This document shows positions 1 to 64,000 of a stretch of DNA of 64,000 bases, piece by piece. The translations under genes were made by a program, and so were the position numbers. Source of the DNA: Kangsaoukella pontilimi (lineage in GTDB: Bacteria > Pseudomonadota > Alphaproteobacteria > Rhodobacterales > Rhodobacteraceae); assembly GCF_009830125.1 (NCBI RefSeq), contig NZ_WUPT01000001.1, forward strand, positions 372,001-436,000, written 5' to 3'. How positions within the stretch are numbered: the stretch's first letter is position 1; the number at the start of each line of letters is the position of its first letter. The notes under the pieces are model-generated. The model saw only the letters and a program-made list of their open reading frames with translations, made no database searches and was not told the origin of the DNA.

Positions 1-868
1 GCTCGCCTTCCGCGCCGTCCTCAAAGGGCAGCGGCGCACCGGTTTCGGGGTCGATCAGTTCGACGTGAACGAAGCCCTCTCCAGAGAAATGCATTCCGTT
101 CTGCTCGTGGCATTCGCCCCAGAGCGAGACCGAGATGTCTCCGATCCCCATCGCTTCGGTCACCTTGGCGCCCCAGGCCTCTTCGATGCGCTTCCGCATC
201 TCTGGCTCGCCGCCGCCTGGTTCACCGGCGACGAGTATCTTGTTGACCGCTGAGGACGCAGTGTCGATGCCACGGTCGAGTGCCCATTCGGCGAGATGCA
301 GCGCATAGGACGGCGTGCACCCAAGGACCGTTGGTTTCAGAAGCTGTACGGCCGTCATCAGACGCTCGGTGTTCCCGGCGCCGACCGGAATATGGCAAAC
401 GCCGATCTCGGCGAACGCGTCGAGCGTCACTCCGGCCACGAAGGGACCTGCGTTGTAGGTGGTGACCATCCGTTCGCCGGATGTCAGCCCGCTTGCCCCG
501 TAGGAGCGGGTCGAGATCTCGATCCAGGCGCTCAGGTCGTCGGCGGTCAGCGGGATGTAGCTTGGGGTTCCCGTCGTTCCGCTGGTCGAATAGACGCGGA
601 CCACGTCCTCCATGGGCGCCGCGAGGTGCTTGCCGATGGGGTGCTGTTCGTCACGCGAGGCCCGCAACTCGTCCTTTTCAGTGAAGGGAAGTTCGTGGAT
701 ATCGGCGAGACCACCCGCGTCCTCTGCCGAGGCCACTCCTGCAGCCGCAAGTTTCTCTCTGTAGAAAAGAGAATTGCCGAGAAGATAGTCCAGCTGGGAC
801 CGGTAGGCGGGGTCCGCCGTCAACTGCCGTTCATGCCAAGGCAGGTCCTCTGCGGTCGCCGGGTTCAT
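1..868 (-). CDS. PaaK-like adenylate-forming acyl-CoA ligase, C-terminus cut by the window edge
   Basis: The minus-strand frame opens at 868 (MNPATAEDLPWHERQL) and stays open to base 1, so about 289 residues are visible and the C-terminal part is missing. It carries the adenylate-forming phosphate loop (YSTSGTTGTPSYIP, about residues 79-92). Further on it has a GVCHIPVGAGNTERL stretch and AMGIGD, the layout of phenylacetate-CoA ligase (PaaK) relatives. Family enzymes activate a carboxylic acid with ATP and CoA. The ATG overlaps the stop of the upstream citryl-CoA-lyase-like gene by 4 bp (ATGA), so the two are very likely cotranscribed and translationally coupled. The substrate is not evident; phenylacetate is unlikely because no other paa genes are visible. 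Ligase identity is fairly sure, specificity unknown. Confidence 0.82.
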   Translation of the reverse strand, partial: MNPATAEDLPWHERQLTADPAYRSQLDYLLGNSLFYREKLAAAGVASAEDAGGLADIHELPFTEKDELRASRDEQHPIGKHLAAPMEDVVRVYSTSGTTGTPSYIPLTADDLSAWIEISTRSYGASGLTSGERMVTTYNAGPFVAGVTLDAFAEIGVCHIPVGAGNTERLMTAVQLLKPTVLGCTPSYALHLAEWALDRGIDTASSAVNKILVAGEPGGGEPEMRKRIEEAWGAKVTEAMGIGDISVSLWGECHEQNGMHFSGEGFVHVELIDPETGAPLPFEDGAEGE

Positions 869-1647
869 TCGGTCGACGCCGTGGGGACAAACGTGATCCC
901 CATTTCCGCATGGTGTGCCAGCGCGAAGCCGATCGGCGTCTCGCTTTCTTCCGCCAGATGGGCCAGCAGGCTCGCGGTTCTGGCAAGGATCGGAATTGCC
1001 TTCAGAACGGCGACCGGAAAGTCGAGGTCCAAGAGCACGGCCGGAATTGCGAAGGACACATTCATGGGGATCGGCTTGGGCCAGATGCGCGCAACGGCAT
1101 CTTCGATGTCGCGGGCGAGCCTGGAATAGGGGCCCGCGACACCGCGTTCTTCTGCCAGTGCGAGAATACGCTGCGCCCGCGGATCAACCGGCTTGTGCAG
1201 CGGGTGTCCGAACCCGGGGATGCGCAGGTTCTCGTCCCGCATCCGGGCAATGATGTCGTCCACGGTCTCGCCATTCTGATCCATCCGGGTTTTCGTCTCC
1301 CGCAGAAACTGGCCGGCGATTTCCGTGGTTCCGAGAATGACCTTTCCGCACCCGAGGAGGCCGGCGGCGACAGCGCCTTGAAGGAAGTCCGGGTCGGCGG
1401 CGTATGTCATTCGCGCGGCCTGATTTGTCGGCACGAGGCCGTGCTCTGCAATCGACACAAGCAGCAGGTCCAGAAAGAATGTCTGCTCTTCGGTGGGCTT
1501 GCGGCCGGTCGTCAGCAGATAAAAATATTCCGTGAAGCTGAGGTGCCCCATCAGATCCGTGACCAAATCCTGGCCTCTCACCGTGATCGCGTCTGGCGTT
1601 GCGGTGGAAATCGACGTCGTGGCCTTGCCGGCTTTCCCAATTTGCAT
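865..1647 (-). CDS. citryl-CoA lyase-like protein (citrate synthase fold)
   Basis: 260 residues, the size of stand-alone citryl-CoA lyases rather than full citrate synthase (about 430). The family motif PGFGHPLHKPVDPRAQR (about residues 148-164) supplies the conserved His and the DPR arginine. The helix with LSFTEYFYLLTTGRKPTEE is also typical. Where citrate synthase, ACLY and citryl-CoA lyase have a catalytic Asp in an NVD motif, this protein reads PMNVSFAIPAVLLDL, that is Ser. Known family members cleave or form (citryl, malyl or related)-CoA. Here it precedes an acyl-CoA ligase with a 4-bp overlap and is divergent from an RpiR regulator and TRAP genes. I infer a role in cleaving a CoA-activated tricarboxylate-like compound, but the missing Asp makes the reaction uncertain. 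Confidence 0.75.
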   Translation of the reverse strand: MQIGKAGKATTSISTATPDAITVRGQDLVTDLMGHLSFTEYFYLLTTGRKPTEEQTFFLDLLLVSIAEHGLVPTNQAARMTYAADPDFLQGAVAAGLLGCGKVILGTTEIAGQFLRETKTRMDQNGETVDDIIARMRDENLRIPGFGHPLHKPVDPRAQRILALAEERGVAGPYSRLARDIEDAVARIWPKPIPMNVSFAIPAVLLDLDFPVAVLKAIPILARTASLLAHLAEESETPIGFALAHHAEMGITFVPTASTE

Positions 1648-1927
1648 GTCCGTCCTCCCGTGACGGCAACTGTAGCTCGAAACTCTCCGGGTTAAACAGC
1701 TTCGGGTGCGGCGATGCCATTAATGCCGAAGCACGGACCGCCGCTCACCTGAGAATATCCTCATGGAAGGCGCCGGTGGCACTAGGTGTGGCGGGATCAC
1801 CGAATCGCAGTCACGCTGGGGCTGCTACGGGCGGCCCGCTTCCTTGCATACGGGTCTGTGGCTCTGCTTGGAGAACTGTCACCGGCGCCCCTCGGCGGAC
1901 GTCACTAATCGGTTTACGCGGGAGGCG

Positions 1928-2794
1928 ATGGCACGCATCTTGTCGGCGATGAGTATTGATCAGACCAAACCTTTTCTGGCGCGCGTGACCGAAGCGCTTC
2001 CCGAGCTCAATCCGAGCGAGCGCAAGCTCGCGGACCTTGTGCTGGACTTTCCGGGAGAGATGGTCGGCTACACGGCGACGGAGATTGCCGAGCTGGCCAG
2101 CGTCTCGAATGCGACGGTGTCGCGTTTCGTTCGCCGGATCGGCTATGGGTCCTTTGACGAAGCGCGCCGTGCAGTCCGTGACGAGCAGCGGGCGGGAACC
2201 GCGCTCCTTCGGTTCTCCAACACCATGCCGACCGGCAACGGAGCCGTGGCACGGCATTTCGAAACCTCGCAGCAGAACCTTGAGGTGACCTACAGCGGTC
2301 TGGAGGATGAGCTGATCGACGGGCTCGCGCGGGCGATGCTGGCGGCGCCGCGGGTCTGGTTCATCGGCTTCAGGGCCGGCCAGTCCTTCGCGCAGTATCT
2401 GGGCTGGCAGACGTCTCAGGTGCTGCCGAATGTGACCGTGCTGCCGCGGGCAGGCGAGACGATGGCGGAAAGTCTCGCGTCGCTCAGGGCGGAGGACGTG
2501 GTGATGCTGATTGCGCTGCGGCGCAAGCCAAAGCTCGTTGGCGCGGTCGCGGACGCGGCGCGAAAGGCTGGGGCGGGGCTTGCCGTTCTTCAGGATCGGC
2601 CGAGCCCCGAGCTGGCGGAGGCGGATTGGTACCTGACCTGCGCGACCACGACCGCCGGGCCGCTGATGAACCATGTAGCAAGCATGGCGGTATGCAATCT
2701 GGTCGCTGCCCGGGTCATCGAACTCTCAGGCGCGGCGGGTCGGGGCCGGATGGCCGCGATCGAGGACGGACACAGGCGTTTCGACGAACTTTGA
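1928..2794 (+). CDS. MurR/RpiR family transcriptional regulator
   Basis: 288 residues from the ATG at 1928 (MARILSAMSIDQTK). A longer frame to 1763 is open but its extension looks non-coding, and ATG 1949 (MSIDQTK) is a reasonable alternative. The N-terminal helix-turn-helix reads YTATEIAELASVSNATVSRFVRRIGYGSF (shown here as two short pieces: YTATEIAELASVSN and ATVSRFVRRIGYGSF), the RpiR signature. The C-terminal SIS domain (about residues 120-260, e.g. WFIGFRAGQSFAQYL) usually binds a phosphosugar or metabolite. It sits between the divergent lyase/ligase pair and the TRAP operon, and paired GAAAATGATTTTC-like sites lie just downstream, before the TRAP genes. I infer that it regulates the adjacent transport and catabolic genes. 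Confidence 0.88.
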   Translation: MARILSAMSIDQTKPFLARVTEALPELNPSERKLADLVLDFPGEMVGYTATEIAELASVSNATVSRFVRRIGYGSFDEARRAVRDEQRAGTALLRFSNTMPTGNGAVARHFETSQQNLEVTYSGLEDELIDGLARAMLAAPRVWFIGFRAGQSFAQYLGWQTSQVLPNVTVLPRAGETMAESLASLRAEDVVMLIALRRKPKLVGAVADAARKAGAGLAVLQDRPSPELAEADWYLTCATTTAGPLMNHVASMAVCNLVAARVIELSGAAGRGRMAAIEDGHRRFDEL

Positions 2795-2915
2795 TCGCGC
2801 AGACTCGCGCGCCGCAATCCGCGCCGAGAATTCGCGCGGCGCACAAATCACCCGGATCTCACCCGCTTCTGCGCCGTTTTTTCGGGCAGTTCTTGTCTGG
2901 CGTTTGATTTTTTGA

Positions 2916-2961
2916 GAAAAATGATTTTCATGATTGCCGTATTGGGAAAATGATTTTTCAC
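2916..2961. promoter_or_regulatory. two near-identical AT-rich operator-like sites upstream of the TRAP operon
   Basis: GAAAAATGATTTTCA (2916-2930) and GGAAAATGATTTTTCA (2945-2960) repeat the core AAAATGATTTT, itself close to a palindrome (GAAAAT-GATTTTC). The TGA centres are 29 bp apart, nearly three helical turns, so both would face the same side of the DNA. They lie 53-98 bp before the SBP start, immediately after the RpiR gene. Binding by that regulator is inference. Confidence 0.5.
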
Positions 2962-3013
2962 AAGTGGAGGTCGAGTCGCCCCACTCTCAATCAATGACCG
3001 AAAGGACCATCAA

Positions 3014-3994
3014 ATGACGATCTCCCGCTTGAGTCTGATTGCCGCCACCAGCCTGTTCGCCCTGCCGATCGCGGCCTCTGCAGAAGCTGTCATGCAGATC
3101 AATTCGTCGCTGCCCGAGGGCTCCTTTGCCCACGTCTTCCTGCAGGAATACGAGAAACGGCTGGAAGCGGCCGCGCCCGGCGAGATCGACGTGCAGATCT
3201 TCATGTCGAACACGCTCGGGAAGGAAGAAGACGTCCTTCAGGGGCTCGGCTTCGGCACTCATCAGGCGTCCCTGTCCGCCTCCGCAGTCTCGCAGATCAA
3301 CACACGGACGTCGATTTTCGATCTGCCCTACCTGTTCGAGGACCGCGCCGCGGTTCAGACCTTCATCGACAGCCCGGCGGGCGAGATGCTGGCCGAAGGC
3401 TTTGAAGGCTCTGGTATGGTTCTGGCAGCGATGTGGGACAACGGGTTCCGTCAGATCACCAACAATGTGCGTCCGATCGTGACGCCGGCCGATCTGGATG
3501 GTCTCAAGATCCGCACTCCCACCAACCGGCAGCGCGTCGAGATGTTCAACACGCTTGGCGCCAACGCGACCCCTCTGTCCTTTGGCGAGGTCTATTCCGC
3601 GCTGGATCAGGGCACCATCGACGGACAGGAGAATCCGGCGAACGTTGTCGATACGGCGAAACTCTACGAGGTGCAGGGCTACATGTCCCTGTCGAACCAC
3701 GTTTACCTTCCGACCTTCCTCGTCATCGGTGAGCCCTTCCTCGCCTCGCTTGACGAGGACCTGCGCGACACCGTCATCTCGGTCGCCAAAGAGGTCGCGC
3801 CATGGTCCTTCGAATGGGGCGAGAACACCGACACCGAGACGATCGCGGCCCTTTCCGACAAGCTCGAGGTCAACGAGATCGACTTCGCGGCGTTCCAGTC
3901 GGCGGCGGCTCCGCTTTATGAAAGCCCGACATTCGTCGACGTCATCGGCGCCGACATGATCGCGGCGACCAAAGACGCGCTCGGAATCGAATAA
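3014..3994 (+). CDS. TRAP transporter substrate-binding protein (DctP family)
   Basis: 326 residues with a Sec signal peptide ending about ASAEA (residues 19-25). DctP hallmarks are visible: PEGSFAHVFLQEYEKRL, the DLPYLFEDRAA segment, DNGFRQITNNVRPI, DLDGLKIRTPTNR with the conserved carboxylate-binding Arg, and the GEVYSALDQGTIDGQENP motif. Periplasmic family members bind C4-dicarboxylates, keto acids, sugar acids or aromatics and deliver them to the membrane subunits. The start has a good ribosome site (AAAGGACC). It is the first gene of a run with the small and large permeases and a racemase-like protein. The ligand cannot be read from sequence, but the neighbouring lyase and ligase suggest an organic acid. 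Confidence 0.93.
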   Translation: MTISRLSLIAATSLFALPIAASAEAVMQINSSLPEGSFAHVFLQEYEKRLEAAAPGEIDVQIFMSNTLGKEEDVLQGLGFGTHQASLSASAVSQINTRTSIFDLPYLFEDRAAVQTFIDSPAGEMLAEGFEGSGMVLAAMWDNGFRQITNNVRPIVTPADLDGLKIRTPTNRQRVEMFNTLGANATPLSFGEVYSALDQGTIDGQENPANVVDTAKLYEVQGYMSLSNHVYLPTFLVIGEPFLASLDEDLRDTVISVAKEVAPWSFEWGENTDTETIAALSDKLEVNEIDFAAFQSAAAPLYESPTFVDVIGADMIAATKDALGIE

Positions 3995-4015
3995 TCCCGC
4001 AGACAGAGGCCCGAC

Positions 4016-4537
4016 ATGAACCTGCTCGAAGTGCTCATCCTGAAGACGGACCGTTGGCTCAGCGCCTTGTTGGATGCCATCGTGGTCGGACTTGCGGGCC
4101 TCTTGCTGATCCTGCTGAACTGGGCGGTCTTCGCCCGGTTCGTTCTCAACGACAGTGTGTCATGGGGCGAGGAACTCCCTGCCTATCTGCTGGCTACGCT
4201 GACTTTCGTCGGTGCCGCCTACCTGACCCGCACCAACGAACATCTGGGCTTCGACGCGGTCCTCAGGGTTATGCCACCGGCGATGCAGCGGATCGTCACC
4301 GCCTTGAACCTTGTCCTGATGGCGGGCTTCGGCGCGCTTCTGGCGTGGTACGGGGGGCTTGCCGCGGCCAGTTTCGTCGGACGTTCGCTCATCTCGATCG
4401 ACGCGCCGATGGCGCTGTTTCGGGCTGCCATGCCCTTCGGAGGCGCCCTGATCACCCTTGTCTGCATGGTGCGTCTGGTCGGCATTGCCACCGGTCGGAT
4501 CGACCCCATGGATCTCTTGCCGGAAAGCGACGCGTGA
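4016..4537 (+). CDS. TRAP transporter small permease (DctQ family)
   Basis: 173 residues with about four hydrophobic segments: roughly 20-42 (VVGLAGLLLILLNWAVF), 55-70, 95-115 and 135-155. The conserved FVLNDSVSWGEELPAYLL stretch and FVGAAYLTRTNEHLGFD match DctQ proteins, where the WxEE motif sits at the end of the first hairpin. It forms the inner-membrane complex with DctM. It starts 21 bp after the SBP gene and its stop overlaps the start of the large permease (TGATG), so the genes are translationally coupled. Confidence 0.92.
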   Translation: MNLLEVLILKTDRWLSALLDAIVVGLAGLLLILLNWAVFARFVLNDSVSWGEELPAYLLATLTFVGAAYLTRTNEHLGFDAVLRVMPPAMQRIVTALNLVLMAGFGALLAWYGGLAAASFVGRSLISIDAPMALFRAAMPFGGALITLVCMVRLVGIATGRIDPMDLLPESDA

Positions 4538-5823
4538 TGTTTCTGGAACCCGGATGGATCATTCTGATCCTGCTCGTCACCCTTCTGATCGCCGGTCTGC
4601 CGATCGCCTTCGTTCTGGGCGTCACGGCTGCGGTGATGATCCTGCTGGACCCCGGCGTCGTGCCCCAGATCATGGGGCTGATACCCTTCGGCGGGGCCAA
4701 CAACTATCTTCTGGTCGCGGCGCTTTTGTTCATGATCGCGGGCGAGATCATGAACCAGGGCAGGATCGCGGAGAAACTGATCGCCTTCGCTTCGTCGCTC
4801 GTGGGGCACATTCGCGGCGGTCTCGCGCATGTCAACATTCTGACTTCGCTGTTCTTCTCCGAAATCTCCGGGACCGCCACATCGGATGCCGCCGCGATCG
4901 GGTCGGTGATGATCCCGCAGATGCGGAAGAGGGGCTATCCCGCCGCCTTTGCAGCGGCGGTGACGTCGACCTCGGCCACGATGGCCATCATCGTCCCGCC
5001 CAGCCTGAACCTCATTCTCTACGCCTATGTCGCGAACACCTCGATCGCCGAGCTTTTTGCGGCGGGCATCCTGCCGGGCTTCCTGGTCTGCGGGCTGCTG
5101 ATGGGTACGGCATACATCATCTCGGTGAAACGGGGTTACCCGACAGAAGGCGCATTCTCGTTTGCCCGCGTCATCGAGACCGGAAAGGACGCAGCGATAC
5201 CCCTGACGCTGCCGATCCTCGTGCTGGCCGGTATCCTTGGCGGAATATTCACCGCGACCGAGGCGGGCGCCATCGCAGCCTTCTGGTCCATCGTGCTGGC
5301 GATGCTGGTCTACCGCACGGTGAAGCTCGGGACGCTGGTCGATACGCTTCGGATCGCGGGCAAGCGCTCGGCCATGCTGATGTTCATCGTGGCGACCTCG
5401 ACACTCCTCGGCTGGTATCTGACCAACCAGCGCATTCCGCAGGATATCGCGCAGGCAATTCTCGGCATTTCCGAGAATTACTGGGTCGTGCTCCTTGCGA
5501 TCAACGTCTTCTTCCTGCTGGCCGGCACGATCATCCACGGAACGCCCGCGATCCTGATGCTGGTCCCGATTTTCCTGCCACTGGCGGATCAGCTCGGCAT
5601 CGACAGGGTGCATTTCGGCCTGATCCTGACGATCAATCTCGGGATCGGGCAGCAGACGCCGCCGGTCGCCTCGGTGGTTCTGATCACCTGCGCCATTGCG
5701 AAGATTTCAATCGCCAAAATCGTGCCGTCCATGCTGATGTTCATCGCGGCGATGCTGGTTGCGCTTCTTCTGGTCAACCTGATCCCGGCGCTCTCGCTCT
5801 GGCTTCCGTCGGTCATTCTCTGA
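4537..5823 (+). CDS. TRAP transporter large permease (DctM family)
   Basis: 428 residues beginning MFLEPGWIILILLVTLL; a longer upstream frame is a shadow over the small permease. Many hydrophobic helices follow, with DctM landmarks: GLPIAFVLGVTAAV, LLFMIAGEIMNQGRIAEKL, SEISGTATSDAAAIGSVMIPQM, TSTSATMAIIVPPSLNLILYAYV, and NLGIGQQTPPVASVVL near the C-terminus. The protein is the ion-coupled translocation subunit. It overlaps the small permease upstream and the racemase-like gene downstream (TGATG at 5821), giving a tight four-gene transcription unit. Confidence 0.94.
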   Translation: MFLEPGWIILILLVTLLIAGLPIAFVLGVTAAVMILLDPGVVPQIMGLIPFGGANNYLLVAALLFMIAGEIMNQGRIAEKLIAFASSLVGHIRGGLAHVNILTSLFFSEISGTATSDAAAIGSVMIPQMRKRGYPAAFAAAVTSTSATMAIIVPPSLNLILYAYVANTSIAELFAAGILPGFLVCGLLMGTAYIISVKRGYPTEGAFSFARVIETGKDAAIPLTLPILVLAGILGGIFTATEAGAIAAFWSIVLAMLVYRTVKLGTLVDTLRIAGKRSAMLMFIVATSTLLGWYLTNQRIPQDIAQAILGISENYWVVLLAINVFFLLAGTIIHGTPAILMLVPIFLPLADQLGIDRVHFGLILTINLGIGQQTPPVASVVLITCAIAKISIAKIVPSMLMFIAAMLVALLLVNLIPALSLWLPSVIL

Positions 5824-6518
5824 TGCGGCTTCTGGTCATAAACCCGAACACGTCGCGTGGAGTCACAGACCGCATCCGGGTCGCTGCGAATGCCGCGGCA
5901 TTGCCGGGCGACCACTTTACTACGCTTTGCCCGAGCTGGGGGCCGGAGCTGATCGTCACCGATCATGATGCGGAGGAGGCCACCCGTGCCGTCGTCGAAA
6001 CGGTACACGCCTACGACGCGCCCTGCGACGGTATCGTTCTGGCGTCCTTCGGCAACACAGGCGCCGAGCAAGTCCGCGCGATCCGGCCCGATATCCCGGT
6101 CATCGGCATCGCCAGCGCGGCCTTCCTGACGGCGCAATCCATCGGTGGCCCCTTCGGGATCGTGACGTTCGGCCGTGGCCTCGTTCCCGGCCTTCGCGCG
6201 AAGGTCGAAGAGGCGGATCTGAGCGACTCTTTGCTGGACATCACTTTTGTCGAAGATGACGATTTCGGCGATCCGGGCACGGTCCAGACACGGTACGAGG
6301 GACAGCTGGCAGAGCTTTGTGCCCAGATGTCCCGTCGTGGAGCTGCCTGCATCGTCCTGGGCGGCGGACCGCTTGCAGGTCTTGCGCGCCGGTTGTCGAC
6401 CAACTGTCCCGTGCCGGTCATCGATGGAACCCAGGCGGCGGTCAATCTGATGCGAACGATCATCGTGCCCTCGGCACAAAGTGCCACGGTCGGTGGCCGG
6501 ATGTCGGCAAAGCCCTGA
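5823..6518 (+). CDS. Asp/Glu/hydantoin racemase-fold protein lacking both usual catalytic cysteines
   Basis: 231 residues starting MRLLVINPNTSRGVTDRI, the classic opening of hydantoin/Asp racemase family proteins. Two-cysteine racemases of this family carry Cys in an A-C-F-x-D-P-G motif and in an L-G-C-A-G-M motif. Here the corresponding segments read ASFGNTGAE (about residues 75-83) and VLGGGPLAGLA (about residues 178-188), so the positions are Ser and Gly. The remaining cysteines lie elsewhere. It is the last gene of the TRAP operon (1-bp overlap), so it probably acts on the transported compound or a product. The maleate-isomerase and arylmalonate-decarboxylase branches of the same fold use one Cys, but neither is retained. 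The chemistry is therefore open. Confidence 0.8.
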   Translation: MRLLVINPNTSRGVTDRIRVAANAAALPGDHFTTLCPSWGPELIVTDHDAEEATRAVVETVHAYDAPCDGIVLASFGNTGAEQVRAIRPDIPVIGIASAAFLTAQSIGGPFGIVTFGRGLVPGLRAKVEEADLSDSLLDITFVEDDDFGDPGTVQTRYEGQLAELCAQMSRRGAACIVLGGGPLAGLARRLSTNCPVPVIDGTQAAVNLMRTIIVPSAQSATVGGRMSAKP

Positions 6519-6913
6519 CACATCGTGACCGACGATCCGGAACGTTGAGCGCGGGCGCTGATGGTCGCAGTTCCTCGGCGATCCTCGAAGGTCGGCATCC
6601 GGTAGGGTTAAGCACGAAAAGACATCGGGAAATTTCCGTAATCCCGCTCGATCGGGATGCGCAACTGGCTAGCCTGATCTGATTGGTCCGATGTGTTTGC
6701 TAGTGCATGATCATTCATCCATCCTCGAAAAGCGCGGTTCTTGGATGCATGAGCGCCTCTAATTGTGGGACCATATCACCATACGGCAAAAGTGTCCGCA
6801 TCGGGCTTTCAGCGGACATCTGACGAGTTCAGCAGGCTCTCAGTAACTACAAACCGCTGAATGACCGCTCTGCGGACGAAACCGACATTCGGACCGGGCA
6901 GTGGCGTCGGGTT
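6519..6913. other. gene-free 395-bp region between convergent genes
   Basis: It lies between the end of the racemase-like gene (+) and the end of the methionine synthase gene (-). No frame has coding character. It is less GC-rich than its neighbours and contains loosely matching inverted GTCCGC/GCGGAC words (about 6794-6823), which may be a weak terminator structure. A conserved function is not evident. Confidence 0.5.
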
Positions 6914-7939
6914 CTAGCGTGCCGCCAGCTCTTTCCGTATGATTTCAGCCCCTCTTCCCAAAGCGTGTAATTTGCCTTCGGCAACACTTCGTGGCAACGG
7001 CGCCATACCGCAGTTGGTGCAGGCGATCAGCCGCTCGGGATCGACGAATTCCATCGCTGCTCGAAGGGTCGAAGCGACTTTCTCGGGTGTCTCGATTTCG
7101 TTCGTCGCGACGTTGATGGCGCCGACCAAAACTTCCTTTTCCTTCAACTCCGACATCACTGACAGGGGCACGTGCGAGTCCGCGCATTCCAGAGAAACCT
7201 GATCGATGCGGCTGGCATTCAGGGCGGGGAAGAATTCCTCATACTGCCGCCATTCATCGCCGAGCGTTTCCTTCCAGTCGATGTTCTGCTTGATGCCATA
7301 GCCGTAGCAGATGTGCACGGCGGTCTTGCACTTCAGGCCCTGAATGGCGCGGTGAAGACAGTCGACGCCCCATTCCGGAACGAGGTGCATGAAGGCATTG
7401 AAAGCAGGCTCGTCGAACTGGATTACGTCGACTCCAAGCGCTTCCAGTTCTAGGGCCTCTTCGTTCAGCAACTCGGCGAATGCCATCGCCATCTTCGACC
7501 GCTCGCCATAGTGATTGTCGGCAATCGTGTCACAGATCGTCATCGGCCCCGGCAGGGTGAACTTCAGCTGCTGCGTGGCATGTTTGCGGAGGAACTTCAC
7601 GCTGTCGCCATGCACGGATTTCTTCCGCCTGACCTCCGATGTGACTGTCGGCACCGAGGCGTCATACCGGTTGTCCCGGATGCCCATCGTGGTCATCAGG
7701 TTCCAGTCGATGCCGTCGACCTCTTCCAGGAAACCGTGGACAAAATGCTTCCGGAATTGCTCACCGTCGGACTGAATGTCGATACCGGCCTCGTCCTGGA
7801 TCTTGAGCCAGCAGAGTGCGGCATCCTGCTGCCCCTCGATCAGCTGATCACCTTCCAGCCGCCACCCAGCCCAAAGTTTTTCGGGCTCGGCAAGCCAGCT
7901 CGTCTTTGGCAGACTCCCCGCAATTGTTGTCTGAATCAT
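6914..7939 (-). CDS. core-type cobalamin-independent methionine synthase (MetE C-terminal-like)
   Basis: 341 residues from the ATG at 7939 (MIQTTIAGSLPKTSW; AGAGGTCAAGG just upstream). A longer frame to 8110 has no coding look. It corresponds only to the catalytic half of MetE (full MetE is about 750). The zinc ligands can be read: His and Cys in VHICYGYG, a Glu in SLECADSH, and Cys in CTNCGMAPL. IQFDEPAF matches the homocysteine-binding DEPA motif. Known short MetE-like 'core' enzymes methylate homocysteine but may use a methyl donor other than methyltetrahydrofolate. The gene stands alone; the donor is not known. Confidence 0.85.
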   Translation of the reverse strand: MIQTTIAGSLPKTSWLAEPEKLWAGWRLEGDQLIEGQQDAALCWLKIQDEAGIDIQSDGEQFRKHFVHGFLEEVDGIDWNLMTTMGIRDNRYDASVPTVTSEVRRKKSVHGDSVKFLRKHATQQLKFTLPGPMTICDTIADNHYGERSKMAMAFAELLNEEALELEALGVDVIQFDEPAFNAFMHLVPEWGVDCLHRAIQGLKCKTAVHICYGYGIKQNIDWKETLGDEWRQYEEFFPALNASRIDQVSLECADSHVPLSVMSELKEKEVLVGAINVATNEIETPEKVASTLRAAMEFVDPERLIACTNCGMAPLPRSVAEGKLHALGRGAEIIRKELAAR

Positions 7940-8397
7940 CCTTGACCTCTGTTTGAGAACCGCAATTTCAACAATCAGTACAACCAGATGGGTCGATAAG
8001 GTACCGAGAATTTCTGTCCGCCTCGAGCTCAGAACGATTACCTTATGAATTGGATCCGTCTTCCTCGACTTTAGGGCATACGGAAGCTCTTCCTGGTCCG
8101 TGCGGGACAATGTCTGGTTATTTCATGCCGATTGGAGGCGGTTACTCCCATTTCTCGACCCTTCCACCTTCTGATATTCGCTCCAGCGCCTCGGCGCAGA
8201 GGTTGTCATCGAGGTCGCTTTTCGCGGCGATGTCATTCGACGTTGGGATGCGAAAGTTGCGGGCTGGCCGGTAGAGATGTCTTTAACGCTGGAATGTGCA
8301 CGAAACACTCGCTCTAGTCGCGTTGGCGAGCCTTGACGCCGCTCGACACGGCGTTGAGTAACGGCTCACCGCCAGCGCTCCTTCGAAGGATAGGCTA
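7940..8397. other. 458-bp divergent intergenic region
   Basis: It separates the methionine synthase gene (-) from the decarboxylase gene (+) and should hold both promoters. I found no convincing SAM-II or SAH riboswitch fold and no strong terminator. A short open frame on the minus strand ending at 8142 (tail LDDNLCAEALERISEGG) has some protein-like character but no credible start; it may be a gene remnant. Confidence 0.45.
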
Positions 8398-10683
8398 ATG
8401 AAGTTCCGCTTTCCCATCATTGTAATCGACGAGGATTTCCGATCCGAGAACACCTCCGGGCTAGGGATTCGCGCGTTGGCTCAGGCTTTCGAAAGTGAGG
8501 GTTTCGAGGTTCTGGGCGCAACAAGCTATGGGGACCTGTCGCAATTCGCACAGCAGCAAAGCCGCGCTTCGGCCTTTATCCTTTCGATCGATGACGAGGA
8601 ATTCACCCCGGGACCCGAGCTGGACCCTGCTGTCCTGAATCTTCGCAGCTTCATCGAGGAGGTCCGCAGCAAGAACGCGGACGTCCCGATATATGTCTAC
8701 GGGGAAACAAAGACGTCGCGGCACCTGCCCAACGATATTCTGCGTGAGTTGCACGGCTTCATCCACATGTTCGAGGATACTCCCGAGTTCGTGGCCCGAC
8801 ACATCATTCGCGAGGCCAAAAGCTACCTCGAAGGCATCCAGCCGCCGTTCTTCAAGGCGCTTCTGGATTACGCCGAGGACGGTTCCTATTCCTGGCACTG
8901 CCCGGGTCACTCCGGAGGCGTCGCGTTCCTGAAGTCGCCAGTCGGACAGATGTATCATCAGTTCTATGGCGAGAACATGCTTCGCGCCGATGTCTGCAAT
9001 GCGGTCGAGGAACTGGGCCAGCTTCTGGATCACAACGGGGCAATCGGAGCGTCGGAGCGAAATGCCGCGCGGATCTTCAACGCCGACCACTGCTTTTTTG
9101 TCACGAACGGGACATCGACTTCGAACAAGATGGTCTGGCACCACAACGTGGCCCCGGGAGACGTGGTGCTGGTCGACCGGAACTGCCACAAGTCCATCCT
9201 GCACTCGATCATCATGACCGGCGCGATCCCGATCTTTCTCAAGCCGACGCGAAACCATTGGGGCATCATCGGCCCGATCCAGCGAGCGGACTTCGAGCCC
9301 GAGGCGATCAAGGCAAAGATCAAGACCAACCCGCTTCTCGAAGGGGTGGACACGGATAAGGTGAAGCCCCGCATCCTGTCGCTTACCCAGTCGACCTATG
9401 ACGGCGTCCTCTACAACACCGAAGAGATCAAGCAATTGCTCGACGGCTATGTGGACACACTGCATTTCGACGAGGCATGGCTGCCCCATGCTGCCTTTCA
9501 CTCGTTCTATGGCACCTATCATGCGATGGGCCGCAAGCGGCCACGGATGAAGCGCTCGATGACCTATGCGACGCAGTCCGTCCACAAGCTGCTGGCGGGC
9601 ATCAGCCAGGCGAGCCACATCCTGGTGCAGGATTCCGAAGAAGATCATCTGGATCGGCAGTTGTTCAACGAATCCTATCTCATGCACACCTCCACCAGTC
9701 CCCAGTATTCGATCATCGCCAGCTGTGATGTGGCGGCAGCCATGATGGAGCCGCCCGGCGGCACCGCGCTGGTCGAGGAAAGCCTTATGGAGGCACTCGA
9801 TTTCCGGCGCGCCATGCGAAAGGTCGACGAAGAGTTCGGCGAAGACTGGTGGTTCCAGGTCTGGGGGCCGGAAGACCTCTCGGCCGAGGGTATAGGGCGC
9901 GCGCGTGACTGGGAGCTCAAGAAGACGGACAGCGCTGGCGTCGAGAGTTCGGGCGAGGACGCATGGCATGGCTTTGGAGACATCGCGCGCGGCTTCAATA
10001 TGCTGGACCCGATCAAGGCGACCATCATCACGCCGGGGCTGAATATCGACGGCCGGTTCGAGGACACGGGCATTCCGGCCGCCATCGTGTCCAAGTACCT
10101 TGCCGAGCACGGGGTCGTTGTCGAGAAGACCGGCCTCTACAGCTTCTTCATCATGTTCACGATCGGCATCACCAAGGGGCGCTGGAACACGCTTCTGGCG
10201 GCGCTCCAGCAGTGCAAGGACGACTACGACCGAAACCAGCCGCTCTGGCGGATCATGCCGGAGTTCTGCGCCAAGCAGCCGCGCTACGAAGGTATGGGTC
10301 TGAGGGATCTGTCTCAGCACGTCCATGAGCTTTACCGGAAGTACGACGTGGCGCGGCTCTCGACCGAAATCTACCTTGGCGATCACCACCCGGCCATGAC
10401 ACCCTCCGAGGCATTCTCTCACATTGCGCGGCGGACGACCGAAAGGGTCGCCATCGACGATCTCGAAGGCCGTGTGACCACCAGCCTGGTGACGCCGTAC
10501 CCGCCCGGTATCCCGCTTCTTGTGCCAGGCGAAGTCTTCAACGCCAAGATCGTCGACTACCTGCGTTTCAACCGTGAATTTGCACGCGAGTGCCCGGGAT
10601 TTGAGACCGATATTCACGGGCTAATGAGCGAGACAGGTGGCAAGGGAGAGGTCGACTTCTTCGCCGACTGCGTGAAGGTTTGA
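8398..10683 (+). CDS. Orn/Lys/Arg decarboxylase, fold-type I PLP enzyme with N-terminal wing domain
   Basis: 761 residues, the size of the large AdiA/CadA/SpeF enzymes. Residues 1-130 form the flavodoxin-like wing domain (PIIVIDEDFRSENTSGLGI). The PLP domain begins near FKALLDYAEDGSYSWHCPGHSGG, and the Schiff-base lysine lies in QSVHKLLAGISQASH, preceded by LHFDEAWLPHAAFH. The C-terminal domain contains TPYPPGIPLLVPGE. Such enzymes decarboxylate lysine, arginine or ornithine to a polyamine precursor, consuming a proton. The motifs seen do not settle which substrate. There is no antiporter or regulator alongside, so a dedicated acid-resistance system is not supported. The start is preceded by AGGATAGG. 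Confidence 0.9.
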   Translation: MKFRFPIIVIDEDFRSENTSGLGIRALAQAFESEGFEVLGATSYGDLSQFAQQQSRASAFILSIDDEEFTPGPELDPAVLNLRSFIEEVRSKNADVPIYVYGETKTSRHLPNDILRELHGFIHMFEDTPEFVARHIIREAKSYLEGIQPPFFKALLDYAEDGSYSWHCPGHSGGVAFLKSPVGQMYHQFYGENMLRADVCNAVEELGQLLDHNGAIGASERNAARIFNADHCFFVTNGTSTSNKMVWHHNVAPGDVVLVDRNCHKSILHSIIMTGAIPIFLKPTRNHWGIIGPIQRADFEPEAIKAKIKTNPLLEGVDTDKVKPRILSLTQSTYDGVLYNTEEIKQLLDGYVDTLHFDEAWLPHAAFHSFYGTYHAMGRKRPRMKRSMTYATQSVHKLLAGISQASHILVQDSEEDHLDRQLFNESYLMHTSTSPQYSIIASCDVAAAMMEPPGGTALVEESLMEALDFRRAMRKVDEEFGEDWWFQVWGPEDLSAEGIGRARDWELKKTDSAGVESSGEDAWHGFGDIARGFNMLDPIKATIITPGLNIDGRFEDTGIPAAIVSKYLAEHGVVVEKTGLYSFFIMFTIGITKGRWNTLLAALQQCKDDYDRNQPLWRIMPEFCAKQPRYEGMGLRDLSQHVHELYRKYDVARLSTEIYLGDHHPAMTPSEAFSHIARRTTERVAIDDLEGRVTTSLVTPYPPGIPLLVPGEVFNAKIVDYLRFNREFARECPGFETDIHGLMSETGGKGEVDFFADCVKV

Positions 10684-10812
10684 TTGGCGAGGAATTAGGT
10701 GTCGCCCGACAATTCGGTCCTTTGCCGTGCGTGATGTCATTTCGTGCAACGGGCTGGAGGTGACGCTGCGGACATCGAGTAGTCATTTTGCCGGGGCAGC
10801 CAGACCGTTGAG

Positions 10813-11328
10813 TTGCGCAAGGCGCAACAGCGCTCGTTTTTTGCAACGGGTCTGATCGGCCTCGCGGGCCTTTCGCTCATCGGTCTCGGATTCGTCTGGT
10901 TTGCGATCCGAACCTTGCTGGCTCCATTGCGCCAGGTCGACGCCGACCTCGCGCAGCGCGAACCGGCTGATCTTGGCGAAGTCGTTGGCACGCCTCCGCG
11001 CGAAATCAAGGGGCTTTCTGACGCGATCAATGGGTTCATCGACAGGCTGAGCCGCAGCCGAGCGCTGACCGAAACCTTCATTGCTGATGTTGCGCACCAG
11101 ACGCGCACCTCGCTATCCGCCCTGCAGGGGCATTTGTCGCTGGCCGTCGACCCGGATAGCCCCGAACAGATGCGCTCCCGGCTGATCAAGGCGGACAGGC
11201 AGGCCAAGCGCACGGTGCGACTGACGAACCAGCTTCTGGCTAACGCGATGGTGATACACCGGTCTGGCCGGTCCAGCCTTCAGCCGGTCGCCTTGAAAAC
11301 CTTGGTGCGCGATACCTTCATCGCATAG
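10813..11328 (+). pseudogene. sensor histidine kinase fragment, truncated at both ends
   Basis: The open frame (TTG at 10813, stop TAG at 11326) has one transmembrane helix (GLIGLAGLSLIGLGFVWFAI), a HAMP-like linker (LLAPLRQVDADLAQREP) and a DHp helix with the phospho-acceptor His in IADVAHQTRTSLSAL. Family kinases (TctE/QseC type) have a periplasmic sensor domain before this and a roughly 120-residue ATPase domain after it; both are absent. The frame stops at VRDTFIA, exactly where sequence resembling a recombinase begins in another frame, so the break looks like a recombination junction. No response regulator is adjacent. It is almost certainly non-functional. Confidence 0.75.
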
Positions 11329-11777
11329 ACTTCGCAGGTTCCGCGCTACGCATTCAGATGAACCTTGCGCCGCTCCTCGATCAATCGGAAGCACCGGAGG
11401 TCCTGGCGCCGCCTTTTGAGGTGCCGATCACGTTCCGACGCAATGGGCGGAACCGCCCGATCGTCTTGCGCGCTGACAAGGGCGCGCCGCAGCGTGAACC
11501 GGACCTCATCGCACTCGTCGCTGACGCGCGGCGTTGGATGGGCGACTTGATCAAAGGCAAGGTCGCGACCGTTGCAGAGATCACGGAACGCGAGCAGCTG
11601 CGCCCGGGTAATGTCAGCCGAGTCCTGCCGCTCGCCTAGCTTGCCCCGGACATGGCTTCCGCGATTCAAGAAGGGCGACAGCCGTTCGATCTGACTGCCA
11701 AAAAGCTGCGTGATCTTCCCGACCTTCCCCTCGATTGGGCGGAGCAGCGCCGCGTTCTCGGCTTTACTGCCGCCTGA
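11328..11777 (+). pseudogene. serine-recombinase C-terminal remnant with an internal stop
   Basis: The frame (first ATG 11358) reads LRIQMNLAPLLDQ, then VPITFRRNGRNRPIVL, ARRWMGDLIKGKVATVAEIT, REQLRPGNVSRVLPLA, a TAG at 11637, and continues in the same frame with LAPDMASAIQEGRQP and LDWAEQRRVLGF to the stop at 11777. This is the C-terminal, helix-turn-helix-like end of large serine recombinases from phages and genomic islands, whose usual LPLAFLAPD is here LPLA-stop-LAPD. The catalytic resolvase domain is missing. It abuts the kinase fragment and lies about 190 bp from the 3' end of tRNA-Tyr, consistent with the relic of an excised or decayed element. Confidence 0.7.
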
Positions 11778-11964
11778 ATCGCCTCTGAGCCCCCTAGAGA
11801 TATCACGCGGAACTCGCCCGCAGAGACTTCTGGCGAAATTGCCCGGATAAGGCCGCTTGCAGAGACCAGATTGGGGCTTTGCCACCTTGCAATGCCCTGC
11901 AACCTACGGAAAAAACGCCATTATCTTCAAGGCGCAATTATCCGACTGTTCGGGAAAAGGTGAG

Positions 11965-12048
11965 TGGTGGGCGACCCTGGAATCGAACCAGGCGTGCGTC
12001 TCCGCGAGGGAGTTACAGTCCCCTGCCACACCTTGCGGCCTGTCGCCC
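11965..12048 (-). tRNA. tRNA-Tyr (anticodon GUA)
   Basis: 84 nt including an encoded CCA. The acceptor stem is GGGCGAC/GTCGCCC with discriminator A. The T arm is CCTGG-TTCGATT-CCAGG, the anticodon loop is CTGTAAC (GTA), and there is a long class-II variable arm as expected for bacterial tRNA-Tyr. Its 3' end points toward the recombinase remnant. Confidence 0.95.
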
Positions 12049-12191
12049 ACTTGCGCCGGCACGCGTCCGGCACGGGGGGCGGGATAGCTTCGGCTGCGGT
12101 TCCGGTCAATACGAAAATCGCCCTTCGGGTGATGCTTGTGAGACGCCGCACGGGGCGCTAGGGACGGACAACACGTGCGAGGAGCCGGAGC

Positions 12192-12965
12192 ATGAAAAAA
12201 CCGAAATGGGTGGTCGAGAAGGAAGCGGCCCGCAAGGCCGAGGCGAATGCCACAGTCTGGCTCTTCGGGCTGCATGCCGTCCGCGACGCGCTGGCCAATC
12301 CGCGACGCGAGAAACTGCGGCTGATCCTGACGCGCAACGCCGCTGACCGGCTTGGCGATGCGCTTTCGGCCGCCGGGATCGAGCCGGAGATCGCCGATCC
12401 GAGAAAGTTTCCCGCACCGCTCGACCCCGGCTCGGTCCATCAGGGGGCCGCGCTTGAGGTGCGGCCGCTCGACTGGGGCGACCCTCTTGAACTGATCTCG
12501 GGGGCAGGGGGCGCGCCGGTGCTGTGTCTCGACCGGGTGACCGATCCGCATAATGTGGGCGCCGTTCTGCGCTCGGCCGAGGTGTTCGGCGCGGCGGCGG
12601 TCATCGCGCCTGCGCGCCATGCCGCACCGGAAACAGGGGCGCTGGCCAAGACGGCCTCGGGCGCGCTTGAGCGGCAGCCCTATCTCAGGGTGCGAAACCT
12701 CGCCGCTTCCATGGGCATGCTCCGCGAGCTGGGCTATCACCTGATCGGTCTGGATGGCGAGGCCGAGGCCGAGCTTGGCGCCGCGCTCAAGGACGCAGGT
12801 ACCCGGCCCGTCGCGCTGGTGCTCGGGGCCGAGGGGCCGGGCCTTCGCGACAAGACGAAAGAGACCTGCGACCGTCTGGCCCGCATTCCCTTCGCGCGGG
12901 ATTTCGGTTCGCTCAACGTTTCAAATGCGGCTGCGGTGTCCCTATATGCGGTGATGAACCGCTGA
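12192..12965 (+). CDS. rlmB: 23S rRNA (guanosine-2'-O-)-methyltransferase RlmB (TrmH/SpoU family)
   Basis: 257 residues. After a lysine-rich N-terminus (MKKPKWVVEKEAARKA) comes the substrate-binding domain (LFGLHAVRDALANPRR). The trefoil-knot SPOUT domain follows, with the three SpoU motifs DRVTDPHNVGAVLRSAE, ALVLGAEGPGLRD and GSLNVSNAAAVSLY. Family RlmB methylates G2251 of 23S rRNA with SAM; a tRNA target (TrmH) cannot be excluded from motifs alone, but the N-terminal domain favours RlmB. It lies divergent from tRNA-Tyr and 8 bp before a small zinc-ribbon protein. Confidence 0.9.
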   Translation: MKKPKWVVEKEAARKAEANATVWLFGLHAVRDALANPRREKLRLILTRNAADRLGDALSAAGIEPEIADPRKFPAPLDPGSVHQGAALEVRPLDWGDPLELISGAGGAPVLCLDRVTDPHNVGAVLRSAEVFGAAAVIAPARHAAPETGALAKTASGALERQPYLRVRNLAASMGMLRELGYHLIGLDGEAEAELGAALKDAGTRPVALVLGAEGPGLRDKTKETCDRLARIPFARDFGSLNVSNAAAVSLYAVMNR

Positions 12966-12973
12966 GGGATAAG

Positions 12974-13300
12974 ATGCCCCATTCGACCAAGATCGCCACT
13001 TGCTGTTATTGCGGCGCGCGCGCCGCGCTGGTGCTCAAAGGGCGCGAGCGCCACGAACTGGCCTGTTCCAGTTGCGGTGCGCCGCTCCATGAGCTGAAAA
13101 AGCTGCCTTCCGACACGCGGGGCGAGCGGGAGCTGGTAAAGCCGTCGCCCGTCCGGGTCGACAACCGAATGTCCAAGCAGCACCGCGCGCCGAAACCCAG
13201 GAAGGGGAACAAGCGGCGCGGGCTGACGGGCTTCCTGCTCTACAAGCTGGCGGATGCGGCGGAAGACGTCTTCGACGACGTGTTCGACATCTTCGATTGA
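12974..13300 (+). CDS. small zinc-ribbon-like protein of unknown function
   Basis: 108 residues. The N-terminus has two CxxC knuckles (CCYCGAR about residue 10 and CSSCGAP about residue 31), consistent with a zinc ribbon. The middle is basic (KQHRAPKPRKGNKRRG) and the C-terminus acidic (AAEDVFDDVFDIFD). The gene starts 8 bp after rlmB on the same strand, so it may be cotranscribed. The basic tract would suit nucleic-acid contact, but I do not recognise a named family. Confidence 0.75.
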   Translation: MPHSTKIATCCYCGARAALVLKGRERHELACSSCGAPLHELKKLPSDTRGERELVKPSPVRVDNRMSKQHRAPKPRKGNKRRGLTGFLLYKLADAAEDVFDDVFDIFD

Positions 13301-13408
13301 AACAATTCTCACGGGCGGCGTGCCTGCCGGTCACGTCCGCGTATCCGGGGTTTCCGCAAGCCTGCCGAGGGCGCATCTTCTGCTCGTCAGAGCCAAGGAG
13401 CCCAACCC

Positions 13409-13864
13409 ATGATCTCGCGCCGTCACCTCATCCTGTCCGCCGCCGCGCTGCCGCTGGCCGGAAGCCTTGCCAGCCCCGCCATGGCCGCCGAGCCTCCGGT
13501 TTTTCAGATGGGCGGTGTCGCCATCAACGGGATCGACCCGGTCGCCTATTTCACCCAAGCCAAGCCCGTCGAGGGCAGCGACGCCGAACGGCTGACCTAT
13601 ATGGGCGCCGATTTCCTCTTCGCCTCCGCCGAGAACCGCGAGATGTTCGAGGCGAATCCCGCCAAATACGCCCCGCAATATGGCGGCTATTGCGCCTATG
13701 CCGTGTCCAAGGGCTATACCGCCACCACCGACCCGAAGGCGTGGTCGGTCTATAACGACCGGCTGTATCTCAATTATTCCCGCGCCGTCCGTGCCCTTTG
13801 GGCGGTCGACAAGGAAGGGCATATCGAGCGCGCCGATGCCAACTGGCCGTCCGTTCTTGGCTAG
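13409..13864 (+). CDS. exported YHS-domain protein
   Basis: 151 residues with an N-terminal export signal (MISRRHLILSAAALPLAG, cleaved about AMAAE); the RR pair makes Tat export possible. The YHS-like core is INGIDPVAYFTQAKPVEGS with SAENREMFEANPAKYAPQYGG, followed by a tail with several aromatic residues. YHS domains are thought to bind metals, but the classical Cys of some members is not obvious here beyond the single C in GYCAYAV. A good ribosome site (AAGGAG) precedes the ATG, and a strong terminator follows. Confidence 0.82.
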   Translation: MISRRHLILSAAALPLAGSLASPAMAAEPPVFQMGGVAINGIDPVAYFTQAKPVEGSDAERLTYMGADFLFASAENREMFEANPAKYAPQYGGYCAYAVSKGYTATTDPKAWSVYNDRLYLNYSRAVRALWAVDKEGHIERADANWPSVLG

Positions 13865-13977
13865 ATCACATTTTTGGCACCTGCACTTTCCAAGGCGGTG
13901 TTGCGTCCCCACATCAATAAAACGGACCGGGTTCGGAACACCCGGTTCCCGATCACTGTCCCTCGTTCCGTGACTGG

Positions 13978-14009
13978 CGCCCGATTTCTGATCGGGCGTC
14001 TTTTTCTTT
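13978..14009 (+). terminator. rho-independent terminator after the YHS gene
   Basis: The stem CGCCCGAT/ATCGGGCG with a 5-nt loop is followed directly by TCTTTTTCTTT. It lies about 115 bp after the YHS stop and just before the CoA-binding gene, so it separates the two units. Confidence 0.85.
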
Positions 14010-14031
14010 ACCCTGCGCCGGAAAGGGCGCG

Positions 14032-14466
14032 ATGACCATGATACCTGCCGATGAACGCCTGACCCGCCTTCTCCTGGAGACCCGCGTGATCGCGATGGTC
14101 GGCGCGTCGTTGAAGCCTGCGCGCCCGAGCCACGGCGTAGGCGAATACATGGCGGCAAGCGGCTATCGCGTGATCCCGGTCAATCCGGGCCATGCGGGCA
14201 AGACCCTGTTCGGGGAAACGGTCGTCGCCTCGCTGGCCGATATCGATGTCCCCGTGGACATGCTGAATATCTTTCGCCGCTCGGATCAGATCGCCCCGGT
14301 TGTGGAAGAGGGGCTTGCCGCGCTGCCGGGCCTCAAAAGCGTCTGGATGCAGCTTGGTCTCTCGAATGTCGAGGGGCGCGCGATGGCCGAGGCGAAGGGG
14401 TTGACCGTGGTCGAGGACCGGTGCCTCCTGATCGAGCACCGCCGCCTGATCCGGGGGCGCTACTGA
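14032..14466 (+). CDS. CoA-binding (Rossmann) domain protein
   Basis: 144 residues, a single CoA_binding_2 domain. [23 protein letters not shown] gives the nucleotide-binding loop and the SxxxHGV segment; [18 protein letters not shown] and [11 protein letters not shown] are family landmarks, and VWMQLGL closes the fold. Members bind CoA or a related nucleotide; the physiological role is unknown. The 3' end overlaps the 3' end of hisE (opposite strand) by 7 bp, so the two genes converge tightly. Confidence 0.88.
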
Positions 14467-14774
14467 CGGGCGGCTTTCTCATCGAGCCCTGACGTGCCCT
14501 CCCGGCGGGCCAGTTCGGCCAGCACGTCGGCCAGCGACACGTCGCGCGCGGCCAGCATCACCAGCAGGTGATAGAGCACATCCGCCGCCTCTGCGGTCAG
14601 CCGGTCACGGTCGCCCTTGGTAGCCTCGATGATGGCTTCGACGGCTTCTTCCCCGAATTTTTCGGCGCACTTCTCGGGTCCCGCAGCGAGCAGCCGTGCG
14701 GTCCAGCTTTCGTCCGGCGCTGCGCTCTTGCGGGCCTCGATGGTGGCGGCAAGGCGGTCGAGTGCGTTGGTCAT
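14460..14774 (-). CDS. hisE: phosphoribosyl-ATP pyrophosphatase HisE
   Basis: 104 residues from the ATG at 14774 ([16 protein letters not shown]). The MazG-like core [14 protein letters not shown] plus [11 protein letters not shown] provides the acidic metal-binding residues. The enzyme removes pyrophosphate from phosphoribosyl-ATP, step 2 of histidine synthesis. Its start overlaps the hisF stop by 4 bp, making it the last gene of the hisA-hisF-hisE run. It is a stand-alone HisE, not fused to HisI, as usual in alphaproteobacteria. Confidence 0.95.
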
Positions 14775-15532
14775 GCGAGCCTCATGGGAATGCCGGCGGC
14801 GGCCATGTGGGCCTTGGCCTCTCCGATGGTGTAATCCCCGAAATGGAAGATCGACGCGGCCAGCACCGCGCTCGCGTGGCCCTCGGTCACGCCTTCGACG
14901 AGGTGGTCCAGCGTGCCAACGCCGCCGGAGGCGATCACGGGCACGTCCACCGCATCCGCGATGGCGCGGGTGAGCGGGATGTTGAAGCCGGCGCGCGTGC
15001 CGTCGCGGTCCATCGAGGTCAGAAGGATTTCGCCCGCGCCCTTGGCGGTCACGGTCCGCGCGAATTCGACGGCGTCGATGCCCGTGGGCTTGCGTCCGCC
15101 ATGGGTGAAGATCTCCCACCGGCCCGGCTCGACGGTTTTCGCGTCGATGGCACAGACGATGCACTGGCTTCCGAACTTGTCGGCGGCGCGCGCGATCACG
15201 TCGGGGTCGGCCACAGCGGCCGAGTTGAAGCTGACCTTGTCGGCGCCCGCCAGAAGCAGGTTTCGCACGTCCTCGACTGTCCGGACGCCGCCGCCGACGG
15301 TGAGCGGCATGAAGCACTGCTCCGCCGTCCGGGTGGCGAGGTCGTACATCGTGCCCCGGTTCTCGTGGGTGGCGTGAATGTCGAGAAAGCACAGCTCGTC
15401 CGCGCCCGCCTCGTTATAGGCGATGGCGGCTTCCACGGGGTCGCCCGCGTCGATCAGGTCGACGAAGTTGACGCCCTTGACCACGCGGCCATCGGCCACG
15501 TCCAGACAGGGAATGATGCGCGTCTTCAGCAT
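14771..15532 (-). CDS. hisF: imidazole glycerol phosphate synthase cyclase subunit HisF
   Basis: 253 residues from the ATG at 15532 ([20 protein letters not shown]), the invariant HisF start; the open frame further upstream is not used. The (beta/alpha)8 barrel has the catalytic Asp in PCLDV and the second Asp in [13 protein letters not shown], plus [13 protein letters not shown] for phosphate binding. It uses ammonia delivered by HisH to form imidazole glycerol phosphate and AICAR. It overlaps hisE by 4 bp and follows hisA by 43 bp. Confidence 0.97.
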
Positions 15533-15575
15533 GGGGGCGTGATAACGCCAAGCGGCCCGGCGGGCCAGAGGGAGA

Positions 15576-16295
15576 TTACGCCCGTAGCGCAGCGAGTGCC
15601 TCGCCAAGGTCGATCGCCCCGTCATAAAGCGCCCGGCCCGAGATCGCGCCCGCGATGACGCCGGTGTCGCGAAGACGGGTCAGGTCGTCCATCGATGACA
15701 CGCCGCCAGAGGCGATGACCGGCACGTCCACGGCACGGGCCAGCGCCTCGGTCGCGGCCACGTTGGGGCCGCCCATCGCGCCGTCACGGTCGATATCGGT
15801 GTAGATGATCGCGGCGATGCCGGCGTCCTCGAACTTTTTCGCAAGGTCGATCACGTCGAGATCGGTCTCTTCCGCCCAGCCCCGCGTCGCGACCTTGCCC
15901 GCGCGGGCATCCAGCCCCACCGCCACCTTGTCCGGAAAGGCTTTGGCTGCAGCGCGCACGAGGTCGGGGTCTTCGACAGCCACTGTGCCGAGGATGACGC
16001 GGGAAAGCCCCTTGTCGAGCCACGCCTCGATGCCGCCCATGTCACGGATGCCACCGCCAAGCTGCACCGGGATCGAGACGCGCTCCAGAATGGCCTCGAC
16101 CGCGGCGCCGTTCACCGGATGGCCCGCAAAAGCACCGTTCAGGTCCACGAGGTGCAGCCACTCGGCGCCGGCATCCTGAAAGAGCATGGCCTGCGCGGCG
16201 GGGTCGTCGCCGAACACGGTGGCCTTGTCCATGTCGCCCTTCAGAAGGCGCACGCACTGGCCGTCTTTCAGGTCGATGGCTGGGTAGAGGATCAT
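15576..16295 (-). CDS. hisA: ProFAR isomerase HisA
   Basis: 239 residues beginning [20 protein letters not shown], with the catalytic Asp in PAIDL and the partner Asp in [12 protein letters not shown]. The QLGGGIRDM and [13 protein letters not shown] phosphate-binding loops show the paired half-barrel architecture shared with HisF. It performs the Amadori rearrangement of ProFAR, step 4 of histidine biosynthesis. It is separated from hisH by two plus-strand genes, so hisA-hisF-hisE probably has its own promoter. Confidence 0.97.
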
Positions 16296-16438
16296 CTGCG
16301 CGGTCCCGGTTTTTCGCTTGCGCCGACCGTTTGCCCCAACGTCGCACGGCCCGCAAGGGGCAGGGGACCCAACGTCACACTTGCCCGACGCATGACGAGG
16401 CCCGAAAGCTGACGCCGAGAAACAGGGAGGACATTTGC

Positions 16439-16828
16439 ATGTTCAAGAAACTCGGGGCCGCTCTTCTGGCCATCACGCTTGCCACGCCCGCGCTGGCCGA
16501 TCCGGTGCTCGGCCTCTACAAGACCCAGCCCGGCGATGACGGGAACTACGGCCATGTCGAACTTTATCAGTGCGGCAGCGAGATCTGCGGTGTGATCCGC
16601 GCAGCCTTCAACGGCTCGGGCGACGCCATCGAAAGCGATAATATCGGCAAGCGCATGATCTGGGGCATGACCGCCGAGGGCAATGGCGCCTATTCGGGCG
16701 GCAAGATCTGGGCGCCGGACCGCGACAAGACCTACAACTCGAAGATGGAGCTTTCTGGCCGCAATCTGGAAGTCTCGGGCTGCGTTCTGGTCATTTGCCG
16801 CGCCCAAAGCTGGACGAAAGTTCAATAA
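16439..16828 (+). CDS. exported DUF2147 domain protein
   Basis: 129 residues from the ATG at 16439 ([23 protein letters not shown]). The signal peptide is cleaved about ALA-DP. The mature part begins [13 protein letters not shown], contains [16 protein letters not shown] and [15 protein letters not shown], and ends [17 protein letters not shown], all features of DUF2147 lipocalin-like proteins. The function is unknown. It lies on the strand opposite to the his genes, between hisA and hisH, and its last 34 bp overlap the next gene. Confidence 0.88.
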
Positions 16829-17226
16829 GCCCCTCCGGCCAAACCAACCCATGGCGGCGGCGCTTCAAGGGCGCCGCCATCGTCTATCTTGTTTCGCTCA
16901 TCGCGGCCGCGGTGCCGCTTCTGGGGTCGGACGTCTGCACCCAGTACAGGTTCGGTCTCTGGGCGCTGCCTCTTGCGCCGCTCCTGGTGGCCATGGGGGC
17001 ATTCGTGATCTTCGCGATGACGGTTGCGGCGTTTCGTGACAGCGCGGCCTTCGCCAATGCGACCTTCTTCATCCTGATCCTTGCGACGCTCGGGTCCGTC
17101 ATTCCGCTTGCCATAGCCGCGGACCGGCGGCCGGCGACGGCGCTCTGGTTCGGTCTTCTTCTGGCGGTCGTCGCCGTTATCTCGCTGATCGGCGCGTTCT
17201 TCTTCTGCGCCTCGATGTCGGTCTAG
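16795..17226 (+). CDS. small integral membrane protein of unknown function
   Basis: 143 residues from a TTG at 16795; the true start may be further in, but no in-frame ATG precedes the first helix. There are about four hydrophobic segments: AAIVYLVSLIAAAVPLL, LWALPLAPLLVAMGAFVIFA, FFILILATLGSVIPLAIA, and LLLAVVAVISLIGAFFF. It is tail-to-tail with hisH (4-bp overlap) and overlaps the DUF2147 gene, suggesting cotranscription with it. I do not recognise the family. Confidence 0.65.
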   Translation: MPRPKLDESSISPSGQTNPWRRRFKGAAIVYLVSLIAAAVPLLGSDVCTQYRFGLWALPLAPLLVAMGAFVIFAMTVAAFRDSAAFANATFFILILATLGSVIPLAIAADRRPATALWFGLLLAVVAVISLIGAFFFCASMSV

Positions 17227-17861
17227 GGCCGCCAGGCGAGCCAGTTCGCGATCAGCCTGAGGCCCGCTGCCTGACTTTTCTCGGGGTGAAACTGGGTTCC
17301 GACCATCGTGTCCCGTCCGACGATGGCCGTGACCGGCCCGCCATAGTCGCAATGCGCCAGCAATTCTGTAGGATCGGCCATTTCCATTTGGTAGGAATGG
17401 ACAAAATACGCGTGGTCACCCGTCTCGATCCCCTCGAGCACCGGGTGAGGGCTGTCGATCACCAGATCGTTCCAGCCCATGTGGGGCACCTTGAGCGCGG
17501 GGTCCGCGGGCTGAATCCGCCGCACCTCGCCCGCGATCCAGCCAAGGCCGGCGGTGGTCTCGTATTCGTGCCCTGCGCGGCCCATCAGCTGCATGCCCAC
17601 ACAGATGCCGAGGAACGGACGGGCCTTTACCTCGACCGCTTCGACGAGCGCGTCGAACAGGCCCCTCTGGCCCTTCAATTCGGTCATGCAGGCTGGAAAA
17701 GCCCCGTCGCCCGGCAAGACGATACGGTCGGCACGGGCGATATCCTCGGCTTTGTCCGAGACGATCACGTCTCCCGCATCCGTCTCTCGCGCCATGCGCT
17801 GGAACGCCTTTTCCGCCGAGTGAAGATTACCCGCCGCGTAATCGATCAGAACAGTCAGCAT
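17223..17861 (-). CDS. hisH: imidazole glycerol phosphate synthase glutaminase subunit HisH
   Basis: 212 residues, a class-I glutamine amidotransferase. The nucleophile Cys is in FLGICVGMQLM (about residue 87), and the His-Glu pair is in TQFHPEKSQAAG. LPGDGAF supplies the oxyanion loop. It hydrolyses glutamine and channels ammonia to HisF. It starts 41 bp downstream of hisB on the same strand. Confidence 0.97.
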   Translation of the reverse strand: MLTVLIDYAAGNLHSAEKAFQRMARETDAGDVIVSDKAEDIARADRIVLPGDGAFPACMTELKGQRGLFDALVEAVEVKARPFLGICVGMQLMGRAGHEYETTAGLGWIAGEVRRIQPADPALKVPHMGWNDLVIDSPHPVLEGIETGDHAYFVHSYQMEMADPTELLAHCDYGGPVTAIVGRDTMVGTQFHPEKSQAAGLRLIANWLAWRP

Positions 17862-17902
17862 GGTCTACCTTCTGTCAGGCAATGCCGCCTCGGGGCGCCG
17901 GC

Positions 17903-18490
17903 TCAGAGCGCGCCCTTGGTCGACGGGATCTCGTCCGCCTTGCGCGGGTCGGTCTCGACCGCGTCGCGCAGCGCACGGGCGACGGCCTTGAAGGCCGCTT
18001 CCGCGATGTGGTGGCTGTTCACGCCGCGCAGCGCATCCACGTGGAGCGTGATGCCGCCATGGGTCGAAAACGCTTGAAAGAACTCGCGCACCAGCTCGGT
18101 GTCGAACGTGCCGATCTTGGCCGTGGGCAGCGCCAAGTCCCAGGCCAGGAACGGACGCCCCGACAGATCGAGTGCCGCGCGCACCAGCGCGTCGTCCATG
18201 GGCAGGTGGCATTCGCCATAGCGCCTGATGCCCCGCTTGTCGCCAAGCGCCTGTGCCAAGGCCTGACCAAGCGCGATGCCCGTATCCTCGACCGTGTGGT
18301 GGTCGTCGATGTGCAGATCGCCTGTCGCACGCACCGTCATGTCGATCAGCGCGTGACGGGCAAGCTGGTCCAGCATGTGATCGAAAAAGCCGACGCCGGT
18401 CCGGTTGTCGTACCGGCCGGTCCCGTCGAGGTCGATCTCGACGGTAATATCGGTTTCTGCGGTCTTCCGCGTGATCTCGGCACGTCGCAT
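17903..18490 (-). CDS. hisB: imidazoleglycerol-phosphate dehydratase HisB
   Basis: 195 residues, a monofunctional dehydratase without the phosphatase domain of enterics. [16 protein letters not shown] and [16 protein letters not shown] carry metal-binding His/Glu residues, and [27 protein letters not shown] (read as [12 protein letters not shown] and [12 protein letters not shown]) gives the second set. It carries out step 7 of histidine synthesis. It is the first gene of the hisB-hisH pair. Confidence 0.97.
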
Positions 18491-18681
18491 GGCCGGGCTC
18501 CTCTCAAGGGTCGGGCGCTTATAGGCGGGCGGGCGGGCGAAGGGGAAGAGGCGGATGCATCAACCCACCTCGCCTGTGGTGCCTTTGCACGGGGTCTGCA
18601 CAACGCACATGCGCCGAAAAGCTAGGGGATGACGTGTGAGAAAGGTGCTGCAAGGATGCAAGCGATGAAGAGAGAGGCCGC

Positions 18682-19380
18682 ATGACAGAGCCGGTGATCC
18701 TGGTCGTCGACGATGACCCCCAGATTCGCGACATGCTGAGGATCGCGCTTGGCCGCGCCGGATTTCAGGCGCGGTTCGCCCGCGACGGGGCCGAGGGGTT
18801 GAGGGCGGCGCGCGCCGATGCGCCAGACCTCGTCGTCCTCGATATCGGTCTGCCCGAACGCGACGGGCTTGATCTTTGCCGCGCCGTCCGCACGACGAGC
18901 GACGTGCCGATCATCTTCCTGACCGCCCGCGACGACGAGGTGGATCGCATCGTCGGGCTCGAAATCGGCGGCGACGATTACGTTACGAAGCCCTTCAGCC
19001 CCCGCGAACTGGTCGCGCGCATTCGCGCCGTCCTGAAACGCGCGGGCTCGGGGACGGGCAAGGCGGCGCCGGTGGCGCTCAGCCACGGGGCGCTGGAACT
19101 TCGCCCGGAAGAGCATCTCTGCCTCGTATCGGGCGCGCCCGTCGCGCTGACCGCGACCGAGATCTCGATCCTGAGCGAGTTGATGGGCCAGCCCTCGCGC
19201 GTCTTCAGCCGCCCGCGCCTTGTCGACCGGGTCTGGGGCGAGGGGATGCCGGTCAGCGACCGGACCCTCGACAGTCATCTCAGGAACCTGCGGGGCAAGC
19301 TGGCGGCGGCGGGCTGTGGCGACGCGATCGAGACGCTGCACGGTGTCGGCCTGAGGATGGGATCATGCGCGCCCGCCTGA
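18682..19380 (+). CDS. OmpR/PhoB-family response regulator
   Basis: 232 residues. The receiver domain (1-120) has the acidic pocket DDDP, the phospho-acceptor Asp in VVLDIGLPERDG and the Lys in YVTKPFSPREL. The C-terminal winged helix (about 135-228) includes LTATEISILSELM, FSRPRLVDRVWGEG and SDRTLDSHLRNLRGKL. The gene overlaps the downstream kinase by 16 bp and so forms a two-component pair. The stimulus and targets are not indicated. Confidence 0.95.
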   Translation: MTEPVILVVDDDPQIRDMLRIALGRAGFQARFARDGAEGLRAARADAPDLVVLDIGLPERDGLDLCRAVRTTSDVPIIFLTARDDEVDRIVGLEIGGDDYVTKPFSPRELVARIRAVLKRAGSGTGKAAPVALSHGALELRPEEHLCLVSGAPVALTATEISILSELMGQPSRVFSRPRLVDRVWGEGMPVSDRTLDSHLRNLRGKLAAAGCGDAIETLHGVGLRMGSCAPA

Positions 19381-20342
19381 GACGCAAATGGCGGCCGCCC
19401 CTGTCGCTGGTCCTTGGCGGGTCGCTTCTGGCGGTTCTGGTCCTGCCGGTGCTGGGTGTTTTCGCAGTCGAGCTTCTGACCCCGGCAACCGGGCGGCGCT
19501 GGGCCGTCGGGATTGTGGTTCTCGGGGCCGGGGCGGCGACGCTCGTGCTCGGTTATCTGCTCTGGCGGCTGATCCTGTCGCCGGTCAGGGCGCTCGGCGC
19601 ACAGGCCGCCGCGATCAAGACCGGCAGTCCGGTTCTCGCCCTGGGACGGGCGGGCACGCCCGAAATCAGCGAGGTGGCGGAGCTGGTCCTCGACATGGCC
19701 GAGACGCTGACCGCGCGCGAGCTGGCGGTCCGCAGCTATACCGACCACGTGACCCACGAGTTGAAGACGCCGCTGACTGCGATCCGGGGCGCGGCTGAAC
19801 TTCTGGAGGGCGACGACACGGCCTCAGACGAGACCCGGCACCTGGCGCGCACGATCCTCGATGCCGAAGCGCGCGCCGAGAGGCTTCTGGCCGCCGCGCG
19901 TCAGGTCGTGGCTGCCCGGACGCCCGCTCATCGCGGAACCTCGCGGCTGTCGGATGGGCTTGCCGCGTGGCGAGAGCGCTTTCCCGATTTGGCTTTCTCC
20001 GTCGATGGGGGCGAGGTTGCGCTGCCCATCGCGCTCTCAGGCCTCGATATCGCCGTAGGTCATCTGGCCCAGAACGCCATCGCCGCGGGGGCCTCCCGCC
20101 TCGTGCTGAGGGCGAGCCAGGCGGACGGCCGGGCGACGCTCTTCGTCGAGGATGACGGGCCGGGCATCTCGGAGGGGAACGAGGCGCGGGTCTTCGAGCC
20201 GTTCTTCACGACGCGCCGCGACACCGGCGGGACCGGCATGGGGCTGGCGGTGGTCGAGACCATGCTGAGAGCGCAGGGCGCGGACATCACACTCGCGCCG
20301 GGGCAAAAGGGCCGGGGCGCCCGTTTCGCGATCGGTTTCTAG
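19365..20342 (+). CDS. membrane sensor histidine kinase
   Basis: 325 residues from the ATG at 19365, inside the end of the regulator gene. Two transmembrane helices near the N-terminus (about 12-35 and 44-66) are separated by only a few residues, so there is hardly any periplasmic domain. A HAMP-like linker follows. The DHp His is in YTDHVTHELKTPLTAIRG, and ATPase boxes include VEDDGPGISEGN, FEPFFTT and GTGMGLAVVETML. The short extracytoplasmic loop suggests sensing in the membrane or cytoplasm. Its stop overlaps the stop of the opposite gene by a few bases. Confidence 0.95.
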   Translation: MRARLRRKWRPPLSLVLGGSLLAVLVLPVLGVFAVELLTPATGRRWAVGIVVLGAGAATLVLGYLLWRLILSPVRALGAQAAAIKTGSPVLALGRAGTPEISEVAELVLDMAETLTARELAVRSYTDHVTHELKTPLTAIRGAAELLEGDDTASDETRHLARTILDAEARAERLLAAARQVVAARTPAHRGTSRLSDGLAAWRERFPDLAFSVDGGEVALPIALSGLDIAVGHLAQNAIAAGASRLVLRASQADGRATLFVEDDGPGISEGNEARVFEPFFTTRRDTGGTGMGLAVVETMLRAQGADITLAPGQKGRGARFAIGF

Positions 20343-20707
20343 TTCAGACCGACAGGAAACCGCGCCTCACCCCAGCCGTCGGTATTCGTGCGCGCCTCGA
20401 TATAGACCGTGTCGACGCCGTCGGGGACCGCGACACCCGAAAGCGAGCGGGTGAACGGCTGTTCATCGACATGCGGGTGGTAAAGGGTGCGGGTGCCGAG
20501 CACCGCGCCCCCTGCATCGACCACGCGCCAGCCGTCGGCATAATCGTCCCAGCCGGTGTCGCCATGGCGAAGGGTGACCGTGAACGTCCAGCCCGAGCCG
20601 GAGGACCGCGCCTCGGCCGCGACGATTTCGGCATCGTCTGCTGCTGCCTTGAGGGGCAGGGTAACCACGGCGAGGGCAAGAATTTTCGATATGACAGAAT
20701 TGGGCAT
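20339..20707 (-). CDS. exported small protein of unknown function
   Basis: 122 residues from the ATG at 20707 (MPNSVISKILALAVVTLPL); a longer start at 20746 would spoil the signal peptide, whose cleavage is about KAAAD. The mature domain is a compact beta-rich sequence: WTFTVTLRHGDTGWDDYADGW, then GTRTLYHPHVDEQPFTRSL, then VYIEARTNTDGWG. It resembles conserved Rhodobacterales hypotheticals. A periplasmic location is expected. It is divergent from glcD. Confidence 0.75.
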   Translation of the reverse strand: MPNSVISKILALAVVTLPLKAAADDAEIVAAEARSSGSGWTFTVTLRHGDTGWDDYADGWRVVDAGGAVLGTRTLYHPHVDEQPFTRSLSGVAVPDGVDTVYIEARTNTDGWGEARFPVGLN

Positions 20708-20767
20708 GTGGACCGGATACCCCGATTTCGGGCAGTATCGGGTCACATTTTCTTGTCTTTCCGCAAA

Positions 20768-20790
20768 ATTGGTTATATAAAATTACCAAT
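20768..20790. promoter_or_regulatory. imperfect palindrome just upstream of glcD
   Basis: ATTGGTTAT, a 5-bp spacer ATAAA, then ATTACCAAT: the arms match at 8 of 9 positions, in an AT-rich patch that stands out from the GC-rich surroundings. ATTGGT/ACCAAT half-sites are typical of GntR/FadR-type regulators (PdhR, GlcC class), though the spacing here is longer than in PdhR sites. It ends 20 bp before the glcD start, overlapping a plausible -10, which would suit a repressor. Confidence 0.45.
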
Positions 20791-20810
20791 ATTTGAGAAA
20801 GGAACGCGAA

Positions 20811-22256
20811 ATGGAGATGCCGGCCCCGAACCAAGGCGTCCTGTCCAAACGGTCGCGGATCATTGCGCGTCTGGAAGAAGTGCTTCCAAAAGACGCTGTG
20901 ATCTCGGACGTGATGGAAACGCGGGCCTATGAATGCGACGCGCTCACGGCCTACAAATGCCCGCCGCTCTGCGCGGTCCTGCCCTCGTCCACCGAAGAGG
21001 TCTCGGCGATTCTGAAGATCTGCCATGCCGAGGGCGTGCCGGTGGTGCCGCGCGGATCGGGAACGTCGCTCGCGGGCGGGGCGCTGCCCACAGCGGATTC
21101 GGTGATCCTTGGCGTGGCGCGGCTGAACGAGGTGCTGGAGACCGACTACGACAACCGTTTTATCCGGGTGCAGACGGGGCGCACCAATCTGAGCGTTACC
21201 GGTGCCGTCGAGGCGGATGGATTCTTCTATGCGCCCGACCCGTCCTCGCAACTGGCCTGCGCCATCGCTGGCAATATCGCGATGAATTCGGGCGGGGCGC
21301 ATTGCCTGAAATACGGGGTGACAACCAACAACCTGCTGGGCGTGACCATGGTCCAGATGGACGGCACGGTGGTCGAGATCGGCGGCGCGCATATGGATGC
21401 GGGCGGCTATGACTGGCTGGGGCTGATCTGCGGGTCGGAAGGACAGTTGGGCGTCGTCACCGAGGCGACCCTTCGCATCCTTCCCAAGCCTGAAGGCGCG
21501 CGGCCGGTTCTGATCGGCTACGATTCGAACGAAGTGGCGGGCGAATGCGTGTCCGACATCATCAAGGCGGGCGTGCTGCCGGTGGCCATCGAGTTCATGG
21601 ACCGCCCCTGTATCCGTGCGACGGAAGCCTTCGCCAAGGCGGGCTATCCCGATTGCGAGGCGCTTCTGATCGTCGAGGTCGAGGGATCGCCCGCGGAAAT
21701 CGACGAACAACTGGGCCTGATCCGGCAGATCGCGCAGAAGCACAATCCGGTCGAGTTCCGCGAAGCCGAGGATGCCGATCAGGCGGCGCGCATCTGGCTG
21801 GGGCGGAAGTCGGCCTTTGGCGCCATGGGGCAAATCAACGACTACATGTGCCTCGACGGTACGATCCCCGTCTCGTCGCTGCCCCATGTGCTGAAGCGGA
21901 TCGGCGAGATGTCGAAGGAGTTCGGCCTCGACGTGGCAAATGTCTTTCACGCGGGAGACGGCAACATGCACCCGCTGATCCTCTTCGATGCCAACAAGCC
22001 CGGCGATCTGGAGACCTGCGAGGCTTTCGGGGCGGAGATCCTGAAGCTTTGCGTCGAGGTGGGCGGGTGTCTGACGGGCGAGCATGGTGTGGGGATCGAA
22101 AAGCGCGACCTGATGCATGTTCAGTTCGCAGCCGTGGACCTTGAAGCGCAGATGCGTGTGAAGGACGTGTTCGATCCGGCCTGGCTGTTGAACCCCGCCA
22201 AGGTGTTCCCGCTGGACGCCAGCGAGGCACGCCGGGCGCGGGCGGAGGCCGCCTGA
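20811..22256 (+). CDS. glcD: glycolate oxidase FAD subunit GlcD
   Basis: 481 residues from the ATG at 20811, preceded by GAAAGGA. The FAD-binding PCMH domain includes LPSSTEEVSAILKICHAEGV, VVPRGSGTSLAGGALP and the later AGNIAMNSGGAHCLKYG. The C-terminal FAD-linked oxidase domain ends with HAGDGNMHPLILFD and GGCLTGEHGVGIEKRDLM, the catalytic-site signature. With GlcE and GlcF it oxidises glycolate to glyoxylate at the membrane. It is first of glcD-glcE-glcF; the GlcC regulator normally found nearby is not visible. Confidence 0.95.
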   Translation: MEMPAPNQGVLSKRSRIIARLEEVLPKDAVISDVMETRAYECDALTAYKCPPLCAVLPSSTEEVSAILKICHAEGVPVVPRGSGTSLAGGALPTADSVILGVARLNEVLETDYDNRFIRVQTGRTNLSVTGAVEADGFFYAPDPSSQLACAIAGNIAMNSGGAHCLKYGVTTNNLLGVTMVQMDGTVVEIGGAHMDAGGYDWLGLICGSEGQLGVVTEATLRILPKPEGARPVLIGYDSNEVAGECVSDIIKAGVLPVAIEFMDRPCIRATEAFAKAGYPDCEALLIVEVEGSPAEIDEQLGLIRQIAQKHNPVEFREAEDADQAARIWLGRKSAFGAMGQINDYMCLDGTIPVSSLPHVLKRIGEMSKEFGLDVANVFHAGDGNMHPLILFDANKPGDLETCEAFGAEILKLCVEVGGCLTGEHGVGIEKRDLMHVQFAAVDLEAQMRVKDVFDPAWLLNPAKVFPLDASEARRARAEAA

Positions 22257-22325
22257 GGGGGCTTTCTGCCCCCTCTGGGCCTGACGGCCCATTCACCCCC
22301 GAGGATATTTTAGAACAGGCGAAGG
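22257..22325 (+). repeat. two-hairpin intergenic repeat, copy 1
   Basis: Directly after the glcD stop: hairpin GGGGGC-TTTCT-GCCCCC (22257-22273), hairpin GGGCC-TGAC-GGCCC (22277-22290), then a tail CCCCCGAGGATATTTTAG and AACAGGCGAAGG. The same architecture and tail occur at 34663-34723. Here it lies inside the glc operon, and its tail supplies the purine-rich sequence in front of glcE. Confidence 0.7.
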
Positions 22326-22332
22326 ACAGGGC

Positions 22333-23475
22333 GTGCTTACTCCAGAGAGCGAAGAAGAACTGGCCGAGGCGATCGCCGGAGCGCGCGGCCCCCTCAGGGT
22401 CGTGGGTGGCGGCACGCGGCCCATCGGCAAGCCTGTTCAGGGCGAGGTCCTGTCGGTCGCGGGGCTGAGCGGCATCACGCTTTATGAACCGGGCGCGCTG
22501 ACCATCGTGGCGAAGGCGGGCACGCCTCTGGCAGAGGTAGAGGCGGCGCTGGCCGCCGAGGGGCAGATGCTGCCCTTCGAGCCGATGGACCACCGCAAGC
22601 TTCTGGGAACGACAGGCGAGCCGACCATAGGTGGTGTCGTTGCCGCGAACGTCTCTGGCCCGCGCCGGGTGCAGGCGGGCGCCTGCCGCGACAGCCTGAT
22701 CGGGGTCCGCTTCGTGGATGGCGGCGGTCATGTCGTGAAGAACGGCGGCCGCGTAATGAAAAATGTGACCGGCTACGATCTGGTCAAGCTGATGTCGGGC
22801 GCCATGGGCACGCTCGGCGTGTTGAGTGAGGTCAGCTTCAAGGTACTGCCGCGTCCTGCCGCTGCGGCGGCGCTGCTGATCGAGGGGCTCAGCCCGGACC
22901 GGGCCGTGGCGGCGATGGCGGCGGCGCTCCGTTCGCCTTTCGAGGTGTCGGGCGCGGCCCATGTGCCCGAAGGTATGGCCGGCGATCCGGTGACCATGAT
23001 CCGGATCGAGGGCTTCGAAAGCTCGGTCGCCTATCGCGCGGCGAGGCTGCAGGAGGTGCTCGAACCTTTCGGACAGTCGACCGTCGAGCGCCGCGCGAGC
23101 GAGGGCGGCGAAGGCGTGACCGACGGCTGGCGTTGGGTGCGCGACGTCGAGGGCTTTGCCGGCAAACCGGGCGACGTCTGGCGCCTGTCGGTCAAGCCGG
23201 GCGATGCGCCCGAGATCGCATCGCGCGCGGGCGCGGAAGGGGTCCTGTTCGACTGGGGCGGGGGTCTTGTCTGGCTGCTTGTGGCCGAGGGCACCGACCT
23301 CCGCGCCAGACTTGGCGACTTCCGGGGGCACGCGACGTTGGTGAGGGCCTCGGAAGAGACCCGCGCGCGGCTTGACGTCTTCCAGCCCGAGCCCGCGCCG
23401 CTCAAGGCGCTGGCCGAGGGGCTGAGGGCGCAATTCGATCCACGCGGCATTCTCAATCCGGGGCTGATGGGCTGA
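22333..23475 (+). CDS. glcE: glycolate oxidase FAD-binding subunit GlcE
   Basis: 380 residues from a GTG at 22333 (VLTPESEEELAEAIAGARG), with GAAGGACAGG upstream. The single PCMH-type FAD domain shows LRVVGGGTRPIGKP, LGTTGEPTIGGVVAANVSG and NVTGYDLVKLMSGAMGTLG. The C-terminal part is shorter and weakly conserved, as usual for GlcE, ending DPRGILNPGLMG. It overlaps glcF by 3 bp. It is a structural or electron-transfer partner of GlcD. Confidence 0.93.
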   Translation: MLTPESEEELAEAIAGARGPLRVVGGGTRPIGKPVQGEVLSVAGLSGITLYEPGALTIVAKAGTPLAEVEAALAAEGQMLPFEPMDHRKLLGTTGEPTIGGVVAANVSGPRRVQAGACRDSLIGVRFVDGGGHVVKNGGRVMKNVTGYDLVKLMSGAMGTLGVLSEVSFKVLPRPAAAAALLIEGLSPDRAVAAMAAALRSPFEVSGAAHVPEGMAGDPVTMIRIEGFESSVAYRAARLQEVLEPFGQSTVERRASEGGEGVTDGWRWVRDVEGFAGKPGDVWRLSVKPGDAPEIASRAGAEGVLFDWGGGLVWLLVAEGTDLRARLGDFRGHATLVRASEETRARLDVFQPEPAPLKALAEGLRAQFDPRGILNPGLMG

Positions 23476-24830
23476 TGCAGACAACTTTTACCGAAGAGCA
23501 ACTGAAGGACCCGGCTATTGCCCGGTCGAATGAGGTGCTGCGCTCCTGCGTGCATTGCGGCTTCTGCACGGCGACCTGCCCGACCTACCAGGTGCTGGGC
23601 GACGAGCTGGATTCGCCCCGCGGACGCATCTACCTGATCAAGGACATGCTGGAGAACGACCGGCCCGCGGATGCGAAGACGGTCAAGCATATCGACCGCT
23701 GCCTGTCGTGCCTCGCCTGCATGACCACCTGCCCGTCGGGTGTGCATTACATGCACCTTGTCGATCATGCCCGCGCGCATATCGAGAAGACCTACAAACG
23801 GCCCCTGTTCGAGCGGGTGCTCCGCTGGACGCTGGCGCGCATCCTGCCCTATCCGACGCGATTTCGTGTCGCGCTTCTGGGGGCCAAGATCGGTCGGCCC
23901 TTCGCCTTTCTGATGCCCGACGCGCGGCTGAAGGCAATGCTGGCCATGGCGCCGAAGAAGGTGCCGCCGGTCAGCCGCAACGACGATCCGCAAACCTTTG
24001 AACCCAAGGACGAAAAGCGGATGCGCGTGGCGCTCATGACGGGCTGCGCGCAGCGGGCGCTCAACACCGATATCAACGACGCGACCATCCGGCTTCTGCG
24101 CCGCTTCGGGGCCGAGGTGGTGATCGCCGAGGGAATGGGCTGCTGCGGGGCGCTGGTCCATCACATGGGCAAAGAGGACGAAAGCCACGCCGCGGCGGCC
24201 AAGAACATCAAGGCGTGGATGGCCGAGGACAGGAGCGAAGGCCTCGACGCGGTGGTCATCAACACGAGCGGCTGCGGCACCACTGTCAAGGATTACGGCC
24301 ACATGTTCCGCAACGAGGCGCTGGCCGAGGACGCCGCGCGGGTCAGCGACCTTGCCGCCGACATCTCGGAAGTGCTGATGAAGCTCGACCTGCCGGAAGG
24401 TGCGCCGAAGGGCATCCGCGTCGCCTATCATGCCGCGTGCTCGCTGCAGCACGGGCAGCAGATCAAGACCTTCCCGAAAGACCTTCTGAAAAAAGCGGGA
24501 TTCGAGGTGGTCGAGCCTGCTGACCCGCATCTCTGCTGCGGATCGGCGGGGACGTACAACCTGATGCAGCCCGAGATCTCGGCCAAGCTCAAGGCGCGGA
24601 AGGTTCGCACGCTGGAGGCCAAGGCGCCCGACATCATCGCCGCCGGGAATATCGGCTGCATGATGCAGATCGGGTCCGGCACCGATGTGCCCATCGTCCA
24701 CACGGTCGAGCTTCTGGACTGGGCCACCGGCGGGCCGAAGCCGCCCGCGCTGGAAGGCTGGGAGCCGGGGCAGGGCAAGCCGGCGGTGACGGACGGGCGC
24801 AAAAATACCACGATTCCGATCCTCAAATAG
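23475..24830 (+). CDS. glcF: glycolate oxidase iron-sulfur subunit GlcF
   Basis: 451 residues. Two 4Fe-4S motifs are near the N-terminus: CVHCGFCTATCPTY and CLSCLACMTTCPSG. Two CCG cysteine-rich domains follow: GMGCCGALVHHMG with NTSGCGTTV, and HAACSLQHGQ with HLCCGSAGTYN. It passes electrons from GlcDE to the respiratory chain. It starts within the glcE stop. The last gene of the glc run, it is followed 69 bp later by an unrelated protease gene. Confidence 0.95.
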   Translation: MQTTFTEEQLKDPAIARSNEVLRSCVHCGFCTATCPTYQVLGDELDSPRGRIYLIKDMLENDRPADAKTVKHIDRCLSCLACMTTCPSGVHYMHLVDHARAHIEKTYKRPLFERVLRWTLARILPYPTRFRVALLGAKIGRPFAFLMPDARLKAMLAMAPKKVPPVSRNDDPQTFEPKDEKRMRVALMTGCAQRALNTDINDATIRLLRRFGAEVVIAEGMGCCGALVHHMGKEDESHAAAAKNIKAWMAEDRSEGLDAVVINTSGCGTTVKDYGHMFRNEALAEDAARVSDLAADISEVLMKLDLPEGAPKGIRVAYHAACSLQHGQQIKTFPKDLLKKAGFEVVEPADPHLCCGSAGTYNLMQPEISAKLKARKVRTLEAKAPDIIAAGNIGCMMQIGSGTDVPIVHTVELLDWATGGPKPPALEGWEPGQGKPAVTDGRKNTTIPILK

Positions 24831-24899
24831 GTGCCGTCGCCGCCAAATTCTTGCCGCACCTCGCGCTTAGGCTGATGCTGAGTGAAAAAGAGGTAGGCA

Positions 24900-25754
24900 A
24901 TGCGACGGTTCCTGACGGCGGCTCTGGCCGCGCTTTTCTTTGGCGTCCCTGCCGCTGCACAAGCGGAGGAGGCGTCGAGCCTAACCACGTTGATGACTGC
25001 CTACGAGGCGCGCGGCTGGGAAGGCGTGGGGCGGCTGAACATCGGGCGGAGCGGTATGTGCACCGGCGCGCTCGTGGCGCCCGACCTCGTCCTGACGGCG
25101 GCCCATTGCATCTATGACCGGTCCGGCGACCTTGTTGCCCCCAATGAGATCCAGTTCCTCGCTGGGTGGCGCAACGGGCGCGCCTCGGCCTATCGTGGGG
25201 TCCGGAGGGCGATCGCCCACCCGAGCTATGAATATACCGGCCCCGAAAGCGATTTGCGCGTGGCCAATGACATCGCGCTTCTCAAGCTCGATAGCCCCAT
25301 CCGGCTGGCCAATGTCCAGCCCTTCGCCACCGCCGATCGCCCGCGCAAGGGCAGCTCGGTCGGTGTCGTGTCCTATGCCCATGACCGTGCGGACACGCCG
25401 TCCCTGCAGGAGGTGTGTCACGTTCTGGCGCGCCAGAGCGGAAGCCTGATCCTGTCCTGTGACGTGGATTTCGGCTCTTCGGGCGCGCCGATCTTTACCG
25501 AGGTGGCGGGTGAACCGCGGATCGTCTCGGTCGTCTCGGCCAAGGCGATGATCCGGGGACGGCCTGTCTCGATCGGGACAAACCTAGAGCGGCCGCTGGC
25601 GGAGCTGATGGAGATGATGAACACGCCCGGCACGGCAAGTGCGGTCGCTGTAACAACAGCACGGCGGGTCGTGCCGGGCCGTATCGGCTCAGGCCTGACC
25701 GGAGGCGGCGGCGGCCTGAACAGCGGCGGCGGGGCGAAATTCCTGAAACCTTGA
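24900..25754 (+). CDS. exported trypsin-like serine protease (S1 family)
   Basis: 284 residues with a signal peptide cleaved about AAAQAEE. The catalytic triad can be read: His in LTAAHCIYD, Asp in VANDIALLKLD, and Ser in DFGSSGAPIFT. Cys pairs (CTGALV with AAHC; CHVLA with LSCDV) suggest disulfides. The C-terminal tail is glycine-rich (GLTGGGGGLNSGGG) and probably disordered. It is periplasmic or secreted; the substrate is unknown. A second S1 protease follows immediately, so the two form a tandem pair. Confidence 0.9.
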   Translation: MRRFLTAALAALFFGVPAAAQAEEASSLTTLMTAYEARGWEGVGRLNIGRSGMCTGALVAPDLVLTAAHCIYDRSGDLVAPNEIQFLAGWRNGRASAYRGVRRAIAHPSYEYTGPESDLRVANDIALLKLDSPIRLANVQPFATADRPRKGSSVGVVSYAHDRADTPSLQEVCHVLARQSGSLILSCDVDFGSSGAPIFTEVAGEPRIVSVVSAKAMIRGRPVSIGTNLERPLAELMEMMNTPGTASAVAVTTARRVVPGRIGSGLTGGGGGLNSGGGAKFLKP

Positions 25755-25786
25755 CGCGTGCCGCACGCTCGGACAGCGTTTCCGAC

Positions 25787-26458
25787 ATGTTGCTCCGGGC
25801 CATTGCCGTTTGCCTTCTGGCTTTGCTCCTTCCTGCCGATGCCCCCGCGCAGGACCTTTCGGCCAGTGCGGGGCGGCTGGAGCGTCTGGGCGTGTCCGGC
25901 ACCTGTTCTGCGACGCTGGTGCGCCCCGATGTGGCGGTGACTGCGGCGCATTGCGTCCGCCCGGATCAGGTCCGTCAGGGGGACGCGCCGCAGCTCTTCT
26001 TCCGGCCCGGATGGCCGCGCGATGCAGGACGCATGGCGGTGGTCGACGTGGTCCGGCACCCGCTATACGCCCCGGCACGCGAGGGCGAGCGCTGGCGGTT
26101 TCCCTTCGATATCGCCGTCGTCCGACTGGCGCGTGCTCTGCCGGAACGGGTGAACCCGCCGCTTGCCTTGGGCCGTCCGCCGGAGCCGGGCGAGTATCTG
26201 ACACTGGTCAGTTGGAAAAAGGATCAGGATGCGCCGGTTCTGCGCCCCTGTCAGGTCGTGCCCGGGGTCGAGGCTCTGGTGACGATCGCCTGCCGCGTTG
26301 CGGGGGGCGAAAGCGGCGGTGCGGTCATCCGCGCAGGCAATGGAGCGCCCGAAATCGTTGCGGTTCTGACCAGCCGCGCGCAGATTGGTTCGCTTCCGGT
26401 CGGGCAGGCGAGCGCGCTGGAATTGCGGCTGGCACCGATGCTGCACCGGTTGGACTGA
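25787..26458 (+). CDS. second exported trypsin-like serine protease
   Basis: 223 residues from the ATG at 25787 (MLLRAIAVCLLALLLPADAPAQ, a clear signal peptide); an in-frame TTG at 25751 overlapping the previous stop is possible but less likely. Triad: His in VTAAHCVRP, Asp in FPFDIAVVRLA, Ser in AGGESGGAVIR. CSATLV and the later CRVAGG give disulfide candidates. It is similar in plan to the preceding gene but shorter, without the glycine-rich tail. The pair probably arose by an old duplication. Its end lies just before the hsp20 promoter. Confidence 0.87.
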   Translation: MLLRAIAVCLLALLLPADAPAQDLSASAGRLERLGVSGTCSATLVRPDVAVTAAHCVRPDQVRQGDAPQLFFRPGWPRDAGRMAVVDVVRHPLYAPAREGERWRFPFDIAVVRLARALPERVNPPLALGRPPEPGEYLTLVSWKKDQDAPVLRPCQVVPGVEALVTIACRVAGGESGGAVIRAGNGAPEIVAVLTSRAQIGSLPVGQASALELRLAPMLHRLD

Positions 26459-26474
26459 CAGGCGCCAAAGACCC

Positions 26475-26506
26475 CTTGAAGCCCCTCTGATCGCTTCCCA
26501 TCTATG
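26475..26506 (+). promoter_or_regulatory. sigma-32 (RpoH)-like promoter for hsp20
   Basis: CTTGAA at 26475-26480 and CCCATCTATG starting at 26497 match the alphaproteobacterial heat-shock pattern CTTG, 17-18 nt, CYTATNTNNG, with 18 nt between CTTG and the downstream box and one mismatch. Transcription would start near 26511, giving a leader of about 90 nt before the hsp20 start. Confidence 0.65.
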
Positions 26507-26517
26507 CCCTGTCGGAC

Positions 26518-26602
26518 GCCGGTAACCGGGTCCGGCAGCAGAAACCGCCCTGCCCGTGACGGGAGGGCTCACATAGTTGTCGCTCAATGGAGGATGACGC
26601 TT
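26518..26602 (+). ncRNA. ROSE-like RNA thermometer in the hsp20 leader
   Basis: Three consecutive hairpins can be drawn. The first is GCCGG/CCGGC (26518-26536). The second is GCCCT-G-CCCG/CGGG-AGGGC (26547-26568), loop TGA. The third spans 26576-26598. In the third, TCGCT (26580-26584) pairs with AGGA (26591-26594), leaving G26582 unpaired, and is extended outward by GTTG/TGAC with two G-U pairs. This is the defining ROSE element, U(U/C)GCU against AGGA with a bulged G, sequestering the Shine-Dalgarno GGAGG (26589-26593) nine bases before the ATG. Heat would melt it and release translation. Confidence 0.62.
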
Positions 26603-27061
26603 ATGCGTACGTTTGACCTTGCACCGCTTTATCGTGCAACCGTCGGCTTCGACCAGATTGCCGACCTCATGGACCGGGTTCTGACCGATACCCAATCGGC
26701 CCCGTCCTATCCGCCCTACAATATTGAAAAAACCGCTGACGATGCCTGGCGCATCTCGATCGCCGTTGCCGGCTTTGCCGAAGACGACCTGTCGGTCGAG
26801 GTCCGCGAGAACGCGCTGATCGTGACTGCAAAGAAGAGCAAGGAAGACGACGGCCGCAAGTATCTGCATCGCGGCATCGCCAACCGCGCCTTCGAGCGCC
26901 GCTTCGCACTGGCCGACCACGTGCGCGTGACCGGTGCCAGCCATACCAACGGTATGCTGAACATCGACCTTGTCCGTGAAGTGCCCGAGGCGCTGAAACC
27001 GCGCCGCATCGAGATCGCCAAAGGCGACACGGTCGAGGCCAAGGCCGTCGAAGCTCACTAA
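26603..27061 (+). CDS. small heat-shock protein (Hsp20/IbpA family)
   Basis: 152 residues from the ATG at 26603 (MRTFDLAPLYRATVGFDQI), chosen because GGAGG lies nine bases upstream; ATG 26594 is too close to it. The alpha-crystallin domain runs from YNIEKTADDAWRISIAVAGF to LVREVPEAL, including VEVRENALIVTAKK and GIANRAFERRFALADHV. The C-terminal IxI-type anchor reads RRIEIAKG. This is a holdase chaperone in the cytoplasm. Promoter and leader both point to heat control at transcription and translation. Confidence 0.96.
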   Translation: MRTFDLAPLYRATVGFDQIADLMDRVLTDTQSAPSYPPYNIEKTADDAWRISIAVAGFAEDDLSVEVRENALIVTAKKSKEDDGRKYLHRGIANRAFERRFALADHVRVTGASHTNGMLNIDLVREVPEALKPRRIEIAKGDTVEAKAVEAH

Positions 27062-27084
27062 GCTTGTTTATTGACGAGTTACCG

Positions 27085-27114
27085 CGCCCGGAGGTCAATC
27101 CTCCGGGCGTTTTT
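27085..27114 (+). terminator. rho-independent terminator of hsp20
   Basis: A perfect 10-bp stem CGCCCGGAGG/CCTCCGGGCG with loop TCAAT, followed by TTTTT, 23 bp after the hsp20 stop. The T run is on the plus strand only, so it serves hsp20 rather than the converging doxX gene. Confidence 0.93.
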
Positions 27115-27476
27115 CATGCCCGGCTGACAAGCGCCGCAAGCTGCCCGCGGTAGGCATAGGCGGCGAGCGCCGACAGCACCAGCAACAGCGCCAGATGCCA
27201 CCACGCGCCTCCGATGAAGACCAGCATGGCGAATATCGCCAGCACCATGGTCAGCGTCAGGGCAAGGGCGGCAAGGGCCTGCGCGCCCGGCACCCAGAGC
27301 GCCACCGCGCCAAGCGTTTCGACGCTGCCTGTCACGTATCTGATCCATTGCCCCATGCCGAGCGCCTCGTAGAGCGCCACCGCCGACGGCGTGCCGAGTA
27401 GCTTGGTCAGCCCGAAATACAGGAAAGCCAGCGTCAGGCCGGCGCGAAGAAGCGTGAGGGGCATGTTCTGTATCAT
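27114..27476 (-). CDS. DoxX-family membrane protein
   Basis: 120 residues with four hydrophobic helices: LLRAGLTLAFLYFGLTKLLG, YVTGSVETLGAVALWV, LALTLTMVLAIFAMLVFIGG, and HLALLLVLSALAAYAY. The RAGLTLAFLYFGLTKL opening and the GxxE in TGSVETLGA are DoxX landmarks. The role of DoxX proteins is poorly defined; some are linked to quinone or thiosulfate oxidation. It lies 44 bp downstream of the ALDH16 gene on the same strand and could be cotranscribed. Confidence 0.85.
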   Translation of the reverse strand: MIQNMPLTLLRAGLTLAFLYFGLTKLLGTPSAVALYEALGMGQWIRYVTGSVETLGAVALWVPGAQALAALALTLTMVLAIFAMLVFIGGAWWHLALLLVLSALAAYAYRGQLAALVSRA

Positions 27477-27520
27477 GCGGCGGGACCTAAGACGCCCCGC
27501 CGGTCTGACAAGGCGCAGGG

Positions 27521-29857
27521 TTACTCGCCGTAGGGCACCCAGATGGTCTTCACCTCGGTCGCGGCGGAGAGGAAAGCCGCACTGTCGGCCTCTGCCCAGT
27601 CGCGGGCGCGGCCATGGTTGACCCAGGTTCGCTTCAGGTTACCCGCCGCCTCGCGCTCGATCACCGCCGACAGGTCCGAAGACGAGAACGACCAGACCGC
27701 GTCTAGGTCCATATGCCCGCCCATCTGCGCGGCCAGTTCGGAATGCGATCCGGTCAGGATGTTCACCACGCCGCCCGGCACGTCCGAGGTGTCGAGCACC
27801 TGGTAGAAATCCGTGGCGGCCAGCGGATAGGGCTCGGACGCCATGACGGTGATCCGGTTGCCCATCGCCATCGCGGGCGCGATGATCGAGACGAGCCCCA
27901 GAAGGGGGCTGTCATCGGCTGCAAAGGCGCCGATCTTGCCCACGGGCTCGTTCATGGCGAGTGCGATGCCCCGGATCGGCACACCTTTGGCGCGCCCGTC
28001 GTATTTGTCGGCCCAGGCCGCCCAGGTGAACAGCCGGTCGATACTGGCCAAAACCTCTGCCTTGCCGCCGCGCTTGCCGGTCATGGCGTCAATCCGGGAC
28101 GCGAACTCGTCGGCGCGGGCCGAGAGGTTTTCACCGATGTAATAAAGGATCTGCGCGCGGAGATGTCCGGTGGTCGTCGACCAGCCCTTGGCGGCATTCA
28201 TCGCCTCGACGGCGTTCCTCAGGTCCTTGCGGTTGGCAAGGCCGACATGACCGAGGAGCTTGCCCCTAGGCGACCAGACAGCGCGGGAGTAGCCGCCATC
28301 GGGACGCGCCTGCTTGCCGCCGATATAGAGCTTTGCCGTGCGGTCGAGCGTGTCCGCCTCAGCCTTTTCCGGCGCGGCGGCGGGGTCGACTTTGTCGATC
28401 TTCTTGAGGGGCTTGCGCGGCTTTGTGTAGGCAAGAAGTCCTTCCCAGCCGCCTTCGCGTCCGAACCCGCTTTCCCGGACACCGCCGAAACCGGCGGCGG
28501 CGTCGAAGAGGTTCGTTGCGTTCACCCAGACGACGCCCGACACCAGCTTTGGCGCGATGTCGAGGGCAAGGTTCACGTTCTCGGTCCAGAGCGTCGCGGC
28601 GAGCCCGTAACGCGTGTTGTTGGCCAGGTCGACCGCCTCGGCGGGGGTGCGGAAGGTTGTGCCCACAAGGACGGGCCCGAAGATTTCTTCCTGCATCAGC
28701 CGGTCGGCTGGCTGAAGCCCGGTGATCAGGGTCGGCGGATAGAAACACCCGCCTTCGGGCAGGGGTGTAGAGGCCCGGTAGACCTCGCCGTCCGACCCAT
28801 CCACCAGATCTGTGATGGTTTTCAACTGCACCGGATCGACCACGGCGCCCACGTCGATGCATTTGTCGAGCGGGTCACCAAGGCGGAGCTTGTCCATGCG
28901 GGCGCGGAGGCGGGTGTAGAACCTCTCGGCCACGCCCTCCTGCACCAGCAGGCGCGAACCCGCGCAGCAGACCTGTCCCTGATTGAACCAGATGGCGTCC
29001 ACCAGCCCTTCGATAGCGCTGTCCAGATCGGCATCGTCGAAGACGATGTAGGGCGACTTGCCGCCAAGCTCCAGCGTCAGCTTCTTGCCGGAACCCGCTG
29101 TCGCTTCGCGGATTTTTCGGCCAACGCTGGTTGATCCGGTGAAGGCGATCTTGTCGATATCGGGGTGATCGACGATCATCTGGCCGACCGCGCCGTCGCC
29201 CGTCACGATGTTCAGCACACCCGGCGGGACGCCCGCCTCGCGGCTGAGATCGGCGAAAAGGAGCGCGGTGAGCGAGGTGTATTCTGCGGGCTTCAGAACG
29301 ACGGTGTTCCCCATGGCGAGCGCTGGCGCGACCTTCCATGCCAGCATCAGAAGAGGGAAGTTCCACGGGATGATCTGGCCCGCGACGCCAAGCGCTTCGC
29401 GGTCGGGCAACTCGTCCTCCATAAGCTGCGCCATGCCTGCGTGATAGTAGAAGTGCCGCGCGACCAGCGGGATGTCGATGTCGCGGCTCTCGCGGATCGG
29501 CTTGCCGTTGTCGAGGGTCTCAAGCACGGCGAAGAGGCGGGATTGCTTCTGGATCAGACGCGCTAGCGCATAGAGGACGCGGGCGCGCGCCTTGGCGTCT
29601 TTGGCCCACGATTTCTGCGCCTTGCGCGCCGCTTTTACAGCGGCATCGACGTCCTTCTGGCTGGCCTGGCTGACCTTTGCCAGCGTCTCGCCGGTCGCGG
29701 GGTTGCGGCTGTCGAAGGTCTTGCCTGCTTTCGTCCAGCCGCCGTCGATCCAATGACCGAACATGCCCTTGTGACTGGCAAGCCAGTCCATCGCCTCGGA
29801 CGCGCTTTCAGGGGCGGGGCCGTAGTCCATGCTGTGGAAGATGTCCCGGACGTTCAT
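27521..29857 (-). CDS. two-domain aldehyde dehydrogenase of the ALDH16 type
   Basis: 778 residues. Residues about 1-490 form a complete ALDH: LTLELGGKSPYIVFDDAD has the general-base Glu, QGQVCCAGSRLL the nucleophile Cys, and IPWNFPLLMLAWKVAPALAMGN the cofactor region. Residues about 500-778 form a second ALDH-like domain (LYIGGKQARPDGGY onward) without a catalytic Cys. This is the layout of ALDH16; bacterial ALDH16 keeps the Cys that vertebrate ALDH16A1 lost. The gene starts 27 bp after deoC, whose reaction releases acetaldehyde, a plausible substrate. The second domain probably serves in dimerisation. Confidence 0.9.
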   Translation of the reverse strand: MNVRDIFHSMDYGPAPESASEAMDWLASHKGMFGHWIDGGWTKAGKTFDSRNPATGETLAKVSQASQKDVDAAVKAARKAQKSWAKDAKARARVLYALARLIQKQSRLFAVLETLDNGKPIRESRDIDIPLVARHFYYHAGMAQLMEDELPDREALGVAGQIIPWNFPLLMLAWKVAPALAMGNTVVLKPAEYTSLTALLFADLSREAGVPPGVLNIVTGDGAVGQMIVDHPDIDKIAFTGSTSVGRKIREATAGSGKKLTLELGGKSPYIVFDDADLDSAIEGLVDAIWFNQGQVCCAGSRLLVQEGVAERFYTRLRARMDKLRLGDPLDKCIDVGAVVDPVQLKTITDLVDGSDGEVYRASTPLPEGGCFYPPTLITGLQPADRLMQEEIFGPVLVGTTFRTPAEAVDLANNTRYGLAATLWTENVNLALDIAPKLVSGVVWVNATNLFDAAAGFGGVRESGFGREGGWEGLLAYTKPRKPLKKIDKVDPAAAPEKAEADTLDRTAKLYIGGKQARPDGGYSRAVWSPRGKLLGHVGLANRKDLRNAVEAMNAAKGWSTTTGHLRAQILYYIGENLSARADEFASRIDAMTGKRGGKAEVLASIDRLFTWAAWADKYDGRAKGVPIRGIALAMNEPVGKIGAFAADDSPLLGLVSIIAPAMAMGNRITVMASEPYPLAATDFYQVLDTSDVPGGVVNILTGSHSELAAQMGGHMDLDAVWSFSSSDLSAVIEREAAGNLKRTWVNHGRARDWAEADSAAFLSAATEVKTIWVPYGE

Positions 29858-29884
29858 GTGTCGTGTTCCTGCGTTGCGTTGCGC

Positions 29885-30907
29885 TCAGGCCATCGCGTGG
29901 CGGTAGCCGGCCGAGTAACGGCCAGTGACGTGGTGTTCCAGCTGACGTTCGATATCGCCGAGAAGACTGGAGGCCCCGAAGCGGAACATGTCCGGCTGCA
30001 GCCAGCGGTCGCCCAGCTCGTCCTTGATGAGCGCGAGGTAGGTCAGCGCGTCCTTCGCCTTGGAGATGCCGCCTGCCGGTTTGTAGCCGACGCGGAAGCC
30101 GGTCGCCTCGTGATAGGCGCGGATCGCCCGGATCATGACAAGGCTGACGGGGAGCGTGGCGTTGACGCCTTCCTTGCCAGTGGATGTCTTGATGAAATCG
30201 GCACCCGCCATCATGCAAACGAGGCTGGCGCGGGCGACGTTTCGGAGCGTGCCCAGTTCGCCCGTGGCGAGGATCGCCTTCACATGGGCATCGCCGCAGG
30301 CCGCGCGGAACTCGGCCATTTCGTCATAGAGTGCTTGCCAGTTTCCCGTCAGGACATGGCGGCGTGAGATAACGATATCAATCTCTTGCGCACCGGACTT
30401 CACGCTTTCCCTGATTTCGGCCACGCGCAGCGGCAATGGCGAGAGGCCAGCCGGAAAGCCGGTCGAGACGGCGGCGACCGGGATGCCCGTTCCTTTCAGC
30501 GCGTCGACGGCGGTTTCCACCATGTCGTGATAGACGCAGACCGCACCCGTGGTGATCGGACCCATCCCGAGCGCGTCGAGGATGTCCTGCCGCACCGGTT
30601 GGGCCGCCTTGGCGCAGAGTCGCCGCACGCGGCCCTCTGTGTCGTCACCGGCCAGCGTCGTCAGGTCGATCATGGTGATCGCCTTCAGAAGCCACGCGGC
30701 CTGATACTCTTTCTTGACCGAGCGCCGGCCCGGCAGCGTCGCCGCGCGGCGCTCGATGGCCGAGGTGTTGGCCTGCGCGGCGCGGACCCAGTCCATGTCG
30801 AGCGCCATGCCGGCATTCCTCGGCTCGTGAAGCTGGGGCAGGTGGGCGTCACCGCCACGCGCGGTGCCGGTGCCCTCGCGGGTCGGATGGTTGGATGTAT
30901 CGGGCAT
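29885..30907 (-). CDS. deoC: deoxyribose-phosphate aldolase
   Basis: 340 residues from the ATG at 30907 (MPDTSNHPTREGTG); the longer frame to 30958 lacks support. The barrel contains the Schiff-base lysine in ADFIKTSTGKEGVNA, the proton-relay Lys in GYKPAGGISKAKD, and EIDIVISRR with the conserved Asp. It cleaves 2-deoxyribose-5-phosphate to glyceraldehyde-3-phosphate and acetaldehyde. It is longer than the compact E. coli enzyme (259) owing to an N-terminal extension of about 80 residues. It is in tandem with ALDH16. Confidence 0.93.
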   Translation of the reverse strand: MPDTSNHPTREGTGTARGGDAHLPQLHEPRNAGMALDMDWVRAAQANTSAIERRAATLPGRRSVKKEYQAAWLLKAITMIDLTTLAGDDTEGRVRRLCAKAAQPVRQDILDALGMGPITTGAVCVYHDMVETAVDALKGTGIPVAAVSTGFPAGLSPLPLRVAEIRESVKSGAQEIDIVISRRHVLTGNWQALYDEMAEFRAACGDAHVKAILATGELGTLRNVARASLVCMMAGADFIKTSTGKEGVNATLPVSLVMIRAIRAYHEATGFRVGYKPAGGISKAKDALTYLALIKDELGDRWLQPDMFRFGASSLLGDIERQLEHHVTGRYSAGYRHAMA

Positions 30908-30999
30908 GTGCGGGCCTCGGGTGGCAGCGTCGGAAAACCGTCGCACGAGGGCGCGCAATAATCAAGATTGACCACTTGGTCAAATATTGGAACGTCCCG

Positions 31000-32217
31000 T
31001 CACTCCGCGAGCGTGGTTTCCACATGTGCGCTGGCTTCCAGCGTCTTGTGGACGGGGCATTTATCCGCAATCTCCATGAGGCGCGCGCGTTCTTCGGGGC
31101 TGAGATCGCCTTCCAGACGGACCACCCTGCGGAACGTGTCGATCTTGACGGCGCCCGCAACCGCAGTGGCGTCCTGTGCATGGACCTTGTCGTGGCTCAC
31201 ATCGACTGACACATGGGTCAGCGCCATGCCCTTGCGGCGCGCATACATGCGGATGGTCATGGACGTGCAGGCGCCAAGTCCCGCAGACACCAGACCATAG
31301 GGCGTCAAACCACGGTTCGTCCCGCCATAGGCCTTGGGCTCGTCGGCGAGAATATGGTGGTCCGGCCCCGAAGAGATGTCCTGAAGAAATCCGTCTGCAT
31401 CCGCCTCGGACACCCGCACGATTCCCTCGGGCGCGCCCGGCGGCGGCGCGGGCGGGCGGAGATCGAGATACCGGCCGGCCCAGGCGGCGATGACCTCGGC
31501 GGCGTACTCCGCATCGCGGGCCGACGAGATCAGGTGATCGGCATCGTCCAGCGTCACGAAGCTTTTTGGATGTTTGGCAGCCATGAAGATACGCGTGGCA
31601 TTGTCGACGCCGACGGTTTCGTCACGAGGGGCGTGCATGACCAGAAGCGCTTTCTTGAGACCCGAGATCGCATCGGAAAGCTTTGCGCCGGCAACGTCCT
31701 CGACAAAGTCCTGTCCGATCACGAACGGCCGGCCGGCGAGCGAGACCTCTGCCTTGCCGTCGGAGCGGATACGGTCCAGCGCATCGCCAAAATTGTGGGT
31801 GACGTGATCCGGGTCGAAGGGCGCGCCGATGGTGACGACCGCGCCGACGCTGTCGATCTGACCCGCCGCTTTCAGGACCGCAGCCCCGCCGAGCGAATGG
31901 CCGATCATCAGGCTGGGTGCCATGCCGCGCCGGGCCAGTGCCTCGGACGCGCGGAGAAGGTCGTCAACATTCGAGGTGAAGGTCGTGTTAGCGAATTCGC
32001 CTTTCGAATGGCCAAGCCCGGTGAAGTCAAAGCGCAGAACCGCAATGCCCATGGACGCCAGCCGCCCCGCAATACGCCGGGCCGCCGAGATATCCTTGCC
32101 GCAGGTGAAGCAGTGGGCGAATACCGCTGTCGCCAGAAGAGGCCCGTCCGGCATATCGAGCCGTGCGGCCAGCGCATCGCCCGCGTGCCCCTCGAAGGTG
32201 AATCGTTCGGTGCTCAT
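31000..32217 (-). CDS. alpha/beta hydrolase-OsmC fusion protein
   Basis: 405 residues from the ATG at 32217 (MSTERFTFEGHAGD). Residues 1-250 are a serine hydrolase: nucleophile elbow IGHSLGGAAV, Asp candidates in HAPRDETVGVD, and His in DDADHLISS. Residues about 265-405 are an OsmC/Ohr domain with the redox cysteines in LGACTSMTIRMYA and DKCPVHKTLE. OsmC-type proteins reduce organic or lipid hydroperoxides. A fusion could couple release of a hydroperoxy fatty acid with its reduction; this is inference. It reads divergently from nothing close and ends 93 bp from the deoC start. Confidence 0.9.
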   Translation of the reverse strand: MSTERFTFEGHAGDALAARLDMPDGPLLATAVFAHCFTCGKDISAARRIAGRLASMGIAVLRFDFTGLGHSKGEFANTTFTSNVDDLLRASEALARRGMAPSLMIGHSLGGAAVLKAAGQIDSVGAVVTIGAPFDPDHVTHNFGDALDRIRSDGKAEVSLAGRPFVIGQDFVEDVAGAKLSDAISGLKKALLVMHAPRDETVGVDNATRIFMAAKHPKSFVTLDDADHLISSARDAEYAAEVIAAWAGRYLDLRPPAPPPGAPEGIVRVSEADADGFLQDISSGPDHHILADEPKAYGGTNRGLTPYGLVSAGLGACTSMTIRMYARRKGMALTHVSVDVSHDKVHAQDATAVAGAVKIDTFRRVVRLEGDLSPEERARLMEIADKCPVHKTLEASAHVETTLAE

Positions 32218-32325
32218 CGGTGGTCTCCTGGCCGGACGTGCCAGTCGAACCTGTAGGCTGTCCCCCATCGGCGCAAGCCTTGTGACAGCTTTGTCACGCG
32301 AGCGTGACGCGCCGAGAGGGGCGGG

Positions 32326-32775
32326 TCAGCGGCGGTAGTCTTCGGGCGTCAGACCGTCCGGACCGGCGCGGAGGGTCTCGGCGCCCGGCACGATGTCGGT
32401 GTTCTGCGCCGAGACGCCCAGCCAGCCGTCGTCATGCCGGGCCAGAACGAAGCTCAGGATCGTGCTTCTGCTCTCGGCCACGCTGCCGTCTGGGGCGCGC
32501 TGGCCGCTCAGCCTAAGACGCGCGTGGACAAGTGCATGATCGGCCCCGAGCTGCCGGACCTTCACGCGGCCGAGGGTCAGTCGGGTCTCGGAAAAGAAGC
32601 TCTTCAGTGCATAGCCGTGGGCGCGGGCGATGGCGGGGCGATCCTCCCACCAGATACCCACCACGTTCACGAAATCGGCGTCCTCGTCGAAAAGCGCGCC
32701 GATGGCGTCACCGTCGCGGGCCATCCACGCGTCGCGGAAGGCGGCGGGAAACTCTTTCGGGTCGGATACGGGCAT
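32326..32775 (-). CDS. SnoaL/NTF2-fold protein (SgcJ/EcaC-like)
   Basis: 149 residues from the ATG at 32775 (MPVSDPKEFPAAFRDAWMARDG). The layout is that of the SgcJ/EcaC family: FRDAWMARDGDAIGALFDEDADFVNVVG, a WWEDRPAIARAH segment, then the beta-sheet strands ending SFVLARHDDGWLGVSAQNTD. (First motif quoted in two overlapping parts would be FRDAWMARDGDAIG and ALFDEDADFVNVVG.) No clear active site is visible; family members are often annotated as oxidoreductases without proof. It is divergent from the CLC gene. Confidence 0.8.
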   Translation of the reverse strand: MPVSDPKEFPAAFRDAWMARDGDAIGALFDEDADFVNVVGIWWEDRPAIARAHGYALKSFFSETRLTLGRVKVRQLGADHALVHARLRLSGQRAPDGSVAESRSTILSFVLARHDDGWLGVSAQNTDIVPGAETLRAGPDGLTPEDYRR

Positions 32776-32942
32776 CGGAGACTCCGGCGGTGAGGACACA
32801 ACCCTGACCTTATCCCGGCGCCACAGGGATTTCGCCCTTTTCCTTGCCATATCGGTGACCTAACAGGACTTAGAGACCGTGCCTCGGACGGGCGGCGCGG
32901 GGTCTGGCCGGGCATGGCGGGTCCGGTCGGGCAAGGAAAACG

Positions 32943-34652
32943 GTGGACGCCACGGGATCAGGCCATGAACGCCCCCGACACGCGATGCTGAGGGAACAGG
33001 CGACCGCGCTTCTGATGCGCTGCGGGGACGTCTGGCACGTCCTGCGCAGGGACGGCCCGGGCAAGATACAGTTCTGGTTCATCGCCCTCGTGATCGGTGT
33101 CGCCGCTGGCTTTGCGGCCTTGTTTTTCCGCAAGGGAATCAACTTCCTGCAGGAAACTCTTTACGGAACGGACGACGTCCGGCTGATCCATTCCTTCGCC
33201 GAGACGCTGCCCTGGTACCTGATCCTGATCATTCCGATCTGCGGGGGGCTGGTGGTCGGGCTGATCCTGAACCGCTTCACCGATGACGGGAAGGTGCGCT
33301 CGGTGGCCGACGTCATCGCAGGCGCAGCGCTGAACAACGGCCGGGTCGAGGGCAAGGCCGGGCTGGCCTCGGCGGCGGCGTCGATGATCACGCTCGGAAC
33401 CGGTGGATCGACGGGACGGGAAGGGCCGGTCGTGCACTTGGCGGCAGTGATCTCGACCTGGGTGTCCGACAGGATGCGGGCCGACGGGATCACGGGCCGA
33501 GACCTGTTGGGCTGCGCTGTTGCGGCGGCGGTGTCGGCATCGTTCAACGCGCCGATCGCCGGGGCGCTTTTCGCGCTCGAAGTGGTGCTGAGGCATTTCG
33601 CGGTCCACGCCTTCGCGCCCATCGTCATCGCCAGTGCGGCGGGCACCGTCATCAACCGGCTGGAATTCGGCGGCGTGACCGAGTTCACGCTGGTCGAAGA
33701 AGGCGCGCTTGCCTTCTATGTCGAGCTTCCGGCCTTCCTGATCCTGGGTCTTGTTTCGGGGCTGGTCGCGGTGCTGATGATGCGGACGATCTTCTGGGCC
33801 GACGACCTTGGCAGCTATGTCCGGCGCCGGACCGGAATGCCGCGCTTCGTCCGCCCGGCAATCGCGGGTGCGATGCTGGGCGCGCTGGCGATCTGGTTTC
33901 CGCATATCATCGGCGTCGGCTACGAGACGACATCCGCCGCGCTGACGGGCTCGCTTGTTCTGCACGAAGCGGTCGTCTTCTGCGTGCTCAAGGTGGCCGC
34001 CGTTGCCATCACGATGGCGGGCCGGATGGGGGGCGGGGTCTTTTCACCCTCTCTCATGGTGGGCGCACTTCTGGGGCTGGCATTCGGGCAGGTGGCGACC
34101 AGTATCTTCCCCGACGTGTCTGGCTCCGAGACGCTCTACGCCCTTGCAGGCATGGGCGCGGTGGCGGCCGCGGTTCTGGGCGCGCCGATCTCGACCACGC
34201 TGATCGTCTTCGAACTGACCGGCGACTGGCAGACGGGGCTGGCGGTGATGGTGGCGGTATCGCTTTCAACCTCGGTGGCGTCGCGTCTTGTGGACCGGTC
34301 CTTCTTCCTGACGCAGCTTGAGAGGCGAAATATCCACCTGTCAAAAGGACCGCAGGCTTATCTTCTGGCGATGTTCCGCGTGGCCAACGTGATGCGGACG
34401 CCGGACGATCCGCGCGCGGCACCCGATGACGCGATCTGGGCGGCGATCGAGGCGGGGCACTGGGTCGAGCGGAACGCGACGCTGGAGACCGCCTTGCCGG
34501 TCTTCGAGACAACCAACCGCCAGTTCCTGCCCGTCGTCACCATGGGCGCCGAAGGCGAGCCGCCGCAGATCCACGGGGCGCTGTTCCACGTTGATGCGCT
34601 GCGCGCTTATAATCGTGCCTTGGCGGCGACGGCGGCGGAAGAGCATAGCTGA
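32943..34652 (+). CDS. CLC-family chloride channel or transporter
   Basis: 569 residues from a GTG at 32943 with AAGGA upstream; ATG 32985 (MLREQATALL) is the alternative. CLC landmarks: GTGGSTGREGPVVHL with the gating Glu, SFNAPIAGALFALEVVLRHF, MGGGVFSPSLMVGALLG, and LGAPISTTLIVFELTGD. About 10-12 helices lie between residues 40 and 455. A C-terminal cytoplasmic region (about 460-569) looks like a degenerate CBS-type domain (TNRQFLPVV). The second of the paired glutamates (ALFALEV) is Val, as in channel-type CLCs, rather than Glu as in ClC-ec1 antiporters. Confidence 0.92.
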   Translation: MDATGSGHERPRHAMLREQATALLMRCGDVWHVLRRDGPGKIQFWFIALVIGVAAGFAALFFRKGINFLQETLYGTDDVRLIHSFAETLPWYLILIIPICGGLVVGLILNRFTDDGKVRSVADVIAGAALNNGRVEGKAGLASAAASMITLGTGGSTGREGPVVHLAAVISTWVSDRMRADGITGRDLLGCAVAAAVSASFNAPIAGALFALEVVLRHFAVHAFAPIVIASAAGTVINRLEFGGVTEFTLVEEGALAFYVELPAFLILGLVSGLVAVLMMRTIFWADDLGSYVRRRTGMPRFVRPAIAGAMLGALAIWFPHIIGVGYETTSAALTGSLVLHEAVVFCVLKVAAVAITMAGRMGGGVFSPSLMVGALLGLAFGQVATSIFPDVSGSETLYALAGMGAVAAAVLGAPISTTLIVFELTGDWQTGLAVMVAVSLSTSVASRLVDRSFFLTQLERRNIHLSKGPQAYLLAMFRVANVMRTPDDPRAAPDDAIWAAIEAGHWVERNATLETALPVFETTNRQFLPVVTMGAEGEPPQIHGALFHVDALRAYNRALAATAAEEHS

Positions 34653-34662
34653 CGGATGGAAT

Positions 34663-34723
34663 GGGGGCTCCGCCCCCGGCTCCTGGCGGAGCCTCCCCCG
34701 GTGTATTTGCGAACAGAAGAAAC
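34663..34723 (+). repeat. two-hairpin intergenic repeat, copy 2
   Basis: Hairpin GGGGGC-TCC-GCCCCC (34663-34677) and hairpin GGCTCC-TGGC-GGAGCC (34678-34693) are followed by the tail TCCCCCGGTGTATTTGCG and AACAGAAGAAAC. The order and tail match copy 1 at 22257-22325. Here it lies between the converging CLC and DUF427 genes and could act as a terminator. Confidence 0.7.
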
Positions 34724-34727
34724 CCGG

Positions 34728-35072
34728 TCAGATTTCTTCGACGGTGACGAGGTCGCCCGTGTAGAAGGCAAGGTGCCCGGCGATGTCCGAGACGGCGTCC
34801 TTGGGGGTCTCGTAGCTCCAGACGGCGTTTTCGAGCGTCGTGGATTTGGTGACGATCGAGTAATAACTCGCCTCGCCCTTATGGGGGCAGGTGGTGGAGT
34901 GGTCCGTCTTGTCGAGAAACTCCATCGCGATGTCTTCACGGGGGAAGTAGATCACGGACGGATAACTGCCTTCGGTCAGTTCCAGCGCGTTATCGCTTTC
35001 GCCAAGGACGGCGCCGCCGGCGCGGACGGACCAGGTGCCTGTGGCGGGGCGGATCTTGATATGGTCGGCCAT
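34728..35072 (-). CDS. DUF427 domain protein
   Basis: 114 residues forming one DUF427 domain: [36 protein letters not shown], the signature [14 protein letters not shown], and [14 protein letters not shown] followed by the final [14 protein letters not shown]. The function is unknown; the CPHKG motif is highly conserved and may form an active site. It lies 49 bp from the pepP end on the same strand. Confidence 0.92.
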
Positions 35073-35121
35073 GACGGTCTCCTGAATTGGGAATGAGGCT
35101 GACGCCTTTGTGCTCCGTCTA

Positions 35122-36906
35122 TCAGATAGGGCGGGCGGCGGCGAGAAGCCAGTTTCGCGCAGAATCGGACAGGCGGGGGGCGACCCGTTCGACCACCTCG
35201 GCGTGGTAGGCGTTCAGCCAGTCCCGCTCCCACGGGGCCAGCATGTCCGGGATCACGAGCCGCGTGTCTATGGGTACCCAGGTCAGCGTCTCGAAGTCGA
35301 GATGGTCGCGCTTGTCGCCAAGGGGCTCGGCCTTTTTCACCACGATCAGGTTTTCCAGCCGGATGCCGAACGCGCCTTCACGGTAGTAGCCCGGCTCGTT
35401 CGACAGGATCATGCCGGGCTCCAGCGCCACATCCGAGATGCGGGACAGGCGCTGCGGCCCCTCGTGGACATTCAGATAAACACCCACGCCATGTCCGGTG
35501 CCATGATCATAGTCCAGTCCCGCCCTCCAGAGCGGCGCCCGCGCCAGCGCATCGAGGTGCTGGCCCGCGACGCCCTTAGGGAAGCGGGCGGTCGAGATGG
35601 CGATCATGCCCTGAAGGACGCGGGTGAACGGGTCTCGCGCCGCGTCCGGCACGGGGCCGATGGCAACGGTGCGGGTTATGTCGGTGGTCCCGTCCAGATA
35701 CTGCCCGCCCGAATCCACGAGGTAGAGCTCGCCCGGCTTGAGCGGGCGATTGGTGCCTTCGGTGACGCGGTAATGCACGATGGCGCCGTTCGGACCCGCG
35801 CCCGAAATCGTGTCGAAGGAGATATCGAGAAGCGCGTTGGTCTGGCGCCGAAAGCCTTCGAGAGCCTTGGCCGCGTCGATTTCCGTCACGCCGCCTTGGG
35901 GCGCTTCGGTGTCGAGCCAGGCGAGGAATTCGATCATCGCGGCGGCATCGCGCAAATGCGCCTCGCGCGTGCCCGCGATTTCGGCCTCGGTCTTTTGCGC
36001 CTTCGGCAGGATGCAGGGGTCTTGATCCCAGGCGATGTCGATGCCGGCCTCGTTCAGCGCGTGCGAGACAGCAAGGGGGGCCGAGCTTCGGTCAACGCGG
36101 ACCGGACCGTTCAGTGCGCGGAGCGCGGGTTCGAAATCCGACGTGGGCGCCACGTCGATGGACGGGTCGGGGCCAAGGGGCGCGACCTTTTCCGGATCGA
36201 GAAAGAGCGACACGCGCGCGCTGTCATGCAGGATGGCAAAAGCCTGTACCACCGGGTTGCGGGGAATGTCGCTGCCCCGAATGTTCAGGAGCCAAGAGAT
36301 GCTGTCGGGCAGGGTCAGCACCGCGGCCCGCTCGCCGGCGTCCTTCAGCACCTTCGCCAGCCGCTCGCGCTTCGAGACCGAGCCCTCGCCGGTCTGTTCG
36401 GTGGTCAGGCTGCGTACCTTGCCCACAGGCGGGGCGGGGCGGTCGGGCCAGATGCGGTCGACGAGGTTCTCTACCGGGCGGATCGTGATCCGGCCCTTTA
36501 GAGCCTGCTCAAGTCGGTCGATCTCGTCACGGGTATGAAGCCACGGGTCGATGCCCAGCACCGCGCCATCGGCCAGGTGTTCGAGAAGCCAGGGGCCGGG
36601 CTTTGTTTCAGGCCAGTCGACGGGTGTGAAGACATCGGCCACCTGTGCACGGACTTGAACACGGTAGCGGCCATCCACGAAGACGCCGGCCGTGTCCCCC
36701 GTCACGATCGCGAAACCGGCCGAGCCCGTAAAGCCCGTCAACCATGCCAGCCGCTCGTCGCAGGGGGCGACATATTCGCCCTGATGCGCGTCGGCGCGGG
36801 GCACCATGAAGGCATCGACACCGGCCTCGGCCATGGCCTCCCTAAGGCGCGCGAGCCGCCGAGGTCCCTGATCGGGAGAGGTTGTCGCCGTAAAGCTCTG
36901 AAACAC
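35122..36906 (-). CDS. Xaa-Pro aminopeptidase (M24B)
   Basis: 594 residues, the long three-domain form. Two creatinase-like N-terminal domains (about 1-310) precede the pita-bread catalytic domain. The dinuclear metal ligands are all visible: Asp in YLVDSGGQY, Asp in GTTDITRTV, His in DHGTGHGVG, Glu in LSNEPGYY and Glu in IRLENLIV. It removes N-terminal residues preceding proline, in the cytoplasm. The gene starts 12 bp after the cobT stop on the same strand. Confidence 0.93.
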
Positions 36907-36918
36907 GCGCGGCCCCGT

Positions 36919-38793
36919 TTAGCCGGTCCGGCGCATCATGGCGCGGCGGCGTTTGTTCGGGTCGGACTCGAAAAGCGCTGCCAGCTGCTCGGTCATCGCG
37001 CCGGCAAGTTGCTCGACATCCGTGATTGTGACGGCGTGCTGGTAGTAACGCGTGACGTCGTGGCCAATGCCGATTGCGATCAGTTCGACGGCCTTCTTGC
37101 GCTCGACCATGCGGATAACGTCGCGCAGGTGTTTTTCGAGGAAATTCGCGGGGTTGACCGACAAGGTTGAATCGTCGACCGGCGCGCCGTCCGAGATCAC
37201 CATGAGGATCTTGCGCGCCTCGCGGCGGTTCGTCAGCCGGCGATGCGCCCATTCCAGGGCCTCGCCGTCGATGTTCTCTTTAAGCAGCCCCTCTTTCATC
37301 ATCAGACCCAGATTGGGACGCGCCCGGCGCCACGGCGCGTCGGCGGATTTATAGATGATGTGGCGAAGGTCGTTCAGGCGGCCCGGCAACTGTGGGCGCC
37401 CGTCCTGAAGCCATTTCTCGCGGGCCTGCCCGCCCTTCCACGCGCGTGTGGTGAAGCCGAGGATCTCGACCTTGACGTTGCAGCGCTCGAGCGTGCGGGC
37501 AAGGATGTCGGCGCAGATCGCAGCGATCGAAATCGGCCGTCCGCGCATCGAGCCGGAATTGTCCAGAAGCAGCGTGACCACGGTGTCGCGGAACTCGGTA
37601 TCCTTTTCCTGCTTGTAGGCGAGCGGCACGGTAGGGTTCGCGACGATGCGCGCAAGGCGGGCGGCGTCCAGAATGCCTTCGTCCATGTCGAACAGCCAAC
37701 TGCGGTTCTGCTGCGCCAGAAGACGGCGTTGCAGCTTGTTGGCAAGCCGTCCGACCGCGCCCTTCAGCGGATCGAGCTGTTGGTCGAGATATGCGCGGAG
37801 CCGTTCCAGCTCGGCCGGTTCTGCAAGGTCTTCGGCCTTGATTTCCTCATCGAATTCAGCGTTGTAGACGGTATAGTTCGGGTCGGCGTCGCTGATCGGC
37901 ATCGGCGGAGGCATGTCCATTTCCGCATCGCCGTCGGGCATCTCTGCCTCTTCGCCGAGTTCCGTGTCGGCAAGGTCGTCCATCGACACCTGCGCCTGGG
38001 ACTGGTCGTCCTGCGCATCCTGGCTCTGCTCCGCCGAGGCCTCGGAGGCGTCCTCGGACTGTCCGTCCTCGTTGCCCTGCGCGTCGGGATTCTCCTGCTC
38101 TTCGGCCTGATCCTCGGCGTCTTCGTCTGCGTCCGGGTCATCCTGATCGGGGTCGTCGCCGATCTGGTCGCCATAGCCGAGATCGGTGATGACCTGGCGC
38201 GTGAAGCGCGCGAAATTCGACTGGTCGGCCAGCGCCGCCTTCAGCCCGTCCAGCGTGCCGCCGGCCTGTTCCTCTATGAATCCGCGCCAGAGCTCCATGA
38301 CATTGTCGGCGCCCGGCGGCGGCGGCCTGCCCGTGGCGAGGTGCCGGACCAGATAGCCTGCGGCAACCGCAAGTGGCGCCTCGGAGGCGTCCTTGATCTG
38401 GGCATAGCCGCGCCGCGCGGCTTCATGCGCGATCTTGGCGTCGATATTGCCGGCCGTGCCGGGCATGTCGCGGGCACCCACCGCCTCGCATCGGGCCATT
38501 TCCATGGCCTCGTAGATGTCGCGGGCCATCTGGCCCTCGGGTGCGTAGCGGCGGAACGTGTTCTCGTCGTGATATTTGCGGCGAAGCGCGAAACTGTCCG
38601 CAGTCCCGCGGGCCAGCATGACCTCTTCGCGGGTCATGCGGCGTGTGATCTGCGGCAGGCGCACGCTTTCGCCCGACATCCCCGGCGGATCGACAGAATA
38701 GCTGACCGCGAGATCGGGATCCTCGGCAAGGACCTTGGTCGCGTCGGCCAGCGCCTTCTTGAACGGGTCTGCGGGGTTGTCGTTCTGCGCCAT
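36919..38793 (-). CDS. cobT: aerobic cobaltochelatase subunit CobT
   Basis: 624 residues. The N-terminal domain (about 1-210) is followed by a very acidic, Gln/Asp/Glu-rich linker (about 215-300, e.g. [19 protein letters not shown]). A C-terminal von Willebrand A domain follows, with the MIDAS motif [15 protein letters not shown]. CobT, CobS and CobN insert cobalt into hydrogenobyrinic acid a,c-diamide in the oxygen-requiring vitamin B12 pathway. The gene lies 16 bp after cobS. CobN is not in this window. Confidence 0.96.
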
Positions 38794-38809
38794 GGCGCTC
38801 CCGTCCCCC

Positions 38810-39796
38810 TCAGGCCAGCGTCAGGCTTGCGGCGCTTTCGGGCAGTTCCTCGTCGAAGCAGCGCTGATAGAACTCGGCGACCGTCTGCCGCTCGAGCTCG
38901 TCGCACTTGTTCAGGAAGGACAGCCGGAACGCATAACCCACATCGCGGAACACCTCGGCGTTCTGCGCCCAGGAGATCACAGTCCGCGGGCTCATCACCG
39001 TGGACAGATCGCCGGACATGAACGCCTTGCGCGTCAGATCGGCCACGCTGACCATCTGGCTGATGATCTTGCGGCCCTTCTCGGTGTTGTAGTGCGGCGC
39101 CTTGGACAGGATGATCGCAGCTTCGGCATCGTGGCTCAGGTAGTTGAGCGTCGCCACCAGCGACCAGCGGTCCATCTGGGCCTGGTTGATCTGCTGCGTG
39201 CCGTGATACAGGCCCGTCGTGTCACCCAGACCGACCGTGTTCGCTGTCGCAAAAAGGCGGAAATAGGGATGCGGATCAATGACTTCGTTCTGATCCAGCA
39301 GCGTCAGCTTGCCGTCCACTTCCAGAACCCGCTGGATCACGAACATCACGTCCGCGCGGCCCGCGTCATATTCGTCGAAGACTATGGCGGTCGGGTTTCT
39401 CAGCGCCCAGGGCAGGATGCCTTCCTGAAACTCGGTGAACTGGATGCCCTTGTCGATCTTGATCTGGTCCTTGCCGATCAGGTCGATCCGGCTGATGTGG
39501 CTGTCTAGGTTGACGCGCACGCAGGGCCAGTTCAGCCGGGCCGCGACCTGTTCGATATGGGTCGACTTGCCGGTGCCGTGATAGCCCTGAATCAGGACGC
39601 GGCGGTTGTATTGAAACCCGGCGAGGATGGCGAGCGTGGTGTCGGGGTCGAACTTGTAGGTGGTGTCGATCTCGGGCACGCGCTCGTTGCGCTCGTAGAA
39701 GCCGCGCACCTTCATGTCCGAGTCGATACCGAACACCTCGCGGACGTCGATTTCCTCGGACGGCTTGGCGTCAATGTCGATGCGCCTGAAATCCAT
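38810..39796 (-). CDS. cobS: aerobic cobaltochelatase AAA+ subunit CobS
   Basis: 328 residues starting [20 protein letters not shown]. The AAA+ ATPase has Walker [11 protein letters not shown], Walker [12 protein letters not shown], and sensor 1 in [12 protein letters not shown]. It forms the hexameric motor that works with CobT and CobN in cobalt insertion. It is the first gene of the cobS-cobT unit, and its promoter should lie in the 350-bp region toward msrB. Confidence 0.96.
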
Positions 39797-40146
39797 ATCA
39801 AACCCCTACCATCAATTGCGCTCGCGCGCGGCTTTCGCGCGTGCCTGCACGAGAATCAATGCTTGTTCAAGCCCGGCAGGTGCCAAACGACCCGGCAGGC
39901 AACGGCACCGTCGCGGCAATGTCCGGAGACTTTGTCGCGCAAACGGAAGGACCGGCCAAGCATTTCACCCAATTCGCAGCCATTTGTCGCGACTATGTGA
40001 ACAATGCGCATCAATTTCCCGCAATCGCGGGTGACTTGCGAACGTGCGGCGCGCGCGGCGTGAGAGATCGCAGGAACGTGTTTTCGCGGTGATCGCGCTT
40101 TTCGCTAGGACAGCAGTAGTCGTTCACTCGAGAAGAAAGATGAGCC
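39797..40146. other. 350-bp divergent region between cobS and msrB
   Basis: No convincing gene. Open frames here lack codon bias and ribosome sites. It must contain the cobS promoter (-) and the msrB promoter (+). I see no cobalamin riboswitch: no B12-box-like GCCACTG word on either strand. AAGAAAG precedes the msrB start. Confidence 0.5.
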
Positions 40147-40608
40147 ATGAAAAGACGCGACTTCCTTTTGTCCAGTGCGGCTCTTTCCGTCGTCGCGCTG
40201 CGTCCGGCATGGGCGGAAAGCTTTGAGATTGAGCGAAGCGAGCGTGAATGGAGGCAGAAGCTGACCGCTCTCGAATACAAGGTGATGCGCGAGGAGGGGA
40301 CGGAAAAACCGCGGTCTAGTCCGCTCGACAAGCAATACGCCGCAGGCGTCTATCGGTGCAAAGGATGCAATCTGCCCGTCTATTCGTCTGAGCATAAATA
40401 CGACAGCGGGACAGGCTGGCCGTCTTTCTGGCAATCGCTGCCGGGCGCAATCGGGACAAAACCAGACCGTAAGTTTCTGCGCGTCCGGACCGAAGTGCAC
40501 TGCCGGCGCTGCGGCAGCCATTTCGGCCATGTTTTCGACGATGGTCCGCAGCCTACCGGGAAACGTCATTGTCTGAACGGCGTCGCTTTGATCTTTCAGG
40601 CTGCCTGA
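40147..40608 (+). CDS. msrB: Tat-exported peptide-methionine (R)-S-oxide reductase
   Basis: 153 residues. The N-terminus is a twin-arginine signal (MKRRDFLLSSAALSVVAL, cleaved about AWAES), so the enzyme acts in the periplasm. Zinc is held by two CxxC pairs (YRCKGCNLP and CRRCGSHFGH). The catalytic Cys is in KRHCLNGVALIF, and SGTGWPSFWQ is the MsrB substrate-binding motif. It reduces methionine-R-sulfoxide in proteins. It sits between cobS and a chemoreceptor gene, with which it converges. Confidence 0.94.
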   Translation: MKRRDFLLSSAALSVVALRPAWAESFEIERSEREWRQKLTALEYKVMREEGTEKPRSSPLDKQYAAGVYRCKGCNLPVYSSEHKYDSGTGWPSFWQSLPGAIGTKPDRKFLRVRTEVHCRRCGSHFGHVFDDGPQPTGKRHCLNGVALIFQAA

Positions 40609-40657
40609 CGGCCTGGAGAAGGCTCTCGGGATCGGGCGAACCGACAGGTCGGTCCCG

Positions 40658-42967
40658 TTACTCGGCTGCGATCGGCGCGCGTGAATTCTGATCCTTCGAC
40701 AAGGTAAAACGTTCGACAAGCGCCTTGAGAGCCAGGGCCTTGTCGTTAAGTTGCGAAGCGGATGCGCGGCTCGTGTCGGCCAAAGCGGCGTTCTGCTGCG
40801 TGATCGTATCCATCTGGGTCACTGCGCCCGTCACTTCGCGGGCGCCCACGGCTTGTTCCCGCGCGGCCGACGTCAGCCCTTCCATCGTGTCGCCCATCTC
40901 GCGCACGCTGGCCACGATGTCCTCAAGTGTGACACCGGTCTTTTCCACAAGCCCCACACCGCGCGCCACCTGTGCCGCGCTTTGTTCGATCAATTCCTTG
41001 ATATCCTTCGACGCTTCGCTCGAGCGTTGCGCCAATGCGCGGACCTCGGTCGCAACGACGGCAAAGCCCTTGCCCGCGCTTCCGGCGCGCGCGGCCTCGA
41101 CAGACGCGTTGAGAGCCAGAAGATTGGTCTGGAAGGCAATCCCGTCGATCACCGAGACGATCTCTTCGATGCGGTCCGAGGCCGAGCGGATGTCGCCCAT
41201 CGCTTCGACGGCCGATGACACCACTGTTCCGGCTTCGGCGACGCTGCTGAGCGCGCGCCGGCTGACATTCGTCGCGTCGCTGGCTGTTTCCGCACTGGAC
41301 GAGGCGGTCGCCGCCATCTCTTCCATAGCGGCCGCGGTTTCCTCCAACGCGGCGGCCTGAGTTTCGGCCCTCTTTGCCAGATTACCCGCCTGATTGCGCA
41401 TTTCTTCGGTGTTTACGCCGATTTCCTCGCATTGATCGAGGATTTCGCCAACCATTTCCGACAGTGTCGCGCAGGTCTCGCCAAGGGTTTTCTCAAGCTT
41501 GGCAAACACGCCCTCGTGGCCGCCCATCATGCGCGCCGTCAGGTCCCCCTTCGAGAGCCCGTCCAGCACGCGCGCAGTATCGGTCACGCCACGCTCGACC
41601 TTTTCCATCATCTCGTTCATGGCACGGGCCACGCTGTCGAGATCGGGGTCGCCGAAAGAACCGGACACACGTTTCGAGAAATCCCCCCGAGAGGCGGCCA
41701 TTGCGACACTCCCCAGCCGGTCGGCAAGGGAGGCCATGATTTCCTTGCGCTCCCGCTCCCGCGCCTCGCGCTGGGCGGCGCGTGCCTCGCTCTCGGACTT
41801 CTGGCGTGCGCGCTCCTGTTCGGCCTCCTGAACCTCGCGGGCCCTCGCCTCTTCGGCGAGTCTCTGTGACTTCTTGGCGGTCTGCCGGAACGTCTCAAGC
41901 GTGCGCGCCATCTCGCCCAGCTCGGTTTCCTCGTCCTTGCGCCCGATTTCCAGATCGAGATTGCCGCCAGCAAGACTCCGCATGTCCCCCATCGCCGATT
42001 CAAGCCCAGAGACGATCAGCGCACTGATCTGGCGACTAAAGAAGATCAGTGTGCCGATGGAAATTGCGACCGCGATGCCGAGAAGGACCATCGTCGTCCG
42101 CGCCTGGCCTACGCCCGCCGATGCGACATTAGTCTGTTCCAACGTCAGGGCATCGGCGGCGCGCTCGACCAGCAGCTCGACACCTTCACCGAGGGCAAGG
42201 AATTCATTCTGATCCGCCACCCGGGCGGCATGCGCGGCGCGCACATCCAGAGAAGCCGCCCAGAACTCGGCAAGTTTCGCCTTGGCCTCGTTCGCCATTG
42301 CCTTGCGGTCCTCGGCGAAAATGATGAAGTCGAGGCGTGCCAGCTCGGTCGTGGCGGCCTTTTGCCAGCTCTCCGCCTCCTCGAAATCCTCTTCAAGACC
42401 CGACAGCAGAAACTCCTTCATGTAGAAACGCGCCAGAAGCAGTCTCTCCTGCGCACGGCCGGCATAGAATGCGCCGCCGGCATCGCTGTTCTCGAAAGAT
42501 GATTCCATGAGAGCCGAAAGCTGTGCACGGGTGGCGAGACCGGCGGCGTCCATGCGCGCCGACGCGGATTCCACCTGTTCCTGTGCGGCGATCACGCGGT
42601 CGAACGTACCCTCGACGGCGTCCAGACTGCTAAGAAGCTCCTCGATATTTCCGAAGACATCGGCGCCCGAACCTTCTTCTCTCAGAAGTGCCAGCAAATC
42701 ACGGATTTCCGCGACCTCTGCATGAACGGCGTCATGCGCTTCTTCAGACGGGACAAGCATGTATTCCCGCCCGGCTGCGACGGTTTCGATGGCATCCTCA
42801 AGGATCGTGTTCGCATGAGCCACGGATCGCGACGAGCCGTTAAGGTCCTGAAACAAGGTGGACAGCCTCATTGCTGAGACCAGGGCGATCAGGGAAAGAA
42901 GCAATACGATTCCCAGCCCGATTCCGGCCAAAGCCTTGATTTGCTTCTGAATTGTCCATCCCGACAT
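40658..42967 (-). CDS. methyl-accepting chemotaxis protein
   Basis: 769 residues. TM1 is about residues 14-36 ([16 protein letters not shown]). A largely helical periplasmic sensor of about 250 residues with a helical-bimodular character follows, then TM2 about 287-310 ([18 protein letters not shown]). HAMP segments lie at about 310-365 and 425-480. The signalling hairpin is [17 protein letters not shown] plus [20 protein letters not shown]. There is no CheR-binding pentapeptide at the C-terminus (ends RAPIAAE). The ligand is unknown. Confidence 0.94.
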
Positions 42968-43027
42968 GCAGCAACTCCGTATCAGTCGCGAGACTGCTAC
43001 GGCACAAGCGGTTACTGTTGCATGAAC

Positions 43028-43660
43028 TCAGGTCTGGAAGTTCCGGCTATCCTTGATCTGGTCCCAGGCCCAGACGACTTCCGACAGCTGCTCTTCGTGG
43101 CTCCGGTCGCCGCCGTTCATGTCGGGGTGCAGGACCTTGATGAGCGCCTTGTAGGATTTGCGGATCTCGGCCTTGGTCCAGTGATCCTTAGCCTCGAGAA
43201 TGTCGAGCGCGCGCCTTTCTGTCGAGGGCAGGCGGCGGGTCCCTGTAATGCCCTTGCCGGGGTTCCGCGTCGCGTTCTCACCCAGGATTTGGTGCGGGTC
43301 GTCGACGCCGAGGCGTGCCCAGGCCCGCTGTTCGTCGCCGCGCTTGCCGAAAGGCTTCGTTTCGCGCTCCCAGACGCGGTCCTTGTCCATGCGATCGGCG
43401 AATTCTTCTTCGGTGGAGCCCTGGAAGAAATTCCACTTCAAATTGTACTCGCGAACGTGGTCCTTGCAGAACCAGTAGAATTCTTCGAGGTCATCGGGGG
43501 ATTTCGGTGCGCGATACTGTCCCGTCTCCTGACAGCCCGGATGCTCGCAGACCCGCGTGGACGTCTCGAAGGCGCCGGACATGCCGCGGCGTGTGCGCGA
43601 CCGCTTCTTCTTGTCCGATGAAACGCGGATATCGAAACCGAAGGGATCTTCTTTCATCAC
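43028..43660 (-). CDS. J-domain (DnaJ-like) protein
   Basis: 210 residues. The J domain is at the C-terminus (about 140-205): DILEAKDHWTKAEIRKSYKAL, with the HPD triad in VLHPDMNGGD. The N-terminal part has a Cys/His cluster (RVCEHPGCQETGQY and FCKDHVREYN), a possible metal site. J domains stimulate an Hsp70 ATPase. In many Rhodobacterales this gene stands next to cobS, so a chaperone role linked to cobaltochelatase is possible but unproven. Confidence 0.92.
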   Translation of the reverse strand: MMKEDPFGFDIRVSSDKKKRSRTRRGMSGAFETSTRVCEHPGCQETGQYRAPKSPDDLEEFYWFCKDHVREYNLKWNFFQGSTEEEFADRMDKDRVWERETKPFGKRGDEQRAWARLGVDDPHQILGENATRNPGKGITGTRRLPSTERRALDILEAKDHWTKAEIRKSYKALIKVLHPDMNGGDRSHEEQLSEVVWAWDQIKDSRNFQT

Positions 43661-43732
43661 AGGGGGCCTTTCCGACTCGGACCCGCGAGTTTACCGTCTC
43701 GGCGGCAAGATTGAAGAGGGCAGGGCGAAAAA

Positions 43733-43990
43733 ATGCTGGTGGCAGATATGATGCGGGAACGGCTCGAGGCGGGTCTGGAGCCAAAAAGTCTTGAAATCAT
43801 TGATGAAAGTGAGCAGCACCGCGGGCATGCCGGGTATCAGGAAGGTGGGCAGAGCCACTTTCGGGTGCGGATCGCTTCGGACAGTTTCGAAGGCATGTCG
43901 CGCATCGAAAGGCACCGCTCGATCCACGCAGCACTCGGCAAGGACCTGGTGGCACGCATCCACGCGCTCGCCATAGAAATCGAAGCTTAG
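43733..43990 (+). CDS. BolA-family protein
   Basis: 85 residues from the ATG at 43733; ATG 43748 (MMRERLEAGL) is also possible. The fold is covered by LEPKSLEIIDESEQHRGHAG, SHFRVRIASDSFEGMSRIERHR and ALGKDLVARIHALAIE. The His residues of the HxGH-like segment fit [2Fe-2S] sharing with a monothiol glutaredoxin. It is divergent from the J-domain gene and overlaps the DUF4177 gene tail-to-tail by 4 bp. Confidence 0.93.
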   Translation: MLVADMMRERLEAGLEPKSLEIIDESEQHRGHAGYQEGGQSHFRVRIASDSFEGMSRIERHRSIHAALGKDLVARIHALAIEIEA

Positions 43991-44340
43991 GCGCCGGGCT
44001 CTGCCATCGGCGCCGTTGGTCGCGAGACGGCCGGCTCGCGCCGCCCCGTCGGCGCCGCGGGTGCCTCGCCAAGGGAGAGGGGTGTCGACACAACGCGCTC
44101 GCTGCCATGTGCCCGGCGACGGAAGATCAGGACGTTCTGCTCTGTCGTGACGGTGCCGGTCAGCCCCTTCCGTTCCTCACAAGGCAGCGTTTCAGCGCGC
44201 ACGTAGTCCCAGCCCTCCGCGGCCATCTCGTTCAGTTTCTCCGTCAGCGCCAGCGCAAACCGGTCTTCGGTCGTCTTCACGCCCTTCGCCTTCTTGCCCC
44301 GGTCGGGGGCGGGGACGACCTTGTATTCGAATGCCTGCAC
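43987..44340 (-). CDS. DUF4177 domain protein
   Basis: 117 residues. The DUF4177 core is at the N-terminus: MQAFEYKVVPAPDRGKKAKG, then LTEKLNEMAAEGWDYVRAE, then VTTEQNVLIFRRR. The C-terminal 35 residues are Pro/Ala-rich and probably unstructured (PAAPTGRREPAVSRPTAP). The function is unknown. Confidence 0.8.
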   Translation of the reverse strand: MQAFEYKVVPAPDRGKKAKGVKTTEDRFALALTEKLNEMAAEGWDYVRAETLPCEERKGLTGTVTTEQNVLIFRRRAHGSERVVSTPLSLGEAPAAPTGRREPAVSRPTAPMAEPGA

Positions 44341-44678
44341 CTGTCGCTCCTTGATCGCATACCCTCGGGGTGTTTTAGGCTGCCGCGAAAAGTCTGAACA
44401 GTGGAAAGAACACGATTCGTGCTCCGGTTGTCCGTCCGACCACCATTTACGACCTGTTCACACATTGCCGGGAAAAGTGGCGATCCTTGCCCGAATTGGC
44501 GACCAATAGGAAACAATACCGCCTTTCGAGCGCAGTTGTTCCTGAAGTGTCCGAAAAATATGACGGAATTCGTTAATTTTTGTGGCGAAACCCGGCCAAA
44601 GCCGCTACCTTCGGAGGGAGCCTGAGTGGAGTTCATCCGTTTGGGTTACGAGTAAACTGTGAGGTAAAGGGGGTTATC
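44341..44678. other. 338-bp region upstream of the VPLPA-CTERM gene
   Basis: No gene seen. It is AT-richer than the surroundings. A possible housekeeping promoter is TTGTGG (44580-44585), 18 nt, then GCTACC (44604-44609), giving a leader of about 65 nt. The long leader contains GAGGTAAAGGGGG close to the start codon. These are low-certainty readings. Confidence 0.35.
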
Positions 44679-45269
44679 ATGAACCTTAAGAAATTTATTT
44701 TTGGCGCGAGCGTTGCGGCTCTTCTGCCGTTCGCGGCTTCTGCTGCATCGGTGAGCATCATCGAAAATGGTGTCGACGAGGGCGGCGACGGCTACTTCAT
44801 CGGCAACAACGTGATTGAAGTTACCGATGGCGCGACCTTCGCCGCTCGTTTTTACGCCGATGATGGTGTCGGAGCGATCGACATTGCTGACGGTCCGGGA
44901 ACGATCACGTTCCTTCTGCAGAACACCACGTCTACGGACGCTCAGGTGACCTTTGTGGATGGCAACATCGATCAGTCGCCGCGTAACTACGGCTTCACCG
45001 GCGGCATCGACGTTTGGTTCGACGGAACGTCAACGTCTTTCGGCGTCGTGGACAACGTGGACCTTAACCGTACCTTCTCGCTGGGTGCGGGTGAATCGGT
45101 GGAATATGCCTTCGAATGGGACGGCATCTTCAACAACACCGATGACGACATCGGTCCGTTCATCGACTTCACCGTGACCGCGACCGCTGTTCCGGTCCCG
45201 GCTGCTGGTTTCCTTCTCCTCGGTGGTCTTGGCGGTCTCGCCATGATGCGCCGCCGGAAGAAGTCGTAA
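44679..45269 (+). CDS. VPLPA-CTERM sorting-domain exported protein
   Basis: 196 residues from the ATG at 44679 (MNLKKFIFGASVAALLPFAASAAS), a Sec signal peptide. The mature domain is acidic, low in Lys and rich in Thr/Asp/Gly (e.g. NVIEVTDGATFAARFY, GPGTITFLLQNTTSTD), with a beta-sandwich look. The C-terminus is VPVPAAGFLLLGGLGGL followed by MMRRRKKS: a VPLPA motif, hydrophobic helix and basic cluster, the sorting signal processed by exosortases. It is probably exported and attached to or released from the outer surface. No exosortase gene lies in the window. Confidence 0.92.
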   Translation: MNLKKFIFGASVAALLPFAASAASVSIIENGVDEGGDGYFIGNNVIEVTDGATFAARFYADDGVGAIDIADGPGTITFLLQNTTSTDAQVTFVDGNIDQSPRNYGFTGGIDVWFDGTSTSFGVVDNVDLNRTFSLGAGESVEYAFEWDGIFNNTDDDIGPFIDFTVTATAVPVPAAGFLLLGGLGGLAMMRRRKKS

Positions 45270-45294
45270 GCTAGCGCTTACCTGTACCTCACAC

Positions 45295-45325
45295 GGAAGG
45301 CGGTCCCAGTCGGGGCCGCCTTTCC
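45295..45325 (+). terminator. strong hairpin after the VPLPA-CTERM gene
   Basis: GGAAGGCGGTCCC/GGGGCCGCCTTTCC around the loop AGTC makes a long GC-rich hairpin 25 bp after the stop codon. No T run follows outside the stem, so it is a probable rather than textbook terminator. Confidence 0.6.
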
Positions 45326-45476
45326 GCATGTCTGAATATCAGGTGTGTTCCGTGCACATCATTGTCAGATGACACGCGCGACAATGCGCAGCCCGACCGC
45401 GTGACGCAGCCCGAGCCAAGCATATCATAAAAACGGTGAAATAGGTGGACGCGCCCCGTCCCGGCTCAAACAGCCG

Positions 45477-46988
45477 TCACAGGCCCAACTTGGCCGCGAC
45501 CAGATCGTTGACCGCTTTGGGGTTCGCCTTGCCGCCGGTCGCCTTCATCACCTGACCGACGAACCAGCCTGCCAGCTTCGGGTTCGACTTGGCCTTTTCG
45601 ACCTGAGCCGGGTTCTCGGCGATCACACGGTCCACTTCGGCCTCGATGGCGCCGGTATCCGTCACCTGCTTCATGCCGCGCTCTTCGACGATGGCCGCCG
45701 GGTCGCCGCCTTCGGTCCAGACGATCTCGAACAGGTCCTTGGCGATCTTGCCCGAGATGTCACCCTTGCCGATCAACTCGATGATGCCGCCAAGCTGCGC
45801 CGCCGACACGGGGCTGTCCGCGATGGACAGGTCTTCCTTCTTCAGCCGCCCGAAGAGTTCGTTGATGACCCAGTTGGCGGCGAGCTTTCCGTCGCGGCCC
45901 CTGGCCACTTCTTCGAAGAACGCGGCGCTTTCCACCTCGGCGGTCAGAACGCTCGCGTCGTATTCGGTCATGCCGTAATCGGTCACGAAGCGTTCCCGCT
46001 TGGCGTCCGGCAGTTCAGGCAGCGAGGCCGCGATATCGTCGACCCAGCCCTGCTCGATCTCGAGTGGCAGAAGGTCGGGGCAGGGGAAGTAGCGGTAATC
46101 ATGCGCCTCTTCCTTCGAACGCATCGACCGCGTCTCGCCCTTGTCGGGGTCGTAGAGTCGGGTTTCCTGCACCACTTCCTTGCCGTCTTCGATCAGGGCG
46201 ATCTGACGGCGCGCCTCGTATTCGATGGCCTGCTGGATGAAGCGCATCGAGTTCATGTTCTTGATCTCGCAGCGCGTGCCGAGATGGCTGAAATCCTGCG
46301 TGGCCTGATATTTCTCGTAATCCCCCGGACGGCACACCGAAACGTTCACGTCCGCCCTCAGGTTGCCGTTCTGCATGTTGCCGTCGCAGGTGCCGAGATA
46401 GCGCATGATCTGGCGCAGCTTGCCGACATAGGCGGCGGCCTCTTCCGGGCCGCGGATATCGGGGCGGCTGACGATCTCCATCAGCGCGACGCCCGTCCGG
46501 TTCAGGTCCACGAAGGACATATGCGGGTCCATGTCGTGGATCGACTTGCCGGCATCCTGTTCTAGGTGGATGCGCTCGATCCGAACCATGCGCGCCACGC
46601 CCGGCCCCATGTCCACCAGCACTTCGCCCTCACCCACGATGGGATGGTAAAGCTGGCTGATCTGATAACCCTGCGGCAGGTCGGGATAAAAGTAGTTCTT
46701 CCGGTCAAAGGCAGACCAGAGATTGATCGCCGCCTTCAGCCCGAGCCCCGTACGCACCGCCTGTGCCACGCAGAATTCGTTAATGACGGGAAGCATGCCC
46801 GGCATCGCCGCGTCCACAAAGGAGACATTCGAATTCGGCTCGGCACCGAACGTCGTAGAGGCGCCGGAAAAGAGCTTGGCCTGGGAGGCGACCTGCGCGT
46901 GAACCTCAAGCCCGATCACAAGCTCCCAATCGCCGGTCGCGCCGGCGATGGTCTTCGGTTTCGGGGACTCGTAGGTCAGATCCAGCAT
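45477..46988 (-). CDS. gatB: Asp-tRNA(Asn)/Glu-tRNA(Gln) amidotransferase subunit B
   Basis: 503 residues. The cradle domain starts [22 protein letters not shown], with [15 protein letters not shown] and [18 protein letters not shown]. The C-terminal YqeY-like tail ends [21 protein letters not shown]. GatB activates the mischarged tRNA for transamidation by GatA using ammonia relayed from glutamine. GatA and GatC are not adjacent, a common arrangement in alphaproteobacteria. Confidence 0.97.
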
Positions 46989-47118
46989 GGGTTCGGCTCC
47001 GCAATATCCGTGCGGTTTCTAGGCGCTCCAGCCGCACCCCGCAAGGCTGATCGTTCGGAACAAGTCCAGCGCGAAACCATTGGGTCAGTGAACTGTGTGA
47101 ACGAGTAAGGAGAATACA

Positions 47119-47679
47119 ATGACGAAGATAAATGATGCGAAAATCGCCATTCTTTCGACCCATGGCTTCGAACAGTCCGAGCTGGAAGTGCCGCTGAAAA
47201 AGCTGCGCGACGCCGGCGCCGAAGTTCACGTGATCTCGCCCGAGGACGGTCAGATCAAGGGGTGGGACGGCGACGACTGGGGCAACACGGTGCCTGTCGA
47301 CAAGACGCTCGATCAGGCGCTTGTGGCCGACTACACCGCGCTAGTGCTTCCGGGCGGTCAGATCAATCCGGACCTGCTGCGCGCCAATAAGGACGCGGTT
47401 AAATTCATCCGTGAGTTCCTGGAAACCGGCAAGATCGTCGCAGCCGTCTGCCACGCGCCTTGGCTTCTGATCGAGGCTGAGGCTGCCGATGGTCGCCAGA
47501 TGACGTCCTACCACTCGATCAAGATCGACATGATCAATGCCGGCGCGAAGTGGGTTGATGAGCCGGTCGTCGCCGACGAGGGCATCATCACCAGCCGTAA
47601 TCCCGACGACCTCGACGCCTTCGTGGCGAAGATCATCGAAGAGGTGGAAGAGGGCCGGCACTATCGCTCTGCGGCGTAA
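47119..47679 (+). CDS. DJ-1/PfpI-family protein
   Basis: 186 residues, one class-I amidotransferase-like domain. The nucleophile Cys is at the elbow in VAAVCHAPWLLIEA (about residue 115) with the adjacent His. FEQSELEVPLKKLRDAGAEV gives the Glu of the family, and LVLPGGQINPDLLR the oxyanion region. Related YraA/YhbO-type proteins are stress-induced and have been linked to deglycase or peptidase activities, which remain debated. A terminator follows. Confidence 0.92.
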   Translation: MTKINDAKIAILSTHGFEQSELEVPLKKLRDAGAEVHVISPEDGQIKGWDGDDWGNTVPVDKTLDQALVADYTALVLPGGQINPDLLRANKDAVKFIREFLETGKIVAAVCHAPWLLIEAEAADGRQMTSYHSIKIDMINAGAKWVDEPVVADEGIITSRNPDDLDAFVAKIIEEVEEGRHYRSAA

Positions 47680-47703
47680 ATCCGCCACCCTGACCGACTG
47701 ATG

Positions 47704-47735
47704 AAACGCCCCGGGCTTGGCCGCGGGGCGTTTTT
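47704..47735 (+). terminator. rho-independent terminator after the PfpI gene
   Basis: Stem CGCCCCG/CGGGGCG with a GC-rich loop, extended by AAA/TTT and followed by TTTTT, 25 bp after the stop. Confidence 0.88.
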
Positions 47736-47781
47736 CGTGCTTTGCTCTTTGGACGCGGGGGCGAGTCACGTGAAGGAAATC

Positions 47782-48384
47782 ATGGCCCGTATTGGACTGT
47801 TTGGCGCCGCCGCCATTGTTCTGTTCGTATTCTCCTGCGGTCGCGACGCGCCGGAGGTCACAGTGCCCGAGAAAGCGGCTGCCGTCCGGCCTCAGGTCGG
47901 CTGGGACGTCTCGCCCAATGCCGAGCGCTGGACGCGCGCCGCGCTCGTCGCCCTCGACACCCACGGGGCGGCACTTCCCGACATGGTGCCCGCGGATATC
48001 GATGCCTATTGTCCCGGCTACCAAACCGCCACGCGCGACGAGCGCAAGGCCTTCTGGGTCGCGCTTCTGTCGGCTCTGTCGCGGCACGAAAGCACGTGGC
48101 GGCCCGATGTGTCGGGCGGTGACGGCCGCTGGCATGGCCTCTTGCAGATTTCTCCCGGTACGGCGCGCGGCTACGGCTGTCAGGCGCAGACGTCGTCCGA
48201 GCTGAAGGTCGGCGCGGCGAACCTTGCCTGCGGTCTCAGGATCATGGCGGTGACGGTTCCGCGTGACGGCGTCATCTCAGCCGGAATGCGCGGCGTCGCG
48301 GCGGATTGGGGGCCGTTCCACCAGTCGCGGAAACGCGAGGATATCAAGGCCCGTACGCGGGCACAGCCCTTCTGCACCGAATGA
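47782..48384 (+). CDS. SLT-type (lysozyme-like) transglycosylase-domain protein, copy 1
   Basis: 200 residues from the ATG at 47782 (MARIGLFGAAAIVLFVFSCGRD), GAAGGAAATC upstream. The hydrophobic start ending FSCG resembles a lipoprotein signal. The SLT core has the catalytic Glu in LSRHESTWRPDVSGG and the partner motif HGLLQISPGTARGYG. Lytic transglycosylases cleave peptidoglycan glycan strands in the periplasm. The next gene encodes a paralog and overlaps it by 4 bp. Confidence 0.85.
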   Translation: MARIGLFGAAAIVLFVFSCGRDAPEVTVPEKAAAVRPQVGWDVSPNAERWTRAALVALDTHGAALPDMVPADIDAYCPGYQTATRDERKAFWVALLSALSRHESTWRPDVSGGDGRWHGLLQISPGTARGYGCQAQTSSELKVGAANLACGLRIMAVTVPRDGVISAGMRGVAADWGPFHQSRKREDIKARTRAQPFCTE

Positions 48385-49088
48385 CCCGCGTCGTTTCAGC
48401 CGCCCTCGTGGCCTTGCTCGCGACTGCGGGTGCGCTCTTGGCGGAAACGCAGCCGGGCGCCCTCCCGGAGGCGGCAGAGGCCGAGGCGCTGGCGGCCCCC
48501 GTCGCCACGGATCGGCCACCCTATCGAGAGATGTCCGTGCCGCGCGCCCGCTGGGAGCACCGGGGCAATGGCGAGCTTTGGACGCGCGTTGCGCTCTCGG
48601 CAGTCGAGACTCACGGCCAGCCGCTGATCGAGACGGTGCCGCGCGATATCGGAGAGTGGTGCCCAGCCTATTCCGAGAACGGTCCCGAAGACCGGGCGGC
48701 CTTCTGGGTGGGGCTTTTGTCCACGTTGTCGCGTTATGAAAGTACGTGGAATCCACGCGCGGTCGGCGGCAACGGGCGGTGGTTCGGGCTTTTGCAGATC
48801 TATCCGCCCACAGCCGAGTTCCGCGATTGCCGTGTGCAGACGGGCGAGGGGCTGAAACGCGCGTCGGCCAACCTGAATTGCGCGGTCCGGATCATGGCCA
48901 TCACCGTTCCGCGTGACGAGGCGATATCGGTGAAGGACACGCGCTGGCGCGGTGTCGCCGCCGATTGGGGTCCGATCCGGACGCCTTGGATGCAGCGGGA
49001 CATGAAGCGTTATACCAGCCGGCAGACCTATTGCCGCCGCCTTGAAGAGGTACGGCCTCCCGCACGCCCCGTGGCCTCAGCCGAATAG
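48381..49088 (+). CDS. SLT-type transglycosylase-domain protein, copy 2
   Basis: 235 residues starting MTRVVSAALVALLATAGALL, with a signal peptide cleaved about LLAET. The catalytic Glu is in LSRYESTWNPRAVGG, followed by FGLLQIYPPTAEFRDC. Segment order and spacing match copy 1 (ALVALDTHGAALPDMVPADI there, ALSAVETHGQPLIETVPRDI here), so this is a tandem duplication. It has an extra Pro-rich N-terminal stretch (about 25-50) and a basic tail. The ATGA overlap implies cotranslation. Confidence 0.85.
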   Translation: MTRVVSAALVALLATAGALLAETQPGALPEAAEAEALAAPVATDRPPYREMSVPRARWEHRGNGELWTRVALSAVETHGQPLIETVPRDIGEWCPAYSENGPEDRAAFWVGLLSTLSRYESTWNPRAVGGNGRWFGLLQIYPPTAEFRDCRVQTGEGLKRASANLNCAVRIMAITVPRDEAISVKDTRWRGVAADWGPIRTPWMQRDMKRYTSRQTYCRRLEEVRPPARPVASAE

Positions 49089-49090
49089 CC

Positions 49091-50332
49091 TCAGGCCGCC
49101 ACGCGCGGGCGGCTGGTGGTGACCTCGACGAATTGCTTGGGGCCGGTCGGATCTGCGTCGAAGACGCTTTTCAGCCGGGCGCGGATATCCTGCAGGGGCT
49201 GGTGCCAGAGCCGGGGATAGATCACGCCCAGATGCCGTTTGACCAGCGCGTCAAAGGCCGAGGCCATGATCGCCTGACGCTCTTCGGACCCGTGCTGCGC
49301 TTCGCGCGCCAGACAGGCGGCGGCCCAGTTGACCTCGGCCTGGGTGCCCGAAAGGCGTGCCAGGTCCATCAGGCCGGCGGCAAGGATGTCGTCTTCGAAG
49401 AGAAGGCGGGTCGTTTCATCCGCCTCAATCACCGGGATCGCGAATAGCGCATACCCGCCCTTGCCGATGGTTTCGCGCGTGCGGCGCTCGGCCTTTAGCG
49501 CCTCGAGCCGGATCTCGTCACTCGTGCCGAAGCGTTCGGGCAGAAGGTTGCCGCCATGCTGGGCATAGATGGCCGGATCGGTCGGGTCGAGATCGATCCA
49601 GTCCTCGAACGCCGGCCTGAGCCGCGCGCCGCCATCGGGCATTCCAAGGGCGAGGCGATAGATCGTTCCGCCCAGAAGCGGCGACATGTAAGCCACCGGG
49701 TCATAGTCGGACAGAATGGCTTCGGCCCTGAGGTAGTGATGCGCCATCCGGCGCCATGCCGCGGCGCGTTCGGACGACGGCCAGAAATCGGCGCTGCAGG
49801 TTTCAGCCACGCACATATGCGCACGCGCGGCCAGAACGGCCAGGATATGATCATCGGGCGTCTCGCGGTGCCGCTCGACAAACCGCTCCACCGAGATTTC
49901 CGCCTTCTCAAGGTCTTCGACGCTTTTCCGCGAGCCCTCGTCGATGAGGTTCTGAAGTCCGGCGAGACAGGTTTCGATGGCAATGTCATGATAGCGTCCG
50001 CCACCCGGCGTCGCCTCAAGGCGAGCCTCCCATCTGGAGATACGTGCAGACAATTCCTGCCAATCGCCGGCAATGACCAGTGTGCTGATACTGTCGATGA
50101 TCCCAGCGCGGGCAAGGTGGTCGGGGTCGCGGTGCACCACGGGCAGAAGCAATTCGCGGGGAAGCGCGTTCATGGCGTCACGGCGTTCTGCGGCCTCGCT
50201 CTGGTGGCGCAACTCCTTCACGCGACCGACGGCCAGGGCGCCGAGAAGCGTGAGCGAAAATGCAGCGACGACCGGCCCCGACAGTGTCGAGGTCAGGGTG
50301 GATATCGATTCGTTTATGAACTCGGTTGCCAT
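49091..50332 (-). CDS. membrane-anchored protein of unknown function, probably helical repeat
   Basis: 413 residues. One transmembrane helix lies near the N-terminus (about 17-36, LSGPVVAAFSLTLLGALAV). The rest is predicted helical and rich in Arg/Ala/Glu, with TPR-like spacing (ILAVLAARAHMCVAETC, MAHHYLRAEAILSDYDP, WAAACLAREAQHGSEE). I recognise no catalytic motif. It converges with the SLT genes (2 bp gap). A scaffold role in the cytoplasm is the most that can be suggested. Confidence 0.75.
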   Translation of the reverse strand: MATEFINESISTLTSTLSGPVVAAFSLTLLGALAVGRVKELRHQSEAAERRDAMNALPRELLLPVVHRDPDHLARAGIIDSISTLVIAGDWQELSARISRWEARLEATPGGGRYHDIAIETCLAGLQNLIDEGSRKSVEDLEKAEISVERFVERHRETPDDHILAVLAARAHMCVAETCSADFWPSSERAAAWRRMAHHYLRAEAILSDYDPVAYMSPLLGGTIYRLALGMPDGGARLRPAFEDWIDLDPTDPAIYAQHGGNLLPERFGTSDEIRLEALKAERRTRETIGKGGYALFAIPVIEADETTRLLFEDDILAAGLMDLARLSGTQAEVNWAAACLAREAQHGSEERQAIMASAFDALVKRHLGVIYPRLWHQPLQDIRARLKSVFDADPTGPKQFVEVTTSRPRVAA

Positions 50333-50415
50333 GGCGCGCTCACACTGGTGGTTAACGCCATTTTCACGTCTTTTTCGGCAACTTTATGGCAGTCTGCTGT
50401 TCTTTAAGCCAGATT

Positions 50416-51282
50416 TCAGCGTGCCCAAGTGGGCATGCGCGTGTTCTGAACAAGCGATACAGCGGGGGCGTGGCGGCCGCCAAGAGCCAGCGTCGTGCGT
50501 TTCAGAAGCTCGATACCTTCTTCGGATTTCGCTGGAAGGGCCGAGGCCGAAACGGGCTCGCCCACGGTCAGACGATAGGGTTGACGGTCCTTGTTCAGGG
50601 TCTCGTGGAAGAGCGTGATGTCCCTCAGCGTCGGGTGTATGCGGTCGAAAAGGTAGAAGAGCGCAGAGTTTCGCGCCCGGATATTCACCGGGATGACGGG
50701 CAGGTCGTATTTCCGTGCGATCATCGCGGCAGACGGCATCCAGTCCCGCTCGTGCAGGCCGAGGCCGCGCCGTTTCGCCAGCCGTCCGGATGGGAAAATG
50801 ACACCCAAGCGGCCGTTTTCAATGGCTTTTCGTGTATATTCCATTGTTTCGCGGGTTTTCGCGCGGCTGCGTTTCTCGGGTCGCCATTCGACCGGTGCGA
50901 TCAGGCTTTCGAACTGGGGCAGAAGCCTCAGAATGTCGGAATTGGCATAGATGAAGAGGTCGGGTCGAAGGGGCCAGATCGCGTGATGCAGCATGATGCC
51001 GTCGGCGATGCCGGTCGGGTGGTTCGCCACGATCAGGGCGGGGCCGTTCCGGGGAATGTGCTCCAGGCCGCTGACGTCGACATTCCGTGCCAGAAGGCCG
51101 GCGACATGGTGCATGATCCGGTCGGTCGGCCAGTCCTTGTAAAGCCGCCCCAGCTCCAATGTCCGTTCATAACCCAAAAGGCCCATCAGCCCTTCGCGCA
51201 AGCTGCGCATTCCGGGTTCTGTGCCGAAGAGCCAAGGGGCCCGTTCTTCAATCAGGGGATCGAGACGCTCTTTCATACCCAA
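50416..51282 (-). CDS. 1-acyl-glycerol-phosphate-type acyltransferase (PlsC-like / hemolysin-like)
   Basis: 288 residues. The acyltransferase block reads LIVANHPTGIADGIML, an N-H-P-(x)4-D variant of the HX4D motif, followed by FPSGRLAKRRG in place of the EGTRS motif and PVIPVNIRARN. This pattern is close to the ornithine-lipid acyltransferase and hemolysin-like group rather than to PlsC proper. It should act at the inner-membrane face. No OlsB partner is visible here. Confidence 0.85.
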   Translation of the reverse strand: MGMKERLDPLIEERAPWLFGTEPGMRSLREGLMGLLGYERTLELGRLYKDWPTDRIMHHVAGLLARNVDVSGLEHIPRNGPALIVANHPTGIADGIMLHHAIWPLRPDLFIYANSDILRLLPQFESLIAPVEWRPEKRSRAKTRETMEYTRKAIENGRLGVIFPSGRLAKRRGLGLHERDWMPSAAMIARKYDLPVIPVNIRARNSALFYLFDRIHPTLRDITLFHETLNKDRQPYRLTVGEPVSASALPAKSEEGIELLKRTTLALGGRHAPAVSLVQNTRMPTWAR

Positions 51283-51489
51283 CCTCTACAAACCGAGCGC
51301 AATCGTTTTATGACGGCAGTCTACCACCCAACGCGGGGTGCCTCATGCGTCACGGCGCAATTCTGCCGATGATCCAATAACGTCTGGCCCCGCACCTGGG
51401 TTCCTGGCGTGGAAAAAGCGCCTGCTGACGGGGCCTTGCGGTGCAAAGCTGATATGGTCGCGCTGCGCAGCGCTGACCCCGAGGCCGCT

Positions 51490-54075
51490 TCAGCCTCCGA
51501 GGATGCGGCCCACCATCTCGCTCGTGTCCCGACTCAACCCGTCAGCCGAGGCGATTCGCTCAAGCGCATCCCGCATCATGCCCTGCCGGTCGCCGTCATA
51601 GCGCCGCCATGTCTGGAACGGGCTGGTGAGACCGGCGGCAAGCTGCGGATTGGCGGGGTCAAGCCGGACGATCCAGTCGGCAGCGACCTTGTAGCCGGCG
51701 CCATCGGCGCTGTGGAACCCGGCGTGGTGGCGCAGCATCGTGCCCAGGACCGAGCGCACGCGGTTCGGTCTCCGCCAGTCGAAATCCGGGTGCCGGGTCA
51801 GGCGCAGAGCGGTTTCCACGGCGCGCGATCCTTTGACCGAACCGACCTGAAGGGCGAACCACTTGTCGAGCACATCCGGCGTCCTCGACCACCGCGCGTG
51901 GAAATCCGCCAGCGCGTCTTCGGCGGCCCCAAGGCGGAGCAGAACAGACAGCGCGGCGAGGCGTTCGGTCATGTTATCTGCCTGCGAATAAAGTGCCCGC
52001 GCTGCATCCGGGCCGTCGACGACCGACAGGCAGGACAGAGCGGCGCATCGAAGTGCCCGCCGCCCGGCGCCGTCCGCATCCGGGCGGTAGGGCCCGACCG
52101 GGGCAAGGTCGGCGTATAGACGCCTCAGGTCACCTGCCAGAAGCGCGGCAATCGCCTCGCGGAGACGCTCCCGCCCGGTCTCGATCAGGTCGGGGTCCGG
52201 CGTGCGTCCGGCCTCTGCCAGCGTCTGCGCGATGTCGTCATCCGAGGGCAGCCCCATCACAAGCGCGCGAAACGCCGGGTCAAGCGCATCGTCCCGAACC
52301 GCGCGGCCCATGGCGGCAAGCGTCTCGGGGTCGGGCTCACGATCTTCGGTCACCAGCCCGATGAAGCCTGCGCGGATCAGTTGGCGCCCGGCGTCCCAGC
52401 GATTGAACGGGTCCGTGTCGTGGCCGAAGATCAGCCGACGCTCGGCATCCGTCATCCCCGCCTCCAGAAGAACCGGCGCGCTGAAGCCGCGATTGATCGA
52501 GGGGAGGGGAGCTCCATCGGTCTTGGGCTGACCGTTCGGGGCGCTGCACGTCTCCCACGTTGCGGTCGATGGCACGTATCGCCAATGCGCTTCGGTGTCT
52601 TTCAGGGTGAGAAGGGTGGTTGGCGCAATCTCTTCGCCATCCGGTCCCAGAAGGCCAACGGCAAGCGGAATCCATCGGGGCCCGCCCAGTGTCTCCTGCC
52701 GCACACTCAGCGTCAGCGTCTCACCGTCCCAATGGCGCGAGACTGTCACACGGGGCGTTCCGGCTTCGGTCCACCAGCGCGCGAAGCCGTCCAGCGTGTC
52801 GCCCGCGACCTCCTGAAAACAGGCGAAAAACTCCTCGATCGTCGCGGCGTGGCCGTCATGGCGCGCGAAATACAGTTCCAACCCGGTCGCGAATGTCTCG
52901 GGCCCCAGAACGCTCGCCAGCATCCGCACGACTTCGGCGCCTTTCTCGTAGACGGTGACAGTGTAGAAGTTGTTGATCTCGACATAGGTGTCGGGTCGCG
53001 GCGGGTGCGCCAGAGGCCCCGCATCCTCGCGGAACTGCGCGGCGCGAAGGAGCAGCGCATCTTCGATCCGTTTGACGGCGCGGCTTCGCATATCGGAGGT
53101 GAATTCCTGGTCGCGATAGACCGTCAGCCCCTCTTTCAGGCAAAGCTGGAACCAGTCGCGGCAGGTGATCCGGTTGCCGGTCCAGTTGTGAAAGTACTCG
53201 TGTGCGACAACGGCCTCGATCCCCTCGAAGTCGCGGTCGGTCGCGGTCTCTGGGCTGGCCAGTACGTATTTCGAGTTGAAGATGTTCAGCCCCTTGTTCT
53301 CCATCGCGCCCGCGTTGAAGTCGTCCACCGCGACGATGTTGAACACGTCCAGATCATAGACCCGGCCGAAGCGGTCTTCGTCCCACCGCATCGAGCGGAT
53401 CAGACTGTCGAGCGCGTAGCCGGTGCGCCCCTCGTCGCCCGGTCTGACCCAGACGTTGAGCTCCACGTCGCGCCCCTCGGCGGTTTGAAAACTGGCCGAC
53501 GTGGCAACGAGATTACCCGCGACGAGCGCGAACAGGTAGGACGGCTTCGGCCATGGGTCGTGCCATTCCGCAAAACCGGGGCCAGAGCCCGTGGGGTTGC
53601 CGTTCGACAGAAGGACGGGAAGATCGCTCTCGATCCGCACGGTGAAGGGAGCCATGACATCGGGGCGGTCGGGGTAATAGGTGATGCGCCGGAACCCCTC
53701 GGCCTCGCACTGGGTGCAGTAAATGCCGCCCGACATATAGAGCCCTTCAAGCGCGGTGTTGCCCTCGGGCGCGATCTCGACCTCGGCCTCCCACAGGAAA
53801 GGCGCGGGCGGGACATCGACGGTGAGGCCGTCCGTGGTCAGGTCAGGCGAGACCGGCGCGCCGTCGATCAGCGCGGATATCAGGGTCAGCCCCTCGCCAT
53901 CGAGCGTCATCCGCGCGGGCGCATGGTCAAGCGGTGCGAAGCGGATGCGCGACAGGACCCGCGTGGCGCCGGGCGCGAGGCGGAATGTGAGGTGGACCTC
54001 CGTCACCCGCCACCCGAATGGCCGGTAGTCGGCGAGGCGCGTTGTGCGTGGGGCTGTATCTTTCAAACTTTTCAT
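51490..54075 (-). CDS. pepN: aminopeptidase N (M1 family)
   Basis: 861 residues from the ATG at 54075 (MKSLKDTAPRTTRLADYRP). The exopeptidase motif GAMENKGLNIF and zinc site VVAHEYFHNWTGNR, with the downstream Glu in LKEGLTVYRDQEF, are all present. The N-terminal beta-domain (about 10-190) and the long helical C-terminal domain (about 500-861) match the gamma-proteobacterial PepN architecture. It removes N-terminal residues from peptides in the cytoplasm. Confidence 0.96.
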   Translation of the reverse strand: MKSLKDTAPRTTRLADYRPFGWRVTEVHLTFRLAPGATRVLSRIRFAPLDHAPARMTLDGEGLTLISALIDGAPVSPDLTTDGLTVDVPPAPFLWEAEVEIAPEGNTALEGLYMSGGIYCTQCEAEGFRRITYYPDRPDVMAPFTVRIESDLPVLLSNGNPTGSGPGFAEWHDPWPKPSYLFALVAGNLVATSASFQTAEGRDVELNVWVRPGDEGRTGYALDSLIRSMRWDEDRFGRVYDLDVFNIVAVDDFNAGAMENKGLNIFNSKYVLASPETATDRDFEGIEAVVAHEYFHNWTGNRITCRDWFQLCLKEGLTVYRDQEFTSDMRSRAVKRIEDALLLRAAQFREDAGPLAHPPRPDTYVEINNFYTVTVYEKGAEVVRMLASVLGPETFATGLELYFARHDGHAATIEEFFACFQEVAGDTLDGFARWWTEAGTPRVTVSRHWDGETLTLSVRQETLGGPRWIPLAVGLLGPDGEEIAPTTLLTLKDTEAHWRYVPSTATWETCSAPNGQPKTDGAPLPSINRGFSAPVLLEAGMTDAERRLIFGHDTDPFNRWDAGRQLIRAGFIGLVTEDREPDPETLAAMGRAVRDDALDPAFRALVMGLPSDDDIAQTLAEAGRTPDPDLIETGRERLREAIAALLAGDLRRLYADLAPVGPYRPDADGAGRRALRCAALSCLSVVDGPDAARALYSQADNMTERLAALSVLLRLGAAEDALADFHARWSRTPDVLDKWFALQVGSVKGSRAVETALRLTRHPDFDWRRPNRVRSVLGTMLRHHAGFHSADGAGYKVAADWIVRLDPANPQLAAGLTSPFQTWRRYDGDRQGMMRDALERIASADGLSRDTSEMVGRILGG

Positions 54076-54158
54076 CCGTGGCGACCTATTCGGAACCAGT
54101 TCGGTTTCCACACGTTGTCCCCCCGAACACGAAGCGAGACAAGGAAAGGATACCGCTC

Positions 54159-54365
54159 ATGTCGGCACCCGATACCAATGTCGAAAAACAGACCGAACGT
54201 CACAGGACCCCGCTTGCCGGGATGGGCCTCGTGGCTGCCTTTGCTGGCGTCCTCCTTCTGGGCCTCGTCGTTTGGCTTGCAGCCAACGGCAACACGCCCG
54301 AAGAGACCGACCCGCAGGTCGAAGTTGTGCCCGGACTCGGCGCAACCGTTGAAAGCGACGGCTGA
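54159..54365 (+). CDS. small single-pass membrane protein
   Basis: 68 residues from the ATG at 54159, with AAGGAAAGGA upstream. A charged N-terminus (NVEKQTERHRTP) is followed by one transmembrane helix (about 22-42, LVAAFAGVLLLGLVVWLAA) and an acidic tail (PEETDPQVEVVPG). The family is unknown. A terminator follows 25 bp later. It is divergent from pepN. Confidence 0.7.
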   Translation: MSAPDTNVEKQTERHRTPLAGMGLVAAFAGVLLLGLVVWLAANGNTPEETDPQVEVVPGLGATVESDG

Positions 54366-54390
54366 AACCACAGTATTTTAGTGAGTGTCG

Positions 54391-54420
54391 GCGCCCGGAC
54401 CCCGTCCGGGCGCTTTTTTT
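54391..54420 (+). terminator. rho-independent terminator
   Basis: A perfect 10-bp stem GCGCCCGGAC/GTCCGGGCGC with loop CCC, followed by seven T, after the small membrane protein gene. Confidence 0.95.
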
Positions 54421-54435
54421 GTACGGAAACGACCG

Positions 54436-54582
54436 ATGCACAAGAAACCGCACCTTCCGACCAAGCTCTGCGCGACCTGCGGCAAGCCCTTTGCATGGCG
54501 GAAGAAATGGGAAAAGGTCTGGGACAAGGTGCGCTACTGTTCCGAGCGTTGCCGACGCTCTAAATCCGGAAAACCGGTCTGA
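54436..54582 (+). CDS. DUF2256 domain protein
   Basis: 48 residues from the ATG at 54436 ([19 protein letters not shown]). Nearly the whole protein is the DUF2256 domain: [27 protein letters not shown]. Four cysteines in two CxxC/CxxxC pairs make a small zinc knuckle. In other bacteria it is often found near cryptochrome/photolyase genes, none of which is seen here. The function is unknown. The gene begins 15 bp after the terminator. Confidence 0.88.
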
Positions 54583-54696
54583 CAGGCGCTTTTTGCGCCA
54601 ATATTGGTCAATTTCCTTTACCACGCAGGCTTGTCCTTGAGCCCGCGCGGCACTAGTTTGCCGCGCGACGGAATACAATGGCACACAGTGGGCGAC

Positions 54697-56847
54697 ATGA
54701 GCATGGACATGACCGAGAAAGAGGGCCTGCGCGTCGCGCCGGTTCTGGCCGATTTCATCGAGACCGAGGCACTTCCGGGCACCGGGGTCAGCGCCGCTGA
54801 TTTCTGGGCCGCGCTCAGTGGGCTCGCGCACGACTTCGGGCCGCGCAACCGTGCGCTCCTTGAAAAGCGAGAGACCCTGCAAAAGGCGATCGATGAATGG
54901 CACATCCGGCACCGGAACCAGCCGCATGATCACGAGGCCTACAAGGCGTTTCTGTACGAGATCGGGTATCTCGTGCCTGAAGGTGACGCTTTCGAGATCG
55001 AAACCAAGGACACGGACCCCGAATTCGCCTCGGTTCCCGGCCCGCAGCTTGTCGTGCCGATCACCAATGCGCGCTACGCGCTGAACGCCGCGAACGCCCG
55101 CTGGGGAAGTCTCTACGACGCGCTCTACGGGACCGACGCCACGGATGGGAAACAGCCGAGCGGGCCCTACAACCGTGGCCGTGGCGCCCGCGTCGTGGCG
55201 CGGGCCCGCGTCTTCCTGGACGAGGCCTTCCCGCTGGAAGGCACCAGCCACGCCGACGCGCGCCGCTATTACGTGAACAAGGAGCAGCTTCTGGTGGACG
55301 ACCAGCCGCTGGTCGATCCGTCGAAATTCGTGGGCTATCGCGGCCACCCCAAGGCGCCCGACGCCGTCATTCTCCGCAACCACGGCCTGCATGTGGAACT
55401 GATTTTCGACCGGACGCATCCCATCGGAAGCCGTGATCAGGCCGGTCTGGCCGATGTGCGGCTCGAAGCGGCGGTCTCGGCCATCATGGATTGCGAGGAC
55501 TCGGTCGCCTGTGTCGATGCCGAGGACAAGGTTCTGGCCTATCGTAACTGGCTTGGCCTGATGAAGGGCGATCTGACCGACACGTTCCAGAAGGGTGGCG
55601 AGACAGTCACGCGCAGCCTGAACCCCGACATGACCTACACCGCTCCCGATGGCAGCGATGCGGTCCTGAAGGGGCGGGCGCTGATGCTGGTGCGCAATGT
55701 GGGGCACCTGATGACCAACCCGGCGATCCTGACCCGCGACGGCGACGAAGTCTTCGAAGGGCTGATGGACGCGATCGTCACCACGCTGATCGCGATGCAT
55801 GACCTTGCCAAGGATGGCGGCCCGCGCAATTCGGCGACCGGGTCGGTCTATGTGGTGAAGCCCAAGATGCACGGGCCGGAAGAGGTCGCCTTCGCGGACG
55901 AGATCTTTACCGCCGTGGAAAAGGCGTTCGGCCTGCCGCAATACACCGTGAAGCTGGGCATCATGGACGAAGAGCGCCGCACCTCGGTCAATCTCAAGGA
56001 ATGCATCCGCGCCGCCAAGCATCGCGTGGCCTTCATCAACACAGGCTTCCTCGACCGGACCGGCGACGAGATCCACACATCGATGGAGGCCGGGCCGTTC
56101 AGCCGCAAGGACTGGATCAAGCGCAAAGCGTGGATCACCGCCTACGAAAACCGGAACGTCGATATCGGGCTGGAATGCGGCCTGTCCGGCAAGGCGCAGA
56201 TCGGCAAGGGCATGTGGGCCATGCCCGACAAGATGGCGGCCATGCTTCAGGCCAAGATCGAGCATCCGCAGGCCGGCGCGAATTGTGCCTGGGTGCCGTC
56301 GCCCACGGCGGCGACGCTTCATGCGCTGCATTACCACAAGGTCGACGTCTTTGCCGTCCAGAAGGCGCTAAAGGCTGCCGGTCGTCGCGCCCATGTGGAC
56401 GGGCTTCTCGATATCCCGCTGGCGACATTCCAGAAGTGGAGCAAGGATCAGATCATCCGCGAGGTCGAGAACAACGCGCAGGGTATCCTCGGATATGTCG
56501 TGCGCTGGATCGATCAGGGCGTCGGCTGTTCCAAGGTGCCGGACATCAACGACGTGGGCCTGATGGAGGATCGCGCGACCTGCCGTATCTCGGCCCAGCA
56601 TATCGCCAACTGGCTGCACCATGATGTCGTCTCTAAGGACGAGGTCATGGAGATCATGAAGCGCATGGCCGAAAAGGTGGACAGCCAGAACGCGGGCGAT
56701 CCGGCCTATCGTTCGATGGCGCCGGAGTTCGACGGCATCGCCTTTCAGGCGGCCCGCGACCTTGTCTTCGAGGGGCGTCATCAGCCCTCGGGCTATACCG
56801 AGCCGGTGCTGCACCGGCGGCGGCTGGAACTGAAGGCGAGCCTCTGA
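54697..56847 (+). CDS. glcB: malate synthase G
   Basis: 716 residues from the ATG at 54697 ([17 protein letters not shown]), close to the usual 720. The catalytic region includes [21 protein letters not shown] with the acidic metal ligands, [35 protein letters not shown] and the C-terminal [16 protein letters not shown]. It condenses glyoxylate with acetyl-CoA to malate. It is followed 18 bp later by a GlcG-like gene, so these two form a unit far from glcDEF. Confidence 0.97.
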
Positions 56848-56865
56848 GCAAAGGGAGACGGGGAT

Positions 56866-57294
56866 ATGGCGGAAATTTCGATGTCGAAGGCGCGCTCGAT
56901 CATTCGGGCCACGCTGAAGAAAGGCCGTGAAATGGAGCTGAAGCCGCTTTCGGTGGTGGTTCTGGACGCGGGCGGTCATGTGAAGGCCTTCGAGCGCGAG
57001 GACGGTGCCTCCCCCGGCCGGTTCGAAATCGCGCGCGGCAAGGCCTATGGCGTGGTGATGACCGGCATGTCGGGCAGCGCGCTCCATGCAAGGGCCGAGG
57101 CGCAGGCCTATTTCGTGACGGCGCTCAACGGTGCCTATGACGGCAAGGTGATCCCCGTGCCGGGCGGTATCTTGATCCGGGACAAGCAGGGCCGCGTCAT
57201 GGGGGCCGTCGGTGTCACCGGCGATACATCGGACAATGACGCGATCGCCGGCATGGCCGGTGTCGAGTCCGCCGGGCTGGTCGGCGAGGCCTGA
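56866..57294 (+). CDS. GlcG/HbpS-family protein
   Basis: 142 residues, one HbpS-like domain: ARSIIRATLKKGREMELKPL, SVVVLDAGGHVKAFEREDG, SPGRFEIARGKAYGVVMTG, VPGGILIRDKQGRVMGAVGV and TGDTSDNDAIAGMAGV. Relatives bind haem or related small molecules, and GlcG is encoded in many glycolate operons without a defined role. It starts 18 bp after glcB, supporting that link. Confidence 0.92.
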   Translation: MAEISMSKARSIIRATLKKGREMELKPLSVVVLDAGGHVKAFEREDGASPGRFEIARGKAYGVVMTGMSGSALHARAEAQAYFVTALNGAYDGKVIPVPGGILIRDKQGRVMGAVGVTGDTSDNDAIAGMAGVESAGLVGEA

Positions 57295-57426
57295 GAAAGA
57301 GGCATTTGCACAGGTGTCTGATTGCGGACTGCGCTTTCTGCGCATCCGCACAGCCGCTTGTGCATTCGGGGGGCGTCCATTTCCCGCCTGAACCGTTATA
57401 TTCATGGCGGAAAGGAGCGCGAATCC

Positions 57427-58203
57427 ATGGCTCGTCCCGTCGTCGGCATCATCGGCAATCATCATCTGATCAACGATCAGTACGAGACCCATGCGGGCGG
57501 CCGCATGAACAGCGAAGCGGTGCGCGACGTCTGTGATGCAGTGCCGCTCATTGTGCCGTCGGACCCTGCGCTTGTGGATATCGAAGACCTGACACGAGTT
57601 TGCGACGGCTTCCTCTTCACCGGCGGGCGGCCGAACGTCCACCCGGAGGAATATGGCGAGGAATATACCGAGGCCCATGGGGCCATGGACCGGAACCGGG
57701 ATCGGCTTGTGCTGCCGCTGATCCGCTCCTGCGTCGAGCGTGGGCAGCCCATTCTTGCGATCTGCCGGGGTTTCCAGGAACTGAACGTCGCCATGGGGGG
57801 CTCTCTTTACCCTGAAATCCGGGACCTGCCGGGTCGGATGAACCACCGGATGCCGCCCGACGGGACTTTGGAGGAGAAGTTCGAGCTCCGCCATGATGTG
57901 ACCTTCACTGAGGGCGGCGTGTTCCACCGGATCATGGGCAAGAGCGTCGTGCGCACCAATACGCTCCACGGGCAGGGCATCAAGGAAAAGGGGCCGCGCG
58001 TCGTCATCGACGGATATGCTCCCGATGGCACGCCCGAGGCGATTTATGTCGAGGACGCGCCCGGCTTTACATTGGGAGTGCAGTGGCACCCGGAATATCG
58101 CGCCGCCTGCGATCCCGTGTCACGTCCGCTTTTCGAGGCTTTCGGCACCGCGCTCCGCTCATGGCAGGCCGGGCAACGCCCCGTTGCGCTCAAGACTGCC
58201 TGA
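57427..58203 (+). CDS. class-I glutamine amidotransferase-type hydrolase (gamma-glutamyl-GABA hydrolase family)
   Basis: 258 residues from the ATG at 57427 (MARPVVGIIGNHHLIND), GGAAAGGAGCG upstream. The nucleophile Cys is in PILAICRGFQELNVAMGG, and the His-Glu pair is in GVQWHPEYRAACDP. GFLFTGGRPNVHPEEYG is the PuuD-type oxyanion loop. Relatives hydrolyse gamma-glutamyl bonds in putrescine catabolism. No glutamylputrescine genes are adjacent, so the substrate is uncertain. Confidence 0.88.
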   Translation: MARPVVGIIGNHHLINDQYETHAGGRMNSEAVRDVCDAVPLIVPSDPALVDIEDLTRVCDGFLFTGGRPNVHPEEYGEEYTEAHGAMDRNRDRLVLPLIRSCVERGQPILAICRGFQELNVAMGGSLYPEIRDLPGRMNHRMPPDGTLEEKFELRHDVTFTEGGVFHRIMGKSVVRTNTLHGQGIKEKGPRVVIDGYAPDGTPEAIYVEDAPGFTLGVQWHPEYRAACDPVSRPLFEAFGTALRSWQAGQRPVALKTA

Positions 58204-58273
58204 TTGCGCAGGATCAAGGCCCGCAGCCTCGGGCGCTGCCAAAGTCCTTCCATTCACAAGGAGGGAATAAAGC

Positions 58274-58816
58274 ATGCGTATTGCCATCGTCTTTGCATCG
58301 ACCGAGGGACAGACCCTCAAGATTAGCCAATTCATTCAATCCGAACTGATCCGTGCCGGGCACCAGACGGCTTTGCTGTCCGCCGACGCCGCCTTTGACA
58401 TGGATCTGTTGCCTTACGACGGGGTCATTCTGGCCGCGTCGGTGCATGTGGGTCAGTATCAGGACAGCATGGTGGAATTCGCGCGCCACAGAGCGGTCAC
58501 GTTGAATGCCATGCCGACGCTGTTCATCTCGGTCTCGCTCGGAGCAGCCGGAAATTCCGCGGAGGACTGGGAAGAGCTTGCGGCCATCGTGGGACGCTTC
58601 ACCGAGGCAACAGGCTTTCACCCCGGCCGGGTCGAGCATGTGGCCGGTGCCTTCCGCTACGCGCACTACAGCTTTGTGAAATATTGGGCGCTTCGCTGGA
58701 TCGAAGCCAAGAAAGACCCCGAGGCCGTACCGGGCGAAGACAAGGAATATACCGATTGGGATTCTGTCGCGGCTAAGGTCGGGGACTGGACGGCGGGCCT
58801 GTCTGCTGGCACCTAG
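58274..58816 (+). CDS. flavodoxin-domain protein resembling protoporphyrinogen oxidase HemG
   Basis: 180 residues. The FMN phosphate loop is FASTEGQTLKISQ, and the fold continues with YDGVILAASVHVGQYQDSM and FISVSLGAAG. The C-terminal part, VEHVAGAFRYAHYSFVKYWA and DKEYTDWDSVAAKV, follows HemG closely. HemG oxidises protoporphyrinogen IX using a quinone. Many Rhodobacteraceae use HemJ instead, so the role should be treated as likely rather than settled. Confidence 0.8.
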   Translation: MRIAIVFASTEGQTLKISQFIQSELIRAGHQTALLSADAAFDMDLLPYDGVILAASVHVGQYQDSMVEFARHRAVTLNAMPTLFISVSLGAAGNSAEDWEELAAIVGRFTEATGFHPGRVEHVAGAFRYAHYSFVKYWALRWIEAKKDPEAVPGEDKEYTDWDSVAAKVGDWTAGLSAGT

Positions 58817-58847
58817 TGACAGAACCAGGACGTGAGGCGGCGGCATT

Positions 58848-59540
58848 ATGAAAAGATCGACGGTCAATGACATCATGGCGGCAGCGGATGACATGATCCG
58901 CAGCCATGGCTTTACTCTGCCGCCCTTCGCCAACTGGAGCCCGGACGAATTCAAGGCGAATGCAGACCGCGCGCGCCGCGTCATCGATGCGCGCATGGGC
59001 TGGGACATCACGGATTACGGTGAGGGCGATTTCGACCGGATGGGGCTGTTCCTCTTCACGCTTCGGAACGGCAGCCTTGCCGACCTCGAACGCGGGCGCG
59101 GCATGGTCTATGCCGAGAAGCTGCTCATCAGCCGGCAGGATCAGCTCAGCCCGATGCACACCCATGTGATCAAGTCCGAGGACATCATCAACCGGGGCGG
59201 TGCCACCATGGCGATCCAGCTTTTCGGCTCGGACGATGACGGAAACTGTGCCGAGGACCGGGGCGGCACCGTTCTCTGCGACGGGATCGCGCGGGACTAT
59301 GCACCGGGCGAGGTGATCCTGTTCGAGCCGGGCGAGAGCATCACGCTGATGCCGGGAGACTGGCACGCCTTCTGGGGTGAGGGGGGCGACGTGCTCATCG
59401 GTGAGGTCTCGACCGTCAATGACGATGTCACCGACAACATCTTCCGCGAGCCGATCGGGCGTTTCGCCGCCATCGAAGAGGACGTGGCACCCACCCATCT
59501 TTTGGTCAGCGACTATGACACCTGGCTTCCAGGCACCTGA
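58848..59540 (+). CDS. D-lyxose (D-mannose) isomerase family protein
   Basis: 230 residues, a cupin-type sugar isomerase. Metal ligands are in SPMHTHVIKSEDIINRGG (two His and a Glu) and PGDWHAFWGEGGD (His). The N-terminal part, VNDIMAAADDMIRSHGF, and WDITDYGEGDFDRMGLFLFT match D-lyxose ketol-isomerases, which interconvert D-lyxose and D-xylulose or D-mannose and D-fructose. No sugar transporter is adjacent. Its last 28 bp overlap the opposite GNAT gene. Confidence 0.9.
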   Translation: MKRSTVNDIMAAADDMIRSHGFTLPPFANWSPDEFKANADRARRVIDARMGWDITDYGEGDFDRMGLFLFTLRNGSLADLERGRGMVYAEKLLISRQDQLSPMHTHVIKSEDIINRGGATMAIQLFGSDDDGNCAEDRGGTVLCDGIARDYAPGEVILFEPGESITLMPGDWHAFWGEGGDVLIGEVSTVNDDVTDNIFREPIGRFAAIEEDVAPTHLLVSDYDTWLPGT

Positions 59541-59992
59541 TCAAGCGCCATCGCCCACCGGCGGATCGTGACGCCGAACCGGTCGACAAGTTCCTCTTCG
59601 ACGGTGCGCCAGCCGCGCCGCTCCAGAAACGGTTTCAGGTAATCGCTGGCATGGGTTGTCAGGCAGCCGATGCCACGCGTTCTGACCTCCGACAGGAAGC
59701 GGTCGTAGAGGGCGGTCGCGGTCCCGTCGCCCCGCGCGCGTGGCACCACGAAGAACAGATCGAGATGCCCGCCGGGCTGCATGGCGATCACGCCGGTCAG
59801 ACCGTCCTCATCCTCGGACACCCAGGCGATGTCGGCGGCCAGACGCGGTTGCCACCAGTCCTCCATCCGCTCGGACGGCACCCATGCGCGGCGCTGCGCC
59901 TCGGTGTAATGCCCGGCCGCGCCGTTGAGGACGGCATCCACGTACACGGCATAGCTTGGTTCAGTGTCATCGGCCGTCCAGGGCCGGATCAC
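59513..59992 (-). CDS. GNAT-family N-acetyltransferase
   Basis: 159 residues. The N-terminus is MIRPWTADDTEPSYAVYVDA. The acetyl-CoA loop is unusual: VVPRARGDGTATALYDRFLSE fits R/QxxGxG/A (ARGDGTATAL). LTTHASDYLKPFLERRGW is the C-terminal GNAT motif. The substrate is unknown. The start overlaps the kynureninase stop by 4 bp, so the two are translationally coupled. Confidence 0.85.
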   Translation of the reverse strand: MIRPWTADDTEPSYAVYVDAVLNGAAGHYTEAQRRAWVPSERMEDWWQPRLAADIAWVSEDEDGLTGVIAMQPGGHLDLFFVVPRARGDGTATALYDRFLSEVRTRGIGCLTTHASDYLKPFLERRGWRTVEEELVDRFGVTIRRWAMALDQVPGSQVS

Positions 59993-61182
59993 GTCACCGC
60001 CTCGCGCCGGTGATAGGCTGGCTCGTCCCAGGCACGCGTCGCCATGATCTCGGCCAGGATGCCGACCGCGCGGTCGATCTCGTCAGCGCCCACGTAAAGG
60101 GGCGTGATCCCGAATCGCATGATGTCGGGGGCGCGAAAGTCTCCGATCACGCCACGGGCGATCATCGCCTGCATGGCGGCGTAGCCATGTTCGAAGCGGA
60201 AGGCGACTTGGCTGCCGCGCCGGGCAGGGTCGCGGGGCGAGGCAAGCGTCAGATCGGGGCAGGCGGCCTCGACCCCGGCGATGAAGCGCTCCGACAGCGC
60301 GACCGATTGCGCACGCACATCGGCAAGGTCGACCTCGTCCCAGACGTCCAGCGCCGCATCGAGTGCCGCGATCTGCAGAATCGGGGGTGTGCCGACGCGC
60401 ATCCGGTCGATGCCATGTCCCGCGCGATAATCGAGGTCGAAGGCGAAGGGCGCTTCGTGACCCATCCAGCCCGAGAGGGCGGGAGTGACGCGGTCCGCCA
60501 GCTCGGGCGCGACATAGATGAACGCGGGCGCGCCGGGGCCGGCGTTCAGATACTTGTAGGTGCAGCCCACCGCGAAATCCGCGCCCAGCCCCGAGACGTC
60601 CACGGGGAACGCCCCCGCGGAGTGGGCCAGATCCCAGATGACCAGCGCGCCCTTCTGGTGGGCCTTCGCGATCAGCCGAGCCATGTCGTGGCGGCGTCCG
60701 GTGCGATAATCCACCTCGGTCACCAGAAGCGCGGCGGTGTCTTCGTCGATGGCCGCCTCAAGGTTCTCAGGCGCGGAGAGGCTCAGTTCATGACCGCGAT
60801 CGAGGCTGCGGATCAAACCTTCGGCCATGTAAAGGTCGGTGGGGAAGTTGCCGGAATCGCTCACGATCTTGCGGCGGTCCGGGCGAAGGTCGAGCGCCGA
60901 AGCCAGTGCCTGATAGACCTTGATCGAGAGTGTGTCGCCAACCACTACCGTTCCCGGTGCTGCGCCGATCAGCCGCGCGATCCGGTCGCCCACACGGCGC
61001 GGCATGTCGATCCAGCCCGCGCGGTTCCAGCCTGTGATGACCATTTCGCCCCATTCAAGGCGCATCACATGATCCAGCCTGACAGGCACGGCGGAGGGCA
61101 GCGGACCGAGCGAGTTGCCATCCAGATAGATGATCCCCTCGGGCAGATCGAAGAAGGCGCGAGTCTTTGCGAAATCGGTCAT
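59989..61182 (-). CDS. kynU: kynureninase
   Basis: 397 residues, a fold-type I PLP enzyme. The PLP lysine is in GCTYKYLNAGPGAPAF. Other family features are IYLDGNSLGPLP, GWNRAGWID, VIWDLAHSAGAFPVDV and MGHEAPFAFD. It hydrolyses kynurenine (or 3-hydroxykynurenine) to anthranilate (or the 3-hydroxy form) and alanine. The usual partners, tryptophan dioxygenase and kynurenine formamidase, are not in this window. Confidence 0.95.
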   Translation of the reverse strand: MTDFAKTRAFFDLPEGIIYLDGNSLGPLPSAVPVRLDHVMRLEWGEMVITGWNRAGWIDMPRRVGDRIARLIGAAPGTVVVGDTLSIKVYQALASALDLRPDRRKIVSDSGNFPTDLYMAEGLIRSLDRGHELSLSAPENLEAAIDEDTAALLVTEVDYRTGRRHDMARLIAKAHQKGALVIWDLAHSAGAFPVDVSGLGADFAVGCTYKYLNAGPGAPAFIYVAPELADRVTPALSGWMGHEAPFAFDLDYRAGHGIDRMRVGTPPILQIAALDAALDVWDEVDLADVRAQSVALSERFIAGVEAACPDLTLASPRDPARRGSQVAFRFEHGYAAMQAMIARGVIGDFRAPDIMRFGITPLYVGADEIDRAVGILAEIMATRAWDEPAYHRREAVT

Positions 61183-61259
61183 GGCCGTGTGGTCGCGCGC
61201 GCCCGAGCAAAGGTCAATCCCCGTGGACAGTCGTTGCCGCCACGGGAATAGTGGCGCCT

Positions 61260-61691
61260 ATGAAAAAGACACTCGATTATCCCCCCGTTTGGCTGGCCGC
61301 CTTCGTTCTCTTGTCGATCTATACAGGGCCGGGATGGGGGCATGTGGCCACGACCCTCGGCTGGACGCTGATCGCGAGCGGGTTGGTTCTGACCCTTGCG
61401 GCGGCGGCCGAGTTCAGGAAGCACCGCACGACGATCGTGCCTCACCAGACGCCGGAGTCGCTGGTCACCACGGGTGTCTACGCCCAGTCGCGGAACCCTA
61501 TTTACCTCGCGGATGTGCTGATCCTTGCCGGGGTGGCCATCTGGACGGGCAGCATTCCGGGCATATTGTCGCTGCCCGTGCTGTTTCTCGTCCTCGAACG
61601 GCGCTTCATTTTGCCGGAAGAGGCCCGAATGGCTGAGAAATTCGGCGAAGAGTTCGAAGCCTACACACGTGCAACGCGACGCTGGTTCTGA
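61260..61691 (+). CDS. isoprenylcysteine carboxyl methyltransferase-like membrane protein
   Basis: 143 residues from the ATG at 61260 (MKKTLDYPPVWLAAFVLLSI). About four hydrophobic helices lead into the ICMT/phospholipid-methyltransferase-like core: FRKHRTTIVPHQTPESLVTTG, YAQSRNPIYLADVLILAG and FILPEEARMAEKFGEEFEAY, where RNP and EE are the SAM-binding signature. It probably methylates a lipid or other membrane substrate. It is divergent from kynU. Confidence 0.88.
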   Translation: MKKTLDYPPVWLAAFVLLSIYTGPGWGHVATTLGWTLIASGLVLTLAAAAEFRKHRTTIVPHQTPESLVTTGVYAQSRNPIYLADVLILAGVAIWTGSIPGILSLPVLFLVLERRFILPEEARMAEKFGEEFEAYTRATRRWF

Positions 61692-61703
61692 ATACAATTG
61701 TAT
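61692..61703. promoter_or_regulatory. perfect 12-bp palindrome before pntA
   Basis: ATACAATTGTAT lies immediately after the methyltransferase stop, 95 bp before pntA, in an AT-rich stretch (followed by GCAATTCGTCACTTGC). A perfect palindrome of this composition in GC-rich DNA may be a repressor site for pntA; the regulator is unknown. Confidence 0.3.
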
Positions 61704-61797
61704 GCAATTCGTCACTTGCTTGTGAAAGATAATTTCGCCCGGTAGATAGCCCCCCGAACAAGACGGTCGAAGACCGGACAGAGCACGGGGGATGCCC

Positions 61798-63369
61798 ATG
61801 AAGATCGGAACGCCCAAGGAACTTGCGGCAGGGGAAGCGCGCGTGGCGATGACGCCGGCGAGCGCGAAGGAACTTCAGAAACTCGGATATGACTGCCTGA
61901 TCGAGGCAGGTGCGGGTGCAGCGGCGGGTTTCGACGACAGCGCCTATGCCGCAGCGGGCGTCGAGGTTGTCGATACCGCGCGGCTCTGGTCCGAGGCGGA
62001 TGTCGTCGCCAAGGTGCAGCCGCCCACAGAGGACGAGACCAAGACGCTCCGCGAGGGGCAGACGCTTATCTCGTTCTTCTGGCCTGCGTCGAACGAGGCG
62101 CTTCTGAACACCGCAAAGGACCAGAAGGCCAACGTCATCGCCATGGACATGGTGCCCCGCATCAGCCGCGCGCAGAAGATGGACGCGCTGTCGTCCATGG
62201 CGAATATCGCGGGCTACCGCGCTGTGATCGAAGCGGGCAACAACTTCGGCCGCTTCTTCACCGGTCAGGTGACTGCCGCGGGCAAGGTGCCGCCGGCCAA
62301 GGTACTGATCGTCGGCGCCGGTGTTGCCGGTCTGGCCGCCATCGGCACGTCGACCTCTCTGGGCGCGATCACGCTCGCCTTCGACGTACGCCCCGAAGTG
62401 GCCGAACAGATCGAGTCGATGGGCGCCGAGTTCGTCTATCTGGAATTCGAGGAAGCCAGTCAGGACGGCGCCGCCACGGGTGGCTACGCCGCCCCGTCGA
62501 GCCCGGAATTCCGTGAAGCCCAACTTGCGAAGTTCCGCGAGCTTGCGCCCGACATGGACATCGTCATCACGACCGCCCTTATCCCGAACCGGGATGCGCC
62601 GGTGCTCTGGACCAAGGACATGGTCGAGATGATGAAGCCCGGCTCGGTCATCGTCGACCTTGCCGCCGAGCGTGGCGGCAACTGCGAACTGACCGTCAAG
62701 GACGAGAAGATCGTCACCGACAACGGCGTCACCATCGTCGGCTATACCGATTTCCCGAGCCGGATGGCGACGCAGTCGTCGCTTCTCTACTCCACCAACA
62801 TCCGTCACATGATGACCGACCTGACGCCTGAGAAGGACGGTCAGGTCGTCCACAATATGGAAGACGATGTCATCCGGGGCGCGACGGTGACCCATGCGGG
62901 CGAAATCACGTGGCCTCCCCCACCGCCAAAGACGCAGGCCATCGCGGCCCAGCCCAAGAAGGAAAAGCCGAAAGAGCTTACGCCGGAAGAGAAACGCGCC
63001 GCCGAGGTGGCCGCGTTCAAGAAGCAGACCCAGACCCAGGTGGGCCTTCTGGCCCTTGGCGGGGCGCTGCTTCTGGCCGTGGGCCTTGTCGCACCGGCGA
63101 GCTTCATGCAGCACTTCATCGTCTTCGTTCTGGCCGTTTTCGTGGGCTTCCAGGTGATCTGGAACGTCTCGCATTCGCTGCACACGCCGCTGATGGCCGT
63201 CACGAACGCGATTTCCTCGATCATCATCCTCGGCGCGCTCATCCAGATCGGCTCGTCCTCGGTGCTGATCGTCATCCTGTCGCTGCTCGCGGTCCTCATG
63301 GCCGGCGTGAACATCTTCGGCGGCTTCCTTGTGACACGGCGGATGCTCGCCATGTTCCAGAAATCTTGA
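61798..63369 (+). CDS. pntA: NAD(P) transhydrogenase alpha subunit PntA
   Basis: 523 residues from the ATG at 61798 ([20 protein letters not shown]); ATG 61792 is too close to the GGGGG ribosome site. Domain I binds NAD(H): [35 protein letters not shown] and the mobile-loop region [15 protein letters not shown] charged linker ([18 protein letters not shown]) joins it to about four C-terminal transmembrane helices (about 415-515). It couples proton flow to NADH-to-NADPH hydride transfer. It is the single fused alpha form. pntB follows by 17 bp. Confidence 0.96.
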
Positions 63370-63386
63370 TTTAGGGGGGCTGAGAC

Positions 63387-64000
63387 ATGGAATTCGGTTT
63401 CACCACCGCCGCCTACGTTGTCGCTGCGGTTCTCTTCATCCTCTCCCTTGGCGGTCTTTCGGGCCAGGAAAGCGCGAAACGCGCCGTCTGGTACGGGATC
63501 GTCGGCATGGCGATCGCCGTTCTGGCGACGCTCATCGGTCCGGGCGCCGGGCTCTGGTGGCTGTCCATCATTCTGATCGCCGCCGGTGGCGTGGTCGGCT
63601 ACCAGCTTGCCACTCGGGTCGAGATGACCCAGATGCCCGAGCTTGTCGCCATCATGCACTCGCTCGTCGGTCTGGCGGCGGTCTTTGTCGGTTTCAACGC
63701 CGACATCATGATCAACTTCATCTCGGACATCTACGCGCAGAACGGTCAGGTGCTGGGCGCGGTCGGACCCGACGGCTATACCGCCATCGGTCTGCCGAAA
63801 GAGGTGCATGACGGGCTGTCGTCCTTCGGTCAGCTTGTCGCCAAGAAATCGAGCGTCGAAATCTCGATCCTGCGGGTCGAACTGGCCCTTGGCATCTGGA
63901 TCGGTGCGGTGACCTTCACCGGCTCGGTCGTGGCCTATGGCAAGCTCTCGGGCAATTCGAGCCTGTTGCCCTTCAAGATCGACACGGCCGCCAAGAAGCT
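63387..64000 (+). CDS. pntB: NAD(P) transhydrogenase beta subunit PntB, cut by the window end
   Basis: About 204 residues of an expected 470 are visible, from the ATG at 63387 (MEFGFTTAAYVVAAVLFILS). The visible part covers transmembrane helices: VVAAVLFILSLGGLSG, VWYGIVGMAIAVLATLIG, LSIILIAAGGVVGYQLAT, and the HSLVGLAAVFVGFNAD signature with the proton-path His. The NADP(H)-binding domain lies beyond the window. It is in an operon with pntA. Confidence 0.95.
   Translation, partial: MEFGFTTAAYVVAAVLFILSLGGLSGQESAKRAVWYGIVGMAIAVLATLIGPGAGLWWLSIILIAAGGVVGYQLATRVEMTQMPELVAIMHSLVGLAAVFVGFNADIMINFISDIYAQNGQVLGAVGPDGYTAIGLPKEVHDGLSSFGQLVAKKSSVEISILRVELALGIWIGAVTFTGSVVAYGKLSGNSSLLPFKIDTAAKK

Follow-up and report, generated by a model that had tools for sequence, protein, structure and literature searches.

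The leader of an hsp20 gene in the window (the whole 64-kb stretch of DNA analysed here) is, with a probability that we put at about 0.93, a ROSE-type RNA thermometer lying behind a heat-shock (RpoH) promoter. It carries the features by which the ROSE class is described in the portions of the literature available to us (PMC3669281, PMC11342760, PMC13104619), namely a U(U/C)GCU motif facing the Shine-Dalgarno sequence, a single unpaired G inside that motif and, as is typical but not universal, a small heat-shock gene downstream. Elements of this type were already known in the wider clade, since ROSE-like motifs preceding ibpA and hspD of Nautella sp. R11, a member of the Roseobacter clade, were reported in 2011 (PMC3230580). 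That case shares with the present one the type of gene and the wider clade but, in the accessible part of the report, is a mention in the text without a family-wide model or covariation. What is new here is the count across the family, along with the covariation and the failure to reach the Rfam cut-offs. ROSE-like elements have also been described upstream of ABC transporter and quorum-sensing genes (accessible parts of PMC11342760 and PMC13104619).

The hsp20 gene, its promoter and its leader

The gene, of the IbpA/HspA type, occupies positions 26603-27061 of the plus strand, on which the promoter, the leader hairpins, the Shine-Dalgarno sequence and the terminator-like hairpin described below also lie. 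It starts with ATG and encodes 152 amino acids; its product matches PF00011 (1.8e-19) and scores 156.7 bits against the IbpA model NF008013, under the cut-off of 212. A Shine-Dalgarno sequence, GGAGGA, lies at 26589-26594, 8 nt upstream of the start codon. We note an in-frame ATG at 26594 that overlaps it, nine bases upstream of the start at 26603; relatives favour the second of the two. Downstream of the gene, a terminator-like hairpin followed by a T run (27084-27110) has 11 pairs, nine of them GC, terminator-like sites in this 1-kb stretch numbering two against 0.9 expected. Two consecutive trypsin-like serine protease genes, both opening with stretches that by eye resemble signal peptides, lie just 5' of hsp20 (24900-26458).

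The sigma-32-type promoter (26475-26505) consists of CTTGAA (26475-26480), a 16-nt spacer and CCCATCTAT (26497-26505); the window has a single occurrence of CTTGAA-N14-17-CCYATNT, where 0.01 would be expected. It agrees with the sigma-32 consensus given as CTTGAA-N13-18-CNCCATAT in the available text of PMC3669281, the match in the -10 region being close and imperfect, and no match to the sigma-70 consensus was found in 26300-27300. Judging from these motifs, the promoter is presumably used by RpoH and transcription probably starts near 26511. CTTGA and a -10 box recur in 80 of 81 loci (the window and the best 80 of 484 confirmed orthologous loci), with a spacing of 15 in 23 of these 80 and of 16 in the other 57; the sole miss is L015, whose contig begins inside the promoter.

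Between promoter and start codon, the leader of about 92 nt is predicted to form three hairpins. Hairpin I (26511-26536) carries a bulged G26518, and hairpin II (26547-26568; GCCCU-G-CCCG..CGGGAGGGC) likewise has a bulged G. Hairpin III (26576-26598), the proposed thermosensing hairpin, sets UCGCU (26580-26584) against AGGA (26591-26594) and leaves G26582 unpaired. The elements of the original prediction (a heat-shock promoter, two hairpins preceding a third in which UCGCU faces AGGA with one bulged G over the ribosome site, and an hsp20 gene downstream) are thus all present where it had placed them.

Conservation and covariation in orthologous leaders

A protein search yielded 484 confirmed loci, of which the best 80 were kept, with Hsp20 identities of 72-88% among these 80. 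The nearest of the 80 are titled Silicimonas, Paracoccaceae and Boseongicola; of the others, some are titled Rhodobacteraceae and some carry wider alphaproteobacterial labels, and part of these remaining relatives we take to be Rhodobacteraceae. The relatives of Hsp20 thus bear out the earlier suggestion of a Rhodobacteraceae-like genome. All 81 loci (the window and the best 80 of 484) carry T[TC]GCT-N3-9-AGGA just 5' of the start codon, and UYGCU, the bulged G and AGGA are kept in all of them while loop length and other pairs differ.

Covariation was scored on A1, a sequence-only MAFFT alignment of 80 rows comprising the window and 79 of the best 80 of 484 orthologues, L015 having been excluded on account of its truncated promoter. 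On the window's structure, 85.9% of cells are paired, and its lead in paired cells is partly built in as the structure was taken from one row of the alignment. Changes on both sides were found in 22 of the 29 pairs, with covariation in all three helices. The covariation score was 0.309 against 0.150 in shuffles (0/500 as high) and at most 0.124 in six slid registers, in which partners were shifted by 1-3 columns; kinship among the rows inflates such scores. Hairpin I is the best-supported helix, 10 of its 11 pairs having changed on both sides. Hairpins II and III, with II in its majority register, show 12 of 18 pairs doubly changed, a count equalled or exceeded in 1/500 shuffles, and a covariation score reached in 0/500. 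Structural conservation in orthologous leaders, on which the original prediction had staked its reading, is therefore seen. In all 80 rows, moreover, AGGA is predicted to be less exposed in the real leader than behind shuffled upstream sequence (mean unpaired 0.077 versus 0.422 at 37 °C, with ten mononucleotide shuffles per row). Tests of the bulged G can also draw on the natural variation among the 80 rows.

A single 5' bulged G is found in hairpin I of 80/80 rows (alignment column 17), in hairpin II of 79/80 individual folds, none being detected in the remaining one, and in hairpin III of 80/80 aligned rows. The Rfam consensus of RF00435 has such a G in hairpins I and III; the RF01832 consensus, whose two hairpins are the counterparts of II and III here, has it in both. 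We infer that the three bulged-G hairpins form a serial array of one hairpin unit.

Relationship to the Rfam ROSE families

At gathering thresholds, no Rfam family matches in the window. A search of 26300-26800 at a looser threshold returned the two ROSE families as its two best RNA-family matches, both alignments ending at 26609, just past the start codon: RF00435 (ROSE) at 36.8 bits, where the gathering score is 45 (E = 5.4e-4, 26512-26609, model positions 1-94) and RF01832 (ROSE_2) with 30.4 bits against 65 (E = 1.5e-4). The covariance-model search proposed in the original prediction hence singled out the expected families and left both under the Rfam cut-offs; at 36.8 bits, the leader does not belong to RF00435 as curated, though it answers the description of the class. 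It likewise falls short of the 65 bits of RF01832, a cut-off that, among 14 control genomes, E. coli reaches.

With RF00435, which we take to be the rhizobial hspA type, the leader shares an end-to-end alignment, a hairpin I in which a bulged G precedes CC..GG and the same Shine-Dalgarno hairpin, but its hairpin II has a bulged G that is missing from the RF00435 consensus. With RF01832 it shares the form of hairpin II (GCCUGUCC..GGAAGGC) and the thermosensing hairpin, whereas the match begins only at the end of hairpin I.

Predicted folding, proposed mechanism and alternative readings

Hairpins I and II are present in each of the best folds inspected. Hairpin III forms when folded alone and also when leaders ending at 26602, 26605 or 26611 take their best fold; it is absent from the best fold when the sequence extends to 26622 or 26640. 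With coding sequence to 26622, the pair probability of the ROSE core is 0.05-0.11 at 37 °C, and its mean over the window's core is 0.48 with 45 nt from the start codon. Among the 80 rows of A1, core probability exceeds 0.5 in 71 when the leader is taken to the ATG; adding 12-45 nt from the start codon onward brings this number to 42-50. The mean unpaired fraction of the ribosome site, in the leader to 26611, rises from 0.21 at 25 °C to 0.40 at 55 °C, a modest gain computed by nearest-neighbour folding, which ignores non-canonical pairs. Deletion of G26582, which the original prediction had expected to stabilise the helix, lowers the energy computed at 37 °C for hairpin III on its own, from -8.2 to -12.0 kcal/mol; the energy model thereby agrees in direction with the role ascribed to the bulged G, the removal of which lowers heat induction in oppF (PMC11342760, as far as available). 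That hairpin III opens with heat is an inference, and so is the temperature at which it would melt.

In the proposed mechanism, RpoH activity would be low at normal temperature, and the UCGCU of the hsp20 mRNA would pair with the Shine-Dalgarno sequence in hairpin III and keep ribosomes off, the hairpin being held imperfectly owing to the bulged G26582 and weak pairs. On heating, RpoH would yield more hsp20 transcript, and hairpin III would open while the GC-rich hairpins I and II remain folded, such that Hsp20 would be made at once. The short ROSE-like thermometer of Pseudomonas ibpA offers a close parallel, with a sigma-32 promoter and a U(U/C)GCU hairpin over the ibpA Shine-Dalgarno sequence; two-layer control by sigma-32 transcription and a ROSE-like leader, and melting confined to the Shine-Dalgarno hairpin, are described there, although that leader has two hairpins against three in the present one (accessible text of PMC3669281). 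By analogy with Pseudomonas ibpA and oppF, heat would both raise the transcript and open hairpin III.

Three other readings were weighed. Taken by itself, the 15-base core pattern is no rarity (one found against 0.75 expected in 64 kb), so that the case draws its weight from where the pattern lies, at the ribosome site, from the hairpins beside it and from conservation. A chance UCGCU/AGGA match in a GC-rich leader, the reading for which this expectation speaks, is rejected on the grounds of position, the Rfam matches, covariation and the detection of the element in 110 of 120 genomes (see below), and its probability is negligible. It is also quite unlikely that the leader structure represses translation while RpoH-driven transcription alone accounts for heat control, with the hairpins serving mRNA stability or a constant damping of translation. 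Such an arrangement would fit the small shift in predicted ribosome-site exposure over 25-45 °C, the GC-rich hairpins I and II that would remain folded and the proposal, in the part of PMC3669281 available, that 5' hairpins stabilise the ibpA mRNA; against it stands the retention in 81/81 loci of UYGCU, the bulged G and AGGA, features known to be needed for thermosensing.

The remaining reading concerns which structure acts as the switch in this species. In the best fold of 26511-26622 at 37 °C, the Shine-Dalgarno stretch (26592-26600) is paired to the start of the coding sequence (26605-26614), the ribosome site still being covered, and this fold is predicted to be 1.7 kcal/mol better than the ROSE fold, a gap that we judge small relative to the error of the model. 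It relies, however, on wobble-rich pairing with coding sequence, and the aligned relatives, many of which show ACCC or ACC before the ATG, do not keep the window's ACGC-UUAU-GCGU stem, whereas the pairs of the ROSE hairpin covary over the 80 rows of A1. We accordingly regard the coding-base fold as very unlikely to be the working switch, and retain the ROSE-type thermometer as the preferred reading.

Distribution of the element in Rhodobacteraceae and Alphaproteobacteria

A covariance model built from the hsp20 leaders of A1 (R1) was run at E up to 0.01 on 120 Rhodobacteraceae genomes, one per genus and including the window's own, and matched 110 of them. Among the other 109 genomes matched, seven share their leader letter for letter with a row of A1; once these and the window's genome are removed, 102 of 112 are matched. 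Within the class, 68 of 190 genomes are matched, three of which are listed as belonging to the own or the same family. In the same 120 Rhodobacteraceae genomes, RF00435 reaches its cut-off in one and E up to 0.05 in 16, and RF01832 in none and nine, respectively. Most sampled Rhodobacteraceae thus appear to have a ROSE thermometer, which for the most part goes undetected by the public models at their cut-offs; its absence from annotations accordingly means little.

Hsp20 is encoded downstream of 111 of the 114 R1 matches in the family (99, together with L088-L096, L099, L119 and the window) and of 67 of the 72 in the class. The exact TYGCT..AGGA core is present in 127 of 135 further R1 matches (98/99 in the family, 29/36 in the class) and missing from eight (1/99 and 7/36); CTTGA lies just upstream in 124 of the 135 and is missing from 11. 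The matches without Hsp20 are weak, and comprise three in the family (G119:C215, G070:C7:117401 and G064:C69) and five in the class (L124, L125, L126, L127 and L128). Apart from L127, which precedes rpoH, and L124, the six others look like chance. L124 (101-208; G216:C1; R1 E = 0.002) places a TATCGCTCAAGAGAGGA core (TCGCT..AGGA) directly before an alcohol dehydrogenase-like ORF, and could also be a chance match.

ROSE-like leaders upstream of rpoH

The class match L127 (G140:C25, E = 5.6e-4) is followed by rpoH rather than hsp20, the downstream gene scoring 327.1 bits against TIGR02392, above the cut-off of 323.1. R1 at E up to 1 detects the rpoH leader in one of the three genomes of G140's family, and on direct reading the core precedes rpoH in all three. 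A search with that RpoH gave matches in 243 of 289 genomes, and for the 30 loci that matched best we read the region upstream of rpoH. A plain TYGCT..AGGA lies directly before the rpoH start in nine of the 30: L140, L141 and L142 (family f22), L282 (f38), L281, L284 and L287 (f73), and L285 and L290 (f90). Three more have irregular cores, with AGGG instead of AGGA in L279 (f38), a 16-nt gap in L293 (f69), and AGGA followed by a second AGGAGG closer to the start in L283 (f50).

An upstream bulged-G hairpin folds in most of these twelve leaders; MAFFT alignments of the rpoH leaders (A2, A3 and A4) misalign hairpin I across families. R1 scores E up to 0.0026 in eight of the twelve and is weak (0.062 to 0.56) in four, and in L290 it scores another place slightly better than the leader; selection by core inflates these scores, which makes the rpoH leaders a strong lead and not proof. 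The control set consisted of 38 other rpoH loci, namely the other 18 of the 30 and 20 upstream pieces of 321-326 nt picked mostly from small genomes; R1 at E up to 1 gave four matches in it, none on the leader. A looser motif search found TTGCT-N18-AGGA before the start in one of the 20 pieces (L323), without an R1 match. In a tree of RpoH (28 of the 30 rows, L285 and L290 being left out), whose bootstrap had yet to settle, the ten labelled rows require two changes against 8.4 in shuffles (0/500 as low); all ten lie on the same side of a 100/99 branch, as do the element-free L278 and L288.

That ROSE-like leaders precede rpoH in one clade of small-genome Alphaproteobacteria is thus a strong lead from comparison of upstream regions. 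We consider it probable that this clade recruited the thermometer for translation of sigma-32, with one or more bulged-G hairpins followed by a UYGCU/AGGA hairpin that covers the ribosome site and with warming raising sigma-32 directly, and that ROSE leaders in general are serial arrays of one hairpin unit, in which a single 5' bulged G lies beneath a short apical stem, the last unit lying over the ribosome site. No report of a ROSE element upstream of rpoH was found in the literature searched, which, as far as its texts were available, lay mostly outside subscription journals. The E. coli rpoH leader is an RNA route that makes the master heat-shock regulator temperature-responsive. Should the leaders described here function as their appearance suggests, ROSE would provide a further route of this sort beside it, and would extend from effector genes to the master heat-shock regulator.

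Additional ROSE-like sequences

The sole RF00435 match above cut-off among the 120 Rhodobacteraceae genomes (L138, 1001-1092; G101:C1:527325-527416; 53.3 bits) sits apart from the R1 match of the same genome and represents a second ROSE there, perhaps acquired from elsewhere. A search of the window's whole genome found no second strong ROSE match, the next places being weak for both RF00435 (16.6 bits, E = 9.6) and R1 (13.8 bits, E = 2.06). The second hsp20 of this genome (L004/L139) gives a weak R1 match of 13.4 bits (E = 0.018 in 24 kb). We note that a core, GTGTCGCTTTGGTGAAGAGGACGC, lies directly before the ATG of this second gene (L139, 342-365; C3, 490241-490264), and that the gene also has a promoter-like stretch, CTTGCG-N15-CCCCATAT.
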